The notes: generated by a model not told the origin, from the sequence alone. 64,000 nucleotides of DNA from a virus (IMGVR_UViG_3300043256_000348:1-64000); one strand, 5' to 3'; shown: positions 1-64,000, counted from the first letter of the stretch. Program-made: numbers and translations.

Positions 1-117
1 TGGAGTCAGGCGGGGGTCGGCAACGTGGCGGTAGCCGCGAAGTCAGGCGAGCCGGGCGAGAGCGAGTGGAGCCAAGCGGGCGTGGGGGCGGTGAGCGTGG
101 CAGCGAGGGAATCTTGA
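1..117 (+). CDS. C-terminal end of a phage structural protein (5' truncated by window)
   Basis: The frame is open from the first base and stops with TGA at 115-117, giving 38 residues. The short motif WSQAGVG appears twice, about 22 residues apart, in a Ser/Gly/Glu-rich context that resembles the end of a fibronectin-III or Ig-like module. The next gene starts 1 nt downstream, so it belongs to the head-tail operon. The identity of the complete protein cannot be judged from this fragment. Confidence 0.6.
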   Translation, partial: WSQAGVGNVAVAAKSGEPGESEWSQAGVGAVSVAARES

Positions 118-118
118 A

Positions 119-517
119 ATGAGTTTCGAGGTCAAAGCATACGCCAATCGAACGGTTGACTTCACGGTCACGCTGAAGACGAACAGTGGGGATTATTTGC
201 AACTCCAGTCGGGCGACGTGGTGCGGGTGAAGGTCGGTCGGGTGGGAACGGTGGAGCTTGACCTGGACTCGGCAGCCGCGTCGGCGAACGGGTCGAGCGT
301 GACGGTAGACCAGCTAGGCGACGGTTCGGCGACGCACGCCTCAGTGACGGTGAGGCTGGCACAGGGGGACACGAACGGGATGCGGGGGGCTTATGACTGC
401 GAGGTGCTCGTTGTCGATGATTCAGAGACGAGCCCGGCGGATGCGATCAAGGCGGCGGAGATCGGTGTCATTCACGTTCTGGGGCCGCTGCAAGACGGCG
501 ACGTGGGGAAGACCTGA
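119..517 (+). CDS. Hypothetical beta-rich phage structural protein
   Basis: This 132-residue protein is predicted to be mostly beta strand (alternating Val/Thr/Ser) with no transmembrane segment or signal peptide. It lies directly upstream of the head-tail connector and overlaps it by TGATG, so it is co-translated with the neck genes. Proteins of this size and position are often head decoration or Ig-like fibre modules. I recognise no specific family. Confidence 0.6.
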   Translation: MSFEVKAYANRTVDFTVTLKTNSGDYLQLQSGDVVRVKVGRVGTVELDLDSAAASANGSSVTVDQLGDGSATHASVTVRLAQGDTNGMRGAYDCEVLVVDDSETSPADAIKAAEIGVIHVLGPLQDGDVGKT

Positions 518-1242
518 TGATCTGTGCGAGAGCTGAAATCCTGGCGTTTCTCGGCAAAGGGGGTTCGGTAACGGACCAGGAAGATGGCTTAATCAACCTG
601 CTCTCCCCGATGGTCGAGCAGTCGGTCAAGCGGTTCGTCGGCTACTCGATCGAGCAGGCCACGCACACGCACTTCCTGCCGAGGGACAGGCGGGGCGGGA
701 ACGTCGACCCGGCCGTGCGGTACTACGACGTGCAGGGCGGCAAGGCGGTGGGGGCGACGATCGGTGGGGTGGCCGAGGCGGCGATGCTGCTGGTGCCGGA
801 GATCCCGTTACGGAGCATCACGAACCTCTATGAGGATACGAGCGCCTACGCGGGCCAGGGAAGCAGCGACTTCACTGCATCGACTGAGCTGACAAGCGGC
901 TCCGACTTCTATGTGCAGTACGAGCCAGCGGGGTTGTCTATGGGCGGGATCATTCACCGGACCGGAGGTTACTGGCCGGCGAAGAACGGCACGGTGAAGG
1001 TGGTCTACGTGGGCGGCTACACGCAGGCGGAGCTTTCGACGGGTATTGCGGCGGACATCAAGCTGGCGTGCCTGCTGTCGATCCAGCACGCCTTCGGACA
1101 GCGGGGCGAGAGCGCGGGGACGATCAAGGCGGAGCGGCTGGGGGACTACGCGGTGACTTACGCGGTGGAGCGGGCCGCCCAGATGCCAAGGCAGGCGAGG
1201 AAGCTACTCGGGCCTTTTGTCTCTTTTGGCAAGTTTTTGTAG
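517..1242 (+). CDS. Head-tail connector (gp6/gp15-type adaptor)
   Basis: The 241-residue product has the layout of head-tail connector proteins. An N-terminal helical part (residues 5-45, containing LINLLSPMVEQSVKRFVGY) is followed by a beta-rich insert and a C-terminal helical stretch that ends in Arg/Lys-rich residues. Such adaptors form a ring under the portal. The gene sits immediately before the head-closure gene, as in HK97- and SPP1-like phages. The 241-residue length exceeds the roughly 100-residue minimal adaptor because of the central insert. The start overlaps the previous stop. Confidence 0.7.
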   Translation: MICARAEILAFLGKGGSVTDQEDGLINLLSPMVEQSVKRFVGYSIEQATHTHFLPRDRRGGNVDPAVRYYDVQGGKAVGATIGGVAEAAMLLVPEIPLRSITNLYEDTSAYAGQGSSDFTASTELTSGSDFYVQYEPAGLSMGGIIHRTGGYWPAKNGTVKVVYVGGYTQAELSTGIAADIKLACLLSIQHAFGQRGESAGTIKAERLGDYAVTYAVERAAQMPRQARKLLGPFVSFGKFL

Positions 1243-1244
1243 GC

Positions 1245-1580
1245 ATGAGCATTCAGAGCCTTTGCGACAAGCTGGTGACGCCGTACCCCCGCGTAAGAAG
1301 CGAGGGCGGGGCCGGGAGCGCGTCGTTCACCTACCCGACGGCGGGCACGCCGTTCCGCGTGAGGATACAGCCGGCCTCGTCTTACGAGCGGATGATCGCA
1401 TTGCAGCGGGACACGGAAATCAGCCACATTATGTATTCTCCGACTGACCCAAATGTCGTAAGGGAAACCAGGATTGTGTACAACAGCCGCAACTTCGACG
1501 TGCAGGCCACGCCGACTAATACCGACGAGCAGGACAGGCTTTGGAAACTAGAGGTCCTGGAGACCGGGCAGGAGCAGTGA
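1245..1580 (+). CDS. Head closure / head-tail joining protein
   Basis: The 111-residue protein starts at ATG 1245, 2 nt after the connector stop. The frame is open further upstream but only over connector sequence. It has the small beta-barrel pattern of siphovirus head-closure proteins, including the typical ending in which a transformed coordinate is compared with a parent residue (RIVYNSRNFDVQATPTNTD). Order and size match SPP1 gp16-type stoppers. It should plug the connector after packaging. Confidence 0.65.
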   Translation: MSIQSLCDKLVTPYPRVRSEGGAGSASFTYPTAGTPFRVRIQPASSYERMIALQRDTEISHIMYSPTDPNVVRETRIVYNSRNFDVQATPTNTDEQDRLWKLEVLETGQEQ

Positions 1581-1581
1581 C

Positions 1582-2142
1582 GTGGCGAAGAAGGCGACGA
1601 TAAGGTGGTACGGCAAGCAGGTCAGCGCCAAGGTGAAGGCGGCTGGGTTCAAGGGCCTCCGCCGGGCAACGGCCTACGTGCAGCGAAAGGTGAAGGTGGC
1701 GATCAGCAAGCCGGCGATGGTCGGTGGCGGGGGGGCGAAGAGTCCGAGCAGGAAGCGGAAAACAAAGCCGCGGCGATACCAACACAGCAAGGCGGGCCAG
1801 CCGCCCCGGGCGATCACGGGTAAGCTGCGGCAGTCGATATTCCAGAGCACGGATAGGAAGCGGATGCTCGGCAGCGTGGGGACGACGCTTAAGTACGGAG
1901 CTGGTTTAGAAAGGGGAACGAAGCCGCATGGAATACGGGCTAGGCGGAAGAAAGTGCTTGTGTTCGGGGGAGAAACGCCGGGCGGCTGGGGTTGGATATT
2001 CCGCAAGCGGGTGTCGCACCCGGGCGTGAAGCCGAGGCCGTACCTCTGGGCTACGGTGAAGAAAGAGAAGGCCAAGATCAAGTCGCTGATCTTCGGGGAG
2101 ATGAAGAAGGCGATGCACGGTCAGGTGAAGCTAGGGATATGA
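1582..2142 (+). CDS. HK97 gp10-like tail/neck protein
   Basis: GTG start directly after the head-closure stop. The product has 186 residues and is very basic in the first 80 residues (runs of Lys/Arg around PSRKRKTKPRRYQ). It has the HK97-gp10-type pattern of an N-terminal helix with KGLRRATAYVQRKVK, a variable loop and a C-terminal PHPGVKPRPYLWATV-like segment, here RVSHPGVKPRPYLW. That ending is typical of the family that couples tail to neck. Position between head closure and tail terminator supports the call. Confidence 0.75.
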   Translation: MAKKATIRWYGKQVSAKVKAAGFKGLRRATAYVQRKVKVAISKPAMVGGGGAKSPSRKRKTKPRRYQHSKAGQPPRAITGKLRQSIFQSTDRKRMLGSVGTTLKYGAGLERGTKPHGIRARRKKVLVFGGETPGGWGWIFRKRVSHPGVKPRPYLWATVKKEKAKIKSLIFGEMKKAMHGQVKLGI

Positions 2143-2143
2143 T

Positions 2144-2542
2144 ATGGCGAGCTTCTTCGCGCAGATCAAGACGAAGTTCGACGCGGAGGGGACGCTGGTG
2201 GCATCGCCGTTCACCACGCTCTACATGGGCGAGGGGCCGGACAGCGAGACCTACCCGTTCTGCGTGATCGTGCCGGCCGAGGAGACCAAGCAATCGGGCA
2301 GCTTCGGCAGCAACTACCACGAGGAGTCGTTCGAGTTCCACGCGGTCGACCGGACTCAGGAGCTGGTCGAGGCGCACGGCGACCTGATCGAGGCGGCGTT
2401 CAAGGACTGCGAGACAAGCCTGACCGTGACGGGCCTGACGGTGATCCGGCTGGACCTGACTGCCCGCCGGTCGTCGCAGGTCGAGGAGAACCTTTGGGAA
2501 GAGGTCCTGGAGTACACGGCGGAGTACCAGAAACCGAGGTGA
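2144..2542 (+). CDS. Tail terminator / tail completion protein
   Basis: 132 residues, ATG 1 nt after the previous stop. The N-terminal helix (FFAQIKTKFDAEGTL), central strands and a helix followed by a long hairpin match small tail-terminator proteins (gpU/DUF3168-like), and the position fits too. The predicted role is to cap the growing tail tube and dock it to the head. The family assignment rests on order and size more than on a diagnostic motif. Confidence 0.6.
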   Translation: MASFFAQIKTKFDAEGTLVASPFTTLYMGEGPDSETYPFCVIVPAEETKQSGSFGSNYHEESFEFHAVDRTQELVEAHGDLIEAAFKDCETSLTVTGLTVIRLDLTARRSSQVEENLWEEVLEYTAEYQKPR

Positions 2543-2545
2543 GAT

Positions 2546-3094
2546 ATGACGAGAAGCCTGACAGGAAGAGTGCGGACGCGGGTTGAGTGGACCTACGAGG
2601 ACACGCTTGACCTGAGCACGCCAAAGGACCGCGATCAGCTAAGCCTGCTGAAGTCGCTGACCAACGGGACGGGCAGCGACCAGGTCAACCGGATGTGGCA
2701 CGACCGGCGGCGGCTGTCGCAGTCAAGCGGCACTGACTCTCTGGACCTAGCGGGCGGGCTGACCGACGTGTTCGGCAACGTGCTGACGTTCACCAAGATC
2801 AAGGTGCTGTTCGTATTCAACAAGGGCGTGCGGAGCGGGTCAACCTGGGTGCAGACGGCGGGGCAGGACATCCTGGTTGGCGGGGCGGCGAGCAACGCAT
2901 GGGCGGCGTGGTTGAACGACAACCAGGCCGCGGAGGCGAGGGTCCGCAGCGGCGGCGTGCTGCTGATGACCTGTCCGGAGGAAGGCTGGCGGGTGAGCCC
3001 CGGGGCGAGTGACATCCTCCAGGTCACGTGGGACGGGTCGGCGGCGTCGGGGGACGACATCGACTACGACATTATTCTGATGGGCGTCGCGTAA
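2546..3094 (+). CDS. Hypothetical tail-region protein
   Basis: 182 residues with no signal peptide or membrane segment. The sequence is mixed alpha/beta, ends in a hydrophobic strand (IDYDIILMGVA), and contains Trp/Asn-rich repeats around residues 115-130. It lies between the terminator and the tail tube and is preceded by a weak ribosome site. The gap after it (3095-3130) carries the GGAGGAAGAG ribosome site of the tube gene. It may be a minor tail or decoration protein. I do not recognise the family. Confidence 0.55.
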   Translation: MTRSLTGRVRTRVEWTYEDTLDLSTPKDRDQLSLLKSLTNGTGSDQVNRMWHDRRRLSQSSGTDSLDLAGGLTDVFGNVLTFTKIKVLFVFNKGVRSGSTWVQTAGQDILVGGAASNAWAAWLNDNQAAEARVRSGGVLLMTCPEEGWRVSPGASDILQVTWDGSAASGDDIDYDIILMGVA

Positions 3095-3130
3095 AGGCGC
3101 CCGCGTCCCTTTGACTTTGGAGGAAGAGAT

Positions 3131-3529
3131 ATGGCCACCGTATCAGGCAAGTACGGCCAGGTGGACGTGGGCTCCAGCACGTTCACGGAGTGCAATCATT
3201 GGACCATGGAGATAGTCGTCGACGCGAGCCAGTTCGGCACGTTCGGCGGCGGCGGAGATAAGACCGGCAACGTCGGTCAGAGGTCCGCAACGGGCACGAT
3301 CGAGGGGCCCTACGACTTGGCCAACCCGGTCGAGCAGGATATCACGGCCGGCTCGTCCGTGACGCTGGTGCTGTACCTCTCAACTGCGGCGGGAGGCGAG
3401 GCTCGAAGCTACACGCTGACTGCCCAGATCACGAGCCTGTCGTTCGAGGTCGAGGGCGATACGGGCGAGAAGGTCTCGTGGTCGGCCAACTTCCAGAGCA
3501 GCGGCGCGATCACGCCGCCGACGGAGTAA
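3131..3529 (+). CDS. Major tail tube protein
   Basis: The 132-residue protein starts with a good GGAGGAAGAG ribosome site 5 nt upstream, stronger than its neighbours, as expected for an abundant protein. The beta-rich sequence has the tube-protein pattern: an opening strand (VSGKYGQVDVGSSTF), a Gly-rich loop near residues 37-45 and a closing strand pair (SLSFEVEGDTGEKVSWSANF). It lies immediately upstream of the tail chaperone pair, the canonical position. It would assemble in hexameric rings around the tape measure. Confidence 0.75.
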   Translation: MATVSGKYGQVDVGSSTFTECNHWTMEIVVDASQFGTFGGGGDKTGNVGQRSATGTIEGPYDLANPVEQDITAGSSVTLVLYLSTAAGGEARSYTLTAQITSLSFEVEGDTGEKVSWSANFQSSGAITPPTE

Positions 3530-3548
3530 ACAACCGGAGGACATTACG

Positions 3549-4052
3549 ATGGACGGTGCAAGCCGCATGTTCGCGGCGCCGATCGAGGAGACGATCGGCG
3601 GAAGGAAGCTGCGCATCAACCCCCAGGTGGCGGAGATGCGGGGGGAGGTGGAACAGCACATACTCTCCCTGCGCCCGAACCCGCTCCAGGTGGCGAGGGA
3701 CAACGTGGAGCTGTTCGCAGGCAGCCCCGCCCTACAGTCCGAGCTGATGCGCCTGGCTATGCAGGAGGCGTGCAGGATTAAGTCGGTAGCGCGTTTCGAG
3801 CTGGCCGAGTGGCTGGCCACGGTCGAGGGCACGGTCTACATACTGTGGCTCCAGTCGAAAGACTGCAACCAGCCTTCGCCGACGCTGGACGAGATCGGCG
3901 AGCTGTACGACGCCGAGGTTCAGTTGGCCATTGACGCGGCCGAAGGCGGCAATGCTAAAGAGGTCGCTGGAGACGTGCTTGAGCGCATACAAGAGAAGAT
4001 GAACAAGCCTTCCGGCGAGGACGAATTGGGAAACTCGACTGGCCCGCTGTAG
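3549..4052 (+). CDS. Tail assembly chaperone, unshifted form (gpG analogue)
   Basis: 167 residues, largely helical and acidic toward the C terminus, between the tube and the tape measure, where gpG-type chaperones always lie. Just before its stop the frame contains G GGA AAC at 4028-4034 in the phase required for -1 slippage, followed by a perfect 8-bp stem-loop. Ribosomes that do not slip end at 4052. Those that slip add the downstream frame (see next entry). It probably binds the tape measure and recruits tube subunits, and is absent from the finished virion. Confidence 0.8.
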   Translation: MDGASRMFAAPIEETIGGRKLRINPQVAEMRGEVEQHILSLRPNPLQVARDNVELFAGSPALQSELMRLAMQEACRIKSVARFELAEWLATVEGTVYILWLQSKDCNQPSPTLDEIGELYDAEVQLAIDAAEGGNAKEVAGDVLERIQEKMNKPSGEDELGNSTGPL

Positions 4053-4288
4053 AAAGCGGGCCGGACGACAAGTATGTGCCGATGCCTTGGCGGCGAATCT
4101 GCCGGACCCTGGCCCGGGAGTACGGCTTCACGCCGCAGCAGGTGGGCAAGATGACCACGTACCAGATTCGGACGTACATGGCCCCGGAGTCGGACCTGGG
4201 GCCGGGCACGTTCCGCGTCTCGGCCGAAGAGTCGGCGGCGGCGTCCGCCCGAATCCAAGAGAGCCACAGACTGCGAGGATTGACCTGA
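3549..4288 (+). CDS. Tail assembly chaperone, -1 frameshift fusion (gpGT analogue)
   Basis: The -1 frame is open from 3983 to 4288 and encodes residues such as PMPWRRICRTLAREYGF, the Trp/Arg-rich pattern typical of the T portion of GT chaperones. Reading frame 0 to Asn at 4032-4034 and then the -1 frame from 4034 gives a protein of about 246 residues (162 + 84). The T portion alone could start at GTG 4076 but has no ribosome site there, so production by frameshifting is the better reading. The fusion is followed 1 nt later by the tape-measure start, as in lambda. Confidence 0.8.
4028..4062 (+). promoter_or_regulatory. -1 programmed ribosomal frameshift signal
   Basis: The slippery heptamer GGGAAAC occupies 4028-4034 with the zero-frame codons GGA and AAC at 4029-4034. 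After a 6-nt spacer comes GGCCCGCT (4041-4048), a 6-nt loop, and AGCGGGCC (4055-4062), a perfect 8-bp GC-rich stem. The zero-frame stop lies in the loop. Heptamer, phase, spacing and stem all meet the X XXY YYZ rule. Lambda G/T uses GGGAAAG. Confidence 0.9.
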
Positions 4289-4289
4289 T

Positions 4290-6491
4290 ATGGCCCTGAA
4301 GCTAGGAGAGGCGTTCGCCCTGATCGGCCTGAGGACCGGCTCGTTCGACGCCGGGCTGAAGAGGGTCCAGGCGTCGTTCCAGATGGGCATCAGGCGCATG
4401 GAGGCGGTCGCCGCGAAGGCCAGGATGGGGCTGTTGCTAGCCGGCGGCATGGCCGCGGTCGCAGTCAAAGCAGCCGCTGGCTTCGAGCAGGGCATGGCCC
4501 GCGTCGCTGCCTTGACCAGCGCGACGGGAGCCGAGTTCGACGCGCTGAAGCAGAAGGCGAAGGACCTGGGCCGCACGACGGTGTTCTCGGCCCGGCAGTC
4601 GGCGGAGGCCATGGGCTTCTTCGCTCTAGCCGGCTTCAAGTCCGACAAGATCCTCGCGTCTATGAAGCCGACGCTCGACCTGGCCGCGGCCGGGCAGTTG
4701 GACGTGGCTCAGGCTGCGGACATCGCCGCCAAGATTATGGCCGGCATGAAGCTGAGCGCGAGCGAGCTGACCCATACGGTGGACGTGCTGGCCAAGGCGT
4801 TCACCACCAGCAACACGGACCTGGTGCAGCTCGGCGAGGCCATGAGGCACGTCGGGCCGGTCGGCAAAGCGTCCGGCAAGAAGATCGAAGAGCTGGTCGC
4901 CACGATCCAGGTGATGAGCAACGCGGGCATCCAGGGCGCGTCGGCCGGCATGGCGCTGCGCAACATGCTGATCCGGCTCCAGGCCCAGCCGAGCGAGGTG
5001 AAGAAGGCGCTCAAGCTGCTCGGTGTCGAGATCGCCGACGAGTCGGGGAAGATGAAGCACCTCGGGCAGGTCGTCAACGAGGTCAAGGCGGGCCTCCAGA
5101 AGTACACGCTGACGGAGCAGCAGGCGATCATAGCCGCGTTGGCCGGGACCCGCGCGATGGCGGCGTTCAGCGCGATGATGAGCGAGGGGGGCGACGCGAT
5201 CCGCGAGATGGAGAGGCGGCTCCAGGACGCGGGCGGCACAGCCAAGCGGATTGCGGACATACAACTGAACACGTTCCAGGGGCGTCTGACGATACTGAAG
5301 TCGGCGGCCGAGGGGCTGGCGATCACGATCGGCGAGCAGCTTCTGCCGCCGCTGCGGAAGCTGGTCAACCGGATCACGAAGTGGACGAGCGTGTTGGCCG
5401 AGAGCGGCGAGGGCGCCGTGTCGCACGCCCTCGGCATCGCCAAGGTGATCGTCCAGTACGGGATACTGCTCCTGATTATGCCGAAAATCCTCGGGGCCAT
5501 GTCGGCATTGATGGGGCTGACGGCAGCGGGGGGCGCCTTGGCGCTGGGCCTGACAGCGATCGCGGGGATGCTCGGCATGTACGCAATGGCGGCGGCGTCT
5601 GCGGCCGCGTCAGGGAAGGATTTCAATGAGGTCCTGTACGAGCAGCTCACGAACATGACGGGGCTGCGCAACCGATTCAAGGAAATGAGGGAGGAGCAGG
5701 CAAAGCAGGTTGCCGCGACAAAAGATCTGCACAAGATGCAGACGACGGAGACCAAGGGCGGGGAAGCGGCCGCAGACCAATGGTTCGATGAGGTTAAAGC
5801 CCAAGAGGAGCGAGTTAAGGCATCGCAGAAAGTAGTGTCCCAGCGGCGGAAAGACTTGGAGCAATTTGAGAAAAGAAAGGCAGCCGAGGGATTCTTCGCG
5901 AGGGGCGCAAAGTGGCGAGGGGAAGAGCGTGCCCTGAAAGATGAACTCAGGGACGCCTCAGTTCGAGTTCGGGCAGCGGAAGCGGCTTTGGCCGAGGCGC
6001 GGGCCGGGGCAGCCGAGGCCCAAGGAAGAGAGATGCAACGGCAGCTCGTGGAATCACTAGGTCCCCGAACTAAGGACACGAAGTTTGCCAAGCTAATGCA
6101 AACGGTGGCCGAGCAGGAGATGGGCCTGGACGTAGCCCGCGAAGCAAAGCTGGAGGCCGCCCAGCGAAAGCAGTTCGATGCTTTCATGGCGAAGGCCGGT
6201 GGGATGTTGTGGCTCGGCAAAGAGCGGCTAGGAACCATGATGGGGCTACGCGGCATCGGCGGACGGATCGAGGAAGCCGAGGGCCGGGCGAAAGCGGCCC
6301 GACGCACGCCGGAGTTCACGGCCATCGCGGACTTCGCCAAGTCGATCCAGACGCGCATACAGGACAAGAAGGCCATCAACGTGGCCGAGAAGCAATTGGA
6401 GGTACTGAAGAAGCAGCGGGAGATCCAGGAGAAGCGGCTGGTGTCGATCGACGAACAGTTGAAAAAGGGACTCGTGGGGAGGGCTGGCTAA
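4290..6491 (+). CDS. Tail tape measure protein
   Basis: At 733 residues this is the longest gene in the window. Residues about 60-380 match the phage tape-measure core (TIGR01760-type), with FEQGMARVAALTSATGAEFDAL followed by repeated helical blocks. A strongly hydrophobic region at about 385-445 probably forms the membrane-inserting part, and residues 455-730 are charged coiled coil. Tape length sets tail length; at about 0.15 nm per residue the tail would be near 110 nm. It starts just after the GT chaperone stop. Confidence 0.9.
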   Translation: MALKLGEAFALIGLRTGSFDAGLKRVQASFQMGIRRMEAVAAKARMGLLLAGGMAAVAVKAAAGFEQGMARVAALTSATGAEFDALKQKAKDLGRTTVFSARQSAEAMGFFALAGFKSDKILASMKPTLDLAAAGQLDVAQAADIAAKIMAGMKLSASELTHTVDVLAKAFTTSNTDLVQLGEAMRHVGPVGKASGKKIEELVATIQVMSNAGIQGASAGMALRNMLIRLQAQPSEVKKALKLLGVEIADESGKMKHLGQVVNEVKAGLQKYTLTEQQAIIAALAGTRAMAAFSAMMSEGGDAIREMERRLQDAGGTAKRIADIQLNTFQGRLTILKSAAEGLAITIGEQLLPPLRKLVNRITKWTSVLAESGEGAVSHALGIAKVIVQYGILLLIMPKILGAMSALMGLTAAGGALALGLTAIAGMLGMYAMAAASAAASGKDFNEVLYEQLTNMTGLRNRFKEMREEQAKQVAATKDLHKMQTTETKGGEAAADQWFDEVKAQEERVKASQKVVSQRRKDLEQFEKRKAAEGFFARGAKWRGEERALKDELRDASVRVRAAEAALAEARAGAAEAQGREMQRQLVESLGPRTKDTKFAKLMQTVAEQEMGLDVAREAKLEAAQRKQFDAFMAKAGGMLWLGKERLGTMMGLRGIGGRIEEAEGRAKAARRTPEFTAIADFAKSIQTRIQDKKAINVAEKQLEVLKKQREIQEKRLVSIDEQLKKGLVGRAG

Positions 6492-7339
6492 TGGCAGTGT
6501 CATTCACTGAGAAGAAGCGGTCGCTGACCTTGGGCATGGACGGGGCGACGGCGACCCGCGTGTTGGAGATCGCTGGGGCGGACTTGGAGGCGCTGTGCGT
6601 GGAGCTATTCTCCGTGGAGTTCCTGGCCGGGCTCGGCTATACGGTGGGCAACCGGGCCCGGCACCCGCAGTACAACTGGCTGAGAGCGGAGGGGCTGAGC
6701 TTCGAGGCGGGCGATCCGGAGAACCCGCCGGCCGTCGCCGGTACGGAGTACGCATTGCTTGACGCGACGGTCACGTACCGCGGCAGGCTGGTGTCCGTTG
6801 ACCTGATGGCCGGCCAGTTCGAGCCGGAGGTGCCGACAGGTACATACCTGTCGCACACCCGCACGGCGACGGCCGAGATGATGACGCTGCCGGGGCACGG
6901 GTTCACCTGGCAGAATGCGGCGGGTGACCCGGTGGGCGAGGACATCGACGCGGGCATCATCATCCCGACGATCACGCACGAGTGGACGTGGTACTACGTC
7001 CTCGACCCGCCCTGGACGAACCTGCGTAAGTATATGGGGTCGGTCAACCGGGCCAACACGCCGTACAACGAGGCGAAGGCCGAGACGCTGCTGTTCGCCG
7101 GCTACTCGGCCAGCCGCGACTGGACGTTCGAGGGGGGCGAATTCTGGAACCTCTCGCTGACGGTGATCGAGAAGTACATCGACCTGACGCCGGACGACGT
7201 GGGCGGTACGATCTACGGCTGGAACCACTTCTGGCATCCGAACGCCGACCCGCCCTGGCAGAAGCTCTGGAACCCGGCGGCGGCTACGGACGAGGTGTAC
7301 CCGCTGGCGAACTTCACCAACCTGTTCCGGGGAGAGTGA
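6491..7339 (+). CDS. Distal tail / minor tail protein
   Basis: 282 residues, ATG overlapping the tape-measure stop (TAATG). The position directly after the tape measure is that of distal tail (Dit-like) proteins. The sequence is beta-rich with many Trp/Tyr (HEWTWYYVLDPPWTNLRKYMG and a C-terminal GWNHFWHPNADPPWQKLW), compatible with a ring or hub protein contacting sugar. I do not recognise a named family, so function rests on gene order. Confidence 0.6.
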   Translation: MAVSFTEKKRSLTLGMDGATATRVLEIAGADLEALCVELFSVEFLAGLGYTVGNRARHPQYNWLRAEGLSFEAGDPENPPAVAGTEYALLDATVTYRGRLVSVDLMAGQFEPEVPTGTYLSHTRTATAEMMTLPGHGFTWQNAAGDPVGEDIDAGIIIPTITHEWTWYYVLDPPWTNLRKYMGSVNRANTPYNEAKAETLLFAGYSASRDWTFEGGEFWNLSLTVIEKYIDLTPDDVGGTIYGWNHFWHPNADPPWQKLWNPAAATDEVYPLANFTNLFRGE

Positions 7340-7340
7340 C

Positions 7341-8249
7341 GTGGGCCCGCTGACGCCGTGGGAACAGGGCGACTTCATCACTCACCGCCGGCTGAACGAC
7401 ATGCAGCGGCGGGCCGAGCTGGCGGGCAAGGTCCGCGGAGCCGGCGATACCACCGTAGGCGTCAGCATGACCGGCGTGCGGATCGCCTCGCCCCGCGCGA
7501 GCAAGACGATCCCCTTCCTGCTCCAGAACGGGTTGACGTACCCTGCCTTCTCCTTGCAGCCGCCCTATACCGAGGACGCGCAGGCTGTCTACCTGGACAC
7601 ACCCAACACCGACTACTTGGGGCAGACGTCGCGGACGGCCACGCTGTACTACCTGCTCGCATTGCGGGATTCCGGCGACAATTACGTCGGGCTTCCGGCC
7701 TGGCGGTCCGGTATGATCGTATACGCCATTTGGAGCAAGCAGAGCGGGCGGTGGGAAGTGGTTGCTCCTGAGCCGCAGACAACTTGGCCGTTCGAGTTGA
7801 CTGAGAATTTGATATTCGGCAGCAACGCGACGGCTAAGGTGCTGATCCTTTCTGGCGGCACGTACTCAGTTGACGACGATGTGACGTTCGAGGTCTACGA
7901 CCCGTTCAGCAAGTTCAACCAGAACGACAAGCCTACCGGGCAGGGCGGGGCAAGGGGGTACGCGAAGTGGTTGCCGGACAGCGCCCAGTTCGAGATCGTC
8001 GAGCTTGAGCACCAGGCGCGGTGGATCAAGTTCATTTTGAACGCAGCCTTGGCGACTACTGACGCAAGTGTTGCTTGCGACAATGTGACCTACGTCGATG
8101 GCTACCAGCCCGATACGGCAGTCACGACGGTTTACAACGAACCGGCCAGCAGCGATTACATTTACGAGGGGGACAACAACGACAAGGGTCAGGCCGTCTA
8201 CGATCCGGGCAACGACAAATACTGGATTAGAATGGTGGAGTGCCCGTGA
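7341..8249 (+). CDS. Tail-associated structural protein
   Basis: 302 residues from a GTG 1 nt after the previous stop. The opening TPWEQGDFITHRRLNDMQ is an N-terminal module common to tail and fibre proteins, where an INxAKLN-like helix attaches the protein to the tail. The rest is beta-rich with Tyr/Asp repeats near the C terminus. It is probably a fibre, hub or baseplate protein. It overlaps the next gene by TGATG. Confidence 0.5.
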   Translation: MGPLTPWEQGDFITHRRLNDMQRRAELAGKVRGAGDTTVGVSMTGVRIASPRASKTIPFLLQNGLTYPAFSLQPPYTEDAQAVYLDTPNTDYLGQTSRTATLYYLLALRDSGDNYVGLPAWRSGMIVYAIWSKQSGRWEVVAPEPQTTWPFELTENLIFGSNATAKVLILSGGTYSVDDDVTFEVYDPFSKFNQNDKPTGQGGARGYAKWLPDSAQFEIVELEHQARWIKFILNAALATTDASVACDNVTYVDGYQPDTAVTTVYNEPASSDYIYEGDNNDKGQAVYDPGNDKYWIRMVECP

Positions 8250-8758
8250 TGCCTCGCCACTGGGCAAAACTCCAGAGCGGGCTGTACGTGCCGCCGTTCA
8301 TTGGCCGGTTGGTGCCGAAGATTCCGATGATGACTTTTGCACCGTGGTATCCGTGTGGTTGCTGCGGTGGGGAACCCTGTACGCATTGTTCGGGCACGAC
8401 GCCTTTGCAGTATCAACTCGATGTAAGCGGTGTCGCGGATGAAGATTGTGCCCTTTGCGATGAGACGTATGATGGACAGTTTATATTGACGCAGAGCGGG
8501 GTGGGTAATTGTCGCTGGACATACGATTTTGATTCGGCAGCTTGCGGCGGGCCGCTCAACGACAATTATACTCTGGATATTGGGGCACCAGTAAACAAAA
8601 CCACGTTGGGTTTATCGTTTGGCGGCGTGGGAATTATGGTGTGGAATAAGGTAATCAGTCCGCCCATAGATTGCAGTAGTTTTCAATTGTTATATTCCTC
8701 ACGTAGTCAAACTGAGTGCGCTGGTGTTGGCTCAACTGCCGACCTAACAGCTTTGTAA
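8249..8758 (+). CDS. Cysteine-rich tail-region protein
   Basis: 169 residues from ATG 8249, which overlaps the previous stop; a GTG 9 nt upstream is also in frame. The N-terminal half has clustered cysteines (CGCCGGEPCTHC) and later CALC, CGG and C pairs, suggesting disulfides or metal binding outside the cell. The codon choice is visibly more A/T-rich than in the neighbouring tail genes, a hint of recent acquisition. Function unknown; it may be part of the host-contact apparatus. Confidence 0.5.
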   Translation: MPRHWAKLQSGLYVPPFIGRLVPKIPMMTFAPWYPCGCCGGEPCTHCSGTTPLQYQLDVSGVADEDCALCDETYDGQFILTQSGVGNCRWTYDFDSAACGGPLNDNYTLDIGAPVNKTTLGLSFGGVGIMVWNKVISPPIDCSSFQLLYSSRSQTECAGVGSTADLTAL

Positions 8759-9183
8759 TGGACTGCCCCTTCCAACTCAACACCGACGGCCTCTGGCAAT
8801 GCCCGCAATGCAAGTGGGTTTACAAACTGAAAGCCGACAAGCCGCCCCGCCGCAACTGCCCGAAGGCTCCGAATCTTCGCCCGGCAGCCGAGAAACTAGG
8901 GATTGAATGGAAAGATGTAGAGCACTACGCCCAAGCGCTCGCGCGTTGGCGGGCAGCCGGTTATCCGGTGCGAACGGAAGAGGAAACCGCAATATGCTTT
9001 CGGATTTGCGGAGGTGGTTGTGGCACTGGCGGTTGCCAGAAACCGTGTGAGCACTACCGCGCAGGAAAGATATTCGACGGTGGACGCTGTAAACTGTGCC
9101 GCTGCGGCGTGTCCGAGAGCCGCTTCGCTCTGGTGAACAAGATCAAGATGGTAACGGAGAGTTGCCCAGATGGGAGGTGGTGA
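8758..9183 (+). CDS. Small multi-cysteine zinc-binding protein
   Basis: 141 residues, ATG overlapping the previous stop (TAATG). It contains two metal-binding-type clusters: CPFQ..CPQCKWVY at residues 3-22 and the C-terminal CKLCRCGVSESRFALVNKIK ending in CPDGRW. The C-terminal cluster is a small module (resembling DUF6171) that often follows tail genes in environmental phages. Between them are further Cys residues (CGGGCGTGGCQKPCEHY). The structural or regulatory role is unknown. Confidence 0.6.
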   Translation: MDCPFQLNTDGLWQCPQCKWVYKLKADKPPRRNCPKAPNLRPAAEKLGIEWKDVEHYAQALARWRAAGYPVRTEEETAICFRICGGGCGTGGCQKPCEHYRAGKIFDGGRCKLCRCGVSESRFALVNKIKMVTESCPDGRW

Positions 9184-9383
9184 TGAGCGTTCACGTCGTC
9201 GAAGGCGGAGCCGGTCCCATGATCCACGTTTGTAATCCCCTATTTTTGGCTCATGGAGTGGTTGTGGATATTGTCGTGGTGGTTCAGCCCGTCGCCCTTA
9301 CCGTCCTCCCATGCTTTGGCCTTCCCTGGCAATCTTTCGGGACTCAAGATAGTTGTTGCCCTTGGCTACTTCCATCGTGGTGA
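9183..9383 (+). CDS. Possible short hydrophobic protein, possibly disrupted
   Basis: 67 codons from ATG 9183, which overlaps the preceding stop in the usual TGATG way, so translation could couple. Residues 28-46 are hydrophobic (VVVDIVVVV...). The last 86 bases overlap the 3' end of the reverse-strand pilin gene, and the composition changes there, so this may be the start of an older phage gene cut off by arrival of the pilin segment. Weakly supported. Confidence 0.3.
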   Translation: MSVHVVEGGAGPMIHVCNPLFLAHGVVVDIVVVVQPVALTVLPCFGLPWQSFGTQDSCCPWLLPSW

Positions 9384-10242
9384 TCAGCCCCGTCTGCGGG
9401 TTCAACGTCACCCAGAGATTTTTCAGGTCCTGCCAGTTGGTCAAGCTGTCCTCGGCCGTGCCGGCCGGGACCCGCTCCTGCTTGCCGACCAGCAGAAAGA
9501 TCGGTTCGGCCCCTGAGTGGACGTGACCATCATGGTAGACGCGCTCCAACGATCCATTGGGCGAAAACATGATGTAGACGCGCGAATTCGTTTGCGCGCC
9601 GATGGAATGCGAATCAGTCCCCGAGAATTCCAGATCGATGATTGTGCGGGCGGGCAATTGGAGGGAACTAACAGCCGACTTGCTGGGCTGCCGGGTGATC
9701 TGATAGGCCACCGGCGCGGATTGCGCTGGGGCCTTAGGCCAAGGCAACCTCTGCCCCTGAGACAGATCGATTTGAAGCGTCAATGAATCGGCGGTGCGCT
9801 GTACGATTTCATACATCGGCCCCTGATAGTTGAACTGTACAAGATCCCCTTGGCTGACTAGGCTGATATTGATTGGTGAGGTGAGTTGTGCGAGCACGGT
9901 TGCCATACCGCCAGATAGGGAATCCACCCGCAATTGCGCAGCCGCATCGAGCGTCTCGCCAGCGTACGGGGGCGGCACTTCGACCTGTTGGAGCACCGCG
10001 GCGCACTGCGGCAGGCCGTCCATCCGCCGGATCATCACGCCGCAGGGCCGCCCGGTCTCCATTGCCCGGTTCCGGGCCGAGGAGAAATAAATGTTGACTT
10101 GCCGGGCCGCCTCGCGAGTTCGCCGCTCTTCCATCGAGAAGTCTATCATCCGGGCACCGACCGCCAACAGGACCACGATGATAGAAATCGCTACCAGCAA
10201 CTCGACCAGCGTGAAACCACTCTGCTTTGTTCTGGCCCTCAT
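9298..10242 (-). CDS. Prepilin-like pseudopilin (GspH/FimT-type)
   Basis: 314 residues. The N terminus is a classical class III prepilin signal: basic leader, then SGFTLVELLVAISIIVVLL, with the cleavage Gly followed by Phe and Glu at mature position 5, and a long hydrophobic helix. The globular remainder is beta-rich, as in GspH/FimT minor pseudopilins, and it should be processed by a host prepilin peptidase and sit in the inner membrane or a pilus tip. It is the only reverse-strand gene between 1 and 37 kb. It has its own ribosome site (AAGGGAG) and a -10 element GGGTATAAT about 33 nt upstream of the start. Its composition looks less GC-rich than that of the phage genes. Could be a phage-borne moron or an assembly chimera. 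Confidence 0.8.
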   Translation of the reverse strand: MRARTKQSGFTLVELLVAISIIVVLLAVGARMIDFSMEERRTREAARQVNIYFSSARNRAMETGRPCGVMIRRMDGLPQCAAVLQQVEVPPPYAGETLDAAAQLRVDSLSGGMATVLAQLTSPINISLVSQGDLVQFNYQGPMYEIVQRTADSLTLQIDLSQGQRLPWPKAPAQSAPVAYQITRQPSKSAVSSLQLPARTIIDLEFSGTDSHSIGAQTNSRVYIMFSPNGSLERVYHDGHVHSGAEPIFLLVGKQERVPAGTAEDSLTNWQDLKNLWVTLNPQTGLITTMEVAKGNNYLESRKIAREGQSMGGR

Positions 10243-10274
10243 CGTTTTGCTCCCTTGAGTTCAGCCCCGCTTAG

Positions 10275-10285
10275 CCATTATACCC
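10275..10285 (-). promoter_or_regulatory. -10-like element upstream of the pseudopilin gene
   Basis: Reading the reverse strand, GGG-TATAAT-GG lies at 10285-10275, with TATAAT at 10282-10277, 35 nt before the start codon. No convincing -35 hexamer is seen 17 nt upstream. The GG/GGG-TATAAT context recurs at several other operon heads in the window. Confidence 0.5.
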
Positions 10286-10331
10286 AATTGGCACCGCAGA
10301 TACCCCCGAAATCCGCCAGAGAGTCAGTTCG

Positions 10332-11015
10332 ATGATCCAAGTCGGCATCACCGCATCGCCCCGGCCCGTGGACTACCTGCCGGCCACCGTGGCGAGCCTC
10401 CGGGCCGCCGGCTGGCCCGATCCCGTAGTGTTCGCCGAGCCCGGCACGCCCGCACCCCCGGACTGCCGCTTTGTCGCCGCCCAGCGCCGCCTGGAGCCGT
10501 GGTTTGCCTTCCAAACGGCTCTCGGCAGCCTCTTGGCAACCGGCCCGCAGGGAGCGAGCCTGGCCATCTTTCAGGATGATGTGCTCGCGGCCCGGAACCT
10601 GCGGGCGTGGCTGGACGCAGAGCCGTGGCCCCCGGACGCGGGGGTGGTGTCGCTCTACCTGTCGGAGGCGCAGGCGGAGGGGCGGCCGCTCGGCTGGTCT
10701 GCCCTCGACCCGGACGCCAACCCCTACGGGGCCTGCGGGGTCGTGATGAGGCCGGAGGTCGCCCGGAGGCTCTTGGACGACCCTCCCCACCGGGGCAACG
10801 GCCGGATGACGGACACCTGGCTCGGCGTGTTCTGCGAGCAGGCCGGGCTACGGTTTTGGCAACACAAGCCGAGCCTGATCCGGCACGTCGGCCGGGAATC
10901 TTCGCTGTCGCGGAAGGGGCACAGGCCGATCGTCCGGCCGTGGATTCCCGCTAGGCACGAAGGGGATTTCGTCGAGGACGCCGCGCTGTTAGCCCACGGG
11001 CGGATCACGGTATAA
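10332..11015 (+). CDS. GT-A-type glycosyltransferase
   Basis: 227 residues. Residues 3-30 form the Rossmann-type opening strand and helix (VGITASPRPVDYLPATVASL), and FQDDVLAARN near residue 80 carries the metal-binding acidic motif of GT-A enzymes. A later RHVGRESSL resembles an acceptor-side His motif. It opens the glycan island, about 90 nt downstream of the divergent pilin start. The transferred sugar cannot be predicted. Confidence 0.65.
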   Translation: MIQVGITASPRPVDYLPATVASLRAAGWPDPVVFAEPGTPAPPDCRFVAAQRRLEPWFAFQTALGSLLATGPQGASLAIFQDDVLAARNLRAWLDAEPWPPDAGVVSLYLSEAQAEGRPLGWSALDPDANPYGACGVVMRPEVARRLLDDPPHRGNGRMTDTWLGVFCEQAGLRFWQHKPSLIRHVGRESSLSRKGHRPIVRPWIPARHEGDFVEDAALLAHGRITV

Positions 11016-11022
11016 TGGGGGC

Positions 11023-11706
11023 ATGGACGGAATCTACAAAGCCTCCGCTGTGGTGCTGAGCTACCGGCGGCCCCGGAACGTCGAGCGGATCGTCGGGGAG
11101 CTTGTCGCCCTGGACTTCGTTGACGAGGTGGTGGTCTGGCACAACGGGCCGCACGAGCAGCCGAAGCTGCCGATGGGCGGGAAGTGCACGATGCTCGCGT
11201 GGGGCGAGAACAAGTTCGTCTACGCCCGGTTCCTGGCGCTGCGGTTCTGCCAGCATAACATAATACTAACGGTCGACGATGACTGTCTTGTTAAAAATTG
11301 GAGGGCGATCCTGGACGAGCACCTGTCGCACCCCGAGGTCGTCACGGCAGGCCTGACGCCGGGACACTACAACGCAGACAAGAACAACCGCTGGCGAACT
11401 TGCCACGAGATTCTACTTGGTTGGGGAGCCTGCTTCGACAAGCGGCTGGTCGAGCCGACGCTGGCGAAGTACATCGATGTCCACGGCCACGACGAGATAC
11501 TCCACCGCAAAGCGGACCGGCTGTTCACGATGCTGCTGAACCGGCACCACAACGTGCTCAAGGCGGACGCGGAAGAGTTGCCCTTGGCGCGCGACGATGA
11601 CGTGGCCCTGTACCGGCGAGAGGACCACTACCCTTTGACGATCGAGGCCCGGCGGCGGGCGTGGAAGATACTCGGCATGAGCCCCAACGATGGAGCCACC
11701 GGATGA
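11023..11706 (+). CDS. Glycosyltransferase, GT64/exostosin-like
   Basis: 227 residues. It opens with SAVVLSYRRPRNVERIVGEL, a GT-A nucleotide-binding strand, and has ILTVDDDCLVKNW (the DxD-type metal site) near residue 85, as in GT64-type enzymes. GHDEILHRKADRLFTMLLNR is probably acceptor side. A TATAAT at 11011-11016 sits 6 nt before the ATG, inside the end of the previous gene, so an additional almost leaderless transcript is possible. It overlaps the next gene by ATGA. Confidence 0.7.
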   Translation: MDGIYKASAVVLSYRRPRNVERIVGELVALDFVDEVVVWHNGPHEQPKLPMGGKCTMLAWGENKFVYARFLALRFCQHNIILTVDDDCLVKNWRAILDEHLSHPEVVTAGLTPGHYNADKNNRWRTCHEILLGWGACFDKRLVEPTLAKYIDVHGHDEILHRKADRLFTMLLNRHHNVLKADAEELPLARDDDVALYRREDHYPLTIEARRRAWKILGMSPNDGATG

Positions 11707-12632
11707 AGCTGCTGATCCTATACGACCGCGACGGCTGGGCATATTGCAGACGGGCGGAGGCTTTGCGGAAGCATTCGCCGGAGGGCTGGCAAGTCACAGT
11801 GGCCCGGCTCGGCACTTCATGGCCAGACATGGGCAGTCCCGCAGACATCACCCTTTTACTTGATTACGCCAGCATCGTACCTATCCGACACCGGATGATT
11901 CACGGATGGACTTGCCCGCTTGTCGTCTCGTTCAACGCCGGCCCGATGCGCCGCCGGGGCATGTGGCAACGGGTCTACGACGCGGCCGACTTCGTGATCT
12001 GCAACAGCCAAGCGACATACGAGTCGTGGGGCGAGTATCCCCGGCGGTGCTGCATATCAAACGGCGTGGACCTGGAGACGTTCAAGGTCGTCCGGCCGAT
12101 TCAAGAGCGGGCCGACAAGTGCCTCTGGTACGGCCGGGCGAGCAAGCACTGGAAGGGGCTGCGCGAGGTCTTGCAGCCCTTGGCGAAACTGCTCGGCGAG
12201 CACGGCTTCACGTTTGACTTCCGTGAGCTGCCGGCCGGCGACCCGCCGATGGACACGCCGGGGCTTGTCGAGTGGTACAATTCCGGGGCGTACGTCTTGT
12301 GCGCGAGCGAGGCCGGGTACGAGGGCACGCCGAATCTGGTCACGGAGGCGGTGGCCTGCGGGTGCGTGGCCGTGACGACGCGGACGGGCAACGTGCTGGA
12401 GTGGGGCGTGGACGGCGAGAACTGCCTGCTGGCGGACCGCAACCCGGTGTCGTTCCTGGATAAGCTGTTTGAGGCGCGGGCTCGGCGGGCGGAGCTGTCG
12501 AAGGCCGGCGTCGCTGCGTTGCAGTCATGGGACTGGGGCGAGCGGGCCCCGTGGTTCTACCGGCTGTTCGGTCGGATCGTAAACGAGGGGGCTGGGGCCG
12601 TCGAGCCGTTCAGCTATATGGACAACGGCTAG
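11703..12632 (+). CDS. GT4-family glycosyltransferase
   Basis: 309 residues with GT-B architecture. ICNSQATYESWGEYP and ISNGVDLETF mark the mid-protein boundary, and the C-terminal donor site is seen in LVTEAVACGCVAVTTRTGNVLEWGVDGENCLL, with the E-x7-E pattern of family GT4. It starts at ATG 11703, overlapping the previous stop, and ends directly at the conserved control region preceding the helicase gene, so it closes the first glycosyltransferase operon. Confidence 0.8.
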   Translation: MKLLILYDRDGWAYCRRAEALRKHSPEGWQVTVARLGTSWPDMGSPADITLLLDYASIVPIRHRMIHGWTCPLVVSFNAGPMRRRGMWQRVYDAADFVICNSQATYESWGEYPRRCCISNGVDLETFKVVRPIQERADKCLWYGRASKHWKGLREVLQPLAKLLGEHGFTFDFRELPAGDPPMDTPGLVEWYNSGAYVLCASEAGYEGTPNLVTEAVACGCVAVTTRTGNVLEWGVDGENCLLADRNPVSFLDKLFEARARRAELSKAGVAALQSWDWGERAPWFYRLFGRIVNEGAGAVEPFSYMDNG

Positions 12633-12730
12633 GGGTATTTCTAAAATACTGAGCACTTAACTGTTTACGAGGTATAGGGTTACGGGGCGAAAATCCCGCT
12701 ATTAGATTGGGCTCATCCCCAGGTATAATT
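12631..12730 (+). promoter_or_regulatory. Control region A (operator palindrome plus promoter), twin of 45572-45672
   Basis: From 5' to 3' it contains the palindrome GTATTTCTAAAATAC (12635-12649), ACTTAACTGTTT, an AGGGTTACGG block, TATTAGATTGGGC and GGTATAATT with TATAAT at 12724-12729. The same blocks in the same order and spacing occur on the reverse strand at 45672-45572. Seventeen nt upstream of TATAAT lies ATTAGA in both copies, a weak -35. Transcription would start only about 2 nt before the ATG at 12738. Confidence 0.75.
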
Positions 12731-12737
12731 GAGCATC

Positions 12738-14111
12738 ATGGTGAGTGACTATCAGGCATTCCTTGACAACAAGAGCCAGGGCGGGGAGGACTCCGGATTC
12801 GCCCCCATCTTCCTGCCAGACTTCCTCGTCGACTTCCAGAAGATGCTTACGGAGTGGACTGTACGTAAGGGGCGAGCGGGGCTCTATGCCGATACTGGGC
12901 TTGGCAAGACCCCAATGCAGTTGGTTTGGGCCGAAAACATCCGCCGAAAAACAGGCGGGTCAGTGCTGATCTTGACGCCGCTCGCAGTGTCCCACCAGAC
13001 GGAACGCGAGGGCGAGAAGTTCGGCATCGAATGCAAGCGGTCGCCCGATGGCAAGCACCGGGGCGGGATCGTTATAACCAACTACCAGAGGTTGCACTAC
13101 TTTGACCCCTCTGATTTTGCAGGCTGCGTGTGTGACGAGAGTTCGATCCTAAAGAACTTCGATGGAAAGACCAAGGCGACGGTCACGGAATTCATGCGGC
13201 GGATTCCCTACCGGTTGCTGTGTACAGCCACGGCTGCGCCGAACGACTACTTCGAGCTAGGCACGTCATCGGAGGCCCTAGGCTACCTCGGCTTCCAGGA
13301 CATGCTTACTCGCTTTTTCAAGGAACAGACGAAGAAGGATTATCTCGGCTGGGGTCGGAAGAGCTATAGGTTTCGCGGCCATGCGGAGCAGCCGTTCTGG
13401 AGGTGGGTATGCTCGTGGGCAAGGGCGTGCCGGAAGCCTTCCGACTTCGGATTCGACGACGGCAAGTTCAAGCTGCCTCCGCTAAACGAGGTGGAGCACG
13501 TCATTGAGTGCAGTCGTCCCCGCCCCGGCATGCTGTTCGCCGTTCCCGCGAAGACGCTCGAAGAGCAGAGGGAAGAGCGGCGGCACACCTTGCCCGAACG
13601 GTGTGAGGCGGCTGCGAAGTTGGCTGCCGGCAACGGCTCCGCTTCTGTCGTCTGGTGCCACCTGAACAAAGAGGCCGATCTGATCGAGCGGCTGATACCG
13701 GGGGCGTTGCAGGTCAGCGGCTCCATGTCGGACGACCAAAAAGAGGAAAGGCTGCTGGCGTTTCAGTCGGGCGAGCTACAGAAGCTTATCATCAAGCCGA
13801 AGATCGGAGCGTGGGGGCTGAACTGGCAGCACTGCCACAACATCGTCACGTTCCCATCTCACAGCTTCGAGGCCCACTACCAGTCCGTCCGTCGCTGCTG
13901 GCGTTTCGGACAGGAGCATCCGGTCACGGTCTCAATCATCACTACGGAGGGCGAGCAGGCCGTCCTACGGAACCTGCAACGCAAGGCAAGGCAAGCCGAC
14001 CGGATGTTCGATGCACTGGTGGCCCACATGAACGAGGCAATGCACGTTGACAGGACAACGGAGTTCCCCAAGCAAGAGGAGGTGCCATCGTGGCTGTCAT
14101 CGACCAAGTGA
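12738..14111 (+). CDS. SNF2/SF2-type helicase
   Basis: 457 residues. Motif I is TGLGKT (53-58), motif II is a DESS variant (133-136), motif III is LLCTATAAPND, and motif VI is reflected in HYQSVRRCWRFGQEHPV. This is the shape of SNF2/RapA-like helicases that travel with DNA methyltransferases in phages and mobile elements. ATG 12738 is chosen over an in-frame TTG at 12729 because the latter overlaps the -10. It overlaps the methyltransferase by 22 nt, so the two are co-translated. Confidence 0.85.
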   Translation: MVSDYQAFLDNKSQGGEDSGFAPIFLPDFLVDFQKMLTEWTVRKGRAGLYADTGLGKTPMQLVWAENIRRKTGGSVLILTPLAVSHQTEREGEKFGIECKRSPDGKHRGGIVITNYQRLHYFDPSDFAGCVCDESSILKNFDGKTKATVTEFMRRIPYRLLCTATAAPNDYFELGTSSEALGYLGFQDMLTRFFKEQTKKDYLGWGRKSYRFRGHAEQPFWRWVCSWARACRKPSDFGFDDGKFKLPPLNEVEHVIECSRPRPGMLFAVPAKTLEEQREERRHTLPERCEAAAKLAAGNGSASVVWCHLNKEADLIERLIPGALQVSGSMSDDQKEERLLAFQSGELQKLIIKPKIGAWGLNWQHCHNIVTFPSHSFEAHYQSVRRCWRFGQEHPVTVSIITTEGEQAVLRNLQRKARQADRMFDALVAHMNEAMHVDRTTEFPKQEEVPSWLSSTK

Positions 14112-15049
14112 TCGGCGAGCGTTACGCGATTTACAATTCAGATTGTTTGGAGGTTCTACCCACCCTGCCTGACGAGTCGGTCCACCTGTCGATCTACTCT
14201 CCGCCTTTCGCGGCCGACGGGGGCGGCTGTCTTTACCACTACTCCTCGTCCGAACGCGACTTGTCCAACTGCCGGACCCACGCGGAGTTCTTTGAACACT
14301 ACGAGTTCGTGGTGCGCGAGGTCCACCGGCTGACCATGCCCGGCCGGATCAGTGCCGTGCACTGCATGGATATTCCACGGAAGGGAGAGCGGGGGCTGGC
14401 CGATTTCCCCGGTGAGATCATCCGCTTGCATGAGAAGCTCGGCTGGTGGTTCTGGGCTCGTCATTTCGCGTGGAAGGAACCGCTCGGCGTTCGCAACCGG
14501 ACGATGGCAAGGGGGCTGGCCCACCGGCAGGTCGTCGAGGATTCGTCGCTGTGCGATGTAGCGTCGGCTGACCACCTGTTGCTGTTCCGGAAGAAAGGCG
14601 ACAACCCGGTGCCGATAGAGCACCCGACCGGCTTGCAAGAGTACGCCGGCGAGCGAGAGGTGCCGCACGAGCTTTTATCGTACCGGAACTGGGAGGGCAA
14701 GCAACGCGACAACCGCTATTCCCACTGGATCTGGCGGCAGTATGCCTCGGCATTCTGGGACGACATACGGATCGAGAGGACGCTGCCGTACAAAGAGAGC
14801 AAGCAGGGTGACGACGAAAGGCATGTGCACCCTTTGCAACTTGACGTGATCGACCGGCTGTTGGTATTACGGTCGAATCCCGGCGAGACGGTGCTCACCC
14901 CGTTCATGGGCATCGGGTCCGAGGTCTACGGGGCGTTAGTGAACAACCGGAGGGGCGTGGGGATCGAACTCAAGGCAGCCTACTACAATCAGGCGAAGAA
15001 AAACGTGGAGGCAGCCCTTGTCAACGAGCGGGAAGGATTGCTGTTCTGA
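14090..15049 (+). CDS. DNA N6-adenine/N4-cytosine methyltransferase (beta-class order)
   Basis: 319 residues from GTG 14090, with the ribosome site AGAGGAGG 5-7 nt upstream. The catalytic motif IV (SIYSPPF, residues 34-40) comes first, and the SAM-binding motif I (FMGIGSEVYGAL then GVGIELK) lies near the C terminus, the permuted order of beta-class amino methyltransferases. SPPF rather than DPPY favours N4-cytosine or a related group. No restriction nuclease is adjacent. With the helicase it could protect phage DNA or mark it during replication. Confidence 0.8.
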   Translation: MAVIDQVIGERYAIYNSDCLEVLPTLPDESVHLSIYSPPFAADGGGCLYHYSSSERDLSNCRTHAEFFEHYEFVVREVHRLTMPGRISAVHCMDIPRKGERGLADFPGEIIRLHEKLGWWFWARHFAWKEPLGVRNRTMARGLAHRQVVEDSSLCDVASADHLLLFRKKGDNPVPIEHPTGLQEYAGEREVPHELLSYRNWEGKQRDNRYSHWIWRQYASAFWDDIRIERTLPYKESKQGDDERHVHPLQLDVIDRLLVLRSNPGETVLTPFMGIGSEVYGALVNNRRGVGIELKAAYYNQAKKNVEAALVNEREGLLF

Positions 15050-15932
15050 CGAGTGGAGTGAGGGCCCGGCTATAAACTACGTTCCGATCTGCAAGCACCC
15101 GCGAGACTTCATGTTCACGATGGGACCGTTGGGGTACGAGCTGGTTGATGTGGTGACGGAATCGCCCATACTAATTCGGACGGACAAGCCGAAACCGGAG
15201 GGACGAGTGACCGACCGACGGAACGACCTACCGCTACGGCCCGTGCCCCGAGAGGACTGGCAGCAGGACTTCGACCGCCTGATGCGGGACGAATACCTTC
15301 GCCGGAAGTACGAGCGGACGGCGAGGGTGGCCGAGCACCTGGCCTACATCCGCTACCACTGCCCGGAGCTGACGAAGAGCGGCGAGGGGCTGGTTGTGGA
15401 CGTGGGCCCCGGCCCGGGCGAGTTTCTGGAATGGTGCCGCAAGTTCGGTTGGAAGACGCTCGGCGTGGAGGCGATGAGCGGGGCGGGCGGCATGGGGGAT
15501 GGCTACCTGCAACTGTCGAGGCTGATGCTCGAGCGGCAGGGGATCGACGTGCGGTACTGCGGCTGGAGGCAGTTCGTCACGCACCTGCAAGCCGACTCGT
15601 GCGAGCTGGAGGTGGCGTTCTTCGGGTTCCGCGGGTCATGGGCCCAGTGCTACGCGGAGTTCGTCGGCGGACCGCCTCACCATACGCACCACGACGTAAA
15701 GCGTCAGTTCTGGCAGTTCGACTACCACCTTCGCTCGGCCTGGCTGGACGCTTTCGAGGCGATGGAAAAGCGGCTCGTGTGTGGCGGTTCCGTACTGATC
15801 GCAGCGAACAGGCTCGGCGAGCAGTCCGGGCAGGACCAATACTGCCGGGAGATACGACGGGTTGCGGAGCGTGCTGGGCTGACGTTGGTTAAGCGCGAGG
15901 ATAACTGGGTCCACCAGTGGAGGAAAGCATGA
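15018..15932 (+). CDS. SAM-dependent methyltransferase
   Basis: 304 residues from TTG 15018, which has GGAGG 6 nt upstream; an in-frame ATG at 15111 lacks a ribosome site and would cut only a poorly conserved leader. VDVGPGPGEFLEW (127-139) is the class I SAM-binding motif, followed by LGVEAMSG, the acidic ribose-binding strand. The substrate is unknown; by neighbourhood a sugar or nucleotide-sugar is likely. It overlaps the proteasome-like gene. Confidence 0.65.
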   Translation: MSTSGKDCCSDEWSEGPAINYVPICKHPRDFMFTMGPLGYELVDVVTESPILIRTDKPKPEGRVTDRRNDLPLRPVPREDWQQDFDRLMRDEYLRRKYERTARVAEHLAYIRYHCPELTKSGEGLVVDVGPGPGEFLEWCRKFGWKTLGVEAMSGAGGMGDGYLQLSRLMLERQGIDVRYCGWRQFVTHLQADSCELEVAFFGFRGSWAQCYAEFVGGPPHHTHHDVKRQFWQFDYHLRSAWLDAFEAMEKRLVCGGSVLIAANRLGEQSGQDQYCREIRRVAERAGLTLVKREDNWVHQWRKA

Positions 15933-16468
15933 CAGCTATCGTCGCGATCAAAACCAGCAGCCGCGTGGTGATGGGCTGCGACTCGGCGGCCATTGGCGGT
16001 TGGCACCTGCAATTACGAGCGGATCCCAAGGTTTTCCGTGTCGGCCAGTTCCTACTCGGTTGCTGCGGGTCGATTCGGATGGCGCAACTGCTTCAATTCG
16101 GCGAAGGCCGGTTGTCGCTGAGGTCGCTCCGGCCGAGGGGCGACAGCCTGACATTCATGGTCCGGCACTTCGTCCCGAAGATGCGGGCGATCCTCAAAAA
16201 GGGCGGGTACGCCAAGGTACTGAATAACGTGGAGGAGACCGGGGAGTTTCTGATTGCTTGGCGGAATCACTTATTTACTATCCACGCCGACATGCAGGTG
16301 GCGCAGCTTCACGATCACTATGCGGCTTGCGGCTGTGCCTGGGAGATCGCGCTGGGATCGTTGTTCAGCACCCACGGCCGAGCGGAGGAGCGCATCGCGC
16401 TGGCCCTCGAAGCAGCGGAGCATTGCTCAGCCGGAGTGCGGCGGCCCTTTGTGATCGAGAGCACATGA
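15929..16468 (+). CDS. HslV/proteasome-beta-like Ntn hydrolase
   Basis: ATG 15929 gives a product starting Met-Thr; removal of Met would expose Thr1. Counting from that Thr, Asp17 (in VVMGCDSAA) and Lys33 (in RADPKVF) fall exactly where HslV and 20S beta subunits place their catalytic Thr1/Asp17/Lys33. GCCGSIRMAQLL corresponds to the Gly-rich strand near residue 47 that shapes the substrate pocket. The length of 179 residues suits HslV. No HslU or other unfoldase gene is adjacent. It could process phage or host proteins with a host ATPase, or be self-compartmentalised. Confidence 0.75.
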   Translation: MTAIVAIKTSSRVVMGCDSAAIGGWHLQLRADPKVFRVGQFLLGCCGSIRMAQLLQFGEGRLSLRSLRPRGDSLTFMVRHFVPKMRAILKKGGYAKVLNNVEETGEFLIAWRNHLFTIHADMQVAQLHDHYAACGCAWEIALGSLFSTHGRAEERIALALEAAEHCSAGVRRPFVIEST

Positions 16469-17061
16469 CGTTCAAGTGGAGGAACGTGATCCCTGGACAG
16501 ACGCGGAGCGGGCTGTTCATCCACATCCCCCGGACCGGCGGCCGCGCCCTGTTGCGGGTGCTCAACTGCCCCAGCTCGCACTACCCGGCTGCCGAGCACA
16601 GACGGCGGATACCGGAAGACGTGTGGGACTCGCTCTGGAAGTTCGCCGTCGTGCGGAACCCCTGGGACCAGTACGTCTCGATGTGGCTCTGCTCACACGG
16701 GCGCGGGGACCCCGGCGATCTGCACGGCGAGGTCCCCGTGTTCCGCCGCTGGATCGCCGAGGGCGGGCTGAGCTTGAAAATCTGGGGCGGCAGTACGCGG
16801 ATAAGCGCGGTTGACCAAATGGCCTTCATCACCGACAATGACGGCAAGCTGCTGGTGGATCGCGTATATGTCTTCCCACGGTTACAAGACGCTGCCGATG
16901 ACGCCCACCGGATACTGAAGATACGTGCGGCGGAGGTGCCCCACGTGGGCCGCTCGCCGCGGCTGCACTACCGGGAATACTACGACGACGAAAGCAGGCG
17001 GGCCGTAGCCGAGTGGCGGAAGGCCGAGATTAAGCACTTCGGATTCGAGTTTGGGAAATGA
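16465..17061 (+). CDS. Sulfotransferase-like protein (1 of 3)
   Basis: 198 residues. LFIHIPRTGGRALL (residues 17-30) is the 5'-phosphosulfate loop that binds PAPS in sulfotransferase_2-type enzymes, and FAVVRNPWDQYVS (60-72) is the 3'-phosphate-binding strand and helix with the conserved Arg and Ser. It probably sulfates a glycan. The ATG overlaps the previous TGA (ATGA) and the gene overlaps gmd in the same way. Confidence 0.75.
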   Translation: MTFKWRNVIPGQTRSGLFIHIPRTGGRALLRVLNCPSSHYPAAEHRRRIPEDVWDSLWKFAVVRNPWDQYVSMWLCSHGRGDPGDLHGEVPVFRRWIAEGGLSLKIWGGSTRISAVDQMAFITDNDGKLLVDRVYVFPRLQDAADDAHRILKIRAAEVPHVGRSPRLHYREYYDDESRRAVAEWRKAEIKHFGFEFGK

Positions 17062-18056
17062 GCAAGACAGCGATGATAACCGGGGCGGGCGGGCAAGACG
17101 CCGCGTGGCTGGCCAAGCTGCTGCTGTCGAAGGGCTACCGCGTCTGCGGCACGGTCCGCCGGCATTCTGTGGCCGAGACCCAGGACTGGCGGCTGAAGCA
17201 GTTGGGTATCGCTGACCAGGTGGAGACGTGCTACGCTGACCTGACCGACTACGGCTCGATCGTGGACGCCGTGCAGCGGTTCGAGCCGGACGAGATTTAC
17301 CACCTCGCGTCGATGAGCCATGTTCGCGTCTCATTCGACAAGCCGGTCTACACGGAGCAGGTCAACGCGGGAGGCACACTGCACGTCCTGGAGGCATACC
17401 GGAAGTTCGCGCCGAAGGCCAAATTCTACTTCGCGGCGAGCAGCGAGATGTTCGGCCGGTCGGTCGACCCGGACGGATACCAGAGGCTCACGACGCCGTT
17501 CGATCCGGTGAGTCCGTACGGCGCGGCGAAGGTTTTTGGCTACCACCTCACCCGCCACTACCGCCGGGCCTACGGGCTGTTCGCCGTCAACGGAATCTTG
17601 TTCAACCACACGGGCCCGCTGAGAGGCAGTTCCTTCGTGGAGGCGAAGATCGTCAAGACAGCCGTGCAGATCAAGCGGGGCTTGAAAGATACACTCGTGC
17701 TCGGCAATGTGGATAGTAAGAGGGATTGGGGCGACAGCCGCGATTACGTGAGGGCGATGTGGGCGATGCTCCGTGCACAGGAACCGACCGATTGGCTGAT
17801 TGCCAGCGGGACAACACGGTCAGTCCAGTGTGTCTGTGAAATGGTATTTCGCATGCTTGGCCTGGATTGTTGCGAGTATGTGGAACGAGACAAACGCTAC
17901 GTGCGGCCGGAGGAACTGCCCGTCCTGCGTGGCGATGCCATCAAGGCAAAGACGTTCCTCGGTTGGGAGCCGATGTACAGCTTCCAGCAAACATTGCGGG
18001 AAATGGTCGATCACTGGGAAGGAGTCTTCGATGGAAAGGATATGGTCCAAGGCTGA
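17058..18056 (+). CDS. gmd: GDP-mannose 4,6-dehydratase
   Basis: 332 residues, a short-chain dehydrogenase fold. ITGAGGQDAAWLAK (7-20) is the NAD(P)-binding loop with the GQD signature of GDP-mannose dehydratases, and SSE (128-130) with Y154-x3-K158 completes the active site. It would convert GDP-mannose to GDP-4-keto-6-deoxymannose in the cytosol, the precursor of perosamine, rhamnose or fucose. The aminotransferase three genes downstream supports the perosamine branch. The length is near normal (about 340-370). Confidence 0.88.
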   Translation: MSKTAMITGAGGQDAAWLAKLLLSKGYRVCGTVRRHSVAETQDWRLKQLGIADQVETCYADLTDYGSIVDAVQRFEPDEIYHLASMSHVRVSFDKPVYTEQVNAGGTLHVLEAYRKFAPKAKFYFAASSEMFGRSVDPDGYQRLTTPFDPVSPYGAAKVFGYHLTRHYRRAYGLFAVNGILFNHTGPLRGSSFVEAKIVKTAVQIKRGLKDTLVLGNVDSKRDWGDSRDYVRAMWAMLRAQEPTDWLIASGTTRSVQCVCEMVFRMLGLDCCEYVERDKRYVRPEELPVLRGDAIKAKTFLGWEPMYSFQQTLREMVDHWEGVFDGKDMVQG

Positions 18057-18483
18057 GCCGGGCAAGCTGCTGCACTTGATCCACCGCAAAGAGGACTTCG
18101 GAAAGGAAGAGCGGGCAAGGCTTTCACCGTCCGCAGAAACGCTAATGTGCGCCGCAATCAGTATGGATTGCGGCAAAGCGTTCCAGCCGCACCGCCACCT
18201 CCCGCAAGATCGCCAAACAGATCACACGCAAGAAATATGGATTGTGATTCGCGGAATGGTCACTGTGGCATACTACGATACGGACGATTCGTATCTATGC
18301 TCAAGGGACTTGCACGACGGGGACTGCACGATCACGCTGGCCGGCGGCCATGGATACCAAGCTGGCGAAGAAACACTCGTGTATGAAATTAAAACCGGCC
18401 CGTACCACGGAAGGGATCGGGATAAAGTTTACGTTGACGGCGGGGAGTGGGCTAATGATACCGACCACCAACTTGGCGGATGA
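18031..18483 (+). CDS. Cupin-like protein
   Basis: 150 residues from ATG 18031 (GGAAGGAG ribosome site 7 nt upstream), overlapping the end of gmd by 26 nt. The core has the cupin motif 1 histidine cluster (QPHRHLPQDRQTDHTQEIWIVIRG) and a second strand pair (TLAGGHGYQAGEETLVYEIKTGPY). Cupins of this kind sit in nucleotide-sugar clusters as epimerases or isomerases (WxcM/FdtA-like) or bind metabolites. Activity is not certain. Confidence 0.6.
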   Translation: MERIWSKAEPGKLLHLIHRKEDFGKEERARLSPSAETLMCAAISMDCGKAFQPHRHLPQDRQTDHTQEIWIVIRGMVTVAYYDTDDSYLCSRDLHDGDCTITLAGGHGYQAGEETLVYEIKTGPYHGRDRDKVYVDGGEWANDTDHQLGG

Positions 18484-18991
18484 TGGCTGCTTTATGATGC
18501 AGGCCGTGGACTTAGCTCGCCGCAACCGTGATCCCAATCGCAGGAAAGCAATCGCCGCGTTGATCGTCAAAGACGGCATGGTGATTGCCAGCGGCGTGCG
18601 GACGACGCGGAAAGATCAAGGCAGCGGACTAATAGATACGTGCCACGCCGAGGACGCGGCTCTACAAGTCGCGGGGCATGGTAGTCGCGGCAGTACCTTG
18701 TACACAACGCTTGCCCCTTGTGCGGAGCGGGCGAACCTGAAGTGTGATGTCCCGAAGCGACCCTGCTGTCAACTGGTGGCTGATGCAGGAGTGGCCCGCG
18801 TCGTAATAGGGGCGTTCGACGAGGACTTCGGCAAGGGCGGCGTCGAGTACCTCATCGAACGCGGCGTATGCGTGGAGCAATATCCTCTTCCTGAGTCAGT
18901 GGTGCAGATGCTGCTGGGCAAAGAGCGTGGGCGCCCCGTGGAGGGGCCTGGTAACCAATCTGCTGACAAGAGGTTCCTGGACGAAAGATAA
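18455..18991 (+). CDS. Cytidine/deoxycytidylate-deaminase-fold enzyme
   Basis: 178 residues, ATG 18455 with GGGGAGTGG upstream. The zinc motif is CHAEDAAL (His64, Glu66) plus PCAERANLKC and a following PCC. The extra residues between the cysteines resemble the RibD/guanine-type deaminase subgroup more than plain dCMP deaminase. The presence of a deaminase within a sugar operon suggests either nucleotide supply or a base- or sugar-modification step. Confidence 0.7.
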   Translation: MIPTTNLADDGCFMMQAVDLARRNRDPNRRKAIAALIVKDGMVIASGVRTTRKDQGSGLIDTCHAEDAALQVAGHGSRGSTLYTTLAPCAERANLKCDVPKRPCCQLVADAGVARVVIGAFDEDFGKGGVEYLIERGVCVEQYPLPESVVQMLLGKERGRPVEGPGNQSADKRFLDER

Positions 18992-19407
18992 TGGCGATTG
19001 CTTGCACCGGAAAACTCGGCTGGGTTTCGCCGCTCCAAGGTCCGGGGCTGGAGATCAAGAGCTTTAACATCTCCGATGACCGCATGACGGTGATACTCGC
19101 AGGATGCTTTGAGGGGGAGGTTGGTGCTCGCGTGACCGTAACCATACCTGGGGCTACGCTCGTGTCTTACGGGATAGTTGAACAGGCGAATGTATTTCAT
19201 CGGGTTATGGAGGGAGTTTTAGAGACCGAGGTCACGATAGTCCTAAGCGACGTAATGGTAACGGGCACGGGAGCCGAGCCTCCGGGGGGCATGCTGACTC
19301 CAATCAACCCCCAACCTCCGGCCGCACCGGAGCCCGCACCGAAACCTACACCGGCCGCCGAACCGATACGCCTGGACAACAAGCGGCTAATCACACTGGA
19401 GGATTGA
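18991..19407 (+). CDS. Hypothetical protein with Pro/Ala-rich tail
   Basis: 138 residues; the start overlaps the deaminase stop (TAATG). Residues 1-90 are beta-rich. Residues 95-125 are a Pro/Ala/Glu linker (NPQPPAAPEPAPKPTPAAEP) before a short charged end. The layout suggests a small domain tethered to something else. No family recognised. Confidence 0.55.
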   Translation: MAIACTGKLGWVSPLQGPGLEIKSFNISDDRMTVILAGCFEGEVGARVTVTIPGATLVSYGIVEQANVFHRVMEGVLETEVTIVLSDVMVTGTGAEPPGGMLTPINPQPPAAPEPAPKPTPAAEPIRLDNKRLITLED

Positions 19408-19408
19408 C

Positions 19409-20443
19409 GTGATCCGACTGTTTCAACCGAACGTAGGCTGGCGCGAGGCGTGGGCTGTCGCCCGGCAGGTACGGTCCGGCTGGATCGGGCCGGGCAAAAA
19501 GGTCCGCCAGTTTGAGCAGGAGTTCGCCGACGCGGTCGGCCGCAAGCACGCGCTGGCAGTCACCTCCGGCACGACGGGGCTACTGCTATCGCTGTGGGCG
19601 AGCAACCTCAAGTCGGGTGGCACCGTGGTCTTTCCGGCCTATACGTTCCTAGCCGGGGCCAACGCGGCGAAGCTGGCCGGATACGGCGTCGAGCTGTGCG
19701 ACGTGGCAGAAGATGGCTGCCTTGACCTGTCGCCTTTCCGCCGTAGCGTCCTGCCCGGCGTCGTCATGTTCGTCGGGCACAACGGGCAGGGCTCCGCCTT
19801 GACCGCGAGGCAGTGGTGCGATTCCAGGGAGTGCTTGTGCATCGAGGACGCCTGCCAGTCCCTGGGCTGTCCGGAAGCCGGGTCGCACGGTCACATGGCA
19901 GTGTTCAGCTTCTCGCCGCAGAAGCTAATCACTACGGGGCAGGGAGGGATGGTCGTGACGGACGATGACGAACTGTACGACAGGCTCGACGCCTTCAGGG
20001 ACCACGGCGGGGCGGACTGGCGATCGTCGAACTGGCACAGGCGCGTCGGCGGGAACTTCCGCATGACGGACATTCAGGCGGCGATGGGACTGACCCAGTT
20101 GAGGCGGCTGCCGAAACTCGTGAAGCGGCGGAGGAGGATACTGGATTGGTACGTCTACCACGGGCTGTCATCTATTCCCGCGTGGAATACCGACGCTTGG
20201 TGCGCGGCGTACCGCACCCGGCGACCCGGCGACGTGATCGAGGCGTTGCAGCGTTGCGGGGTGGATGCCCGCAAGCTCTATCGAGCCGTACATCAGCACG
20301 GACCGTACGCAGCGGAAGACCGGCTCTTTCCGGTGGCGACGAAGCTGGCCCACGAACTGATCTACCTTCCGTCCCACCTCAGCGTGACCCGGCAGGAAGT
20401 GAAACGCATCTGCGAACTTGTCCGTCAATTCGAGGGAGCGTAG
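19409..20443 (+). CDS. DegT/DnrJ-type sugar aminotransferase (probable GDP-perosamine synthase)
   Basis: 344 residues from GTG 19409, preceded by GGAGGATT. The PLP site is present: SGTTGLLL (53-60), IEDACQSLG (145-153) with the aspartate that contacts pyridine N, and FSFSPQKLITTGQGG with Lys172 as the Schiff-base lysine. It transfers an amino group to a keto sugar. Together with Gmd the most economical product is GDP-perosamine. It is shorter than usual family members (about 365-390). Confidence 0.82.
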   Translation: MIRLFQPNVGWREAWAVARQVRSGWIGPGKKVRQFEQEFADAVGRKHALAVTSGTTGLLLSLWASNLKSGGTVVFPAYTFLAGANAAKLAGYGVELCDVAEDGCLDLSPFRRSVLPGVVMFVGHNGQGSALTARQWCDSRECLCIEDACQSLGCPEAGSHGHMAVFSFSPQKLITTGQGGMVVTDDDELYDRLDAFRDHGGADWRSSNWHRRVGGNFRMTDIQAAMGLTQLRRLPKLVKRRRRILDWYVYHGLSSIPAWNTDAWCAAYRTRRPGDVIEALQRCGVDARKLYRAVHQHGPYAAEDRLFPVATKLAHELIYLPSHLSVTRQEVKRICELVRQFEGA

Positions 20444-20444
20444 C

Positions 20445-21215
20445 ATGGCCGACGTTTTGCGAGTCCGACCGTCGAGCGGCATGTGCAGCCGGCTCCGAGT
20501 GATCGTGGGGGCGATGGCTCAGGCAGAGGCCGAGGGCCGCGAGCTGGAAGTGCTCTGGGACTGGACGCCGGGCGGTTCATCCTCTGGGCAGATGCCGCTG
20601 GGCCTCTCTGAAATCTGGCAGGCGCCATTCAGAATTCTGCAAGCCGCTCCACCAGACGAGCCATGCCTGGAGACGTGCCACCTGGAGCCGTTTCGTGAAT
20701 TCATCCAAGACGGGCAATTCGTCAGGCACTTCCTCAGGCTCACCCTACGGCCGAAACTCGCCGAGCGCATCGCAGCGGCCTCGGCGCTGCTGTCGTCGCC
20801 TATCATGGGCGTTCATATCAGGACATCGGAGAAGCACCGCGACATGGTCGGGCTGACTTGGTTCCGACATCGACTAGAGCAGTTGCGGCTCTCCGATCCA
20901 CAGTGCACCTTTTACCTGTCGGCCGACGATCCGGTGACGAGCATGATGATTCACGACATATTCGGCCCGGCGGTGATTGAGCAGAGCAAGACGTACCGCT
21001 ACGACCGCGATGGGGCTCTAGCCCATGCCGCTGATCTGTATGTACTGATAAGATATTGTAAGCGTGTCATCGGCACGAACTGCTCGGCGTCGTCGCAAGT
21101 AGTCGCATTAGCAAGGGGAGCGAAATACAATGGGCCGAGCCACCGGCCGGGCGGAGTGTCCGGCGGCGGCTACGAGGACGCCTGGAACCCGCCGGCGGAA
21201 GGTGGACGCGGATGA
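20445..21215 (+). CDS. Fucosyltransferase-like GT (paralogue 1)
   Basis: 256 residues from ATG 20445. GMCSRLRVIVGAMAQAEAEGR near the N terminus, MGVHIRTSEKHRD and FYLSADDP in the middle, and CKRVIGTNCSASSQVVALARGA at the end form the pattern of GDP-sugar-using fucosyltransferase-fold enzymes. GDP-sugar use fits the upstream gmd and aminotransferase. It is clearly related to the product of 21841-22674, from which it is separated by a sulfotransferase-like gene. Confidence 0.65.
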   Translation: MADVLRVRPSSGMCSRLRVIVGAMAQAEAEGRELEVLWDWTPGGSSSGQMPLGLSEIWQAPFRILQAAPPDEPCLETCHLEPFREFIQDGQFVRHFLRLTLRPKLAERIAAASALLSSPIMGVHIRTSEKHRDMVGLTWFRHRLEQLRLSDPQCTFYLSADDPVTSMMIHDIFGPAVIEQSKTYRYDRDGALAHAADLYVLIRYCKRVIGTNCSASSQVVALARGAKYNGPSHRPGGVSGGGYEDAWNPPAEGGRG

Positions 21216-21844
21216 TCGTACTCGTGGCAGGAAGGCACCGTAGCGGCACAAGCATGGTTGCAGGCATCCTACACAAGCTGGGCGTCACGATGGTCGACGC
21301 AATGGCCCCGGCCGACCGGTGGAACGCCGCGGGCAACTACCAGGACCTTGAGTTCTCCCGGCTGCTGATGCTGGCCATGCCCAACTGGAAGTCTCCACGG
21401 GAATGGTCGCTCGCCCCGTACCGGGAAGAAATGCAGGCGTACCTCAGAGGAAAGCAGGCGGCGCACAAGCACTGGGGACTGAAGCACCCGCGGATGTGTT
21501 ATATGCTGGACGAAATCGTGGCCATGATCGGCAAGCCGGTGAAGCTCATCGTAACGAGCCGCGATATTCACGCATCGATCAGGAGCATCATGCGGTGCTT
21601 CGACTCGTTGGACTGCGAGACGGCGGAGCGGTTGGAGAGGGACTGCGATACCGCGTTGCGTGAACAGAAGGCATTCCGGACCTTGCCGAAACTACAGGTC
21701 AGGTACGAGGACGTTGTATCGTGCGCCTCCCCTCGCATCTTTGTCCGGAGGATCGCGGAGTTCGTGGGCTGTGGCTGTGAATACTCAAGGGAGGCGGTGG
21801 CCGCAATCCGGCCGGAGCTAAACCACGAAGGGAGGGCGAGGTGA
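21212..21844 (+). CDS. Sulfotransferase-like P-loop protein (2 of 3)
   Basis: 210 residues. VAGRHRSGTSMVAGIL (5-20) is the PAPS-binding P-loop variant of sulfotransferase_3-type proteins, and KLIVTSRDIHASIRSI is the 3'-phosphate-binding segment. It lies between the two fucosyltransferase-like paralogues and overlaps both. It probably modifies the same glycan. Confidence 0.7.
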   Translation: MIVLVAGRHRSGTSMVAGILHKLGVTMVDAMAPADRWNAAGNYQDLEFSRLLMLAMPNWKSPREWSLAPYREEMQAYLRGKQAAHKHWGLKHPRMCYMLDEIVAMIGKPVKLIVTSRDIHASIRSIMRCFDSLDCETAERLERDCDTALREQKAFRTLPKLQVRYEDVVSCASPRIFVRRIAEFVGCGCEYSREAVAAIRPELNHEGRAR

Positions 21845-22674
21845 GCACCTTTCACTTGCAGGTCAACGGCGGACTGGCGAGCCGCCTGCGGGTGGTCGTG
21901 GGCGGCATCGCGTACTGCGAGGCGACGGGAAGGCGGCTGCACGTCGACTGGCCGCTGATTGAGAAGTCGGAGACCAGCGGGAAGTTCCCGATCCGGTTTG
22001 GCGACATCTGGAAGTACGACCTGGAGGAGACGAACGGCACGGTGATCTGGGGCGGGGCGAAAAACGCGAACCTCGACTGCGGCGGGGACGTGCGGCTGCG
22101 TACCTGCCACATTGAGCCGTTCCTGCCCTACCTTAAGCGGCCCTTTCGGCACTATGTCAACCAGCTCTCAATGCAGCCTAAGACAGCAGCCATGGTCGAT
22201 TCGATGCTTCCCCGCCTGAAGGCCGTACTCACCGCCGGGGTGAACATCCGCTGCGCAATCAGCGATCCGCACACGAAGAAGCCCGACTGGTTCTGGGAGC
22301 GAATGGAGAAAGTTCAGTCCGGCTCGGCGCTCCCGATGCAGTTCTTCCTCTCGACGGACGAGAAAGAAGTCAGCGACGCGACCAAGGCGAGGTTCTTGGT
22401 GATCGAGCGGCCGCAGACCTTCCTCTACGACACGGAGGGGATACGAGGCCGGGCTGCGGACATCTATCTCTTGGACGCCTGCGACTGGGTGATCGGCAGC
22501 AACCACAGCAGCTACTCGCAGTTCGTCGCTATGCTTAGGGGGGCCGAGTATCTCGGCTCGCATGAAAAGCCGGAAGGACTGAAGGGAGGGCGATATGAGG
22601 ATGCGTGGAACGAGGCAGATAAAGCGGAGCTATGCAAGGCACGAGGTAGTAGCCATTCAGCCTGGGTACGGTAG
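21841..22674 (+). CDS. Fucosyltransferase-like GT (paralogue 2)
   Basis: 277 residues from GTG 21841. NGGLASRLRVVVGGIAYCEATGR, VNIRCAISDPHTKKPDW, FFLSTDEKE, AADIYLLDACDWVIGSNHSSYSQF and the ending GGRYEDAWN line up with the 20445 product (SRLRVIVGAMAQAEAEGR, SADDP, GGGYEDAWN). This indicates a duplication that diverged. It presumably adds a related GDP-sugar to the same glycan. Confidence 0.65.
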   Translation: MSTFHLQVNGGLASRLRVVVGGIAYCEATGRRLHVDWPLIEKSETSGKFPIRFGDIWKYDLEETNGTVIWGGAKNANLDCGGDVRLRTCHIEPFLPYLKRPFRHYVNQLSMQPKTAAMVDSMLPRLKAVLTAGVNIRCAISDPHTKKPDWFWERMEKVQSGSALPMQFFLSTDEKEVSDATKARFLVIERPQTFLYDTEGIRGRAADIYLLDACDWVIGSNHSSYSQFVAMLRGAEYLGSHEKPEGLKGGRYEDAWNEADKAELCKARGSSHSAWVR

Positions 22675-22686
22675 CGGTTAAATAAC

Positions 22687-23313
22687 GTGCCGGAAACACA
22701 GAACTTTTACAGTCAGTTCAAGACCGAATCACTGGTCGCCGAGCTGCTTAAACGGGTTGGAGTAAAGCACCAGGTCTGTTGCGAACTGGGCGCGTGGGAC
22801 GGTATCAAGTTCAGCAATATCGCACACCTCGTTCGGCACCAGGGCTGGTCGGGCGTCTTTGTGGAAGGCAATGAGGAGCGGGCGATACAATGTAAAATGA
22901 ATTATGCAGACTATCCGCAAGCTACTGTCATCCACGCCTGGGTGACCAGCGACAATGTGGACGATCTGGTTCCGAAGGACTGCGATTTTTTAAGTGTCGA
23001 CATAGACGGCAACGACTATTGGGTATTTAAGAGTTTGTCGCATCGGCCACGCCTGATCGAGATAGAATATAATCACAGGAAGAAGGGTGTCGAGCCGTAT
23101 CCCTATGATCCGCATTTTAACTTCAGGAAGCAGGGCATAGACAAAAGGCATGTTCAGGCCGGGGCCGCAGCGTTTATTTTACTGGCCGAATCACTCGACT
23201 ATTATTTCCTCACTAGTGACGGGCAATGTAACTTGTTTTTCGCTCCGGAGGAAGTAGTGTGTCCCCGCGATCATTTCTGGGGCCGACCAACCATAGCGGC
23301 GAGTGACAAATGA
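22687..23313 (+). CDS. FkbM-like methyltransferase
   Basis: 208 residues from GTG 22687. QVCCELGAWDGIKFSN (29-44) is the SAM-binding motif, GVFVEGNEER the acidic strand and DFLSVDIDGNDYWVFKSL the motif-IV region, all typical of FkbM-type O-methyltransferases acting on glycans. The gene is more A/T-rich than its neighbours in the second half. The 12-nt spacer and weak ribosome site suggest lower expression. Confidence 0.65.
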   Translation: MPETQNFYSQFKTESLVAELLKRVGVKHQVCCELGAWDGIKFSNIAHLVRHQGWSGVFVEGNEERAIQCKMNYADYPQATVIHAWVTSDNVDDLVPKDCDFLSVDIDGNDYWVFKSLSHRPRLIEIEYNHRKKGVEPYPYDPHFNFRKQGIDKRHVQAGAAAFILLAESLDYYFLTSDGQCNLFFAPEEVVCPRDHFWGRPTIAASDK

Positions 23314-23409
23314 TAGAGTTGCGTCTTGAAGCACGTGGTTGTGGATCTGGATAGTGAAGAATGGAAAATCGTCGATTCACAGAAAACTCATAACGACTGA
23401 GATACCCCA

Positions 23410-24021
23410 ATGGCCGACGAAGCATGGGAAGAGTTACTACGTCAGTTTCCGTGGCCAGCGGAGCGGCCGAGTGTGACGGGCCCTCACGTCAACCGAATCC
23501 ACGGCTGGCTTGCCGAAGGTACGAAGGAAATGATCCGCAAGCACCTGCCATCGTCCGGGCTGGTCATGGAGCTGGGAACGTGGATGGGCAAGTCGGCGCA
23601 GTACATGCTCGGCATGGCCCCCGGAATACGGCTCGTGTGCATCGACCACTGGCTCGGCTCGCCGGACATCAACCAGATGCAGGCGCATCGGGACATGCTG
23701 CCGACGATATACGATCACTGCCGGTACCACCTCTGGCCGTACCGCGACCAGATCGTGCTGCTGCGAATGGATATGGCGGACGGCATGAGGAAAGTGCATG
23801 AAGCCGGCCTGCAACCAGGGATGGTTTACGTGGACGGCGCCCACGACGCCAAGAGCGTGGAGGCCGACGCAAGCGGGGCCGGGTCACTGTTTCCTGCGGC
23901 CGACCTTGTAGGTGATGACTGGGAACGTGAAAGCGTGAGGCAAGGCGTACTTAGGGCTGTAAGGGAATTTCCGAAGCGGCGGTTGTCTGACAACGGCAAG
24001 GCGTGGGTTATGGAGCTGTAA
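23410..24021 (+). CDS. Class I SAM methyltransferase (CmcI/Methyltransf_24-like)
   Basis: 203 residues. SGLVMELGTWMGKSAQYM (49-66) binds SAM, RLVCIDHWLGS is the acidic strand, and GMVYVDGAHDAKSV is the metal-coordinating motif IV found in sugar and macrolide O-methyltransferases. The 96 nt before it (23314-23409) hold no gene or clear promoter. It ends 1 nt before the next gene. Confidence 0.65.
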   Translation: MADEAWEELLRQFPWPAERPSVTGPHVNRIHGWLAEGTKEMIRKHLPSSGLVMELGTWMGKSAQYMLGMAPGIRLVCIDHWLGSPDINQMQAHRDMLPTIYDHCRYHLWPYRDQIVLLRMDMADGMRKVHEAGLQPGMVYVDGAHDAKSVEADASGAGSLFPAADLVGDDWERESVRQGVLRAVREFPKRRLSDNGKAWVMEL

Positions 24022-24022
24022 T

Positions 24023-25048
24023 ATGCTCGTGGTAGTCAATCCAACCGTGCGACGCGGTGAGCCGGGCGGAAACCGACGTAAGACGAGGCGGCTGGTCTAC
24101 CTTGCATGGATCGCCCGAGACATGGGGCACGAGGTGAAGATACACCTCCCGTCCAGCCCGCGCGTTCGCAGCCTACGCAACAGCGAGGGACGGTACGAGT
24201 TCGTGGACATCGTAGACGACCTGCCCGTGGTCGACAACGCGAGGGACCTGCCCGCCGATGCGGTGTACCTTTGCTCTTCCGGCCAGGCCCTCGTGTCGGA
24301 GAACGAGCTGCCGAAGCGGGCCAAGGTCGTGATCTTCAAGGAGTACCTCGGCACGACGCACGAGCGGCGATTGGTGGACGTGTGCGACCTGCTCGTGGCC
24401 TACGTCAGGCTGGTGACGGATTTCAGCGTCACCGTGAAACGGCCGGCCGATCCGTCCGGCTTCGACAAGGCCACCAGGGCCAAGGCGTTCTCCGTTCCAT
24501 GGCGGCCGCACGAGAAGGTCACACAGGTGATCCACGACGACGGCATAGTGGTGCCCTTCCTGCGAGACGAGCTGGGGGCGATCCGGGCGAAGTACGGGGC
24601 AGCCGACAAGGCCCGCGACGTGGGGTTCATCGGCGAGAACGTCCCGCCGCGGTCGCGAATCACGGCCCACTACGCGAATGACGACAGATTTATCGTGCAA
24701 TGGGCGGGTGGGCATCATCCGTCGATCCCGGCCCAGCAGTACCTCTGGTGGATTTCTGAGTGCCGGATCGTGCTGGGGCTGCCGGGCGACACCTGGAAGT
24801 GCTCGCGCTTCTGTGAGGCGGTGATGATGGGGGTTCCGGTGGTCCAGCAAGCGGGTACAATTGAACTTACGCCGCCAATGACGCGGGAGAACACGGTGCT
24901 GCTTGACGAGTGGGCCGACAAGGGTGAGATCATTTCCCGGCTGGATGACACTGAGGCTATCGTGGCAGCGGCCGATAAGGCGTACCGGGAGGGCTGGAGC
25001 CTACGGGGGCAACTGGGCCAGATATTCAAGCGGCTAGGGGTTGAGTGA
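24023..25048 (+). CDS. GT-B glycosyltransferase (exostosin-like)
   Basis: 341 residues. The N-terminal half has Rossmann elements (RRLVYLAWIARDMGHEVKIHL). The C-terminal donor domain is recognised by RDVGFIGENVPPRSRITAHYAND and the E-containing SRFCEAVMMGVPVVQQAGTIELT, as in family GT1/GT4/GT47-like enzymes. The specificity is unknown. It overlaps the next gene by TGATG. Confidence 0.65.
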   Translation: MLVVVNPTVRRGEPGGNRRKTRRLVYLAWIARDMGHEVKIHLPSSPRVRSLRNSEGRYEFVDIVDDLPVVDNARDLPADAVYLCSSGQALVSENELPKRAKVVIFKEYLGTTHERRLVDVCDLLVAYVRLVTDFSVTVKRPADPSGFDKATRAKAFSVPWRPHEKVTQVIHDDGIVVPFLRDELGAIRAKYGAADKARDVGFIGENVPPRSRITAHYANDDRFIVQWAGGHHPSIPAQQYLWWISECRIVLGLPGDTWKCSRFCEAVMMGVPVVQQAGTIELTPPMTRENTVLLDEWADKGEIISRLDDTEAIVAAADKAYREGWSLRGQLGQIFKRLGVE

Positions 25049-25734
25049 TGCTGATCGTGGACGACAAGTGGCTGCTGATCGGACCGAACCGGCACGGGTC
25101 GCTGTACTGCCGTGATGTGCTTTCGGCGGCATTCGAGTGCCGGCCCAGCTCCGGCGACAAGCCCCACCACACGCCGCTGTGCCGGATACCGCCCGAGGTC
25201 CGAGCGGGTAAGATCATCGTCGGCATCGTACGCTGCCCGCTGCGGTGGTACCTCAGCAAGTGGCGGGTATTCTGGGAGCACGCCCCGCCGGAGAAGCGCT
25301 ACAACTTTTCGGCCTACTTCTGGAAGCACTGGACGAACCCACACGGGCCGATCGGCAAGGCGACCGAAGACTTCCCGCTAGCCAAGGCCGAGATCGGCGG
25401 CTGGAGCTACCAGCACATCGCCTACCATTGCGAGTCAGCAGAGGGGATGCTCACTGAGTGGACGCGACGGGAACTCGCTGAGGGTTTCGGAGCGGAACGG
25501 TCGGTCCGTTACATGCTCCACACGGAGACGCTGACCGACGATCTAATCCGACTGTTCGGCGACAAGGTTCGGCCGCACCTCGACAAGCCCCGGAACGCCA
25601 CCGACTCCGGCGACGTGCTGAGCCACTACACGGTGGAAATGCTGGAGGCGATCCGGAAACGCGACGGCTGGCTGGCCTACCACTACCCCGAACTCGACTA
25701 CCACAAGTTCATGGAGAAGAAGCTATGCTTCTAA
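25048..25734 (+). CDS. Sulfotransferase-like protein (3 of 3)
   Basis: 228 residues from ATG 25048, overlapping the previous stop; GTG 25045 is also in frame. The PSB loop is less clear (LIGPNRHGSLYCRDVL), but KIIVGIVRCPLRWYLSKW (55-72) matches the 3'-phosphate-binding strand-helix of sulfotransferases, and a C-terminal RDGWLAYHYPELDYHKF fits the family. The weak P-loop makes catalytic competence less sure than for the other two. Confidence 0.55.
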   Translation: MLIVDDKWLLIGPNRHGSLYCRDVLSAAFECRPSSGDKPHHTPLCRIPPEVRAGKIIVGIVRCPLRWYLSKWRVFWEHAPPEKRYNFSAYFWKHWTNPHGPIGKATEDFPLAKAEIGGWSYQHIAYHCESAEGMLTEWTRRELAEGFGAERSVRYMLHTETLTDDLIRLFGDKVRPHLDKPRNATDSGDVLSHYTVEMLEAIRKRDGWLAYHYPELDYHKFMEKKLCF

Positions 25735-26261
25735 TGTCGCGGCACCTGACCGAGTACAACGTCGTGCCCGCGGGGGCGGTCGTGCGGATCAACCTCGCGT
25801 GGGAGGCGTCGCTGGAACAGTTGGAGGCGCACCTTGCAGAGCTGACGCACTACGTCTTTCTCGATGTGCCCGTGGGCCGGGTCAAGCCGCCGGTGCAGTC
25901 GTGGCAGCCGGACCTTGTCGAACTTGTCAAGCGGCACCGGAACATTTGGTACGTCGGCGTGTCGAACGTCGGCGAGCCCGACGACCTTATGTTCTACCTA
26001 ACGAAGCTGCCGAGGCGCGTAGTCGTCGTGCCGAAGATCGAGTCGGTCTGGGCGTGTCAGAACATCCGGCAGATCGAGCAGGTGCTGCGGCCGCCAAAGA
26101 CGATCATGCTGGACCACGACGACCTGTTCCACGACATGGTGCAGAAGGGCGAGTCACCGGGCAACCTGTACGCAAACTACATCGACGGGCTGGTGGACTT
26201 CTGCCGGCGGAACGATATTCGCCTGCTACGGACGGCGGGCGTGGTGTTCTCTGATAAATAG
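25725..26261 (+). CDS. HpcH/HpaI-like TIM-barrel protein
   Basis: 178 residues; ATG 25725 and ATG 25734 are both possible. YVFLDVPVG, WYVGVSNVGEPDDLMFYL, VVVVPKIESVWACQNI and TIMLDHDDLFHDM follow the barrel of pyruvate-kinase/HpcH-type enzymes: VPKIES is the strand-6 metal/pyruvate motif and DHDDL the strand-7 acid. It is shorter than a complete barrel (about 250), so it may be a minimal or partial form. It is possibly involved in adding a pyruvate-derived group to the glycan. Confidence 0.5.
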   Translation: MLLMSRHLTEYNVVPAGAVVRINLAWEASLEQLEAHLAELTHYVFLDVPVGRVKPPVQSWQPDLVELVKRHRNIWYVGVSNVGEPDDLMFYLTKLPRRVVVVPKIESVWACQNIRQIEQVLRPPKTIMLDHDDLFHDMVQKGESPGNLYANYIDGLVDFCRRNDIRLLRTAGVVFSDK

Positions 26262-26273
26262 GAGGCGTGTTTA

Positions 26274-27245
26274 GTGAAGGTCTTACTTGTCGCCGACGTG
26301 ATAAATTGGTGCTGGGGCTTCCGAGCCACTGATCTTAGCAATCACGCCCCCGATGGCGTCGAGGCCGTGGTCACCGTGCAGGCGGACGTAAAGAAACACG
26401 ATCCAGCCAAGTACGACGCGGTGTACTGGATGCCCTGGCAGTTCCCCGACTGGAGCTGGCTCGACCGCTGCAAAAGGCGGGTGACGCTGCTGACGTGCAA
26501 CGGGCTCCAGTTCGACCGGGTTGACGACACCAACTGGCAGTCGTGGGTCTACACGCCGAATCGTGGCTCGCAGAGCGCGGGGGAGAACCTGCCGAGGTTC
26601 AACGCGGTGGTCGCGGTCAACCGGCAGCTCCACGAGGCGTGCAAGCGGCACAACCCGAACACGCACCTTGTGCCGAGCCCGGTGAACATCGATCTGTTCA
26701 CGCCCGGCCGCATAATGGAATTCCCGCCGCTGCAAGACCGCAAGCTGCGAGTCGGCTGGTGTGCATCGCCCCGCGGACACCGGAGCGTCAAAGGATACAA
26801 GGAAGTTCTCCTCCCGCTGGTGGAACGCACCTTTGAGAAATACGACTGGGTGACGAACACGCGCGACTACCGCGACGCCCTGACCCGCGAGCAAATGGTC
26901 GAGTGGTACCACGGGATCGACGTGTTGGTGTGCACCTCGATCAACGAGGGCACGCCGAGCCCGATCTTCGAGGCGGCTGCCTGTGGTCGGGCGATCATCT
27001 CGACCGACGTGGGTTGCGTGGCCGACTGGGAACTCCCACACTTGCAGGACGTGGTCACGGGGACCTACTACAATCAAGCGGGGGCTGATCGAATAATCGA
27101 AGCGACTGTTGATCGGCTGGACCGCTTCGACAGGAATCGCAGCCTAATGGATGCCATGGGCTTCGACTTACGAAGGTCGGTCGAGCAGAACTACAGCTAC
27201 TGCGTCTTGGCCCCGAGGTACTTCGAGGCGATACTGGGGGAGTGA
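26274..27245 (+). CDS. GT4-family glycosyltransferase (tandem copy 1)
   Basis: 323 residues from GTG 26274 with AGGAGG 8 nt upstream. KLRVGWCASPRGHRSVKGY marks the start of the donor domain, and INEGTPSPIFEAAACGRAIISTDVG has the E-x7-E donor motif. The same two signatures recur in the next two genes, showing a tandem triplication. Confidence 0.8.
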   Translation: MKVLLVADVINWCWGFRATDLSNHAPDGVEAVVTVQADVKKHDPAKYDAVYWMPWQFPDWSWLDRCKRRVTLLTCNGLQFDRVDDTNWQSWVYTPNRGSQSAGENLPRFNAVVAVNRQLHEACKRHNPNTHLVPSPVNIDLFTPGRIMEFPPLQDRKLRVGWCASPRGHRSVKGYKEVLLPLVERTFEKYDWVTNTRDYRDALTREQMVEWYHGIDVLVCTSINEGTPSPIFEAAACGRAIISTDVGCVADWELPHLQDVVTGTYYNQAGADRIIEATVDRLDRFDRNRSLMDAMGFDLRRSVEQNYSYCVLAPRYFEAILGE

Positions 27246-28210
27246 TGAAGAGCGTCTTAATCGTGGCTGACGTGAAGTTCTGGGCCCAGTGGCGGTGTGC
27301 AACCGGCGTGCAGAAGTACAGGCCGGACTATCAGTACGCCGTCGAAATCACCGACCTGTCCGGCTACAAGAACTACACGCCCGACCGGCTGGCCCAGTTC
27401 GATGTGGTCCACGTACTCTACCTTGGCTCGGCGACAAGGCGGCAGGGAATCCGGCGGCTGACGGGCATGCTGGCCTCGCACGCCTGGATGTACCCGGAAC
27501 TCAAAAAGAATGACTGGCGTACGCGGGGCGTCACCCAGGGGCGGTGCCGGGCGGTCGCCGAGCAAATGCTGCCGGGGCTCGATGCGGTGGTCGCCAGGAA
27601 CGGTGAGCTGGAGCGATTCGGCTGCAAGCACAACCCTAAGACAAGGTACATCCCAGTCGGCGTGGACCTGGAAGTTTTCAAGCCCGCAGAACGCGAGCGA
27701 TCCGGGAAGCTGCGGGTCGGCTGGTGCGGCCAGATCGGCGGCAAGACCTCGTTCAAGGGCCACGCCGAGATTCTGGTGCCGCTAATGAAGAGGCTCGGGG
27801 ACGCCTGCGATTGGCAGGTAAACACGCGGGACGCCGCAAGTGCACGTTCGATCGTGGATATGGCCGCCTGGTACCAGTCGCTCGACGTATTCCTTTGCAC
27901 CGCGTCCGCTGAGGGAACCCCTAATCCACCTGTCGAGGCTGCCGCGTGCGGCGTGCCGGTCATATCGACCAACGTCGGGACGATCCGCCACTGGGCCGTG
28001 CTGCAAGAACTGGGCCTGCGGGTGCGTGACTACGGCAACCAGGACGATGCCGACAGGGTGGTGGGCGATATGGCCCTCTGCCTGGACTGGCTGCGACACA
28101 ACGGCAGGTACCGGCGGGAGTGCGGCGTCGTCTTACGGGAGTGGATCGAGCGGGAACACGACTACCGGATCGTCGCACCGAAACTACTGGAGTTCATCTG
28201 CAATGCCTAG
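27245..28210 (+). CDS. GT4-family glycosyltransferase (tandem copy 2)
   Basis: 321 residues; ATG 27245 overlaps the previous stop, and an in-frame GTG lies one codon upstream. KLRVGWCGQIGGKTSFKGH and SAEGTPNPPVEAAACGVPVISTNVG are the donor-domain signatures shared with the genes on both sides. Each copy overlaps the next, so the three are translated together. Confidence 0.8.
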   Translation: MKSVLIVADVKFWAQWRCATGVQKYRPDYQYAVEITDLSGYKNYTPDRLAQFDVVHVLYLGSATRRQGIRRLTGMLASHAWMYPELKKNDWRTRGVTQGRCRAVAEQMLPGLDAVVARNGELERFGCKHNPKTRYIPVGVDLEVFKPAERERSGKLRVGWCGQIGGKTSFKGHAEILVPLMKRLGDACDWQVNTRDAASARSIVDMAAWYQSLDVFLCTASAEGTPNPPVEAAACGVPVISTNVGTIRHWAVLQELGLRVRDYGNQDDADRVVGDMALCLDWLRHNGRYRRECGVVLREWIEREHDYRIVAPKLLEFICNA

Positions 28211-29201
28211 AATCCTGTTAGTGCACCCAGATATTTTCTGGTGCTTCAAGTGGATGGCCGAGGAGATCGCACGCTACGCTGGCCCCGACAACTTCGTGTT
28301 CGCGATGGGACAGTCGGACTTCGAGGCGGTCGCCAAGCACGCGGGTCCGAAGTCGCTGGGCCACCTGGACGCGGCGTTCCACTTCTCGCTCAGCTCGGCG
28401 TCTATCCTGCGGCGGGTGAACGCGGACCGCTACGGCTCGCTGCTAGCGAACGAGGGCTGGTGCTATGACGAGTTCAACGCGGGGAACTGGCGGACCAACG
28501 CGGTGGCCCCGGAACGCAACGCGGTCTTCGGCAAGCAGGTATCGGCCGGGCTCGACGTGCTGATCTGCCTGACCGAACGGATAAGGGAGACAGCCTCGCA
28601 GTGGAACGAGGGCGCGGTTTGCATTCCCCAGGGGCTCGACACCAGGACGTGGTATCCGCCCGTGAAGCAGCATCCGAAGCCGCAGCTCGACGGCATTCGC
28701 GTCGGCTGGTGCGGCGACAAGGGCGGCAAGCGGTCATTCAAGGGGTACGACGAACTGTTAGTACCACTCAGGGAGCGACTACGTCACGGCGTAACGTGGG
28801 ACGTGAACGACCGCGACCACACCAGCGCGAAGTCGCGGGCTGAGATGCGGCAGTGGTACGGCGGCCTGGACCTTTTCGTCTGCACGGCGATCAACGAGGG
28901 CGGGCCGTACCCGCCGTTTGAGGCGGCGGCATGCGGGACGGCGGTGGTGAGCACCAACGTAGGGATAGTGACAGCGTGGAAGCAGGCCCACGACCTGGAG
29001 CTGATCGCCAAGCCGTGCTGGAACGACAAGATGGCGAAGATCACACTAGACGAGCTGGAGGCCAGAATCGTGTGGCTGCGGGACGACCCGGTGCGGCGGG
29101 AGAAGGTGAGCAACTGCCTACGAAACTCGGTGATCGAGAAGTACAACTGGGAGCGTCTTGCAGCCAAGTGGATCGGAGCGATGGTAGGGACGGCTAAATG
29201 A
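28203..29201 (+). CDS. GT4-family glycosyltransferase (tandem copy 3)
   Basis: 332 residues from ATG 28203, which overlaps the end of copy 2. The frame is open back to 27840, but that stretch is the shadow of copy 2. GIRVGWCGDKGGKRSFKGY and INEGGPYPPFEAAACGTAVVSTNVG repeat the signatures of copies 1 and 2. The N-terminal acceptor halves of the three copies differ much more than the donor halves, which suggests different acceptors with a common donor type. Confidence 0.8.
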   Translation: MPRILLVHPDIFWCFKWMAEEIARYAGPDNFVFAMGQSDFEAVAKHAGPKSLGHLDAAFHFSLSSASILRRVNADRYGSLLANEGWCYDEFNAGNWRTNAVAPERNAVFGKQVSAGLDVLICLTERIRETASQWNEGAVCIPQGLDTRTWYPPVKQHPKPQLDGIRVGWCGDKGGKRSFKGYDELLVPLRERLRHGVTWDVNDRDHTSAKSRAEMRQWYGGLDLFVCTAINEGGPYPPFEAAACGTAVVSTNVGIVTAWKQAHDLELIAKPCWNDKMAKITLDELEARIVWLRDDPVRREKVSNCLRNSVIEKYNWERLAAKWIGAMVGTAK

Positions 29202-29725
29202 ACCCGATAACCCAAAAAGCGTGGGATGTATTTCGAGCATCATTTCAGGATGGCGAGAGCGTTGTGGCCGAAGACGATGTGGGCCGGTTCTTCTACGGTA
29301 AGTTGCAAGCCGAAGAGGAGGGTATAACGTTGGTACGGCCCAGCAAATCGACGTTTCTTGAGTGGGATGAAATCGAGTTTATCGCTCACGATGGATTTCC
29401 TGTACAGCCAATTATGGGTATGAGTGCTGAAGAGGCAGAACTCCGAGCCAGCATGGAACCCACGGACATTGTAAGGGCAATGCTGGAGCAATCGATTGAC
29501 AGGCCACGCGAACGGAAAGTAAAGACGAAGGCAGTGCATTTCGGCGGCGGCTGCCCGTGGTTTGCCGGGCCGGTACGACTGTTAGCTATACATAACCGGC
29601 GAAACAGTGGCCCGAAGTTCTGGTGTTGGCCTTATGATTCATTAGGTGAGGTGATGGTATTCGGCTCTGGTGATGGCGCGGTGATGCATAGTTACGACTC
29701 AGAACACCTTTTCCTGGAAGTATAA
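29198..29725 (+). CDS. Hypothetical protein
   Basis: 175 residues, ATG overlapping the previous stop. Composition is more A/T-rich than in the glycosyltransferases. It has no membrane segment, mixed alpha/beta structure and Trp/Pro-rich GGGCPWFAGPVRLL near residue 118. Not recognised. Confidence 0.5.
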   Translation: MNPITQKAWDVFRASFQDGESVVAEDDVGRFFYGKLQAEEEGITLVRPSKSTFLEWDEIEFIAHDGFPVQPIMGMSAEEAELRASMEPTDIVRAMLEQSIDRPRERKVKTKAVHFGGGCPWFAGPVRLLAIHNRRNSGPKFWCWPYDSLGEVMVFGSGDGAVMHSYDSEHLFLEV

Positions 29726-29728
29726 CCA

Positions 29729-30352
29729 ATGAGTCTCGTAATCCCCGACGAATGCCGAGATTTGATGGCTCGGCAAGTTACACAGTACCCGGACGACCTG
29801 GACTCGCCGGAAAAACTGGCGCAGGCCGAGCGGGACCTGTACTATTGCTGGCTGCCGGGGATGCCGAAGGCGGTACTCGACCTAGCGGGCGGACTCGGCC
29901 GGACGACGGTGTCGCTGCACAACTGGTACTGTTCGCCGCGAATCCACTACCACTTGGTTGACGGCGACAAGGTGTGCGAGAATCTTGTCGGGGGCTGGGA
30001 GCCGGAGCAGCAAGAGTGGTGCAACGACTTCGGCCTGACATGGAAGTTCCTGCGGGCGAACGGCCTGAAGGCCGGGCAAGTGTTCACGCACGACCTGACC
30101 GGGCCGCACGACTGCTTTGCAGAGATCCCGCCGGTAGACCTAGTGATTAGCACGCTTGCTGTCGGCTTCCACTGGCCGATCGAGCCGTGGCTGGAGCGGC
30201 TGCGGCCGGTGTGCCACGAAAACACGCGGCTGATCTTCGGCGTCCGCCACGGCAAGTACGGGCCTGAGAGCAGGTTCGATGGCTTTGAGTTCATGGGCTT
30301 CGCCGAGTCCGGATGGAAACAGGACTTCCTGGCGTTGAAGCTACGGCAATGA
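29729..30352 (+). CDS. SAM-dependent methyltransferase
   Basis: 207 residues. AVLDLAGGLGRTTVSL (48-63) is the SAM loop, HYHLVDGDKVCEN the acidic strand and VDLVISTLAVGFHWP the motif-IV strand. The order matches small class I methyltransferases of sugar clusters. It overlaps the following small gene by ATGA. Confidence 0.65.
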   Translation: MSLVIPDECRDLMARQVTQYPDDLDSPEKLAQAERDLYYCWLPGMPKAVLDLAGGLGRTTVSLHNWYCSPRIHYHLVDGDKVCENLVGGWEPEQQEWCNDFGLTWKFLRANGLKAGQVFTHDLTGPHDCFAEIPPVDLVISTLAVGFHWPIEPWLERLRPVCHENTRLIFGVRHGKYGPESRFDGFEFMGFAESGWKQDFLALKLRQ

Positions 30353-30705
30353 TTGCGATCCCAACGCAATTCGACGTGAAGAAAGACGACTGGTACGGGG
30401 AAAAACTCTTGCTACCGGATGGATCGCTCGTACTTTTACGTTTCCGCGGCTGGACTGTCGCAACTTCCTTTCCCGGCTGCCATTCATGCCTCGCATTGCA
30501 GTTGACCGGCCGGACCAACGCCTATCGCTACTGCGACGCAGGTGCCGAACACCTCCTATGTGTCAACGTGGCCCCCGGCGTCTGGCCCGCCCTGAAAATT
30601 AAATTCATAGAACGCAGCATGGGCTGGAATGCGTTCTGGACCTACGATGGTTCGCCGTTTCGCGCTGAAGTATACGAGCGGATTGACTTCGGCCGCCTGC
30701 TATGA
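30349..30705 (+). CDS. Hypothetical protein
   Basis: 118 residues from ATG 30349. It is compact, beta-rich and Trp-containing (LRFRGWTVATSFPGCHSCLALQL), with no signal or membrane segment. Translationally coupled on both sides. No family recognised. Confidence 0.5.
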   Translation: MIAIPTQFDVKKDDWYGEKLLLPDGSLVLLRFRGWTVATSFPGCHSCLALQLTGRTNAYRYCDAGAEHLLCVNVAPGVWPALKIKFIERSMGWNAFWTYDGSPFRAEVYERIDFGRLL

Positions 30706-31949
30706 TATTTTTGTTTCATCCAAAGCCCTATCTGATCCAGCCCAACGCACAGGTGGGCCTCGGGCTGCTCTGCTTGGCGACCTACGCGAGGGAGCTTGGG
30801 GCCGAGGTCCGGGTGGTCAACGCGCAGGCGTGGACGATTGACCGGGCAGTGGAAGCGGTGCCGTCGGACGTGACTGTGTGCATGGGCGGCTGCCTGGTCG
30901 ACCGGCCAATCATCGACGATCTCTCAGCGAAGCTGCGGGCGAAGGGATGCTACGTCGTGGCCGGCGGGCCGGTGGCAGACGGCGAGGCCCTGGGGCCGAG
31001 GTGCGCGAGCCTGATCGTGCGGGGCGCAGGGGAGCCGTTCGTCCACCGGTACGTGCAGGAGGGCTGGCGGCCGAAGGGGCGGGTCAACTCACCCTACATC
31101 GTCGACTACGGGGCGTACCCGATCCCCGATCGTCGGCTGCTCGGCGGGCAGTTCGGCGGGAACATCTATCACCCGCGGTCGGGCAGGCAGACGCCGGTAT
31201 CGACCACGCTCCTGACGGCGAGGGGCTGCCGGTACTCGTGCGCCTTCTGCCGGTCGGGCTCCCGCCGCGAGTTCTACGAGTACCCCCGGTCGCGGATTAG
31301 GGCCGAGCTGGAACAGATCGTGGAGCTTGGTATCCGCGACGTGCGGCTGGCGGACGACAACCTGGCATCCGGCCAGTCGAGATTCGCACGCCTGTGTGAG
31401 TTGCTGGGACAGCATGGCATCCACTGGCGGGCGAGCCTACGTACCTATCCTAACGATGTGTCTCTGTACCGGACGATGGCCGAGAGCGGCTGCATAGAGG
31501 TGAGCCTCGGCGTCGAGAGCGCTGACCCCGCCGTGCTGAGGACGCTCCGGAAGGGCAGCCGCGTGGAATCGAACGAGCGGGCCGTGGCGAATGCTGTGGC
31601 CAGCGGAATCCCGCACGTCCGGGCCCTGATGATGATGAGCACGCCAGGGGAGACGGCCGAGACCCTCGACCTGAACAAGCGGTGGGCGGAAGCCCATCCC
31701 GAGGTGACGATCTGCCTAAGCGCCTTCGTGCCGTTCCCAGGCACGGCGATATTCCAATCGCCGGAGCGGTTCGGCTGCCGACTGGAAATGGACCTGGACA
31801 ACCTGAACTTCTTCGCATTCCAGGGCGACGGGGCTTTGCCAGGGGCTCATGTGGGTATAATAAATGGTATGAGCCGTGATGAGCTGACGCGGCAGTTGCG
31901 GGCTTTCCGGGGATTTCTCGAAGAGCGGGGACAGATCAATGAAGGATAA
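30702..31949 (+). CDS. B12-binding-type radical SAM enzyme
   Basis: 415 residues. The first 120 follow the cobalamin-binding fold of BchE-type enzymes (VGLGLLCLATYARELGAEVRV ... GGCLVDRPIIDDLSAKLRAKGCYVVAGGP), although no DxHxxG cobalamin ligand is obvious. C176-x3-C180-x2-C183 (in CRYSCAFC) binds the 4Fe-4S cluster and SAM, followed by DVRLADDN and ESADPAVLRTLRKGS. Such enzymes methylate or rearrange unreactive carbons, often in sugar or natural-product pathways. The last residues FLEERGQIN reappear as a broken copy 290 bp downstream. Confidence 0.8.
   Translation: MIFLFHPKPYLIQPNAQVGLGLLCLATYARELGAEVRVVNAQAWTIDRAVEAVPSDVTVCMGGCLVDRPIIDDLSAKLRAKGCYVVAGGPVADGEALGPRCASLIVRGAGEPFVHRYVQEGWRPKGRVNSPYIVDYGAYPIPDRRLLGGQFGGNIYHPRSGRQTPVSTTLLTARGCRYSCAFCRSGSRREFYEYPRSRIRAELEQIVELGIRDVRLADDNLASGQSRFARLCELLGQHGIHWRASLRTYPNDVSLYRTMAESGCIEVSLGVESADPAVLRTLRKGSRVESNERAVANAVASGIPHVRALMMMSTPGETAETLDLNKRWAEAHPEVTICLSAFVPFPGTAIFQSPERFGCRLEMDLDNLNFFAFQGDGALPGAHVGIINGMSRDELTRQLRAFRGFLEERGQINEG
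31914..31941 (+). repeat. Direct repeat, left copy (3' end of radical SAM gene)
   Basis: The 28 bases that encode F-L-E-E-R-G-Q-I-N and the next start region match 32203-32230 at 24 of 28 positions. All four differences fall at synonymous codon positions. Confidence 0.7.
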
Positions 31950-32193
31950 CAGCGAGCAGCCGCCAGATCCTCTTGTGGACCGATTGGCTTGTGCCCTGAA
32001 ACGTGAATTGAATGTGTGGACTGAAACCGACAGCCGTATCCTTGAGGTGACCAAGGGAACGTGGCTACGGGCTCGCGTCGAATGCCGATTGGCATTGGAA
32101 GACTTGCGGACGGCAATTCGCAACGAATATCAACGCACTGCTATCGTCCTGGGTAAATGGCTTCTGGCTTTGTGGCGACGAAAGAAACCGTGA
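31939..32193 (+). CDS. Small helical protein, paralogue of the 57551 gene
   Basis: 84 residues, ATG overlapping the radical SAM stop. Its centre, ALKRELNVWTETDSRILEVTKGTWLRARVE..LALEDL, lines up with ALKRELDVWECDDEQVLAATKGTFFRARVE..LAVGDL of the protein at 57551-57769. Two copies 25 kb apart in one phage is unusual. The gene is bounded by the two direct-repeat copies, so it looks inserted. Function unknown. Confidence 0.6.
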   Translation: MKDNSEQPPDPLVDRLACALKRELNVWTETDSRILEVTKGTWLRARVECRLALEDLRTAIRNEYQRTAIVLGKWLLALWRRKKP

Positions 32194-32202
32194 ATCCAGG
32201 CG

Positions 32203-32230
32203 TTCCTTGAAGAGAGAGGACAGATCAATG
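32203..32230 (+). repeat. Direct repeat, right copy
   Basis: A degenerate copy of the last codons of the radical SAM gene, now non-coding upstream of the 32228 gene, where it supplies the ribosome-binding region (GAGAGAGGACAG). See 31914-31941. Confidence 0.7.
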
Positions 32231-32959
32231 TCGGATAGGGAGCCGAAGTTTCAGGTTGGGGACCTTGTGCGTCACCGGGCGAGCGGTACGCCGGTCGTGA
32301 TCAGTCAGGTGCATACCGGATGCAAACTACATGGCTCCGGTACCGCCTCTTGTAGCGTAAACTGCGGGTCAGGCGCGTTCATTGGCTCCTATACGCTCCA
32401 TAGGGAATTCGGTGATTCATTTTCGTGTGACGAACTGCTCTTAGAATTAGCAGAGATAGACTCGCCGGAACCGTCCCCTAAACCAGAACCACCCAAGATA
32501 GAGGTTCTCAGGGAAGACCAGACGAGAGTGGAGGAGGCGGGCCCGCGTCAACACCTTCTTTCTGCGGACGATTGCCAGAGAATCCTAAATGAAGTCACCT
32601 GCACTATCGTGAGGCACGCCATTTCGGTAGAGCAGTTATTGCCATGGATAAGACTGGCAGGAAACATGCAGGACAGAGGCATACACGCCCGTACTGCCAG
32701 CGGACTGTTAAACAACGTGATTTCCGGAAGCCCACGCCATCGGGCCAGGGAGATTAAGAGCGAGTATCCTAAACCGGAGCCGCCGGAGAATGATGTTCTC
32801 AGAGAGGACCAAACAAAGGTGGCGAAACCGGAACCCCCTCCCAACCGCGACACGACACAAGGTAAGGTGCCGGAGCCTCCGCCGAACCGCGAAACACGCG
32901 AGGGCGATGTGCCGCCACCGGCAGATTTCGACCCTTACAGAATCCCGAAAGGGAAATGA
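32228..32959 (+). CDS. Hypothetical protein with repeated Pro-rich C-terminal motifs
   Basis: 243 residues. The N-terminal FQVGDLVRHRASGTPVVISQV resembles the small YodC/KOW-like 'VGDvVrlrSGGp.MtV' beta domain. The middle is helical. The C-terminal part repeats PKPEPPxxxVLREDQTxV (about residues 86-100 and 183-200) and PEPPPNRxTxxGxVP (two copies). These internal repeats suggest a flexible, expandable linker. Role unknown. Confidence 0.5.
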   Translation: MSDREPKFQVGDLVRHRASGTPVVISQVHTGCKLHGSGTASCSVNCGSGAFIGSYTLHREFGDSFSCDELLLELAEIDSPEPSPKPEPPKIEVLREDQTRVEEAGPRQHLLSADDCQRILNEVTCTIVRHAISVEQLLPWIRLAGNMQDRGIHARTASGLLNNVISGSPRHRAREIKSEYPKPEPPENDVLREDQTKVAKPEPPPNRDTTQGKVPEPPPNRETREGDVPPPADFDPYRIPKGK

Positions 32960-32983
32960 TGCACGAGACATAAGGAATCCAAG

Positions 32984-33247
32984 ATGACTCCCAAGCAAGT
33001 ACACAACGAACTTGAGCTTATGCGCGGCGTTCGCAGTGAAGCCATCACAATCTGCGGCGTTGACGCTACCTTATTGCCCAAAGAAACTTTAATCCTGGCC
33101 TTGCAGGTCCAGGAAGACTCGCACAGGCAGCGACTTGATATGATGAAGAAATCGGCCGGGGTAGGCGGCATGTTGCACGCCGCCGCCCAGTTCGCTAAAG
33201 ACGGGAGGTTGCTTGATGCACGAGAACTGCAAGCTGATCTTCCTTGA
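32984..33247 (+). CDS. Hypothetical small protein
   Basis: 87 residues, helical, with RBS-like AAGGAAT upstream. No signal or membrane segment. Overlaps the small gene at 33216. No family recognised. Confidence 0.5.
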   Translation: MTPKQVHNELELMRGVRSEAITICGVDATLLPKETLILALQVQEDSHRQRLDMMKKSAGVGGMLHAAAQFAKDGRLLDARELQADLP

Positions 33248-33356
33248 CCGCTGCCTCGGCTGTTTCCTGCCGGGGATGTTTATGCTTGCCCCCGGCGACT
33301 GGCGGGGACCGGACACGGTGCATGTTGACTCCCTGCTGATTGCGAGGAAGCCATGA
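33216..33356 (+). CDS. 46-residue hydrophobic microprotein
   Basis: ATG 33216 has the ribosome site GGGAGG 8 nt upstream, and the stop overlaps the next ATG (ATGA). The product is hydrophobic in the centre (CLGCFLPGMFMLAPG) with three cysteines. Coupling on both sides supports a real gene; function unknown. Confidence 0.5.
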   Translation: MHENCKLIFLDRCLGCFLPGMFMLAPGDWRGPDTVHVDSLLIARKP

Positions 33357-33826
33357 GATTCGTCTTCGGTTGGTTGTCATGCCTGCTCGGTCTGCACCGG
33401 AAGGTCTACTGGTCGCCGGAAGACTGTGAACGTGAGCGAGCCATGGGCGGCATGTGTACGCCCTGGTCATGTTCACGTTGCGGCCACCAATCACAGATAT
33501 TCCGTTATCCTCTGTGCCCGCCTCGGCCTGGACGGGAAGCCATGAGTGATTCAGTCGGTGACCGGATCGTTGAGGGGCTGCAAGACTTCACCGAAACTCT
33601 GAAGTGCTACAGAGGAGAATCGCTGGAGAAATTGTATTCCATTATCGCCATCCACCCATTGGCCGTCGGCATTCATACATATCCGCATGCCGACAAGAAC
33701 AACCAACGTATCCACGCAGGTTGCGAAGAGCTTGAGCGGCAGGGCAGGATCTACCGCAAGACTGACGAGCCGAATCACTGCTTCTGGCTGCCGACAAAAC
33801 AAGAGGACACTACCGATGGCGACTGA
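33353..33826 (+). CDS. Hypothetical protein with N-terminal zinc-ribbon-like part
   Basis: 157 residues. Residues 1-60 contain a hydrophobic start and a Cys pair (WSCSRCGHQ). Residues 64-157 (from an internal Met in GREAMSD) are helical with PHADKNNQRIHAGCEELERQGRIYRK, resembling a winged-helix-like module. A shorter product from ATG 33542 is possible. Not recognised further. Confidence 0.45.
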   Translation: MRFVFGWLSCLLGLHRKVYWSPEDCERERAMGGMCTPWSCSRCGHQSQIFRYPLCPPRPGREAMSDSVGDRIVEGLQDFTETLKCYRGESLEKLYSIIAIHPLAVGIHTYPHADKNNQRIHAGCEELERQGRIYRKTDEPNHCFWLPTKQEDTTDGD

Positions 33827-34778
33827 CATCCGACTCGCCTTCGTGTTCAACCCCGACAACCCGTACCTCTGCGGCAAGCGATACCAGGTGAACTTCCGCA
33901 AGTGGTTCCTGGAGGCGCTGCCACGTGCCGAGGGTCTGCGGGTGGACTTCATCACCAACGCCCAGCGGCTGGACTTGCAGCCCGTGTCCAAGCTGTACGA
34001 CGCCTGGCTCTTCTTCGACGCGATGGAGTGGGGCCTGCCGCCTGTGCTCACCGGGGTCGATAAGATCAAGGCCGTGAAGGTCTGCCACATCGGGGACGCG
34101 CACGGCGTCAACAAGCTATCGAAGGCGTTCGGCGGCACGAAGCTGGACTGCTGCCAGCGGTTCGGCTTCGACTACTACTTCTTCCAGCACTCGCCGAGCT
34201 ACTTTTACCGGCACTACCCGGCCGACTTCCGCTACTGGTGGATTCCGATGGGGGTGGACGCGGAGCTGTACCGCGAGGTCAAGCCGTGGAGCGAGCGGCG
34301 GTTCGATAAGGTGCTGCTGACCGGCTGCCTTGGGTCGGAGTATTATCCACTGCGAACGCGGCTCGCCGATCACCCAATGGTCCGCTATGAGAAGCCCGGA
34401 TCGTACAGCGGGTGGGACAGCTACGCACCGGGCAAGTGGGACGAGGATCGGTACAAGCTGCTGCTGGAAGAGTGGGGGGCATCGATCGCGTCCGGCTATT
34501 CCGTGGTGAATAAGTATTTCGAGATACCGGCTGCGGGGTGTTTGACGTTCGCGCACATCGACGGGGACAACGGATGCGGCGTGATAGAATTCGATCCGGA
34601 CGAAGTGGTGCTGGTCAACAACGCGACGGCCGACGCGAAGATTGCTGAGTTCTTGGAGAGGCCGGCTGATCCGAAGTGGAACGTCCGGGCCGCCCTCGGC
34701 CGAAACTACGTGATGGAAAACTTTTGCCACGACAAGACCGTGCAGATGCTTGTCGAGAAACTGAGGGAGGCGTTATGA
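33816..34778 (+). CDS. CgeB/YkvP-like glycosyltransferase (paralogue a)
   Basis: 320 residues from ATG 33816. RFDKVLLTGCLGSEYYPLRTRLADHP is the donor-domain entry signature, followed by SIASGYSVVNKYFEIPAAGCLTFAHID, the acidic nucleotide-sugar site. The motif L-x-G-x5-YPLR-x-R recurs in the products at 34775 and 36540. Overlaps both neighbours. Confidence 0.7.
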   Translation: MATDIRLAFVFNPDNPYLCGKRYQVNFRKWFLEALPRAEGLRVDFITNAQRLDLQPVSKLYDAWLFFDAMEWGLPPVLTGVDKIKAVKVCHIGDAHGVNKLSKAFGGTKLDCCQRFGFDYYFFQHSPSYFYRHYPADFRYWWIPMGVDAELYREVKPWSERRFDKVLLTGCLGSEYYPLRTRLADHPMVRYEKPGSYSGWDSYAPGKWDEDRYKLLLEEWGASIASGYSVVNKYFEIPAAGCLTFAHIDGDNGCGVIEFDPDEVVLVNNATADAKIAEFLERPADPKWNVRAALGRNYVMENFCHDKTVQMLVEKLREAL

Positions 34779-35791
34779 GAATCCTAGTCTTGTGCCCACA
34801 ACCGCTTTGGGGCAGCCGATTATCCGCCAGTCGCCGGCACGACGTGAAGGCCCTGGAGCGACGGCCCGACGTGACGCTGAAGATGTCCGGCTACGGCTGG
34901 CCGGACTGGCAACAAAACGACACTGCCCTGGCGAACGTGCGGCGGATCATGCGCGACGCGGACTGCGTGTACACCTATAAAATCGGAGGCAACCCCCGCA
35001 AGGGAGTGCCGGCGGCGAACGATCCCGGCAGTATAGCGGACGGCTACCTCGTTGTCCAGAAATGGCAGGAAATGTGGTGGACCGGCACGGGGCCGAACGA
35101 TCCGGAGCCGGCGTGGAAGCAGGCTGTCGCCGAGCGTGTCGGCTTGGCGATTCTATCCCACGCGAACGACGTGCCCCGGATGATGGAGGCTGCCAAGCGG
35201 GGCGTGCAGGTCGCGGTGATCCCCCACGCCGCCGAGCCCCAGGTGTTCGCCCAAGCAGCACAGGAATGGCCCGGCCGCAAGATCGACGTGCTGTTGACGG
35301 GGAGCATCGGCGAGAACCACTACCCCCTGCGGGGCCGCTGGCAGAAGCTCATGCAGGACGGCAGGCTGCCGGGGGCGTGCTACCAGCATCCGCACCCGGG
35401 CTACTGGTTCAACGGCGAGCAGCAGGCCGAGGCCCGGGTCCGCGACTACGCACAGAACCTCGGCAAGTCGAAGATCGTGCTGGGCTGCACGAGCCGCCAC
35501 AGGTATGAACTGGCCCGCTTCCCGGAGGCCGCGATGGCGGGGGCCATCCACGTCTCGGACATGCCGGAGATTCCGCTGAAGGGATACGAGGATTTCATCG
35601 TGCCGGTCGAGGCTGACTGGTCGGACGAGCGACTGATCCAGACGGTGGCCGACCTTCTGGCGGACAAGCAAAAACTGAGCGTGATGAGCGAGCGGGCGCA
35701 GGCCACTGCCCGGCAGTCGTTCACTTGGGAAAAGTGGGCTGATCGATTCGTGGACGCGGTGAAGCGAACACTAGGAGGACCCAATGGCTAA
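34775..35791 (+). CDS. CgeB/YkvP-like glycosyltransferase (paralogue b)
   Basis: 338 residues; ATG overlaps the previous stop. IDVLLTGSIGENHYPLRGRWQKLM and RHRYELARFPEAAMAGAIHVSDMPEI are the donor-site signatures. The N-terminal opening (MRILVLCPQPLWGSRLSASRRHDV) matches the 36540 product. The C terminus KWADRFVDAVKRT is the usual closing helix. Confidence 0.7.
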   Translation: MRILVLCPQPLWGSRLSASRRHDVKALERRPDVTLKMSGYGWPDWQQNDTALANVRRIMRDADCVYTYKIGGNPRKGVPAANDPGSIADGYLVVQKWQEMWWTGTGPNDPEPAWKQAVAERVGLAILSHANDVPRMMEAAKRGVQVAVIPHAAEPQVFAQAAQEWPGRKIDVLLTGSIGENHYPLRGRWQKLMQDGRLPGACYQHPHPGYWFNGEQQAEARVRDYAQNLGKSKIVLGCTSRHRYELARFPEAAMAGAIHVSDMPEIPLKGYEDFIVPVEADWSDERLIQTVADLLADKQKLSVMSERAQATARQSFTWEKWADRFVDAVKRTLGGPNG

Positions 35792-36143
35792 CCAGCTTAA
35801 AGACTGGAAAGACGACTACGATTGGAAGAATGCGTTTTCCATGGCCGTCGATGGGATAGAGTGCCCTTATGACGTTCGTGGTCCGATCGAAAACGTCCGG
35901 CGGGTTATTGCCTGTGATGAGGGGGAAAACGACGGCGCTGAGTGGATTGCTGTTGTAGAATGGAGCGATGGCAAATTCGCCGTGATGGCCGCTGGCTGCG
36001 ACTACACGGGATGGGACTGCCAGGCCGGGGGAACTATCGAGTTCTACGATAGCGAGGAAGTCGCGTTGGTCGAACTAACGCCCGAACAAGCTGCTCGCTT
36101 AGGCGTGCCCCACGATGCCAATAAAGGAGGACCCGATGCCTGA
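35784..36143 (+). CDS. Hypothetical protein
   Basis: 119 acidic residues, with an ACTAGGAGG ribosome site. Trp/Asp-rich, no signal or membrane segment. CDYTGWDCQAGGTIEFYDSEEVAL is a recognisable pattern of small phage proteins of unknown role. Placed between two glycosyltransferases. Confidence 0.5.
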   Translation: MANQLKDWKDDYDWKNAFSMAVDGIECPYDVRGPIENVRRVIACDEGENDGAEWIAVVEWSDGKFAVMAAGCDYTGWDCQAGGTIEFYDSEEVALVELTPEQAARLGVPHDANKGGPDA

Positions 36144-36543
36144 CCAACTGCAAGCCGGCTCGGAGCTTGTGGCGCGCGTCGCGGTAGAGGTCATGGGCTA
36201 TGAGTGGTGCCCACCTTACACGCCTCGCATCGGCGGGCAGAATCCGCCGTATCATCCTGGCGGTGCATGGAAGCTACCAGACGGGTCATATCGAATCAGC
36301 TTTCGGCCGGACCTGTACTGGTCGGCTGCGGGGGAAGTGCTGGAGAAATTACGAGAGATGTGGACCGAGGCGACCAACGGCGCGAGTGGTTTTGATGACG
36401 ACTTTCCAAAACCCTTCGATGATGGTGCGTTCTTCAATTCGCTGCATCGGCACGCGGATCGGCGATGGCCGTGGGCGTTCTTGTACGCGACGCCCCTGGC
36501 AATCTGCCGGGCGGCCCTGGCTGCCGTGGAGGCAAAGCAATGA
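36136..36543 (+). CDS. Phage ABA-sandwich-domain protein
   Basis: 135 residues from ATG 36136 (AAAGGAGG upstream). The layout is ELVARVAVEVMGYEWCPPYTPRIGG, a Trp/Ser-containing strand (GSYRISFRPDLYWSAAGEVLEKL) and a C-terminal helix before AICRAALAAVEA. This is the pattern of the small Phage_ABA_S-type proteins common in phages. Role unknown. Confidence 0.6.
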   Translation: MPDQLQAGSELVARVAVEVMGYEWCPPYTPRIGGQNPPYHPGGAWKLPDGSYRISFRPDLYWSAAGEVLEKLREMWTEATNGASGFDDDFPKPFDDGAFFNSLHRHADRRWPWAFLYATPLAICRAALAAVEAKQ

Positions 36544-37490
36544 GAATCCTCTACCTCAGCAGCCAGCGATGGTATGAGCAGAAGATGGACCGCACTCGCG
36601 TTCTGAATGTCGAGGCCGTACGCAGGCAGCCGAGCGTCAACCTGCACATCTGGGGCAACGGCTGGCCAGATTACGTCGAGGGCGAACTACTGGAGCAAAA
36701 CATCCGCCGCAGGGGCATTGAGTATCCCGACCTTGTGTGGTGCTTCAAGGCGAACGAGCACAAAGGCGTGGCTGAGTTCCCACGGCCGAAAGCCATCGAG
36801 CTAAACGACTGCTACGACGCCAAGATTGCTGACGAGGTACGGGCTGCCGCCCCGTCGCTTGTCGTCTACCACCACGAGAACGACTGGCAATCGGAGAACA
36901 TGAGGGACGGAGCCCGACCGGGGTGTGATTTCATCCACGTTCCGCACTGCGCAGACAAGGCCGTTTTCTACCGCGAGGGCGACTGGGACCGGCCGATCGA
37001 CTGCCTCTTCGCCGGCGCGCTTCACGAGACGATCTACCCGCTCCGCTCGCGGTACGTGCAGCTCATCAAGGGCGGCGCGATTCCAGGCGAGGTCCGCCGC
37101 TTCCCAGGACACCGGACGCGAACTGCCGGTGAGGGGGAGGCCCAGCACCACAGTTTCTCGAACCACCTGCGGCGGTCGAAGGTGGCCCTCTGCTGCTCCT
37201 CGACTTACAAGTACGCCCTAAGCAAGTACGTCGAGGCCATCGCGGCTGGATGCGTGGTGGTGGGCGATATGCCAGACGACCAGTTGTTCCGGGACACGCT
37301 AGGGCGGGCACTCGTTGAGGTGAACAACAGCATGGCAGACGACCAGATCATGCGAATCGTGAAGGAAACACTGGCCGATCCGGCCGAGCTAGAACGGCGA
37401 CGGGAGTTCGGATACGCCGAGTACCTAGCCGCCTACACTACGGAGCACTGGGCTCGCCGGTTTCTGGAGGCTGCCAGTCGAGTCGTTTGA
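36540..37490 (+). CDS. CgeB/YkvP-like glycosyltransferase (paralogue c)
   Basis: 316 residues, ATG overlapping the previous stop. IDCLFAGALHETIYPLRSRYVQLI and YKYALSKYVEAIAAGCVVVGDMPDD repeat the signatures of paralogues a and b. It is the last gene of the island; its final 53 bases overlap, tail to tail, the reverse-strand gene 37438-37713. Confidence 0.7.
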   Translation: MRILYLSSQRWYEQKMDRTRVLNVEAVRRQPSVNLHIWGNGWPDYVEGELLEQNIRRRGIEYPDLVWCFKANEHKGVAEFPRPKAIELNDCYDAKIADEVRAAAPSLVVYHHENDWQSENMRDGARPGCDFIHVPHCADKAVFYREGDWDRPIDCLFAGALHETIYPLRSRYVQLIKGGAIPGEVRRFPGHRTRTAGEGEAQHHSFSNHLRRSKVALCCSSTYKYALSKYVEAIAAGCVVVGDMPDDQLFRDTLGRALVEVNNSMADDQIMRIVKETLADPAELERRREFGYAEYLAAYTTEHWARRFLEAASRVV

Positions 37491-37713
37491 TGTGCTCGAC
37501 CATCTTCGGCTCCCGCTTTACTATCGCGAGAACCTCCGGCCGGCTGAAGTGCCGCCCCATGATCCATAGCGGCTCGTCAACCAGCTCCTGCAATTCAGAG
37601 TCAGGCATTTCTGTCTTGAGAGTGCCGCACCGGGGGCACCAGAATACGCGGCGTGCGTCCCCGGTCGGCACGCCGACGTTCTGTAAAGTATGGTCGCAAA
37701 TCGAACAGGCCAT
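37438..37713 (-). CDS. Small zinc-ribbon protein
   Basis: 91 residues from ATG 37713 (AAGGAGA upstream). CSICDH (residues 3-8) and CPRCGT form a four-cysteine ribbon; the rest is helical. Last gene of the reverse-strand recombination operon. The 3' end overlaps the convergent glycosyltransferase. Confidence 0.6.
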   Translation of the reverse strand: MACSICDHTLQNVGVPTGDARRVFWCPRCGTLKTEMPDSELQELVDEPLWIMGRHFSRPEVLAIVKREPKMVEHIKRLDWQPPETGEPSAP

Positions 37714-37714
37714 G

Positions 37715-37954
37715 TCATTTCTCCTTCGCCTTGGTGGCTTGCTGATCTTTCCACGCGGCGGTCCGCTCAACACACTCGTCGCAGTAGTATCGCTGGAAGC
37801 ATCCCCGGCTCTGGAGCCAGTGCGCAACGGCGGTCTTGCACCGGCTGCACATCGCAGTGCGGTGCTCGTAGCCGCGTCCGTAGCCCCCCCTGCTGAATGT
37901 CCGCACCAAAGGCCGGGCGAAGCGCTTCACAGGATTTGTTACTACGAGGGCCAC
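37715..37954 (-). CDS. Small zinc-ribbon protein
   Basis: 79 residues from GTG 37954, chosen because GCGGAGGAG precedes it and the upstream gene ends at 37956. CSRCKTAVAHWL and YYCDECVERTAAWK give a C2-C2 ribbon similar in style to its downstream neighbour. The stop overlaps the start region of the next gene. Confidence 0.55.
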   Translation of the reverse strand: MALVVTNPVKRFARPLVRTFSRGGYGRGYEHRTAMCSRCKTAVAHWLQSRGCFQRYYCDECVERTAAWKDQQATKAKEK

Positions 37955-37955
37955 G

Positions 37956-38423
37956 TCACTCCTCCGCCTTGACTGTTTCACTAGCTCGCCAGTCGCCGGG
38001 AGGGCGGTAGTCACGGACTTCGTCTGCGGTTAGTCCGCCATCCCTGGACAATGCCGCGTCCAGTAGCTTCCACTCGTCATTGCCCATTTCTCCCTTCCAT
38101 GAGTCCCACCAGCGAAACCACTTCCAGTAGTCCGGGCTCGCTCCACCCTTGTCGTCAATCGGTTCTTCCACCCCGAACCGCACGCATTGACGTACGGCTT
38201 GGTGCTGTTGCTCACGGGCCGTAACGATGGAGCTGTCTATGCCCGCGTGGTGCTCGGCGGGGATACGACCGTCCCCCATGTCGTGGTTCATTCGCCAGAT
38301 GAATCCACCGATATAGTCAATCATCATGTAGAGTTCAATCTCCGGTCCGTTCATGATCTTCTCAGTAAAGTCGGGTTCCTTGAACATCGCAACCGCCTTT
38401 CTGTTTAGTTCAGGCCACTTCAC
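37956..38423 (-). CDS. Hypothetical protein
   Basis: 155 residues, overlapping the upstream gene by ATGA. Mostly helical, charged, Trp-rich in SPDYWKWFRWWDSWKGEMGND. Location behind the RecT and exonuclease genes suggests a recombination accessory. No family recognised. Confidence 0.5.
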   Translation of the reverse strand: MKWPELNRKAVAMFKEPDFTEKIMNGPEIELYMMIDYIGGFIWRMNHDMGDGRIPAEHHAGIDSSIVTAREQQHQAVRQCVRFGVEEPIDDKGGASPDYWKWFRWWDSWKGEMGNDEWKLLDAALSRDGGLTADEVRDYRPPGDWRASETVKAEE

Positions 38424-38923
38424 TCTTCACTCAGCATGATCGCCCGGGTGGCCTTCTCGACGGCGCCGGACACCTGCGCCCCTAGTTGCTCCGTTGACAC
38501 CACGCCTACGCGGAGCATGCCCTTGATCGCCCCCTTGCGGGGCACCGGCTTGGCGGGGCTTACCGCTGCGATCGCCATCTCGGCCTGGGCGTTGTACTTC
38601 TGGTCGACCTCCGGGACCGTGCCCGACGCCGTGTCCGCGCACGCCCGCAATTTGGCGAGTACCTGGGGCTTCTTCACTTCGTCGATCAGGTCCAGGGACA
38701 GCAGCCATGCGAGCAGGGCCTTGGCGGTCGGCGTCTGCCGCCGCGCGCTCTGGCCGTCTTCGCCGACGTCCACGGTGCCCTGCACCCGCAGCAGCAGGTC
38801 CACCGGCTGGCTGCTGCCCGGCTCCAGCCCGTCGCGTGCTAGGTCCGCGTGCCGCCCCAGCACCTTGACCGCCTGCCACTCGACGGGCGTGAGCTTACAC
38901 TTGTTCTCTTCAATCACTGGCAT
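38420..38923 (-). CDS. Hypothetical protein of the recombination operon
   Basis: 167 residues from ATG 38923; the frame is open upstream but overlaps RecT there. Mostly helical, with a conserved-looking start (CKLTPVEWQAVKVLGRHADLARDG). Immediately follows RecT. No family recognised. Confidence 0.5.
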   Translation of the reverse strand: MPVIEENKCKLTPVEWQAVKVLGRHADLARDGLEPGSSQPVDLLLRVQGTVDVGEDGQSARRQTPTAKALLAWLLSLDLIDEVKKPQVLAKLRACADTASGTVPEVDQKYNAQAEMAIAAVSPAKPVPRKGAIKGMLRVGVVSTEQLGAQVSGAVEKATRAIMLSEE

Positions 38924-39725
38924 CGGTACCACCCTCCGCTTCTTCGTCCATCGCCCCCAGGTTGATCGTCTTGTCGCCGGACGGCGGCGGCAACAGGTTC
39001 GCCCCCAAGTCCTGCGGCTCGCCAAGTTCCCCCTGCTCGTCTAGCCGGAGGGCCATGGAAAGCTCGGATGTGAGCCGCCAGTAGTTCGCCGCCGCCCGGA
39101 CCGGCGTTTTGCGGACCATCGCGGGGTAGAACTCGCCCTTCCAGAGCGGGCCGCCCCGCTCTTCGATCTGGTTGATCTCCTGCCTCGACTGATACCGGTG
39201 GGCCACGCCACCGCTCACCGTCTCGTACAGGCAGTATGCCCCCACGAGCCGGTCCCTGACGGCCTTCGCCGACAGCACGCGGTCCGGCGGCACCTTGTGC
39301 TCGACCACCGGCCGCGACTCCCGTACGCCGACGAAGAACTCCTCGCCCTGCAACACTAGGTCCGCGTAGACCCACTTCAGGTACTCGTTGCGGGTAGCCA
39401 AGTTGATGTAGCCCTGGTACGAAATCTCCAGGTTGCACCGCGCCTTCGGGTCGGACCGTCGGAGCTTGCGGGGCACGAAGTAGGCCAGCTTCATCATCCG
39501 GCCGGGCACGATCCCGACCATCGCCGCGTGGGCGGCCGACACCAGCACCGACTCCGGCGTGCACGAGCCTTCCTTCAGCTCGTTGCAGGCGACGATCACG
39601 GCGGCCGCGAACTGCTGCCGGTCGAGCGAACCCGTGTTGAGCAGAGGCACGATCCTGTGGATGTTCCCCGAGACGTACTTCGCCAGCTCGTTTTTCGCGG
39701 CCGGCAGTATCAGGTCGGTTCCCAT
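38910..39725 (-). CDS. recT: RecT-family single-strand annealing protein
   Basis: 271 residues from ATG 39725, right after the exonuclease stop, with AAGGGA 9 nt upstream; an ATG 5 codons earlier is also in frame. The RecT core is clear: CTPESVLVSAAHAAMVGIVPG, AYFVPRKLRRSDPKARCNLEISYQGYINLATRN and YPAMVRKTPVRAAANYW. It binds ssDNA made by the adjacent PD-(D/E)XK exonuclease and anneals it, the phage two-component recombination system. Confidence 0.9.
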   Translation of the reverse strand: MGTDLILPAAKNELAKYVSGNIHRIVPLLNTGSLDRQQFAAAVIVACNELKEGSCTPESVLVSAAHAAMVGIVPGRMMKLAYFVPRKLRRSDPKARCNLEISYQGYINLATRNEYLKWVYADLVLQGEEFFVGVRESRPVVEHKVPPDRVLSAKAVRDRLVGAYCLYETVSGGVAHRYQSRQEINQIEERGGPLWKGEFYPAMVRKTPVRAAANYWRLTSELSMALRLDEQGELGEPQDLGANLLPPPSGDKTINLGAMDEEAEGGTDASD

Positions 39726-39726
39726 A

Positions 39727-40698
39727 TCACGTCCCTTCATGTTCGGCTTGTTGCTTTGCCCACCAACTCAGCCCCCCGCGATGAATCGTTGGGTACCCTC
39801 CAGGCCAGAGGCCCGTGTCCAACGACGCCGCGTAGAGCGACAGCAGCTTCTGGTATTTCTTCCGGCCCGCCTCGATCGTCTCCACGTCCGCCTGCACGCA
39901 GTTCACGTCGAACGGCGGCCCGTCTTCCAGCACGACCCACACGAACTGCCGGTCGATCCCGTCAACGGTTTTCAGCCCGTCGACGTACAACGCGGCCTGC
40001 GTGTCGTAGTGCCACCTCTCGATCGACCGGGCGAACGCCGTGTCGGTGTGCTGGCCACGCTGCACCTTCTTTAGGTCTACCGCGCAGGGCGGGATCGTCT
40101 GCGGGTGCGATATGTCCTTGTCCGTCCGGCCCTTCATGCGGATGACCGCGTGCCGCTCCTGCCCCTGCACGAAGTACGTCACCGGCTGGTCCCAGACGAA
40201 CGAGACCTCGACCCCGCCCTGCGCCTTGAGGAGCTTGACCGCCGGGTGTTGCTGGACCTCGACGACCAGCTCCTCGATCAGGGCGGCCTCCAGCGATGTG
40301 ATCGTGCCGTCCGGCCGCTCGGCGCCGTCCGGTGCGTGGACGCCGCAGTACCACTGGCCGTCCCACTTCTCGGAGCCATTGTAGACGCAGACCTGCCCCT
40401 TGTTCTCGCCGCTGCTGAGCACCGCCTGGCACTGCCCGGCTACCGGGTGCCGCTCAGCGTACTTGTCCGGCTCCAGGAGCCGCGTGTGGATCGCCCTGCC
40501 GTAGTCCTTATCCTTCGAGGACGTGACCTCGATCTTGCCGTCGAGAAACGCCTTGAGGTGTTTCATGCTCACCGTGCCGTCGTCAAGCAACGCCCGTCCG
40601 AGCAGGGAGTTGTCGACGTGCGGCCATGCCAGGTACTCGGGCATCGGCACGCCCGGGTAAATGCCCGGCTGCGGTTCGGCTGTCGGCGGATCAATCAT
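39727..40698 (-). CDS. PD-(D/E)XK exonuclease (RecE/YqaJ-type) with zinc-like insert
   Basis: 323 residues. The nuclease core has DYGRAIHTRLLEP (His71), Glu164, the GRTD aspartate (Asp193) and DLK (Asp208, Lys210), in the order of RecE-like exonucleases. Between His71 and Glu164 is an unusual insert with Cys90, Cys104, Cys118 and His121, a spacing that suggests a bound zinc. It partners RecT directly downstream. The start lies 82 nt after a GGGTATAAT element. Confidence 0.8.
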   Translation of the reverse strand: MIDPPTAEPQPGIYPGVPMPEYLAWPHVDNSLLGRALLDDGTVSMKHLKAFLDGKIEVTSSKDKDYGRAIHTRLLEPDKYAERHPVAGQCQAVLSSGENKGQVCVYNGSEKWDGQWYCGVHAPDGAERPDGTITSLEAALIEELVVEVQQHPAVKLLKAQGGVEVSFVWDQPVTYFVQGQERHAVIRMKGRTDKDISHPQTIPPCAVDLKKVQRGQHTDTAFARSIERWHYDTQAALYVDGLKTVDGIDRQFVWVVLEDGPPFDVNCVQADVETIEAGRKKYQKLLSLYAASLDTGLWPGGYPTIHRGGLSWWAKQQAEHEGT

Positions 40699-40777
40699 CG
40701 CGTCCCCTTATTCGCCCCCGCCGCGAGCCCCGGAGGGCAGTTCGGGGCCCTTGTCGTACGGCGGAGGCTTCAGCTTT

Positions 40778-40787
40778 CTATTATACC
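40778..40787 (-). promoter_or_regulatory. -10-like element before the exonuclease/RecT genes
   Basis: On the reverse strand GGGTATAATAG, with TATAAT at 40785-40780. It lies in the 98-nt gap between the Mom-like gene and the exonuclease. The -35 region (GGCTGC) is poor, so if used it may need an activator. Confidence 0.45.
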
Positions 40788-40796
40788 CGAATGCCG

Positions 40797-41267
40797 CTAA
40801 AGCAGCCTCTCCCATCGCTGCTTCCGGGACTTGGTCTGTGGCGGGGCAGTTGCTCGTGTCTTGCGATTTACGTTACTAAACCGCTGGGGCCTTGCGTTGA
40901 CGATCTCCCCACCGGGTTTCCATCCGGCGGCCTTGTATATCGTGCCTGAATGTACGTCAACAGCCAAGTAGCTTACCGCCCGATTAAGGAACGGCCATTT
41001 CCGCTTAACGAGTTTCGCCATCACGGCAAGCATCCGGGAAGCCGTGTTCTTCGGGGCATCATCGCAAATCGCCAACCGTCGCAACTCGATAGTCTTCCCA
41101 TCGCACATCGCCCGGATAATCGGCTGGGACCATATCGCCACCGCGTAATAGTTCCCGCCGTGCTCGGCTGCGTACGCCACGCTCGTGTGGCCACAAAGCA
41201 GATTGCCAAGATCGGTCTTCGGGAGCATGCTGTGCCACTTCATGTTCAGCTCGCGTGCCCGGCGCAT
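40797..41267 (-). CDS. Mom-like GNAT-fold DNA-modification protein
   Basis: 156 residues from ATG 41267; the frame is open upstream but that DNA is the tRNA. WHSMLP (11-16), ELRRLAICDDAPKNTASRML (61-80) and AVSYLAVDVHSGTIYKAAGW (97-116) follow the signature of Mom-family adenine methylcarbamoylation proteins (GNAT fold). These modify adenine in phage DNA to resist restriction. The C-terminal 35 residues are basic. Homologue-like sequence continues upstream of the ATG (FDIVEIG), so the true start may be a non-ATG codon between 41268 and the tRNA end. Confidence 0.65.
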   Translation of the reverse strand: MRRARELNMKWHSMLPKTDLGNLLCGHTSVAYAAEHGGNYYAVAIWSQPIIRAMCDGKTIELRRLAICDDAPKNTASRMLAVMAKLVKRKWPFLNRAVSYLAVDVHSGTIYKAAGWKPGGEIVNARPQRFSNVNRKTRATAPPQTKSRKQRWERLL

Positions 41268-41292
41268 ACCGATTTCGACAATGTCAAACTGA

Positions 41293-41365
41293 AGCGGCGA
41301 GGTCGGAATCGAACCGCCCGTTTCCGCTTGGAAGAGCGGAAGTGCTGCCTCTACACTATCGCCGC
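41293..41365 (-). tRNA. tRNA-Gly(TCC)-like gene with an 8-nt anticodon loop
   Basis: Reading the reverse strand, the acceptor arms GCGGCGA and TCGCCGC pair perfectly. The D-arm is GTGT/GCAC with loop AGAGGCA, and the T-loop is TTCGATT. The anticodon stem TCCGC/GCGGA encloses TCTTCCAA, one base more than the normal seven; E. coli tRNA-Gly has CTTCCAA. The T-arm also has an extra C before the acceptor and a G-A mismatch. CCA is not encoded. Either a +1 frameshift-suppressor-like tRNA or a decaying one. Confidence 0.7.
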
Positions 41366-41383
41366 GTACCATCGTAGCTCCAA

Positions 41384-42061
41384 TTATCCAATTAAGGACA
41401 ATGCTTCCTCTACGATCTTCTCAAAGTCAGCCGTAACTTGCCACTCAATACGGAAAGCAGCGAACATGACATGTGTTGGATAAAACCATTCCCGTTCGGT
41501 GCCATGAACTTTATATCTCGCCCACCTCGCATGTTCCGCCTTTTCTTCGGTACGTCCACCGCATCGTGTGCCGAATAGAAATGGTTGGTGCGCAATCTCT
41601 TTCGATTTAAGATATGTCCGTAAATCCTGTGTAGTATACCCGATCTTCACCAAACATCTGTGCCGCCGGGCATTGTGTCCCCAATAGGCGTACACCGTAG
41701 CCACAGGATTAGTTTCTTCGATGTCTGCGGTTTCTGGGAACAATGATAACGTATCGTTGCTGTGCCGAATAGCCTCTCCATCCCGCAACGTCTCAAAGTT
41801 TTTTTTGCGAGCCTGTGAATACAAATCAAGAATGACCTCCATGCTAAGTGAACAGACCTCGCCATATCGCTCCATATATCTACGGGAGAGAAGCATGTGT
41901 AATTCATTCCTGCCCTCAGAATGGATCAGCATACGTTCTGAGCCATAGGTCCATCCGGCAACTGTCGTACGGGACAAGCTAAGATAAGACAACATGTCTT
42001 CGCAAACGCGACCCATTTGCCTAACATCAGCCTTACAGCGACTCATTGATTCGAGCACCAT
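41384..42061 (-). CDS. T5orf172/Mug113-type GIY-YIG nuclease-domain protein
   Basis: 225 residues from ATG 42061 (GGGAAGGAA upstream). The C-terminal half has VYAYWG ... CLVKIGYTTQDLRTYLKS, the GIY- and YIG-equivalent strands followed by the Arg helix, and a distal FLFGTRCGGRTEEKAEHARW. The N-terminal half is helical and may bind DNA or be a decoy domain. A/T-rich codons set it apart from neighbours. Ends 19 nt before the tRNA. Confidence 0.65.
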   Translation of the reverse strand: MVLESMSRCKADVRQMGRVCEDMLSYLSLSRTTVAGWTYGSERMLIHSEGRNELHMLLSRRYMERYGEVCSLSMEVILDLYSQARKKNFETLRDGEAIRHSNDTLSLFPETADIEETNPVATVYAYWGHNARRHRCLVKIGYTTQDLRTYLKSKEIAHQPFLFGTRCGGRTEEKAEHARWARYKVHGTEREWFYPTHVMFAAFRIEWQVTADFEKIVEEALSLIG

Positions 42062-42224
42062 ATGAATACATTCCTTCCCGGTACATCAACTGAAACCCGC
42101 CCGACCAGTGCCAGGAAACCCCCGGCGTGAACATGAGGATCGCTCGTTGCTTCTCCCAGTTCAGGTGAGTGTTGACCGGCCGGGCGGGCGTGTTCGCGTC
42201 AGCCCCCCTCTGTCTCCAGCACAT
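42033..42224 (-). CDS. Doubtful small protein
   Basis: 63 codons overlapping both neighbours (by 26 and 29 nt). Trp/Gly/Tyr-rich C-terminal half; no clear ribosome site. Listed because it fills the space between two supported genes on the same strand. Confidence 0.3.
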   Translation of the reverse strand: MCWRQRGADANTPARPVNTHLNWEKQRAILMFTPGVSWHWSGGFQLMYREGMYSYGARINESL

Positions 42225-42378
42225 CCAGTAGCCGCCTCAACTTGTCGCGATGCTGCCGGTACGGCTTGCCGAGCTTGTCCAGCATCGCCTTTCGCTGAGC
42301 ATTGTAGCCTTCCTCCAGCTTGAATAGCTCGGCCTTGACCTGGTCGGCCGTCACGCCAGTTCGCTCTGTCAACGTCAT
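42199..42378 (-). CDS. Small helical protein
   Basis: 59 residues from ATG 42378 with AAAGGAGAG upstream. A single long charged helix (VKAELFKLEEGYNAQRKAMLDKL...) probably forming a coiled coil. Role unknown. Confidence 0.55.
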   Translation of the reverse strand: MTLTERTGVTADQVKAELFKLEEGYNAQRKAMLDKLGKPYRQHRDKLRRLLDVLETEGG

Positions 42379-42443
42379 AGCTCTCTCCTTTCGTTTGCCG
42401 CCGCGTCCGGCGCTAACGCCAAAACGCGAACTTAGTACCGCTT

Positions 42444-42704
42444 TCATAGAGGCCGCAAGAGTGCCTCTTTTTCAGCATCGGTTAGCTTCGCCAGGGCGGA
42501 TTCCCTTAGTACGTGTGGGGAAGTCCACTCACTGGCCTTCTCACACATTTCGATCTCTTCAAGAGTAACAAGTACGGGGTAAGGTCTGTGGTTACATGCC
42601 AGCTTTGCTTCACTGGCTGCTGCCTCAGTCGTGAACCTAGCTGCCAAATGGATACTCCCGTCGTTCGTTACCACCTCCAGCCTCCAGCAGTTAATCGTCT
42701 GCAT
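42444..42704 (-). CDS. Hypothetical protein
   Basis: 86 residues from ATG 42704 (GGAAAGGG upstream); the longer open frame upstream overlaps the helicase. A beta-alpha start (WRLEVVTNDGSIHLAARFTTEAAASEAKLAC) typical of small phage DRBM/RepA-like folds. Not recognised. Confidence 0.5.
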   Translation of the reverse strand: MQTINCWRLEVVTNDGSIHLAARFTTEAAASEAKLACNHRPYPVLVTLEEIEMCEKASEWTSPHVLRESALAKLTDAEKEALLRPL

Positions 42705-42756
42705 TTGATTACCCTTTCCGGTAAGCCAGTAATGTGAATTGACACCGCGTCTGGCC

Positions 42757-44646
42757 CTAACGCCAAGCCAATACTTTGACCGCGTACATCTTACATTGTA
42801 CCGCGAGATCATATCCGCCTCGCCTGAAAATCGCGCCTTCGTCCGTCCGCTCGGCCACCTCGTGGAACTTCGACTCGTGCGCCGTCTCATAGGGCAGCCA
42901 GTCCTGGCCCTCCCGGCGGATGCGGCATTCGACGCCCTTCGCTACCGTGTACTCCAGCTCCAGGTCGCCGAACCGGAACAGCCTGCCCCGCCGCTTCGCC
43001 ATCGCCCGCCGCCTGCCATCCTCCGACTGGAAATTCCAGCCGCCCGGCCGCGTGGCGATGTGCGTCATCACGTCGGAAGCCTCGGCCAAGGTCATGCTCG
43101 GATCGAAGCCTCGCGCCTTCAGCATCCGAGCCTGCTTGTACGTTGACAGCTTCCCGCGAGACCGCCTCGCAGCCTCGCCGATCAACTGCCGGGCCTGGTT
43201 GTACGTGAGCCCCTTGTCCGGAATGCCGATCTGCTTCAGCCTAGCCTTCTGCTCGTCGTCGGGCGGCAGGTTCTTCCACCAGCCGGGCGACTCCGACTCG
43301 CTGAGCCCCACGGCGTCGCCGAACACGCAGAACGGATCGACGGTCTTCCGCGTGGCCTTCGCCTCGGCTATGATCCTGGCCCGGTCGGCCGCCCGTATCT
43401 CGTCCGCCCTCGCCTGGCAGGCCAGTACCTCCTCCAGCACGTCGGCCGGCTTGTCCCCGGCGGCCTCGAATACGCGGGCCCGGCACTCGTCTCTCACTAC
43501 AGAGTCGAGCTTGCCCCCGAGCAGGTCAGCCGTTGATTGCAGCTTGTGCTTCATCGACGATCCAACGAGGTCGATCACTAGGCAGTCGCTCTTGCCCTCC
43601 ACCGGGGCGAGCGGCCCGCCGCGGAGGCCGCGACCGATCATCTGGGCGTGGAGCATCCGGCTGAGCGTCGGCCTCGCGATGACGATGCACGACACGGCCG
43701 GGAAGTCGGTGCCCTCAAGGTAGACGCCACAATTCACGGCCACCTGAAATTCTCGCCGCCGAAACGCCTCCGCGATTGCCCGCCGCTCGTCCTCCGGTGT
43801 TTTCGCCGAGACGCACTGCGCGCCGCCCTTGCAGTAGCGGGCCATGACCTCGGCCACCATTTCGGCCACGCGAACGGATGGCGTGAAGATCAACGTCTGC
43901 CGGTCGCCGATCATCGGCGCGATAGGCGACACGATCTTGTGTATCGCCTCTTCCTGCCCGATCACCGCGTCCAGGTCCTCGGCCGACAGGTCGCCGCTCC
44001 CCGTCTTGCGAACGCTCGACCAGTCGAGATCGTCCACCCTGACGAACTGCTGCTTGATGGGGGCAAGCCAGCCGTCCTGAATCGCGTCGATCAACTCGTA
44101 GTGGTAGGCCACGTCGTCGAAGAATTTCCCTAGCGGCACCTCGTCCGCCCTATCCGTGGTGGCGGTGGCGCCTAGAATTTTCGCCGGCTGGAAATAGTCG
44201 AGTACGGTCTGCCAGCTCTCGCAGATAACGTGATGCGCCTCGTCGACGAAGATCATGCCGAAATCATCCGGTGAAAAGAACTCCCTTCGGTTCGGCCGCA
44301 GCATCGTCTGGATCGACGAGACCACTACGGAGCTGCCCATCAGCTTCGGGGACTTGACGATCGACCGCTCGCCCTTCTCCACCGCCACCGGCTCGCCCAT
44401 CCAGTCCTCGCACGCCTCGGCGGCCTGGTCGATAAGCTCGTCCCGGTGTGCCAGCCAGAGCACGCGGGCCGGCAGCTTGTAGTTCGATGCGAGGTCGTGG
44501 TTGCACCAGGCGTCGGCAAGGTAGGCCCCGACGGCCGTCTTGCCCGAGCCGCAGGGCATAGAAATAAGTACGCGCGCGTGGCGGTGCCACTTCTGGCACA
44601 CCTCGTACACCGCGTCGTTCTGGTACGGCCGGAGTTCAAGCGTCAT
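42757..44646 (-). CDS. SF2 DEAD/DEAH-box helicase
   Basis: 629 residues. Motif I is PCGSGKT (31-37), Ia LWLAHRDELI, II DEAHH (135-139), III GATATTDR, and VI ARPTLSRMLHAQMIGRGLRGG. This is the UvrB/ResIII-type helicase found in phage replication operons. The region after residue 400 is helical and includes a tandem pair (LKQIGIPDKGLTYNQARQLIGE / LKARGFDPSMTLAEASDVMTHI) and a C-terminal beta domain. It probably unwinds the origin or forks together with the ParB-like protein encoded just upstream. Confidence 0.85.
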   Translation of the reverse strand: MTLELRPYQNDAVYEVCQKWHRHARVLISMPCGSGKTAVGAYLADAWCNHDLASNYKLPARVLWLAHRDELIDQAAEACEDWMGEPVAVEKGERSIVKSPKLMGSSVVVSSIQTMLRPNRREFFSPDDFGMIFVDEAHHVICESWQTVLDYFQPAKILGATATTDRADEVPLGKFFDDVAYHYELIDAIQDGWLAPIKQQFVRVDDLDWSSVRKTGSGDLSAEDLDAVIGQEEAIHKIVSPIAPMIGDRQTLIFTPSVRVAEMVAEVMARYCKGGAQCVSAKTPEDERRAIAEAFRRREFQVAVNCGVYLEGTDFPAVSCIVIARPTLSRMLHAQMIGRGLRGGPLAPVEGKSDCLVIDLVGSSMKHKLQSTADLLGGKLDSVVRDECRARVFEAAGDKPADVLEEVLACQARADEIRAADRARIIAEAKATRKTVDPFCVFGDAVGLSESESPGWWKNLPPDDEQKARLKQIGIPDKGLTYNQARQLIGEAARRSRGKLSTYKQARMLKARGFDPSMTLAEASDVMTHIATRPGGWNFQSEDGRRRAMAKRRGRLFRFGDLELEYTVAKGVECRIRREGQDWLPYETAHESKFHEVAERTDEGAIFRRGGYDLAVQCKMYAVKVLAWR

Positions 44647-44655
44647 CGGAACAGT

Positions 44656-45546
44656 TCATGCCAGGTAGTTCTTTTCATACTGAGGTTTCGTCAGCCAGCC
44701 CCCGCCCTTGCAACGGCTGCACGACGGCCGCAGCTTGCCCGCGTCTTTGCACTCCGGGCAGACGCAGTGAGGCATCTCGTCGCGGACGTGCTTGCGGATC
44801 TCGTTCAGCCAGCCGGCAATGGCCTTCGGCTCGATCCGCTTGCCGCCCTTCAGCTTCGCCAGTCGCTCGGCCGGGGCGATCACGTTAGCCGACAGTCCAT
44901 TCCAGTAGTTGGCGATTTCCACCCGGTCGACGAACACTTCGCGGCACCAGTCCGGCACCTCGTCATTCATGGCGTCAAAGACCGGGGCCCCGGGGGCCGC
45001 CTTCTTTTTCTTCTTCGGCCCTTTCTTTTTCTTGCGGCCGCCGCCCACCGTGACGACCTTGCCTGATTTCGTGACACGCTCCGTCGGCGCGGGCTCGCCC
45101 GTCTCGCCCGCCAGCTTCGCCCGCGTGGTGACCACCAGCGTCGATCCCACCCCGCACTGCTCGGCGATGGTCGCGTCCACGTTCTTCGCGACCTCCGGAT
45201 CGGCAAGGCAGTTGAGCACGGCCTGTTTTTTCTCCGCGTTGGTCAGGCGGACGCCGTGCTCCCGGTTGGCACCGCTGGCGTAGAACACCGCCTCGCTGCG
45301 GCTGCCCTTGCGGACATCGCAGACCGGCGAGTCCACGCCGATCCGCCTGAACGCGGCCAGCCGCCGACAGCCGTCTGCAAGCCAGTTCGCTTTGCTGTCG
45401 AAGAATACGACCGGCGGCTCCATGGCCTTCGGGTCCAACCGCAGGATCGCCTCGTAGTCGTCAACCACCGAATCATCCTGCTTCACGCGAGGCAGCACGG
45501 CAGGGTCGATCTTGATCGACTTGATCGGTAGCGGCAGCTTTGGCAT
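44656..45546 (-). CDS. ParB-like nuclease-domain protein with C-terminal zinc knuckle
   Basis: 296 residues from ATG 45546 (GGAGGTG upstream). Residues 1-110 form a ParB N-terminal domain with LADGCRRLAAFRRIG (56-70), the phosphate/CTP-binding box. Residues 110-150 are helix-turn-helix-like, followed by a Lys-rich linker (GGGRKKKKGPKKKKK). The C terminus has CVCPECKDAG ... CSRCKGGGW, a DnaJ-type zinc module. First gene of the reverse operon, 24 nt after the -10 of control region B. Likely a DNA-binding initiator or regulator. Confidence 0.75.
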   Translation of the reverse strand: MPKLPLPIKSIKIDPAVLPRVKQDDSVVDDYEAILRLDPKAMEPPVVFFDSKANWLADGCRRLAAFRRIGVDSPVCDVRKGSRSEAVFYASGANREHGVRLTNAEKKQAVLNCLADPEVAKNVDATIAEQCGVGSTLVVTTRAKLAGETGEPAPTERVTKSGKVVTVGGGRKKKKGPKKKKKAAPGAPVFDAMNDEVPDWCREVFVDRVEIANYWNGLSANVIAPAERLAKLKGGKRIEPKAIAGWLNEIRKHVRDEMPHCVCPECKDAGKLRPSCSRCKGGGWLTKPQYEKNYLA

Positions 45547-45571
45547 GGCTCACCTCCATGTTGAGTTTCCC

Positions 45572-45672
45572 TAATTATACCCGGCCGCGGGCCCAATCTA
45601 ATAGGCGGATTTTTGCGCCGTAACCCTTTGCGGTGCAAACAGTTAAGTAGGGGGTATTTTAGAAATACCCCC
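45572..45672 (-). promoter_or_regulatory. Control region B (operator palindrome plus promoter), twin of 12631-12730
   Basis: On the reverse strand the order is the palindrome GTATTTCTAAAATAC (45668-45654), ACTTAACTGTTT, AGGGTTACGG, TATTAGATTGGGC and GGGTATAATT (TATAAT 45579-45574). In this copy the palindrome is extended by four G/C pairs on each side (GGGG...CCCC). It drives the ParB/helicase operon. The rest of the 184-nt intergenic region belongs to the divergent RusA gene, with a possible TAGAAT -10 at 45719-45724. Confidence 0.75.
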
Positions 45673-45730
45673 GGCCGATCCGGGTTTCCGGCGGTGTTTG
45701 CCCATTCGGGAGCTGTGGTAGAATACTGGT

Positions 45731-46321
45731 ATGGGCCGCGTGGAATTTACACTGCCGTACCCGCCGTCCGCGAATCGCCAGTGGCGAATGCGCGGGGGCG
45801 GCATCAAGTCGTCCACGGCCGTCAAGGTGTACCGGGAGAACGTCTACGCGGCCGTGGTAGACCAGGGAATCAAGCCGATCCCCGGGCCCGTGTCAGTATA
45901 TCTATTGGCGCACCCGCCGGACCAGCGACGGCGGGATCTGGACAACTGCCTCAAGGTTACGCTTGACTCGCTGCAATCGTCTGGTGTAGTGGAAGACGAC
46001 TCGCAGGTGGTCGAGATTCACTCGGCTTGGGGTAGGCTCGACAGGCCCCACGGCCGCCTGACGCTTGCCCTGACGCGATTGGATGAGCAGCACGACAAAG
46101 CGTACGCGATGGAGGACCGCCGCCCCCTGGCCCTCCTGCTGCACGCTGCGGCCCGGCTGCAAGAGTCAGACAACGAACTGGGCCGCCGAACGTGCCCAGC
46201 CGAGCGGCGGGCCGAGATCCTGGAGGCCATGGCGACGCACCTGCACGACCTGCGGTTCCAGGTCGGGGACCTCGCGGCGGAGGTGGCGACCGGATACCCC
46301 GAGCCGCTGGCCGATCCATAA
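45731..46321 (+). CDS. rusA: RusA-family Holliday-junction resolvase with C-terminal extension
   Basis: 196 residues; residues 1-120 are RusA. The catalytic acids are Asp69, Asp71, Lys75 and Asp89 (in RRRDLDNCLKVTLDSL ... VVEDDS), matching E. coli RusA Asp70/Asp72/Lys76/Asp91. It resolves Holliday junctions as a homodimer. The extra 75 C-terminal residues are helical and absent from ordinary RusA. Divergent from the ParB operon. Confidence 0.88.
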   Translation: MGRVEFTLPYPPSANRQWRMRGGGIKSSTAVKVYRENVYAAVVDQGIKPIPGPVSVYLLAHPPDQRRRDLDNCLKVTLDSLQSSGVVEDDSQVVEIHSAWGRLDRPHGRLTLALTRLDEQHDKAYAMEDRRPLALLLHAAARLQESDNELGRRTCPAERRAEILEAMATHLHDLRFQVGDLAAEVATGYPEPLADP

Positions 46322-46326
46322 TAGTA

Positions 46327-46355
46327 TTGTGGACCGGACGGAATTGCGGTATAAT
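46327..46355 (+). promoter_or_regulatory. Strong sigma70-type promoter
   Basis: TTGTGG (46327-46332), 17-nt spacer, TATAAT (46350-46355), the best canonical promoter in the window. It lies 57 nt upstream of the gene at 46412 and heads the block of secreted and membrane proteins. A small GCCTT/AAGGC hairpin follows in the leader. Confidence 0.75.
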
Positions 46356-46411
46356 AAAATGACAAGTGCCTTTTCGCAGAAGGCTTTCAGTTTCCCTAAA
46401 CGGAGGACGTG

Positions 46412-46861
46412 ATGAGCGAACTGTACGAAACGGTCAAGGCGGAGTTCCAGCAGATTACCGCTGCCCTAAAGTGGCGGCTGGACGACGGGTTCCAATTGAG
46501 CGACGTGCTGCCCACGATCCGGGATTTTGTCGGCGCGGCCACGGTGATCGCCGAGACGCTGGACGTACCGGGCCCCGAGAAGAAGGCGTTGGTCGTCGAG
46601 GCGGCCGTTGCCTGGTGGCAGAAGGGCATGCGGCCGTGGCTGGAGCGAGTGGACGCAGAAGGGAAGCCAGTATTCAATCTGCCTGGCCCAGACTGGATGT
46701 ACTGGAACATGGTGGGCATGATCCTGCCCACGCTGGTCGGCTTCATGGTGGACTGGATCGTCAAGGACCGCAACGGCGTGATCGGCGGCTGGCCGAGCGT
46801 CGGAGAGGCCCTGTCCCGTTTGGCTCCGCCAGAGCCCACACCTGGCTCGGAGACGGCCTAA
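46412..46861 (+). CDS. Hypothetical protein with one transmembrane segment (holin candidate)
   Basis: 149 residues from ATG 46412 (ACGGAGGACG upstream). A helical soluble part is followed by YWNMVGMILPTLVGFMVDWIV (about 95-115), a single membrane helix, and a short charged end. As the first gene of the secreted/membrane block behind a strong promoter it could be a holin or an anchor, but nothing is diagnostic. Confidence 0.5.
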   Translation: MSELYETVKAEFQQITAALKWRLDDGFQLSDVLPTIRDFVGAATVIAETLDVPGPEKKALVVEAAVAWWQKGMRPWLERVDAEGKPVFNLPGPDWMYWNMVGMILPTLVGFMVDWIVKDRNGVIGGWPSVGEALSRLAPPEPTPGSETA

Positions 46862-46924
46862 GCAGAACCGAGCGGCGTCGTGCGATTTCAGTATTGTGCA
46901 ACCCCATTTCACAGGAGACGTGTT

Positions 46925-47356
46925 ATGAAATTGCTTACTGCGAGACCTCTTGCCGTATGCCTGGTGTTTACGGTTCTGGTCGGATTGTTGACCAATGCCT
47001 TAACGGCCCCCAGTGCCGAACCGGAAAAGACGGCCGGCTGGCTGAGCCCCGCTGCCGTTGCGGTGTCTGCGCCCGCGGCAGAAGAGGAGAGAGTCGAACG
47101 CAGGCTCGGGTACCGCGAGCGCAGGGCCTTGGGCTTGACCTTCCGGAACGTCCGCCGCGTATTGGATGAGATGGACCAGGATGGCGAACTGGAAGGCAAG
47201 AGCTCGTCGATGCTCGCCGTCGAAGTGTTCGACCATCTGGTGGATGAAAACCCACAGGAATTCAGCGCGGTGGCAGAGGTGGACTGGGATGCGATCCTGG
47301 ATTTCCTGACGAAGCTGATCGAATTGATCCTCAAGTTGCTCATTCTATTCAGCTAG
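46925..47356 (+). CDS. Exported protein with amphipathic C-terminal helix
   Basis: 143 residues from ATG 46925 (CAGGAGACG upstream). Signal peptide in residues 1-27 (LAVCLVFTVLVGLLTNALTA). The middle is charged; the last 22 residues (ILDFLTKLIELILKLLILFS) form a strongly hydrophobic helix that could insert into a membrane from outside. Perhaps a lysis or envelope-disrupting factor (inference). Confidence 0.55.
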   Translation: MKLLTARPLAVCLVFTVLVGLLTNALTAPSAEPEKTAGWLSPAAVAVSAPAAEEERVERRLGYRERRALGLTFRNVRRVLDEMDQDGELEGKSSSMLAVEVFDHLVDENPQEFSAVAEVDWDAILDFLTKLIELILKLLILFS

Positions 47357-47389
47357 CCAACCCAACCCCAACCTTCGCGGAGGCGTGAC

Positions 47390-48064
47390 ATGTACAGATT
47401 GCTTTTTGCGGCTGTGGCCTGGTTGAGCCTGTCGGGGACGGGCGCGGTCGCAGGACTGGAGATCAGCCAACCGCCGGACGAGGTGGCACCAGGTGACGAT
47501 GTTGAACTAATCGTCAGCGGGATCAACTACCAGCAGTTGCCCCAAGCTACGCTCCGCTACTTTCCACGCAATCAGGTACGAGTACGCGGGACTCTTTCAT
47601 GGGGCCTTGAACCACGTATCGACTTCCGGGCACGGTTGCCAGGCGAATATCTGGTGTTCGTATCGGCCACGATCGACGGCAAGAACGAGTATTCTGAAGT
47701 CATTATCGTTGTTGGCGACAAGCCCCCAGATCCACCCCCGCCTCCGCCTCCTCCGCCACCGTCAGACCTTTCAGCGTTCGTGGCAGACCTCATCGAAGAG
47801 CTTGACATCGAGACCGGGACCAGCGAAGTCGCGGGATTCTTTCAAGACGCCGTGCCGAAAGTTGACAGTGACGAGCTGCGCGGCTCGAAGGCGATCGTCG
47901 AGGCGGTCACGAAACGCATTGCCGCGATGAACTCGACCAAGTGGAAAGCGTTCTCCAGCCTGCTCTACGGCCATCTGCTCAACGAGCTGCAACTCGTCAG
48001 CCAGAGTCAGTGGTCAGACGCCTACAAGGAAGTCGTGCTGGGACTGGGAGGAGTGAAGCCATGA
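47390..48064 (+). CDS. Exported Ig-like-domain protein
   Basis: 224 residues. Signal peptide 1-21 (ending GAVA), Ig-like beta domain 25-110 (PPDEVAPGDDVELIVSG ... EVIIVV), a polyproline linker of about 12 Pro, then a helical C-terminal domain. The linker type recurs in the downstream metalloprotease (PVPPPPPPPPP), so the two may work in the same compartment. Preceded by GCGGAGGCG. Confidence 0.6.
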   Translation: MYRLLFAAVAWLSLSGTGAVAGLEISQPPDEVAPGDDVELIVSGINYQQLPQATLRYFPRNQVRVRGTLSWGLEPRIDFRARLPGEYLVFVSATIDGKNEYSEVIIVVGDKPPDPPPPPPPPPPSDLSAFVADLIEELDIETGTSEVAGFFQDAVPKVDSDELRGSKAIVEAVTKRIAAMNSTKWKAFSSLLYGHLLNELQLVSQSQWSDAYKEVVLGLGGVKP

Positions 48065-48243
48065 CGAACCAACGTGACAAACCGACAATTGGGCGGCCCA
48101 ATCCGTGGCCGGACGAAGACGTGATAACTCACGTTGACGGCGATGTGGGAGCGCCACTCCCGCCAGATTGCAAGCGGGAGTGGCCCGAGGCGTGCAAAAC
48201 CGACACCCCGGAGCGAGTGGTAGTAGAGGGGGTAAAGCCATGA
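48061..48243 (+). CDS. Small hypothetical protein
   Basis: 60 residues, ATG and stop both overlapping neighbours (ATGA). Pro/Asp-rich and probably unstructured. Co-translated with the exported proteins on either side. Confidence 0.5.
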   Translation: MTNQRDKPTIGRPNPWPDEDVITHVDGDVGAPLPPDCKREWPEACKTDTPERVVVEGVKP

Positions 48244-49154
48244 AGACAGATCGAGAAATTATCGAACTGCTTGAGTGGACGGGACACCTACAATACCCGT
48301 TTGGGAAATACGTAGGTACCATTACGGCAGATGACATTGGATTGCTTTCGTTAACCGATCCGGTCGTCAAGGAAGCAATTCGCAGCTACCAGGATCTCCT
48401 AGTTGTCAGTCTCGAACCACTCGCACTGCGTCATCACGGGCGGTCCGTGTGTTGCGACGGCGACTGCGGGATCGCGACCCGGGAGTTGTTTGAGCAACCC
48501 CGGTGTGGCTGTCCTGATTACGGCCCGCAGGTACAGCCGGCCGTCGGGACCGGCAGTTGGAAACGGTGCCACAGCATCGGCGACTTCCACGCGGCGACCG
48601 TGTACGTTCACGAATCCGGTATGGCGTCGTGGCTGAAGCCGAAGTTCGATGAGGTATGGAAGCTCACCGTGGCGGCCTACGAGGCGTTGGGCCTGCGGTG
48701 GATTCGGACCGACAACCGGAATGCCAACATCGACTTCTCGTTCGTGACCGGATCGCGAGGCTGGATCGGCCTGGCCATCGTCGGCTCCGGGCAATCCTGC
48801 GGTAGCCAAATTTGGTGCAAGTACCTGGCGAGCTGGCGGCCGTCAAACGTTGTGCGAGAATGGGCCATCCTGGTGATGCACGAGCTGGGCCACAATGCAG
48901 GCCTCTACCATACGCGCGGCGGGGTAATGAACGCAGGGATAATCTACGGCTTACCCGCTAGTTGGGCGGGGGATCCGGCCGAAAGCATTCTCAAGAGATA
49001 TTACGGCGGTCAACCGATCGAGCCGGAGCCGCCGGTACCTCCGCCTCCGCCTCCCCCGCCACCTGGCCCAGAAGACGAAGAGTACGGGAGCCTGAAGATG
49101 TTCAGGGAGGGTAAGTGGAAAGATTTTGATGTACTTGAACGGGCGAAAGTTTGA
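48240..49154 (+). CDS. Matrixin-type metalloprotease with cysteine-switch propeptide
   Basis: 304 residues from ATG 48240. Residues about 28-85 resemble a peptidoglycan-binding-like propeptide (LLSLTDPVVKEAIRSYQDLL). It ends in PRCGCPD (87-93), the 'PRCGxPD' cysteine switch of matrix metalloproteinases. The catalytic part has HELGHNAGLYH (214-224), the HExxHxxGxxH zinc site, and Met230 for the Met-turn. A polyproline linker (about 267-277) leads to a short tail. It should be made as a zymogen and activated by displacing Cys89. No signal peptide is visible, so export would need lysis or a holin. Likely target: a proteinaceous cell envelope or virion part. Confidence 0.8.
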   Translation: MKTDREIIELLEWTGHLQYPFGKYVGTITADDIGLLSLTDPVVKEAIRSYQDLLVVSLEPLALRHHGRSVCCDGDCGIATRELFEQPRCGCPDYGPQVQPAVGTGSWKRCHSIGDFHAATVYVHESGMASWLKPKFDEVWKLTVAAYEALGLRWIRTDNRNANIDFSFVTGSRGWIGLAIVGSGQSCGSQIWCKYLASWRPSNVVREWAILVMHELGHNAGLYHTRGGVMNAGIIYGLPASWAGDPAESILKRYYGGQPIEPEPPVPPPPPPPPPGPEDEEYGSLKMFREGKWKDFDVLERAKV

Positions 49155-49165
49155 AAGGTGGATGA

Positions 49166-49366
49166 ATGAGCGAAGGTATATCGATGTCCGAAGGCCGCGA
49201 TGATACTAACTTGCATTCTCTTGTCTGTCCACACTGCAAACAGACGACTTCGATTCCGGAAGTGCAAGCATTTGAGAAACAGCAGCTAGTTTACGTGCGC
49301 TGCGGGCATTGTAATGCAGGTATCACCAAAGAGCAAATCGCCAATACCTACCGGGAGTACAAGTAA
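49166..49366 (+). CDS. Small zinc-ribbon protein
   Basis: 66 residues; ATG 49166 or ATG 49184, the latter with GAAGG 8 nt upstream. CPHCKQTT and CGHCNAG form a C2-C2 ribbon. No more can be said of its role. Confidence 0.55.
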   Translation: MSEGISMSEGRDDTNLHSLVCPHCKQTTSIPEVQAFEKQQLVYVRCGHCNAGITKEQIANTYREYK

Positions 49367-49390
49367 CCTTTTTCCAAAAGGAGAGTCATT

Positions 49391-49966
49391 ATGTGGAGTC
49401 TAATTCTCACCGCGTTGTTGACGGCGACCCCAGCCCCCGTCGCCGACAGTCCAACCGTCTGGACCATCGCGGCGGACGGCTCGATGGTGGAGTTGTGGCC
49501 AGGGCCTGTAGAAGTCGTACCGGAAGAGGAAGAGGCGGACAAGAAGGTGAAGGAATCACCTCAGCAGCAGGACATCCGGGTAGTGGCCTTCACGGCGACA
49601 TGGTGTGCCGCCTGCTCCGAAGTGAAGTCGATCGTGCGGGAGATGCAGGAGCGCAGCTACCCTATCGAACTGGCCGACGCGGACGAGCCGAAGAACAGGG
49701 CAACGTTGCGGAAGTACCGGATCGAACAGCTACCGGCGTACATCATCTATTACAGGGACAAGCCGGTGGAGTATTGCGAGGGACCGCGGTCGCGGGCGGC
49801 CCTGGTCGATTGGATCAGTGACGAGCAGATCAAGCGGGCCAAGAGTGGGCCGTTGACCAACCCTGAAGACGCGCGGTTCTTCCGCGAGAAACATTGGGTG
49901 TTGTCGCGGGGGACGTGCGGCATGTTGGGTTGTTCGATTCACGGCGGAGGCTGGGTGCTGCGGTGA
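49391..49966 (+). CDS. Exported thioredoxin-like protein
   Basis: 191 residues from ATG 49391 (AAAAGGAGAG upstream). A hydrophobic start (LILTALLTATPAPVA) suggests export. An acidic linker leads to a thioredoxin fold: VVAFTATWCAACSEVK with the redox CAAC at 72-75 and the cis-Pro in EQLPAYIIYY. A C-terminal CGMLGCSIHGGGW adds a second Cys pair. It could shuffle or reduce disulfides outside the membrane, for example in the Cys-rich metalloprotease two genes upstream. Confidence 0.72.
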   Translation: MWSLILTALLTATPAPVADSPTVWTIAADGSMVELWPGPVEVVPEEEEADKKVKESPQQQDIRVVAFTATWCAACSEVKSIVREMQERSYPIELADADEPKNRATLRKYRIEQLPAYIIYYRDKPVEYCEGPRSRAALVDWISDEQIKRAKSGPLTNPEDARFFREKHWVLSRGTCGMLGCSIHGGGWVLR

Positions 49967-50226
49967 CACCGAAGCAGGCTGCACATATCGCCGCGGCGAT
50001 GCTGGAGTGCCAACCCAAGGAGTTGTCCGAGGGACTGATTGCCCACCTTGAAACGCTCGACCGCTTGATGCGGAAGAGTTGCAGGCCAAACGGTCTAGAA
50101 AGCGTGGATCTCATCGCCGAAGCGGTGATCCAGGATCAACTGGGCCTGGCTGCGGTCGTGACGGACATCAACGACCGGCTAATGGAATTGGAAACACAGA
50201 TCAGAGATTTACGGGAGAAGGGATGA
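49963..50226 (+). CDS. Small helical protein
   Basis: 87 residues from GTG 49963, overlapping the previous stop. Helical with a C-terminal coiled coil (INDRLMELETQIRDLRE). Overlaps the membrane protein gene. Function unknown. Confidence 0.5.
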   Translation: MTPKQAAHIAAAMLECQPKELSEGLIAHLETLDRLMRKSCRPNGLESVDLIAEAVIQDQLGLAAVVTDINDRLMELETQIRDLREKG

Positions 50227-50843
50227 TTTGGCTCTACGGAATCCTGATCGTATTGGCAGTCCTGTATGTCGTCGGTGCCGTGATCCTTTTCGCGGTGATG
50301 GTCCGCCAGCATTGGCACGGCACCGGACGGGAAGCGGTGTTCATCTCGTTGAGGATGGCCTTGCGGTGGCCAGCCTATATGTGGTTTGCATTAAACCTTA
50401 TGGGCATCCTGAAGGATTCGTACTTCGTGTTGCTGCTACCGTTCGCAGCGATGACCGCCGTACTGGCAGCAATGGGCCGGCCGTGGTGGTGCGGCTGTGG
50501 AGGCTGGGAGCTGTACATCGTTAGCTCGCCCCACTATAGTCAGCACCTCTTCGATTCCTGGTCGTTCAGTCACTTCGCCCAGGGCGGAGCCTATTACGCG
50601 GCTGTCCGCGGTTTTACGCTACAGCGTTCCCGCCTCTTCGCCTTGGTGGGTTCGCTAGTGCCGGGCATCGTCTGGGAATTTGCCGAGAACAGCCGTTGGA
50701 TCATTGGGGCATACCGCGACAGTGGTGCCCGCTGGTACGACGGCGACACGATCGCAAACGCCAACGGCGATCTGCTGTCCTGCCTCCTCGGCGCGCTGGT
50801 GATGTGCCTGATCCTGAAGACTGCAAAGGGGAGCCGGGCATGA
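50223..50843 (+). CDS. DUF2585-like membrane protein
   Basis: 206 residues, four to five membrane helices (residues 3-25, about 50-80, 125-140, 150-165, 180-197). FSHFAQGGAYYAAVRGF and WEFAENSRWIIGAYRDSGARWYDGDTIANANGDL are the conserved cytoplasmic motifs of the DUF2585 family. Probably in the inner membrane and part of the lysis or envelope block. Confidence 0.65.
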   Translation: MIWLYGILIVLAVLYVVGAVILFAVMVRQHWHGTGREAVFISLRMALRWPAYMWFALNLMGILKDSYFVLLLPFAAMTAVLAAMGRPWWCGCGGWELYIVSSPHYSQHLFDSWSFSHFAQGGAYYAAVRGFTLQRSRLFALVGSLVPGIVWEFAENSRWIIGAYRDSGARWYDGDTIANANGDLLSCLLGALVMCLILKTAKGSRA

Positions 50844-51109
50844 AGAAACTCGGCCGATACGTGGTCAACGTCCTAATCAGCTTAGATCAGTTAGCCAATT
50901 CCATACTGCTCGGGGACCCCGACGAAACGATCTCCTCTCGCCTCGGCAGGATCAAGGTCAAGTGGGGTGGCGAGATTCCCTGGACCCGTCCAGTATCACG
51001 AGTTACAGACCGGCTGCTTGATTGGATTGACCCTAATCACAGCAGGGATAGTATTGAGCATAACGAAGGAAATAACGGCCTGGTCGATAGGCCGCATAAA
51101 CCATTCTAG
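50840..51109 (+). CDS. Conserved phage protein with DETISSR motif
   Basis: 89 residues from ATG 50840. VVNVLISLDQLANSILLGDPDETISSRLGRIK and the downstream DWIDPNHS are features of a small protein family found beside lysis genes in many phages; the first helix may be membrane-associated. Its function has not been settled, but the position here is the same. Confidence 0.65.
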   Translation: MKKLGRYVVNVLISLDQLANSILLGDPDETISSRLGRIKVKWGGEIPWTRPVSRVTDRLLDWIDPNHSRDSIEHNEGNNGLVDRPHKPF

Positions 51110-51120
51110 AGGAAAACGAC

Positions 51121-51525
51121 GTGAACGACATTCCGAAAATGCATGCCGTTCCAAACACCACCATCGGCGTCGGCGGTCCGGCCACGAACAGCCGGCCCAT
51201 CCTGGTCGGTTGCGTGCGACAGGAGCATCACGGAGAGAGGCATTGCGAAAAGGGCCTGCTATCGACCTACTCCGTACTGTATGCCGATGGCCTGTTTTTG
51301 ACGCACCCGATGTTGACGGCGGGGTGGAAGACCAAACACGAGGCGGCGAGGGGCCAAACGAACGACATTGGTCGCGGTGCGGTCGAGGTCGATGATGAAT
51401 CGGTCTTGCTCGCGTTGGCGAAGATATACCAGTCAACGCTGAAGCGAGTTGAAGATGGTTGTTTTGAGGGTGCTGTACATGGGCACCTGGATCTTCATAG
51501 TCACGAGACACTTAACAAGGAGTAA
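51121..51525 (+). CDS. Hypothetical protein
   Basis: 134 residues from GTG 51121 (AGAGGAAAA upstream). His/Gly-rich, with possible metal sites (CVRQEHHGERHCEK, HGHLDLHSHE). No signal peptide. Not recognised. Confidence 0.5.
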   Translation: MNDIPKMHAVPNTTIGVGGPATNSRPILVGCVRQEHHGERHCEKGLLSTYSVLYADGLFLTHPMLTAGWKTKHEAARGQTNDIGRGAVEVDDESVLLALAKIYQSTLKRVEDGCFEGAVHGHLDLHSHETLNKE

Positions 51526-51528
51526 ACC

Positions 51529-51795
51529 ATGAACGCTTTACTATTCGCCGTCCTGCTGGGCGGCATCCCCGGATGTGAGAGCTGCACCACGTCCGTCAGC
51601 GAGACCGAGGCCCTGGAGGCCCGCGTGTCGTGCCAGGTTACGGTAGGCCATTCGCACAGTACGGTCGTGGCCCACGCGCCTGCGCTGGTCTATCGTCCGC
51701 TGTTCCGGCGTCCGCTGTATCATTTCCAACATCGTCGGTTCGCCCCGCTGCGAAGGCTGTGGCTGGCTCGGCCGGGGCTGGTTTTCAGGCGATGA
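51529..51795 (+). CDS. Small exported protein
   Basis: 88 residues, AAGGAG upstream. Signal-like start (NALLFAVLLGGIPGCESC) that might be a lipoprotein (a Cys after GIPG). The C-terminal half is very basic (Arg/His/Leu-rich). Could be an outer-membrane or spanin-like partner, which is speculative. Confidence 0.5.
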   Translation: MNALLFAVLLGGIPGCESCTTSVSETEALEARVSCQVTVGHSHSTVVAHAPALVYRPLFRRPLYHFQHRRFAPLRRLWLARPGLVFRR

Positions 51796-51801
51796 TGACG
51801 A

Positions 51802-51948
51802 ATGAAATACCTATGTGCTTTTGCCCTTAGCTTGCTTTCCATTGGGTATATCGGATTCTTGGCTGGCCAGTTGGTTGCTGACCATCAGGCCGATCAGCGA
51901 GCTAAGGAATTTTGGCAAAGGCCCGCCACAGAGGTCGCGGAAGAATAG
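51802..51948 (+). CDS. 48-residue membrane microprotein
   Basis: ATG 51802 gives a single hydrophobic helix (LCAFALSLLSIGYIGFLAGQL) and a charged tail (DHQADQRAKEFWQ...EE). Weak ribosome site, but the position between two coupled genes and a membrane-anchor pattern support it. Confidence 0.5.
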   Translation: MKYLCAFALSLLSIGYIGFLAGQLVADHQADQRAKEFWQRPATEVAEE

Positions 51949-51957
51949 CCGACCGAT

Positions 51958-52161
51958 ATGACTGAAAAAATCTACAGCCCGATTGAAGTTGCCGAACTGC
52001 TCGACGTCGGGGAGGTCACGGTTTGGCGATGGTGCCGTCGCCGTGGGCTCGGCCGGAAGGTACGCGGCCGCTGGGAGATCACGGCCGGCGAGCTGCGGAT
52101 ATTCCGGAAGAACCTGCCGAAACCGGGGAGGCCACCGGGGAAAACCGGAGGAAATCCCTAG
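51958..52161 (+). CDS. MerR/excisionase-type helix-turn-helix protein
   Basis: 67 residues: YSPIEVAELLDVGEVTVWRWCRRRGLGRKVRGRWEITAGEL is the standard 'helix-turn-helix plus wing' of DNA-binding excisionase/MerR-like proteins, followed by a Pro/Lys tail. It is the only small DNA-binding regulator seen in the window and could control adjacent promoters. No integrase is nearby, so an excisionase role is not supported. Confidence 0.7.
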   Translation: MTEKIYSPIEVAELLDVGEVTVWRWCRRRGLGRKVRGRWEITAGELRIFRKNLPKPGRPPGKTGGNP

Positions 52162-52245
52162 TGGACTGAGGCGAAATGTCATAACTGTAGGCCATGTAAA
52201 CACTTAGGTACAGGAGGAAATTTCCGGAAATCCGCCCGATTGCTA

Positions 52246-52274
52246 TTGTAAATCTGTCCGCTCCAGTGTACACT
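52246..52274 (+). promoter_or_regulatory. Promoter for the 52.3-kb RNA/leader
   Basis: TTGTAA (52246-52251), 17-nt spacer, TACACT (52269-52274). Predicted start near 52281, immediately before a long inverted repeat. The 80 nt upstream (52162-52245) contain no gene. Confidence 0.6.
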
Positions 52275-52280
52275 ATAGGC

Positions 52281-52384
52281 TGAATCCTGGAGCGGGACGA
52301 TGCGACCCACAAACCCAACCCGAACTCGACGAAGCCCCGGCGGCCGGTCCCGCTCCAGCAGGATACCGGTTGTCGGGGTTTTCG
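52281..52384 (+). ncRNA. Candidate structured small RNA or leader
   Basis: CTGGAGCGGGAC (52287-52298) pairs perfectly with GTCCCGCTCCAG (52347-52358), a 12-bp stem enclosing 48 nt. CCCCG (52335-52339) can alternatively pair with CGGGG (52374-52378), which is followed by TTTT, so two exclusive folds exist, one of them terminator-like. It lies directly downstream of a good promoter and ends 20 nt before the next gene. Either a small RNA or an attenuating leader. Confidence 0.55.
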
Positions 52385-52404
52385 TTGGCTGAAGGGAAAA
52401 GGAA

Positions 52405-52695
52405 ATGACAAGCCAAACCCAAATGCGAAAAACGGAGAATGGAAAGATGAAAGCTGTAATCGAATCACGCTTGATGGATTTCTACGGGCAATTGCCAGCT
52501 ACAAAACGCCAACCCTACGGCCGCATCATTAACGCCTACCGTGCTGGTCGTGTGGCCGAGGCCGTAGATGCCGCCCGATGTTGGTGGGACGAAGTTCGGC
52601 AGCAGTTCAAAGTTAAGGGAAACGATTTCTGGGCATCGGACTTCGGAGCTGCTGGATGCTTGTTGAATATCCTAACTGGAATTTCAATCAATTGA
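52405..52695 (+). CDS. Hypothetical protein
   Basis: 96 residues, AAGGGAAAAGG upstream; internal ATG 52447 also possible. Helical and Trp/Arg-rich (RIINAYRAGRVAEAVDAARCWWDEV). It may be controlled by the preceding RNA structure. No family recognised. Confidence 0.5.
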   Translation: MTSQTQMRKTENGKMKAVIESRLMDFYGQLPATKRQPYGRIINAYRAGRVAEAVDAARCWWDEVRQQFKVKGNDFWASDFGAAGCLLNILTGISIN

Positions 52696-52709
52696 ATCAA
52701 GAGAAATCC

Positions 52710-52928
52710 ATGAGTGATCAAAATACAGAAAGACGCGGTCATTTGATTGCAACATCTATATGGAATTTTCTGGAAAGGCAGAAGTCGGTCAAGCTGGTCC
52801 CTTGGGTAGCCGAGTTAACGTCTCCACGGTATGACCCTGAGAAAGTTGCTCATATGGCTGGATACAAGCAAGCCCTCGAAGACATCAGGCAGATTGTAAT
52901 CGAGGAAACCGAACGACTGAAAACCTAA
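52710..52928 (+). CDS. Small hypothetical protein
   Basis: 72 residues from ATG 52710, helical, A/T-rich codons. The pattern GYKQALEDIRQIVIEE is common in small phage proteins. Function unknown. Confidence 0.5.
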   Translation: MSDQNTERRGHLIATSIWNFLERQKSVKLVPWVAELTSPRYDPEKVAHMAGYKQALEDIRQIVIEETERLKT

Positions 52929-52943
52929 TTGGAGAAGGATACC

Positions 52944-53228
52944 ATGGCGGACGCGACCCACCGCCGAAACACTGAGGCCCCGGACGCCGCGCCCATCGGG
53001 TCGCACTGCGGGCAGGCGTTCGGGGTCGTTTTTGCGGAGGGCGTGATGGATCCAACGACACTGGCACGGCTGCTCGATCGGTACGGGCAGCAACTCAGCG
53101 GAATCCTGACGGTGCAGGCCGGCTTCGTCGACCTGCTTGACGAGCAGCGGGCCGAACTGGAGCGGCTCCGCGAGCGAGTCCGCAAGCTAGAAAGGTGGGT
53201 AGCCGATGGCGCTAGCAGTAATGACTAG
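52944..53228 (+). CDS. Hypothetical protein with C-terminal coiled coil
   Basis: 94 residues from ATG 52944 (GGAGAAGGA upstream). The last 40 residues (LLDEQRAELERLRERVRKLERW) are a clear leucine-zipper-like coil. Overlaps the next gene by 23 nt. Confidence 0.5.
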   Translation: MADATHRRNTEAPDAAPIGSHCGQAFGVVFAEGVMDPTTLARLLDRYGQQLSGILTVQAGFVDLLDEQRAELERLRERVRKLERWVADGASSND

Positions 53229-53700
53229 CCGACAGGTCCGCAACGGGCAGTTGCGGGCGATGGGCATCCCGGCCGACGCAAGCTACCACCGGCACGTTGG
53301 TCCGGGCGACGAGGTCGCGGTGTCCCAGGTACAGGAGCAGCCGTTCCGGGCCGAGCGGTTCCTGGCCCGGGTCACGAGCGTGGCCGAGCACGGCCACTAC
53401 ACGGTCGTCAGATACGATCGGTGCGAGGGCGACGGCACGGGCGTGGCCCGGCTGTTCGATTCTGGCCCGCCGGACTGGGGCGTGATCGAGTTCCGCGTGG
53501 TACGCAAGGTTCACCGCCCGCCCTCGTCCCGGCAGGAGCGTGGCGGCGGGATGCTGGCGTCGCCGGAGAACCCCTTGGTGCGGCTGCGCCGGCCGGAGCT
53601 GTGCCCGGCGTGCGGTGGGCTCTGCGGCTGGCGGCCGAAGCTCGGCTGGCCGTGCCTTGCCTGCCGGACGGACAACTCAGACGCCGAAGATGTTGAGTGA
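53206..53700 (+). CDS. Hypothetical protein with C-terminal zinc ribbon
   Basis: 164 residues. The N-terminal half is beta-rich; the C terminus has CPACGGLCGW ... CLAC, a four-cysteine ribbon. High GC. Unknown role. Confidence 0.5.
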   Translation: MALAVMTSRQVRNGQLRAMGIPADASYHRHVGPGDEVAVSQVQEQPFRAERFLARVTSVAEHGHYTVVRYDRCEGDGTGVARLFDSGPPDWGVIEFRVVRKVHRPPSSRQERGGGMLASPENPLVRLRRPELCPACGGLCGWRPKLGWPCLACRTDNSDAEDVE

Positions 53701-53751
53701 GTGAGGGGCAAACCAGCCTGGGCGACCGGGCGTAGGAAAAGGGGGAAAGCG

Positions 53752-53940
53752 ATGCACATTCATTTTGATCATTTCGACTGTCGGTCTTCCGTTACCACGA
53801 TTCCTGTAGATCAAGAGATCCGCCTGAATGTAGAGGGCGACAGCATTATTGGTATTTCAATGAGCGTTGAGGAGGCACAGGAATTAACGGTTGCTTTACA
53901 AGGGGCAATCGAAGAAGGTGTAAAGTGGAAAACGACTTGA
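53752..53940 (+). CDS. Small hypothetical protein
   Basis: 62 residues from ATG 53752 with AAAAGGGGGAAAG upstream. Beta-alpha fold (EIRLNVEGDSIIGISMSVEEAQELTVAL). A/T-richer than the flanking genes. No family recognised. Confidence 0.5.
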   Translation: MHIHFDHFDCRSSVTTIPVDQEIRLNVEGDSIIGISMSVEEAQELTVALQGAIEEGVKWKTT

Positions 53941-53969
53941 ATCGCCGGCGACGGCGGGGAGGTGAGAGG

Positions 53970-54167
53970 ATGAGCCTGCAAGGCATTAAACAATTTGCCA
54001 ACCTACTACGTACCATGCAGACCGTGCGTAATGAATTGCTACGAATGGGATGCGCCGAGAAACGAACGGACAAGCAGGATATTCGGCTTGCCCGCCTGGT
54101 GTCCGACGCTGACGAATGCGTCAAGGGGCGATTTACAGCCGAAACGCTCAAAATCGAACACGACTAA
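53970..54167 (+). CDS. Small hypothetical protein
   Basis: 65 residues from ATG 53970 (GGGGAGGTGAGAGG upstream); GTG 53925 also has a site and would add 15 basic residues. Helical, charged. Function unknown. Confidence 0.45.
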   Translation: MSLQGIKQFANLLRTMQTVRNELLRMGCAEKRTDKQDIRLARLVSDADECVKGRFTAETLKIEHD

Positions 54168-54198
54168 CCCCAGCCAGCCCAACGGGCAGGAGGATAAG

Positions 54199-54450
54199 GT
54201 GAGTGAGCATATGAGCGCGTACGTCGCAGCTACGCACTGCGAGACACACGCCCAGGCAGCCCGAGAGGGTCGCTATCTACAGAATGGCTGTATCATCTGC
54301 GAGGCAGCCAAACTGGAGCAGAGCCATGCCGACCTGCTGGCCGCGTGCGAGGCAACCCTCGCCTGCGTGGGGCCACGCTTCGACACTTACCGACAACTCA
54401 CTGCCGCCATCGCCAAAGCCAAGAAACCGGAGGGCAAAGATGCTGATTGA
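54199..54450 (+). CDS. Small Cys/His-rich protein
   Basis: 83 residues; GTG 54199 preferred over ATG 54211 because CAGGAGGAT lies 6 nt upstream. THCETHAQAAREGRYLQNGCIICEAAKLEQSHADLL is a possible zinc site followed by a helix, a layout frequent in phage early genes. Overlaps the AAA+ gene start. Confidence 0.5.
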   Translation: MSEHMSAYVAATHCETHAQAAREGRYLQNGCIICEAAKLEQSHADLLAACEATLACVGPRFDTYRQLTAAIAKAKKPEGKDAD

Positions 54451-55999
54451 GCAACTCAAACACGCACGCCGGGTGAGCGTGCCGCTCGTGGCGGTGCAGA
54501 CGCCAGACCCGGCCGCGACGATGCGAGTGATCGCGTCGGGACTGAACGGCAAGCCAGCACCTGTGGTGGCCTGGGACATCGTCCGGGGCTGCTGGCCGGT
54601 CAACGAGGCAGGCCAAGAGGTCGCGGCCCTCACAGGAAGCGGCGATGACGACCAGACCATCAGGCAGCCGGTGGCTTACCTGGAGTACGCGGTCAAGTTC
54701 CCGCCACGCACGATAGCATTCGCGTGCAACGCGCAAGAGTATATGGACGACCCCGCGTTCCGGCAAGGGATTTGGAACCTCCGGGACGAGTTCAAGCGGG
54801 ACCGGCGGATGCTGATCCTGCTGGCCCCGTCGATCGACCTGCCCGCGTCACTGAAGGACGACGTGGTGATGCTCGACGAATCCCTGCCGGACGGCGAGGT
54901 GCTACAGAAGATCGTCTGCGAGCAAGACGCGGCTGCCAATGCCTGCCAGGCGTGTGGCGGGGGCGGCACCGATGCCGGACTGGAGTGCGAGGACTGCCAC
55001 GGGAGCGGCCAGAGCAATCGGAAGTCCGCCGACGAAGAGACTGTCGACCAGGCGGTGGCAGCGACGCAGGGGCTCTCGGCCTTCGCCGCCGAGCAGGCCG
55101 TGGCGATGTCGCTGCGTCCCGAGGGGATCGACCTGGACCACCTCTGGGAGTCGAAGCGGCGGCAGATCGAGCAGACGCCGGGGCTGTCGGTCTGGCGGGG
55201 CGGTGAGACATTCGCCAGTGTCGGCGGGTTGGCTCATATCAAGGAATTCATCGGGCGGGTGCTGACCGGCAAGCGGAAGCCTACTGCTATCGTGATCGTC
55301 GATGAGTTGGAAAAAATGATTGCCGGAGCCGAAGGGCAAATGAGCGATTCGTCCGGCGTATCGCAAGGTATCTTGCAGGCGTTACTGACGCACATGCAAG
55401 ATCACGAATCCCGCGGGCTGATTTTAGTAGGCCCCCCAGGTACAGGGAAGAGTCTTGTCGCAAAGGCCACCGGCGGAGAAGCGGGCATACCGACGATTTC
55501 CTGGGATAGCAACGCGATGAAAGGATCGCTAGTCGGAGAATCGGAGGGGAATGTTCGGACAGGTCTGAAGGTTATCTCTGCGGTCAGTGGCGACCATACG
55601 TTATGGGTTGCAACGTGCAACTCAGTTCGCGGAATCCCAACGGCACTGCGTCGCAGGTTTTCATATGGGACTTACTACGTCGATCTTCCGGATAGCACAG
55701 AGAAGACTGCTATCTGGAAATACTACCTTGCCGACTACGGAATCAAGTCACGCAAGTGTCCCGATGATGCGGGCTGGACGGGTGCGGAAATCAAAACGTG
55801 CTGTGAACTTTCGGATGATCTAGGCTGTACATTAAAAGAGGCGGCTGGCTACTTCGTCCCCGTGGCGAAGGCCATGCCGGACGAGATCGAGAAGCTACAG
55901 GCAGAGGCGGACGGCAAGTACATGTCGGCCAGCCACCCGTCGGTGTATCGCCGCGACGTTCGCGACGACGGTGGGCGGGGCCGGAAAATCCAGGTATAA
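54440..55999 (+). CDS. Ycf46-like AAA+ ATPase with Walker B-like motif before Walker A
   Basis: 519 residues. Residues 1-165 match the N-terminal domain of Ycf46-type ATPases (FPPRTIAFACNAQEYM ... RMLILLAPSIDLPASL). A DnaJ-like zinc module follows (C169, C172, C183, C186). Then TAIVIVDELEKMIAG (282-296), a complete Walker B-like strand with DE, precedes GPPGTGKS (331-338, Walker A). After it come GESE (366-369), sensor-1 ATCNS (391-395) and RRRF (404-407). Between GESE and sensor 1, where Walker B normally lies, only about 20 residues remain. It is neighbour to DUF1257 and DUF2997 genes, as Ycf46 is to Ycf35. Composition drops in GC from about 55290 to 55840. Confidence 0.8.
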   Translation: MLIEQLKHARRVSVPLVAVQTPDPAATMRVIASGLNGKPAPVVAWDIVRGCWPVNEAGQEVAALTGSGDDDQTIRQPVAYLEYAVKFPPRTIAFACNAQEYMDDPAFRQGIWNLRDEFKRDRRMLILLAPSIDLPASLKDDVVMLDESLPDGEVLQKIVCEQDAAANACQACGGGGTDAGLECEDCHGSGQSNRKSADEETVDQAVAATQGLSAFAAEQAVAMSLRPEGIDLDHLWESKRRQIEQTPGLSVWRGGETFASVGGLAHIKEFIGRVLTGKRKPTAIVIVDELEKMIAGAEGQMSDSSGVSQGILQALLTHMQDHESRGLILVGPPGTGKSLVAKATGGEAGIPTISWDSNAMKGSLVGESEGNVRTGLKVISAVSGDHTLWVATCNSVRGIPTALRRRFSYGTYYVDLPDSTEKTAIWKYYLADYGIKSRKCPDDAGWTGAEIKTCCELSDDLGCTLKEAAGYFVPVAKAMPDEIEKLQAEADGKYMSASHPSVYRRDVRDDGGRGRKIQV

Positions 56000-56014
56000 T
56001 GAAAGGGATCATCA

Positions 56015-56296
56015 ATGGTCGTCTGGAAGTTTGTAATTCCCATGCGCGATGTATTGTCTATTCCGATGCCAATCGGTGCGGTAATCCTGCACGTAGACTG
56101 CCAGGGAGTGAAGCCGCTGCTTTGGGCACTTGTTGATCCAGAGTCGCCTGATGAACGTCGCGACTTTTGTTTCGTGAGAACGGGGCATCCTATCGAACCT
56201 CCCTCGCCGGGGCGGCAACTGGTGCATAGGGGCAGCATGCTGATGAGTCAAGGAGCATTGGTTTGCCACTTGTTTGAATATGCGAAAAGAGACTGA
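56015..56296 (+). CDS. DUF7352-like small phage protein
   Basis: 93 residues from ATG 56015 (GAAAGGG upstream; TATAAT at 55995-56000). WKFVIPMRDVLSIPMPIGAVILHVDCQ ... LLWALVDPES ... FVRTGHPIE is the pattern of a small beta-rich protein found widely in phages and plasmids. Function unknown. A GGCAT/ATGCC hairpin follows at 56304-56317. Confidence 0.6.
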   Translation: MVVWKFVIPMRDVLSIPMPIGAVILHVDCQGVKPLLWALVDPESPDERRDFCFVRTGHPIEPPSPGRQLVHRGSMLMSQGALVCHLFEYAKRD

Positions 56297-56319
56297 ACCG
56301 ACAAGGCATGCGGATGCCG

Positions 56320-56348
56320 TTTAACACTTCCTGAAACCGCGTTATAAT
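56320..56348 (+). promoter_or_regulatory. Promoter before the 26-residue microprotein
   Basis: TTTAAC (56320-56325), 17-nt spacer, TATAAT (56343-56348). Start of transcription falls about 4 nt before the ATG at 56359, though TGGAGGG at 56348-56354 would then be upstream of or at the 5' end. Confidence 0.6.
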
Positions 56349-56358
56349 GGAGGGTGCT

Positions 56359-56439
56359 ATGCGACTCACACTAGACATCCTCGTGCTGGCGACGGCGACG
56401 CTCGTAGCGACGCTGACGTTGCTGGCCGGACTGCACTAA
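56359..56439 (+). CDS. 26-residue transmembrane microprotein
   Basis: ATG 56359 with GGAGGG 5 nt upstream. The product is one hydrophobic helix (LDILVLATATLVATLTLLAGL). Too short for ordinary gene finding, but it has its own promoter and ribosome site. Single-helix phage peptides often act on host membrane proteins; no function can be inferred. Confidence 0.5.
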   Translation: MRLTLDILVLATATLVATLTLLAGLH

Positions 56440-56478
56440 CCAGGGGCCGCTGTGGCCCCGCAAACCGGAGGGCAAAGG

Positions 56479-56640
56479 ATGAGCGCGTATACTGCAATTT
56501 TCTGTTTAATTGGTGCCACCTTATCTGTGGGGTATGGCGTTGCCGGAATTCTCGCATTAGCCAGGGCAAAATACGACAAGGCCGCTGCTTTCCTCGCCGC
56601 GGCTTGCTTATTCGAGATCATAGTAAGTCGATGGCTTTGA
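56479..56640 (+). CDS. 53-residue two-helix membrane protein
   Basis: ATG 56479 with CCGGAGGGCAAAGG upstream. Two hydrophobic segments (4-25 and 36-50) separated by ARAKYDKA. Probably inner membrane; role unknown. Confidence 0.5.
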   Translation: MSAYTAIFCLIGATLSVGYGVAGILALARAKYDKAAAFLAAACLFEIIVSRWL

Positions 56641-56657
56641 AAGGAGGGCAATCGACG

Positions 56658-57551
56658 ATGGCTGACCAAGCACAAGCACTCCAAAACGGAACGCTTATCC
56701 TGGAGGTGATCTTCCACAAGCCGGGGATCACGCGTCGCGGCGACCTTGGCAAGGTCGAGACCGCCGCCGATAAGAAGCAGCTCGGCCTGTCGAAGAAGAT
56801 CATCGACTCGCCCCAGTACAGGGCGGTGCTGCACGTCGCGAACGCCTGCCGCGAGTACCTCAAAAGCCTGGAGTTGGAGGCCCCGTTCAAGACCGGGCGG
56901 CACCTGCTGCCGCTGAAGCTGCTGGAGCGTGCGTACACCCGCGTGGAGGAAGCCGAGGTCGCGTACCACGAGGCGGCGGACGCATTCATTGCCGCGTACC
57001 CGGCGCAGGTCCAGGCCGCCAGGCAGTCGCTAGCCGACCAGTTCGACGACGGCGACTACCCCGGCCTGGAGACTCTGCGAGAGCAATTCTGGGTCGAGCG
57101 CCGGGTCACGAGCTGGGACACGCCCGGCGAGGCGAAGATCGGCGAGTACCTGTACGAGAAGGAAAAGAGCCGCGTGGCCGAGGAGCTGTCAAGCGTGGCC
57201 GAGGACGCGAAGTTGGCCCTCCGCGAGGGACTGCGAATCCTCACCGGCAAGCTGGCCGAAAGTTTGGGGCCGAAGCCGGACGGCAAGCGGCGGCGGCTGA
57301 GCGAGTCCACCGTAAAGAAGGTCACCGACTGGCTGGCATCATTCGACGCCCGCAACGTGCTGGGCGACGCGGACCTGGGGGCCGTGGTGACCGACCTCAA
57401 GAGCGTGCTGAACAATCGCGGCGTGAAGGAACTCCGGACGAACGAAGGGATGCGAGCCGCCGTCAAGACCGAGCTGGAGCAGACAGGCAAGGCGCTGGAG
57501 GCCCTGCTTGTGGACGTGCCCGCACGGGCGATCAGCTTGGGGGACGAGTGA
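56658..57551 (+). CDS. Conserved helical protein of the AAA+/DUF1257 module
   Basis: 297 residues from ATG 56658 (GAAAGGAGG upstream). Almost entirely helical, with an opening ILEVIFHKPGITRRGDLGKV and later WVERRVTSWDTPGEAKIGEYLYEKEKSRVAEELSS. It has the size and position of DUF3150-like partners of phage AAA+ ATPases, but I cannot confirm the family. Expressed with the ATPase and likely a component of its complex. Confidence 0.5.
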   Translation: MADQAQALQNGTLILEVIFHKPGITRRGDLGKVETAADKKQLGLSKKIIDSPQYRAVLHVANACREYLKSLELEAPFKTGRHLLPLKLLERAYTRVEEAEVAYHEAADAFIAAYPAQVQAARQSLADQFDDGDYPGLETLREQFWVERRVTSWDTPGEAKIGEYLYEKEKSRVAEELSSVAEDAKLALREGLRILTGKLAESLGPKPDGKRRRLSESTVKKVTDWLASFDARNVLGDADLGAVVTDLKSVLNNRGVKELRTNEGMRAAVKTELEQTGKALEALLVDVPARAISLGDE

Positions 57552-57769
57552 TGGAGCAGGATGAGATCAACAAAGCCCGGCTGGTACTGGCCCTTAAACG
57601 CGAGCTTGACGTGTGGGAGTGTGATGACGAACAGGTGCTCGCAGCTACAAAGGGGACGTTTTTTAGGGCGCGAGTAGAGGTGCGGCTAGCTGTAGGCGAT
57701 CTGTGCCGCGTACTCCGAAACGAGCTTCAGAACATCCTCATTGCAATCGGTAAATGGTTTCGGCAATGA
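57551..57769 (+). CDS. Small helical protein, paralogue of the 31939 gene
   Basis: 72 residues; ATG 57551 overlaps the previous stop. VLALKRELDVWECDDEQVLAATKGTFFRARVEVRLAVGDLCRVLRNEL aligns along its length with the 31939-32193 product. Both end in GKW. Function unknown. Confidence 0.55.
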   Translation: MEQDEINKARLVLALKRELDVWECDDEQVLAATKGTFFRARVEVRLAVGDLCRVLRNELQNILIAIGKWFRQ

Positions 57770-57816
57770 CCAGATTCCTATTCAGCCCGATAACCGTAGG
57801 CGTCGGCCGTCCTCAG

Positions 57817-57856
57817 CGGCAATGTCGGGTGGGGCGAGTTGCCCCTGACATCGCCG
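57817..57856 (+). ncRNA. Long hairpin in the leader of the DUF1257 gene
   Basis: CGGC (57817-57820), ATGTC (57822-57826) and GGGGC (57831-57835) pair in order with GCCCC (57841-57845), GACAT (57847-57851) and GCCG (57853-57856). The result is a 14-bp interrupted hairpin with a 5-nt loop. The 180 nt 57770-57950 hold no convincing gene; a 60-codon frame there is Arg-rich and without homologue-like features. May regulate DUF1257 translation. Confidence 0.45.
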
Positions 57857-57950
57857 ATCAGCCGATGGGTAACGGCCGTGAAATCGACCGTCGGCTCCTT
57901 ACTTCAACGACACGAGGCTGGGCGACCGGCCGCAACCGGAGGGCGTAACC

Positions 57951-58403
57951 ATCTCGCACGTAGCTCTACTCGACCTGACTATTGACTCGCTCGACACGCT
58001 CGCTAAGGCGTGCGAGGCGATGGGCTTCACGTTCGATCGTGAAGGGACCAACTGGAAATGGTACGGGCGCTGGGTTGGAGATTACAACGTCAAAGACGCC
58101 GCGTACAATCAGGGCATCGCGGTAGAGCGGTACGGCACGTCCGACGCGGGCGTGATCCGTGTCCCTGGTGCCGCGTATGAAGTCGGCGTCTACAAGTCGC
58201 CGAACGAGCCGGGCAAGTACCGGCTGGTCTACGATAACTTCTCGGCGGGCAAGGGACTGCACGACAGGTGCGGCCCCGGGCTCGGCCTGCTGAAGCAGCG
58301 CTATGCCGCCGAGCGAAGCAAGAAAGAAATGAAAAAGGCTGGCTGGCGTGTCCGCGAACAGAAACAAGACGACGGGCAACTGCGGCTCGTCTGCACAAGG
58401 TAA
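57951..58403 (+). CDS. DUF1257 (Ycf35-like) protein with apparent ATC start
   Basis: 150 residues if initiated at ATC 57951, which has CCGGAGGGCG 7 nt upstream and is followed by SHVALLDLTIDSLDTLAKACEAMG, the conserved N terminus of DUF1257 proteins (they normally begin M-S-H). The rest fits too: WYGRWVGDY, VIRVPGAAYEVGVYK, YRLVYDNF and LGLLKQRYAAE. The only ATG (58020) would delete 23 conserved residues. DUF1257 proteins accompany Ycf46-type ATPases in cyanobacteria, plastids and phages; biochemical role unknown. Confidence 0.8.
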   Translation: MSHVALLDLTIDSLDTLAKACEAMGFTFDREGTNWKWYGRWVGDYNVKDAAYNQGIAVERYGTSDAGVIRVPGAAYEVGVYKSPNEPGKYRLVYDNFSAGKGLHDRCGPGLGLLKQRYAAERSKKEMKKAGWRVREQKQDDGQLRLVCTR

Positions 58404-58407
58404 AATC

Positions 58408-58713
58408 ATGGACCGCAACACCTTACGCAGAGCACTGGCCCGCGTGCCATACTATATGCGGCAAGGCGTGCTGGACTACCTGTATCAGGGCTGCCCGCCC
58501 GGCGACTTCCTGCGGGCCGTGTTAGAAAACGATCTTCACTTGGCCGGCTTGCAGGCGGACAACGAAAACCAAAGGGCTCTCATTGATTGGGTTGCCGTAC
58601 TGGACGCATTGCCATTGACGATCTGGGGCAGCCGAAAGAAGGTCGACGCCCATCTGGCCAGCCACATCCTTCGTAAACAACGAGAGGAGCAAGAAGCGTC
58701 ATGCAAAAGGTAA
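58408..58713 (+). CDS. Conserved phage protein
   Basis: 101 residues from ATG 58408. RVPYYMRQGVLDYLYQGCPPGDFLRAVLENDLHLAGLQADNENQRAL and IWGSRKKVDAHL are recurrent in a family of small phage proteins of unknown role. It overlaps the DUF2997 gene by 13 nt. Confidence 0.6.
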   Translation: MDRNTLRRALARVPYYMRQGVLDYLYQGCPPGDFLRAVLENDLHLAGLQADNENQRALIDWVAVLDALPLTIWGSRKKVDAHLASHILRKQREEQEASCKR

Positions 58714-58880
58714 CCATCACCATCGACACGTCAGGCAGCCCCAAGATCGAGGTCGAGGGCGTCGCCGGGCCGGAGTGCAATACCGCGACCGAGGCCCTGG
58801 AGAAGGCCCTTGGCGAGGTCCGCTCGGACAAGTTGACGGCCGACTTCCATCGACGGGAGCGTGCCCGTGTCAAGCATTGA
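58701..58880 (+). CDS. DUF2997 protein
   Basis: 59 residues from ATG 58701. VTITIDTSGSPKIEVEGVAGPECNTATEALEKALGEV has the hallmark of DUF2997: two strands, the EGV.G..C motif and a helix ending LG. DUF2997 genes lie next to DUF1257 and Ycf46-like genes, so this completes the three-part module here. Confidence 0.78.
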   Translation: MQKVTITIDTSGSPKIEVEGVAGPECNTATEALEKALGEVRSDKLTADFHRRERARVKH

Positions 58881-59115
58881 GCTGACGATCGACACGGACG
58901 GTCTGGTGTCGGCGATATGGGACGATGCCCTGGCCGATCTGGTACAATTAGGCGAGTGCCGCGTCGAGCGGGCTTCATTGGTCGAGTGGGACGGCACGGG
59001 CTGGTCAGCAGACCTTTCGCCGGTAGACGGGCCCGTACTTGAAAGTGTTCCCCGCCGCGAGGATGCTCTGGCGGCCGAGAAGGATTGGCTCAAACGAAAC
59101 TGGAGGGCGCAATGA
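58867..59115 (+). CDS. Conserved small phage protein
   Basis: 82 residues; GTG 58867 preferred (GGGAGCG 8 nt upstream), GTG 58861 also in frame. ELTIDTDGLVSAIWDDALADLVQLGECRVERASLVEWDGTGWSADLSPVDGPVL is a pattern found beside DUF2997 genes in phages. Ends in WLKRNW. Role unknown. Confidence 0.6.
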   Translation: MSSIELTIDTDGLVSAIWDDALADLVQLGECRVERASLVEWDGTGWSADLSPVDGPVLESVPRREDALAAEKDWLKRNWRAQ

Positions 59116-59567
59116 ACCTGATTCAACAGGCTCGCGAGATAGTCGCGGGCAAGTCGCTGTACCTGGCAGAGGTCGGTCACCTCCGGGCCCTGCTGGACGA
59201 GATCGACAGGCTTTCGAGGCCGGGCGACAAGCGGCTCGTGCGTTGCCAGGAGTGCGGCAATGAGATCCTCCTGGACAAAGGCGACTCGGAATGCTACTAC
59301 TGCCACAAGCCGCTGCCAAAGCCGTGCCCCTTGTCGGAGCCGGACCGCACAAGGTTCGCCGCTTTCGCTGGGGCGGCGGCAGTGAGCATCCAACTGCACC
59401 TCGATAGAGGGGTGTCGCCGAACCGAGCCACAATGGAATCACTCGGTGAAGCGATCTTGCGGATGGCGGAGCTTGTAGGAATTTCAACTTCCGAGGCTGC
59501 GGGCTACGGCCGGCAGTTCCACGCATCCCACGACCCAAAGCGATGGCTGGAAGAAATGACAAACTGA
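59112..59567 (+). CDS. Zinc-ribbon protein
   Basis: 151 residues, ATG overlapping the previous stop. CQECGNEILLDKGDSECYYCHKPL is a four-cysteine ribbon in the middle, flanked by helices. Unknown role; coupled to the HNH gene. Confidence 0.5.
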   Translation: MNLIQQAREIVAGKSLYLAEVGHLRALLDEIDRLSRPGDKRLVRCQECGNEILLDKGDSECYYCHKPLPKPCPLSEPDRTRFAAFAGAAAVSIQLHLDRGVSPNRATMESLGEAILRMAELVGISTSEAAGYGRQFHASHDPKRWLEEMTN

Positions 59568-59962
59568 CGGACGGCCGAGGCGTTCGCTTCTGCGATTACG
59601 GGTTGTCGTTGCCTACGCGAACCGCCGACTGGCCGCCGGCCGGGATTGTGCGGAGCCCGCGAACCGTACAGTCTTGCCGTTTCAACTGGCTCAAGTGTCA
59701 GATATGCGGCAGGTCGCTGCCGTTGACAGAAGATGGGCAGGTGCATCACATCATCGGAGGCGCTGGCAGGAGCGATGAGGAGACAAATCTGTTGCGCCTC
59801 GGGGGACCCTTTGAGTGCGGCTGCCACGACGAGAGCTGGAGCGTGATGCTACCGCTGTCGCTGTGGGCGAAGTGGAAGACGGACCGTGAGAACCTTGACT
59901 GGGCCCGGCTGGCCGTGCTGCTTGGGCACCACCTGCCGGAGCCGAAACCGCCGGGGAGGTGA
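59543..59962 (+). CDS. HNH-type nuclease-like protein
   Basis: 139 residues. C52-x2-C55 (CQIC), QVHHIIGGAGRSDEETNLLRL with His68/His69 and Asn82, then CGCH (92-95) form an HNH/zinc layout like that of phage HNH endonucleases. Overlaps the previous gene by 25 nt. May act in packaging, defence or homing; no intron or intein is visible next to it. Confidence 0.6.
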   Translation: MAGRNDKLTDGRGVRFCDYGLSLPTRTADWPPAGIVRSPRTVQSCRFNWLKCQICGRSLPLTEDGQVHHIIGGAGRSDEETNLLRLGGPFECGCHDESWSVMLPLSLWAKWKTDRENLDWARLAVLLGHHLPEPKPPGR

Positions 59963-59965
59963 GCT

Positions 59966-60391
59966 ATGTCGTTGACTAAGATCGCACTCAAGGCAGAACT
60001 TGCGTCTTTCAAGGAAGCCTTGCAACGATCTAAGGGCAACGCCGAGCGGCTGGCACGCGAGGTGGATCGGTTGCAAGGAATGGTGGACGAGGTTCAAAAC
60101 GAAGCCAGCGCTTGCCGTTCCGAGGCAGTGGACAACAAGCTCAAGCTACTTGAACTACAAGCCATCGTGGACAAGCTACCGAAGACGGCGGACGGCGTGC
60201 CGGTTGTTCCGGGAATGTCCCTTTACGTTGATGGCCCATGGGAAGTGCAAACCGCCTTAATGCTGAAGGGCGGAAGTCAACCAAGTCGTGGAGACACATG
60301 GTTGCGATTGTCTACGGGAAATTACTACAGCACTCGCGAAGCCGCCGAAGCAGCAGCCAAGGAACGCGAAGGAAATGCTTTACAATCCTGA
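59966..60391 (+). CDS. Coiled-coil protein with C-terminal beta domain
   Basis: 141 residues. Residues 5-70 are coiled coil (LQRSKGNAERLAREVDRLQGMV). LPKTADGVPVVPGMSLYVDGPW then opens a small beta domain known from phage proteins of unknown role, ending in a helix (AAEAAAKERE). Confidence 0.55.
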   Translation: MSLTKIALKAELASFKEALQRSKGNAERLAREVDRLQGMVDEVQNEASACRSEAVDNKLKLLELQAIVDKLPKTADGVPVVPGMSLYVDGPWEVQTALMLKGGSQPSRGDTWLRLSTGNYYSTREAAEAAAKEREGNALQS

Positions 60392-60509
60392 CGATTTACC
60401 CGACCAGCGAATCGACCCGCCGCGGGAGGAAGAGCTAACCGATGAGGAGCGGCAGGACGAACGGGAGACTGCCGGAGACGCGGACTACCATTTCTGGAGG
60501 GAGCAATGA
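60375..60509 (+). CDS. 44-residue acidic protein
   Basis: ATG 60375 (AAGGAACGCGAAGGAA upstream), highly charged (Asp/Glu/Arg), no hydrophobic core. Stop overlaps the next ATG. Possibly a mimic or adaptor peptide; unknown. Confidence 0.4.
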   Translation: MLYNPDDLPDQRIDPPREEELTDEERQDERETAGDADYHFWREQ

Positions 60510-60589
60510 TTGGCGTGATAATCTTGACGATGCTGGTGGCTGTAAGCATCGAACTAGGCATGCGGCTGGAGGCGATGCGGTGGAGCTGA
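60506..60589 (+). CDS. 27-residue membrane microprotein
   Basis: ATG 60506 (GGAGGGAG upstream), hydrophobic VIILTMLVAVSIEL, then a basic end. Overlaps on both sides by ATGA/GTG coupling. Confidence 0.45.
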   Translation: MIGVIILTMLVAVSIELGMRLEAMRWS

Positions 60590-60879
60590 GCCTGACGCCG
60601 AAGATCGCCCTGGACTTGGCAACCGGCAAGCCCGCCGGCAACTTCGGCCCGTTCGCATACTGGGGGACGGCCAGCGCGGCGATCCGCAACGCTGGGGCCC
60701 CTCACGACGTGGTCGACCTGGTCGACGGCCGGTACTTTGCTTGGTGGCGGGGCCGGCTGGTGGCCATGTACGATTCGGCGACGAGCGGGCTGCGGGTGGA
60801 CTTCCCGGCGGTGGCGTCCAGGGCAGAAGAGCTGTTAGTTCACCATGAGGTCAAGAATGACGTACAACGATTTCAGTGA
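60580..60879 (+). CDS. Hypothetical protein
   Basis: 99 residues from GTG 60580 (CTGGAGGCG upstream). Compact alpha/beta with GPFAYWGTASAAIRNAGAPHDVV and Trp-rich centre. Not recognised. Confidence 0.5.
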   Translation: MELSLTPKIALDLATGKPAGNFGPFAYWGTASAAIRNAGAPHDVVDLVDGRYFAWWRGRLVAMYDSATSGLRVDFPAVASRAEELLVHHEVKNDVQRFQ

Positions 60880-61168
60880 GCGGATCTGCAATGCCGGGCT
60901 CCGGGCCCGCCGGTGCAGTGAATTCCACTGGCAGATTTCCGGGGGCGACCGGATCGTCAACTGCTGGCCGAACTCAAAGCGGGGCTTCGTGTTCCAGTCG
61001 GATCTGGGGGGCAAGGCCAAGCTCGGCAGCCTAGACGAGGCCATACAGGCTTCCGGTGGGCCCGGGCTGTCGCGAGATGCCCCGTTCGACGCCGACCCTA
61101 AGAAACTACCCTCGCCGGAAAGCCGGCCACCGGGCGTAATCAGGCGGTTCTGGCGGTGGTTCTGGTGA
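60857..61168 (+). CDS. Hypothetical protein
   Basis: 103 residues; ATG 60857 preferred (GAGG 6 nt upstream), ATG 60845 also in frame. Basic, ends in an amphipathic RRFWRWFW. Overlaps the previous gene by 23 nt. Unknown. Confidence 0.45.
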   Translation: MTYNDFSERICNAGLRARRCSEFHWQISGGDRIVNCWPNSKRGFVFQSDLGGKAKLGSLDEAIQASGGPGLSRDAPFDADPKKLPSPESRPPGVIRRFWRWFW

Positions 61169-61193
61169 ACATGAGCTGGCCGAGAATCTGCTA

Positions 61194-61222
61194 TTTACGG
61201 CTCCCGGGAAAGACGGTATAAT
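61194..61222 (+). promoter_or_regulatory. Promoter of the 61.2-kb RNA locus
   Basis: TTTACG (61194-61199), 17-nt spacer, TATAAT (61217-61222). Predicted start near 61229; only a 4-codon frame follows. Confidence 0.65.
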
Positions 61223-61228
61223 CGGCAG

Positions 61229-61468
61229 CATGACATCCACATGAGACAAAAAGACGGGCCCGACCTGACGGCCGAGCCCTGAGTGGCCGGCGGCGGAACG
61301 AACGCCGGGCGGCCAGCCACGAAAGCAGGATGGGTGCAACCGTGACTCTAACAGTCAGTATACCAGAAATCCCCTTGGCAGCAAGGCCCATTCGGGCGGG
61401 TACTTTTCAGACGACTCCCCCGATCTTCGGACCGGGTTGGGCCGGCCTATATGACCGGCTCTTTTTTT
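61229..61468 (+). ncRNA. Candidate structured small RNA (about 240 nt)
   Basis: The unit runs from promoter to intrinsic terminator. Hairpins include GTGGC..GCCAC closing a GC-rich stem (61283-61320), GCCC/GGGC, and CCGA-TCT-TCGG. It ends with GCCGG (61441-61445), a 9-nt loop, CCGGC (61455-61459) and seven Ts. A protein frame crosses this region but would be cut by the terminator and is Pro/Gly/Arg-rich without family features. Confidence 0.55.
61441..61468 (+). terminator. Intrinsic terminator
   Basis: GCCGG / CCGGC stem followed within 2 nt by T7 at 61462-61468. A second terminator-like stem, GGGCC (61495-61499) with GGCCC (61521-61525) and TTTT, follows 27 nt later. Confidence 0.65.
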
Positions 61469-62122
61469 ACTCCACGGATACAGTCGTTCCCGCTGGGCCG
61501 TCCCCGATCTATTCGGCGGTGGCCCTTTTCTATGCGCCCGGGGCCGGAACAGCGTACACGGGGGGTCGCGTCCCCGCCGGCCCTCTCGGCGGTTGGCAAC
61601 AGCGGCAAGAGACCCGCCCGCGACGGACGCGGCCAGCCGCCCTGACCTTCCTGTTGTGGATGTGCGGCGGCGGCGTGGCAGCGCCGGGTAAGGGGTTGTC
61701 TTTAGTGACAGCCTGTGGAGGGAAGATTGAAAGCGATACGCCTACTGCCAAAGTCACTAAGAGTATCGCACCATGGAGCCGGGTGGGGAATCCGGCCCGC
61801 CGTGCACTTTTCACCCCGCCAGCGTACAGCAGGACTCGCGACCTGCCGGGGTGCTTGCCGGCTCTGCGTGGAGAACCCACGATCGTTGCCGAAGACATAG
61901 CCCCGAATACATGGGCAAGGGAATGGTATCCCGACGCGGCTCACGACTCAGTGGCCCGGAAGCATCTTAGGTAGGCGTAAGCCAGACGGATGCAATACTG
62001 AGACAGTTCGCAGTTTGGCGGCTTCGATCAGGTCGCATCCGCTGCGGAGGTCGAACGGCAGGCCGCAACGCTGGGACAGCGCAGCGAATCGCCTGGGTCG
62101 GCACACTGGAGGTGACCTTGGC
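61469..62122 (+). other. Structured region without a supported protein gene
   Basis: A 650-nt stretch rich in complementary arms, for example GCGATAC (61733-61739) with GTATCGC (61763-61769), and GCCGG with CCGGC around 61777-61796. It holds the first copy of a repeated RNA-like element (61662-61811). The long + frame through it has unlikely composition, so I regard the region as non-coding or a decayed gene. Confidence 0.4.
61662..61811 (+). ncRNA. Repeated RNA-like element, copy 1
   Basis: Starts with GTGCGGCGGCGGCGTGGCAG and ends with GCCGG-(9 nt)-CCGGC-CCGCCGTGCAC then TTTT. The 5' and 3' ends pair (GTGC/GCAC and GGCGG/CCGCC). Related ends recur at 63685 and 63906. Confidence 0.45.
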
Positions 62123-62266
62123 ATGGAGATTTTCTGCTTTGCCCTGCCGGAAGACGGAGTAAAATGGATGGCCGGGCGGCACGTCGAAAGGCTAGCGATG
62201 GTGCGACGTAAAATCCAGTCCGGCATCGGGGATTCTGTGCGTGCTACCGCGTCGCCCGTAGGGTGA
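62123..62266 (+). CDS. Small hypothetical protein
   Basis: 47 residues from ATG 62123 (CTGGAGGTG 11 nt upstream). The first part is hydrophobic, then helical and basic. The stop lies inside the hairpin that follows, an arrangement seen with terminator-coupled genes. Confidence 0.4.
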   Translation: MEIFCFALPEDGVKWMAGRHVERLAMVRRKIQSGIGDSVRATASPVG

Positions 62267-62286
62267 CGCGGTAGCAGGTACAGAAT
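62232..62286 (+). other. Very stable long hairpin
   Basis: ATTCTGT (62232-62238) pairs with ACAGAAT (62280-62286). Inside, TGCTACCGCGTC (62242-62253) pairs with GACGCGGTAGCA (62265-62276), giving 19 bp with one 3x3 internal loop and an 11-nt loop. No T-run follows, so it is not a standard terminator. Could be an RNA-processing site, operator or origin structure. Confidence 0.6.
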
Positions 62287-62320
62287 ACAACAGTTCTTCA
62301 GTTGTCAGGACGAACGAACC

Positions 62321-62515
62321 ATGAGCGTATCGAAACGGCGATACTACGAGTCTACGATCCGCAGCACGGGATTCGTGACTGAGCGGCTGGTGGAAGAGAC
62401 CGGGATGGCTCCCGAAGCACTTGACGAGGTAATCAGCGGCTACTTCGCTGAGGTAACTGCCGGGGCGGAGCGTGAACCTGGACTGCCGCCGGCCGCCTTC
62501 GGGTCGGACGTGTAG
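62321..62515 (+). CDS. Small hypothetical protein
   Basis: 64 residues from ATG 62321. Helical (STGFVTERLVEETGMAPEALDEVISGYF), then Pro/Ala tail. Possibly DNA-binding. Weak ribosome site. Confidence 0.45.
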   Translation: MSVSKRRYYESTIRSTGFVTERLVEETGMAPEALDEVISGYFAEVTAGAEREPGLPPAAFGSDV

Positions 62516-62540
62516 CTTGACCTATTCCAAGAGGGCAGCG

Positions 62541-62768
62541 ATGGACGATGACCAGCCGGGTGCGCAGGCGACCTTAGAGGAAAAACTGTGCTGGATCGAC
62601 CGGCACCGGCCACCGCCGTACAAGCCGCCGCACTCCGGATCGTGCGACTTGCAGGACGTGGTGATGTCGAGCCGGGAGAAGGGCGGCAAGCCGGACCCGA
62701 ACGGGAAGTGGATTCGCCGGAGCTGCCGGCTGTGCGGGCGGTTCCACAGCTACCGGAGGCGGGCATGA
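62541..62768 (+). CDS. Small Cys-containing protein
   Basis: 75 residues from ATG 62541; a Cys-rich end (CRLCGRFHSYRRR) resembles a zinc site. Overlaps the primase start by 4 nt, so it is co-translated and may assist it. Confidence 0.5.
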   Translation: MDDDQPGAQATLEEKLCWIDRHRPPPYKPPHSGSCDLQDVVMSSREKGGKPDPNGKWIRRSCRLCGRFHSYRRRA

Positions 62769-63679
62769 CGAACACCGCGTGGGTACGGGTATCGAAGGCC
62801 GAGCCTTGCGTCATTTGTGAGCGACCAGATTGGTGTCGCGTCTCAGCTTGTGGAGGGACGGCCCATTGTATGAGGCGGGAAAGTGACAGGAAGTGGCCAG
62901 GCCCGGCTGGCGGTTTTCTTCACCGGCTGAATGGTGAGCAGGTAAGGGCTGTGCAGAGAACGCCAGCGAAGGCGACAAAACCGAAAAAGCCCGTCGCCTA
63001 CTGGACCGCGGTAGCGAAGCGGTGCTACGAGCACCCTGAGGCGACCGGCATGCGCGAGTACGTCGCGGAGGTTCTCGGGTTGTCGGTCGACGTGGTGAAG
63101 CGGTTCCGTGTCGGCTGGGGCGACGACAGGTACCGCGGCCTGGACTACTCGACGTGGCCGTCGCGGGACGCCGCGGGGAGGATCGTCGGGATCACGCGGC
63201 GGTACAGGGACGGGGCGAAGCTGACGGCCGAGGGCGGGACACCAGGACTGTTCTACTGTTATGGCTGGCACAGGCTGTCCGGGACGATCCTACTGCCGGA
63301 GGGGGCTTCTGACACGGCAACCCTGGTACAATTAGGATTGTCGGCGGTCGGTCGGCCGAGCAACGTGTCGGCGCCGTGGCTACCTGAGTTGCTGGGGCCG
63401 TACCGGGAACGGGAGATTATTGTGCTAGGCGAGCACGACAGAAAAGAACCGGGCGTGCGACCGGGGTGCCGTGTGGACTGCCGGGGCTGCTCGGCGTGCT
63501 GGCCAGGTCGTTTCGGGGCGGAGGCGGTCGCCCGGCTGTTGGCGGAACAGTTGAAACGCTCTGTCACTTGGTGGATCCTGTCGGTGAAAGATGTGCGCGT
63601 GTGGCTCGCCGAGAACGACGGAGCAGTGGACGTGAGGCTGGAGGACTTCGAGCCGGCGATGGTCGGTACAGTTCGGTAG
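62765..63679 (+). CDS. TOPRIM primase-like protein
   Basis: 304 residues from ATG 62765. A CHC2-like zinc part (C15, C18, C29, C35) is followed by a linker and helical domain. The TOPRIM domain has TILLPEGASDTATLVQLGLSAVGRPS (Glu and Asp of the metal site) and EIIVLGEHDRKE. Shorter than DnaG, like the zinc-TOPRIM half of phage primases without a fused helicase. It would prime phage replication together with one of the helicases. Confidence 0.78.
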   Translation: MTNTAWVRVSKAEPCVICERPDWCRVSACGGTAHCMRRESDRKWPGPAGGFLHRLNGEQVRAVQRTPAKATKPKKPVAYWTAVAKRCYEHPEATGMREYVAEVLGLSVDVVKRFRVGWGDDRYRGLDYSTWPSRDAAGRIVGITRRYRDGAKLTAEGGTPGLFYCYGWHRLSGTILLPEGASDTATLVQLGLSAVGRPSNVSAPWLPELLGPYREREIIVLGEHDRKEPGVRPGCRVDCRGCSACWPGRFGAEAVARLLAEQLKRSVTWWILSVKDVRVWLAENDGAVDVRLEDFEPAMVGTVR

Positions 63680-63684
63680 ACAAG

Positions 63685-63765
63685 CACGGCGGCGGCCTGG
63701 CGAACCAGGACGTTAAATGGCCCCGCGCCATAGAAGCCGGGGGAGAACCGGCCCGCCGTGTTTTT
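63685..63765 (+). ncRNA. Repeated RNA-like element, copy 2 (four-way-junction fold)
   Basis: CACGGCGG (63685-63692) pairs with CCGCCGTG (63753-63760), followed by TTTTT. Inside are three perfect hairpins: CCTGG-CGAA-CCAGG (63696-63709), ATGGC-CCCGC-GCCAT (63717-63731) and GCCGG-GGGAGAA-CCGGC (63736-63752). Cloverleaf-like, but without tRNA sequence features. Confidence 0.6.
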
Positions 63766-63784
63766 CAGAAAGGAAAACGAGAAG

Positions 63785-63901
63785 GTGTCAAACAGCAAAG
63801 GCAGTAAGGAAAGGTGCTCAGTCTGTGGGTTACGCAAGCGCGGGTCGAATCATAATAACGGGCAACATCACAAAAAGGCCCTAATGAAACAGAAAGGATA
63901 G
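63785..63901 (+). CDS. 38-residue zinc-knuckle-like peptide
   Basis: GTG 63785 (GAAAGGAAAACG upstream). Very basic, with CSVCG and NHNNGQHH as a possible metal site. Lies between copies 2 and 3 of the RNA-like element, so it might bind that RNA; this is inference. Confidence 0.4.
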   Translation: MSNSKGSKERCSVCGLRKRGSNHNNGQHHKKALMKQKG

Positions 63902-63905
63902 ACAG

Positions 63906-64000
63906 CACGGCGGCGGCGTGGCAGCGTCGGGCGACTGGTCACACGTATCCGAGAACTGGCTGACCAACAGCGGAGAAGGTGACTTTTAGTGGAGCCGGTG
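63906..64000 (+). ncRNA. Repeated RNA-like element, copy 3 (truncated by window end)
   Basis: Begins CACGGCGGCGGCGTGGCAG, nearly the same as copy 1, and approaches GGAGCCGG at the window end, as copy 1 does before its 3' arm. TGGTCA and TGACCA form an internal stem. Preceded by TAGACA, as is copy 2. Confidence 0.45.

Follow-up and report, generated by a model that had tools for sequence, protein, structure and literature searches.

Ycf46-like ATPases encoded by phages and plasmids, e.g., Rhizobium phage RHph_I4 and IncC, combine an N-terminal domain with the blocks of an AAA+ core and a C-terminal "SAS/PAS" region, and their genes neighbour those for DUF1257 and DUF2997 proteins. DUF1257 and DUF2997 also belong to the Ycf46/Ycf35 set of cyanobacteria and plastids, and a duf2997-ycf35-fed7 cluster has been described in cyanobacteria (PMC4284462). 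More distantly, Cdc48/p97, Rix7 and other classic AAA proteins carry Walker A, Walker B, sensor 1 and the arginine finger in the canonical order and in tandem active domains. Reordered motifs are known from other P-loop NTPases, the circularly permuted GTPases RsgA/YjeQ and YlqF, which are still active; these enzymes belong to the TRAFAC class rather than to AAA+, and no homology to them is claimed here. In the open-licence PMC literature we found no earlier description of a permuted AAA+ core, P-loop or Walker order, and papers on DUF3150 and DUF2997 in the same collection contain nothing on a system such as the one outlined below.

The window, i.e., the whole stretch of 64,000 nucleotides analysed here, belongs to a virus record of 92,947 bases. 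It harbours a gene for an ATPase, with genes for a 297-residue helical protein and for proteins of the DUF1257 and DUF2997 families following it. The ATPase shares N-domain, AAA+ blocks, C-terminal region and neighbours with the Ycf46-like proteins mentioned above, yet, within a module that has received little study, it is topologically a variant of AAA+: while the phage RHph_I4 and IncC ATPases show the canonical block order and a Box VII of the type RKGRxDE or similar, the window protein reads RRRF and has its core blocks in a different order. The features are as follows.

54440..55999, plus strand: permuted Ycf46-like AAA+ ATPase, 519 aa (P0001)
55283..55408, plus strand: block W (residues 282-323), comprising the Walker B strand IVIVDE, a helix and the DSSG loop, whose canonical place is after block A
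55409..55594, plus strand: block A (residues 324-385), comprising the P-loop strand, Walker A, strand 2 and the GESE helix
55598..55660, plus strand: sensor 1 strand (ATCN, Asn394) and Arg-finger-like RRRF, directly after block A
55973..55996, plus strand: C-terminal tail GRGRKIQV of the ATPase (R-x-phi-x-phi)
56658..57551, plus strand: DUF3150-like helical partner, 297 aa, tail PARAISLGDE
57951..58403, plus strand: DUF1257 (Ycf35-like) protein, 150 aa, probably starting with an ATC codon that follows GGAGGG
58701..58880, plus strand: DUF2997 protein, 59 aa

The genes flanking the module code, among others, for a DNA helicase, a ParB-like protein, a protein with a thioredoxin domain and a primase/helicase. 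Minor tail and sugar genes are encountered at a greater distance upstream.

The original prediction had placed IVIVDE at residues 284-289 and GPPGTGKS at 331-338, followed by GESE, ATCNS and RRRF. Its coordinates proved exact, and the last three motifs are located at 366-369, 391-395 and 404-407, respectively. The Walker B strand and its helix are located N-terminal to Walker A, and sensor 1 comes next after Walker A. A phmmer comparison with the PDB aligns the Walker A segment of Cdc48 (chain residues 527-578) with residues 323-374 of the ATPase, and the later Walker B segment (588-638) with residues 282-331. The order is thus reversed relative to Cdc48, the Walker B match preceding the Walker A match or running into its beginning. 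The Pfam AAA profile matches the protein with an E-value of 9.9e-16 in a broken fashion, and the best stretch covers profile positions 1-53 only (residues 327-379). In contrast, the sister protein L139 from a plasmid module of Candidatus Manganitrophus has Walker A followed by Walker B and matches profile positions 1-130 in one piece.

The permuted order is shared by numerous environmental phages: it recurs in at least 85 distinct relatives, with identities to the window protein down to approximately 31%, including the cultured phage Tunturi_3. Sorting by block profiles distinguishes these proteins, in all of which block W matches before block A, from 23 canonical ones. Four residues, Lys337, Glu289, Asn394 and Arg406, show no variation in any of the 85 permuted proteins, and residue 288 is Asp in 80 and Glu in five. 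The P-loop lysine and the sensor 1 asparagine are separated by 55-63 residues, compared with 95-104 in the canonical relatives where this distance could be measured; in the latter, the Walker B glutamate always lies 54 residues C-terminal of the P-loop lysine. The prediction had held that no room is left for a normal Walker B after Walker A, and that an acid pair at residues 370-390 would refute the permuted reading. Such a pair is absent: the 85 sequences share no other conserved pair of acidic residues in the stretch from Walker A to sensor 1. A chance order is excluded, since the same order is found in all these relatives, position 288 is acidic in 85 of 85, the four other residues do not vary and no second acid pair is present.

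The ATPase fulfils the requirements for a Ycf46-like protein, namely a homologous N-domain and AAA core: tblastn alignments to canonical phage relatives span 73-82% of the query, and the best Foldseek matches in BFVD are named ycf46 (E 3e-26, TMq 0.59-0.66). The proposed kinship with Ycf46 is upheld in this sense, which does not imply orthology to the plastid or cyanobacterial protein. Fold searches against the PDB confirm kinship with AAA proteins such as p97 and Rix7 (Foldseek E around 1e-12), which are more distant than the phage ycf46 proteins, although such sequential alignments cannot show the order of strands. The protein also meets the definition of the AAA+ superfamily (ASCE P-loop) by its Walker A, an hhhhDE Walker B, a polar sensor 1 residue and an arginine finger, all conserved in the 85 proteins. 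The topology of the classic AAA family (PF00004) is not met, as the Walker B block comes first in all 85 classified members.

The exchanged blocks are envisaged to fold into an ordinary AAA+ sheet with altered connections, which would form a working ATPase ring. In the AF2 model, which is of good confidence (mean pLDDT 84.8, pTM 0.71), the secondary structure follows the reordered pattern; strand adjacency was not read from it. Hydrolysis is inferred without biochemistry, and we consider it likely that the protein is an active ATPase. Alternatively, the core might fold and still be a pseudo-ATPase, binding nucleotide at most and serving as a scaffold for its partners. Such a role would be in line with the replacement of the P-loop glycine preceding the lysine (Gly336) by Ala or Ser in 41 of the 85 permuted proteins, a departure that may reduce activity, and with EE in place of DE in five members. 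Pseudo-enzymes, however, usually lose catalytic residues piecemeal, whereas the four invariant positions persist in 85 divergent proteins, which makes a loss of activity unlikely.

The neighbouring genes predicted as DUF1257 and DUF2997 are both recognized by Pfam, the former barely above the cut-off (PF06868, 24.1 versus 22.2 bits, 4.4e-5) and the latter clearly (PF11211, 51.6 versus 24.1 bits, 8.4e-14). The DUF1257 gene is longer than the open reading frame with a standard start and probably begins with ATC at position 57951; a homologous ATG start ("MSHVAL") is found in locus L003. The helical protein, which the prediction had left without a family, can now be placed as DUF3150-like: 12 of 23 members of its protein family match DUF3150 (PF11348, best 1.6e-9), the window copy itself remaining below the threshold. 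Its AF2 model reaches a mean pLDDT of 89.2, and no fold match with E <0.1 was obtained in the PDB. Among 65 permuted loci with enough flanking DNA, a DUF3150-like gene is present in 64, DUF1257 in 63 and DUF2997 in 62, which substantiates the postulated conserved four-gene set; that its products work jointly as a machine is an inference. The commonest gene order is ATPase-DUF1257-DUF2997-DUF3150 (36 loci), and the order of the window comes next (20 loci).

Most canonical phage loci encode DUF1257 and DUF2997, yet have an unrelated second protein that is beta-rich by its look. Homology of this second gene to the DUF3150-like gene was considered and rejected (hhalign probability 0.1), and the partner slot is therefore filled by unrelated proteins. 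Three canonical loci (L114, L116 and L117) do encode a distant DUF3150-like protein (hhalign E 5.5e-10; Pfam 6.2e-7 for L114). Among the plasmids, IncC and Aeromonas encode a partner with apparent transmembrane segments, and Rhodococcus and Paenarthrobacter a transmembrane/helix-hairpin-helix protein together with a radical-SAM protein. On the Leptolyngbya plasmid, where the ATPase, unlike that of the window, is canonical in order, the partner is Ycf34.

Some of these unrelated partners share a short C-terminal motif, R-x-phi-x-phi, with the ATPases. In the window, the ATPase ends in ...GRGRKIQV and the DUF3150-like protein in ...PARAISLGDE. The motif terminates 57 of 79 distinct DUF3150-like proteins, 13 of 17 members of the beta-protein family and 44 of 104 ATPases, compared with 83 of 1865 other open reading frames, and it is not enriched in DUF1257 (4/95) or DUF2997 (0/95). 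Counted by clusters of 50% identity, the tail occurs in 69% of DUF3150-like proteins, 75% of beta-proteins and 41% of permuted ATPases against a background of 4.5%. No enrichment is seen among canonical phage ATPases (1.2 of 14 clusters), and the cyanobacterial plasmid ATPases seen lack the tail. The motif was noticed post hoc, and the plasmid loci were fetched after it had been written down. These loci carry it on the ATPase and on the unrelated partner in IncC (...GSGRKLAIED and ...PGKRKIILD) and in Rhodococcus (...RGGRTFEF and ...PGRRLEF), and likewise in Paenarthrobacter and Aeromonas. In the simplest interpretation, which is an inference, the invariable components of a machine would recognize the tail as a docking strand or client tag. 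A docking or client signal can be put forward only tentatively, as a possibility that falls somewhat short of being probable.

Overall, these observations are best explained, with reasonable though far from full confidence, by a rearranged Ycf46-type motor with adaptors and tail-docked partners; its function is inferred. To a similar degree we favour a complex of four parts. DUF1257 and DUF2997 would be the constant adaptors, and partners that vary between lineages, here the DUF3150-like protein, would dock or be engaged through their C-terminal tail, to be remodelled or assembled at the expense of ATP during infection. The most far-reaching version is speculative and rather doubtful as a whole: an active core in which Walker B precedes Walker A, of single origin and widespread in phages, would drive tag-guided remodelling, with DUF1257 and DUF2997 recognizing the tail of unrelated partners on phages, a satellite and conjugative plasmids.

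The motor might instead cooperate with DUF1257 and DUF2997 to insert or handle a metal or Fe-S cofactor, similar to the chelatase AAA+ systems. The ferredoxin gene of the cyanobacterial duf2997-ycf35-fed7 cluster (PMC4284462) points this way, as do a radical-SAM/4Fe-4S gene adjoining DUF2997 on Rhodococcus, Paenarthrobacter and Paenibacillus plasmids, the Ycf34 gene next to the ATPase on the Leptolyngbya plasmid, and the histidine-rich C-termini of DUF2997 proteins, which are seen in 29 of 77 permuted loci versus two of 27 others. Yet, the place of the ferredoxin is taken in the window by the DUF3150-like protein, phage partners being DUF3150-like or beta-rich, and neither a ferredoxin-type nor a radical-SAM gene could be recognized next to the module of the window, in an inspection that did not cover Fe-S motifs of phage neighbours systematically. 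A cofactor role is an improbable account. Still less probable is a replication-linked factor, e.g., a loader or remodeller of replication proteins: several phages do have genes for a DnaB-like helicase, a primase or a helicase close to the module, but no DNA-binding domain was found, and relatives reside on IncC, Aeromonas and Thermovibrio plasmids, those of IncC and Thermovibrio near secretion-type genes. The preferred reading remains the rearranged motor with tail-docked partners.

To the REARRANGEMENT question for the AAA core, sequence comparison answers that two adjoining blocks inside the protein have changed places. An AAA-core profile was built from seven canonical relatives, and 20 permuted proteins were scored in their native form and after blocks 282-323 and 324-385 had been swapped on paper, comparing the best single match. 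The exchange raised the score in 20 of 20 proteins by 49.6 to 89.7 bits (mean 71) and turned the match into one continuous stretch, while 927 control exchanges at other places yielded a mean of -4.3 bits and a maximum of 48.7. The prediction of a circularly permuted core holds with regard to the permuted order, for which comparative data and exchange test agree, but not in the strict sense of old termini joined and new ones made, as the N-domain and the lid keep their positions. That the catalytic core of a Ycf46-type motor has been rearranged, the segment of P-loop, strand 2 and GESE helix trading places with the Walker B strand and helix, is in our judgement nearly certain. A possible route would be a tandem duplication of the A-W segment, after which the leading A and the trailing W were lost; no relic of it, i.e., no second copy of block A or W above 3 bits within one protein, was found in 108 proteins.

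It is very improbable that no rearrangement took place and that an unrelated DE-bearing strand was inserted before Walker A while the true Walker B was lost. The sole support for an insertion is that strand adjacency has not been read from model coordinates, whereas the block in its entirety (DE[IL]EK, DSSG, helix, LLTxMQ) corresponds to the Walker B block of canonical proteins and, put back in its canonical place, restores one continuous match in every protein scored. An assembly or frameshift artefact is ruled out by independent records from many samples, 31-100% identical, and by one cultured phage genome (PP885686).

Scans of IMG/VR yielded 23 relatives first and then the best 80 of 122; among the matches listed, every complete relative is permuted by block profiles (approximately 31-100% identity). 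The search patterns came from permuted alignments, and the survey is thus uninformative on the frequency of the canonical order. The relatives retrieved by tblastn include canonical proteins from Aeromonas HJ05, Rhizobium I4, Agrobacterium JP1, Rhodobacter RcDurkin and a streptococcal satellite, as well as one permuted phage, the cultured Tunturi_3.

A reordered AAA+ core that keeps all catalytic residues and has a canonical sister with the same partners constitutes a natural experiment on the tolerance of a fold, and the pair also informs how permutations arise. Moreover, the versions of phages and plasmids, in which a short tail could serve as a partner handle, render the role of DUF1257 and DUF2997 in the Ycf46/Ycf35 set testable in simple systems. 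The relationship was analysed in a maximum likelihood tree (quick search, SH-aLRT support only) of 59 cores with the blocks set in the same order and without chromosomal or plastid Ycf46 sequences. The 29 permuted rows form one clade (SH-aLRT 100), whose sister comprises the plasmid ATPases of Ca. Manganitrophus and Thermovibrio (98), both canonical in order. The Manganitrophus locus already contains AAA-DUF1257-DUF2997-DUF3150, the same four families as the window. Given a single permuted clade and a canonical sister with the same partners, the rearrangement most likely happened once, inside an existing module, as far as can be judged from sequences. A further copy is located on a contig of a Nitrospira MAG.

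The gene coding for P0001, the Ycf46-like AAA+ ATPase of the window, is not uniform in composition: third-position GC is 0.84 in the part upstream of the Walker B block but only 0.62 over the remainder of the gene, which starts with this block (window 55283-55996). The ATPase gene of the close relative L003 (0.86/0.85) lacks such a step. This difference suggests that the 3' half of the P0001 gene has recently recombined, an inference from base composition only. Residues 169-195 (window 54944-55024) form an insert that resembles a DnaJ-type CxxCxGxG zinc finger, is common to P0001, L003, L019 and L021, and is absent from most aligned relatives. In the canonical (Walker A first) phage ATPases of L113 and L115, the P-loop is interrupted by an apparent intein (GPPG|C...HN|TGKS), and these proteins reach a length of approximately 850 residues.

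The DUF1257 gene probably starts with the ATC codon at window 57951-57953, which is preceded by GGAGGG; L003 has an ATG at the equivalent position, and its protein begins with MSHVAL. His-rich DUF2997 C-termini (at least 5 His within the last 25 residues) occur in 29 of 77 permuted loci, compared to 2 of 27 others.

The Nitrospira MAG contig L035 (LNDU01000031.1), which may represent either a provirus or a stray viral contig, encodes a permuted ATPase and a DUF3150-like protein, and neither DUF1257 nor DUF2997 is found near these genes. The “HNH endonuclease” annotation of gp96 from the cultured phage Tunturi_3 (L004:9690-10649) was rejected: Pfam gives no HNH match, and gp96 represents the DUF3150-like partner. 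On the Ca. Manganitrophus plasmid, DUF3150 (L139:6824-7710) appears to be divided into two ORFs through a frameshift.

The R-x-phi-x-phi tail (phi, hydrophobic), a proposed docking or client tag, also ends additional ORFs near the ATPase in L068, L099, L072, L073, L081, L094, L078, L087 and L146:7073-7603 (sample C-termini: RRVIQLG, RRKITFDK, LRVITLD, PGKRKVILD). A tail of this kind is furthermore present in the window, distant from the ATPase module:

18991-19407, 138-residue protein of unknown family, C-terminus ...NKRLITLED
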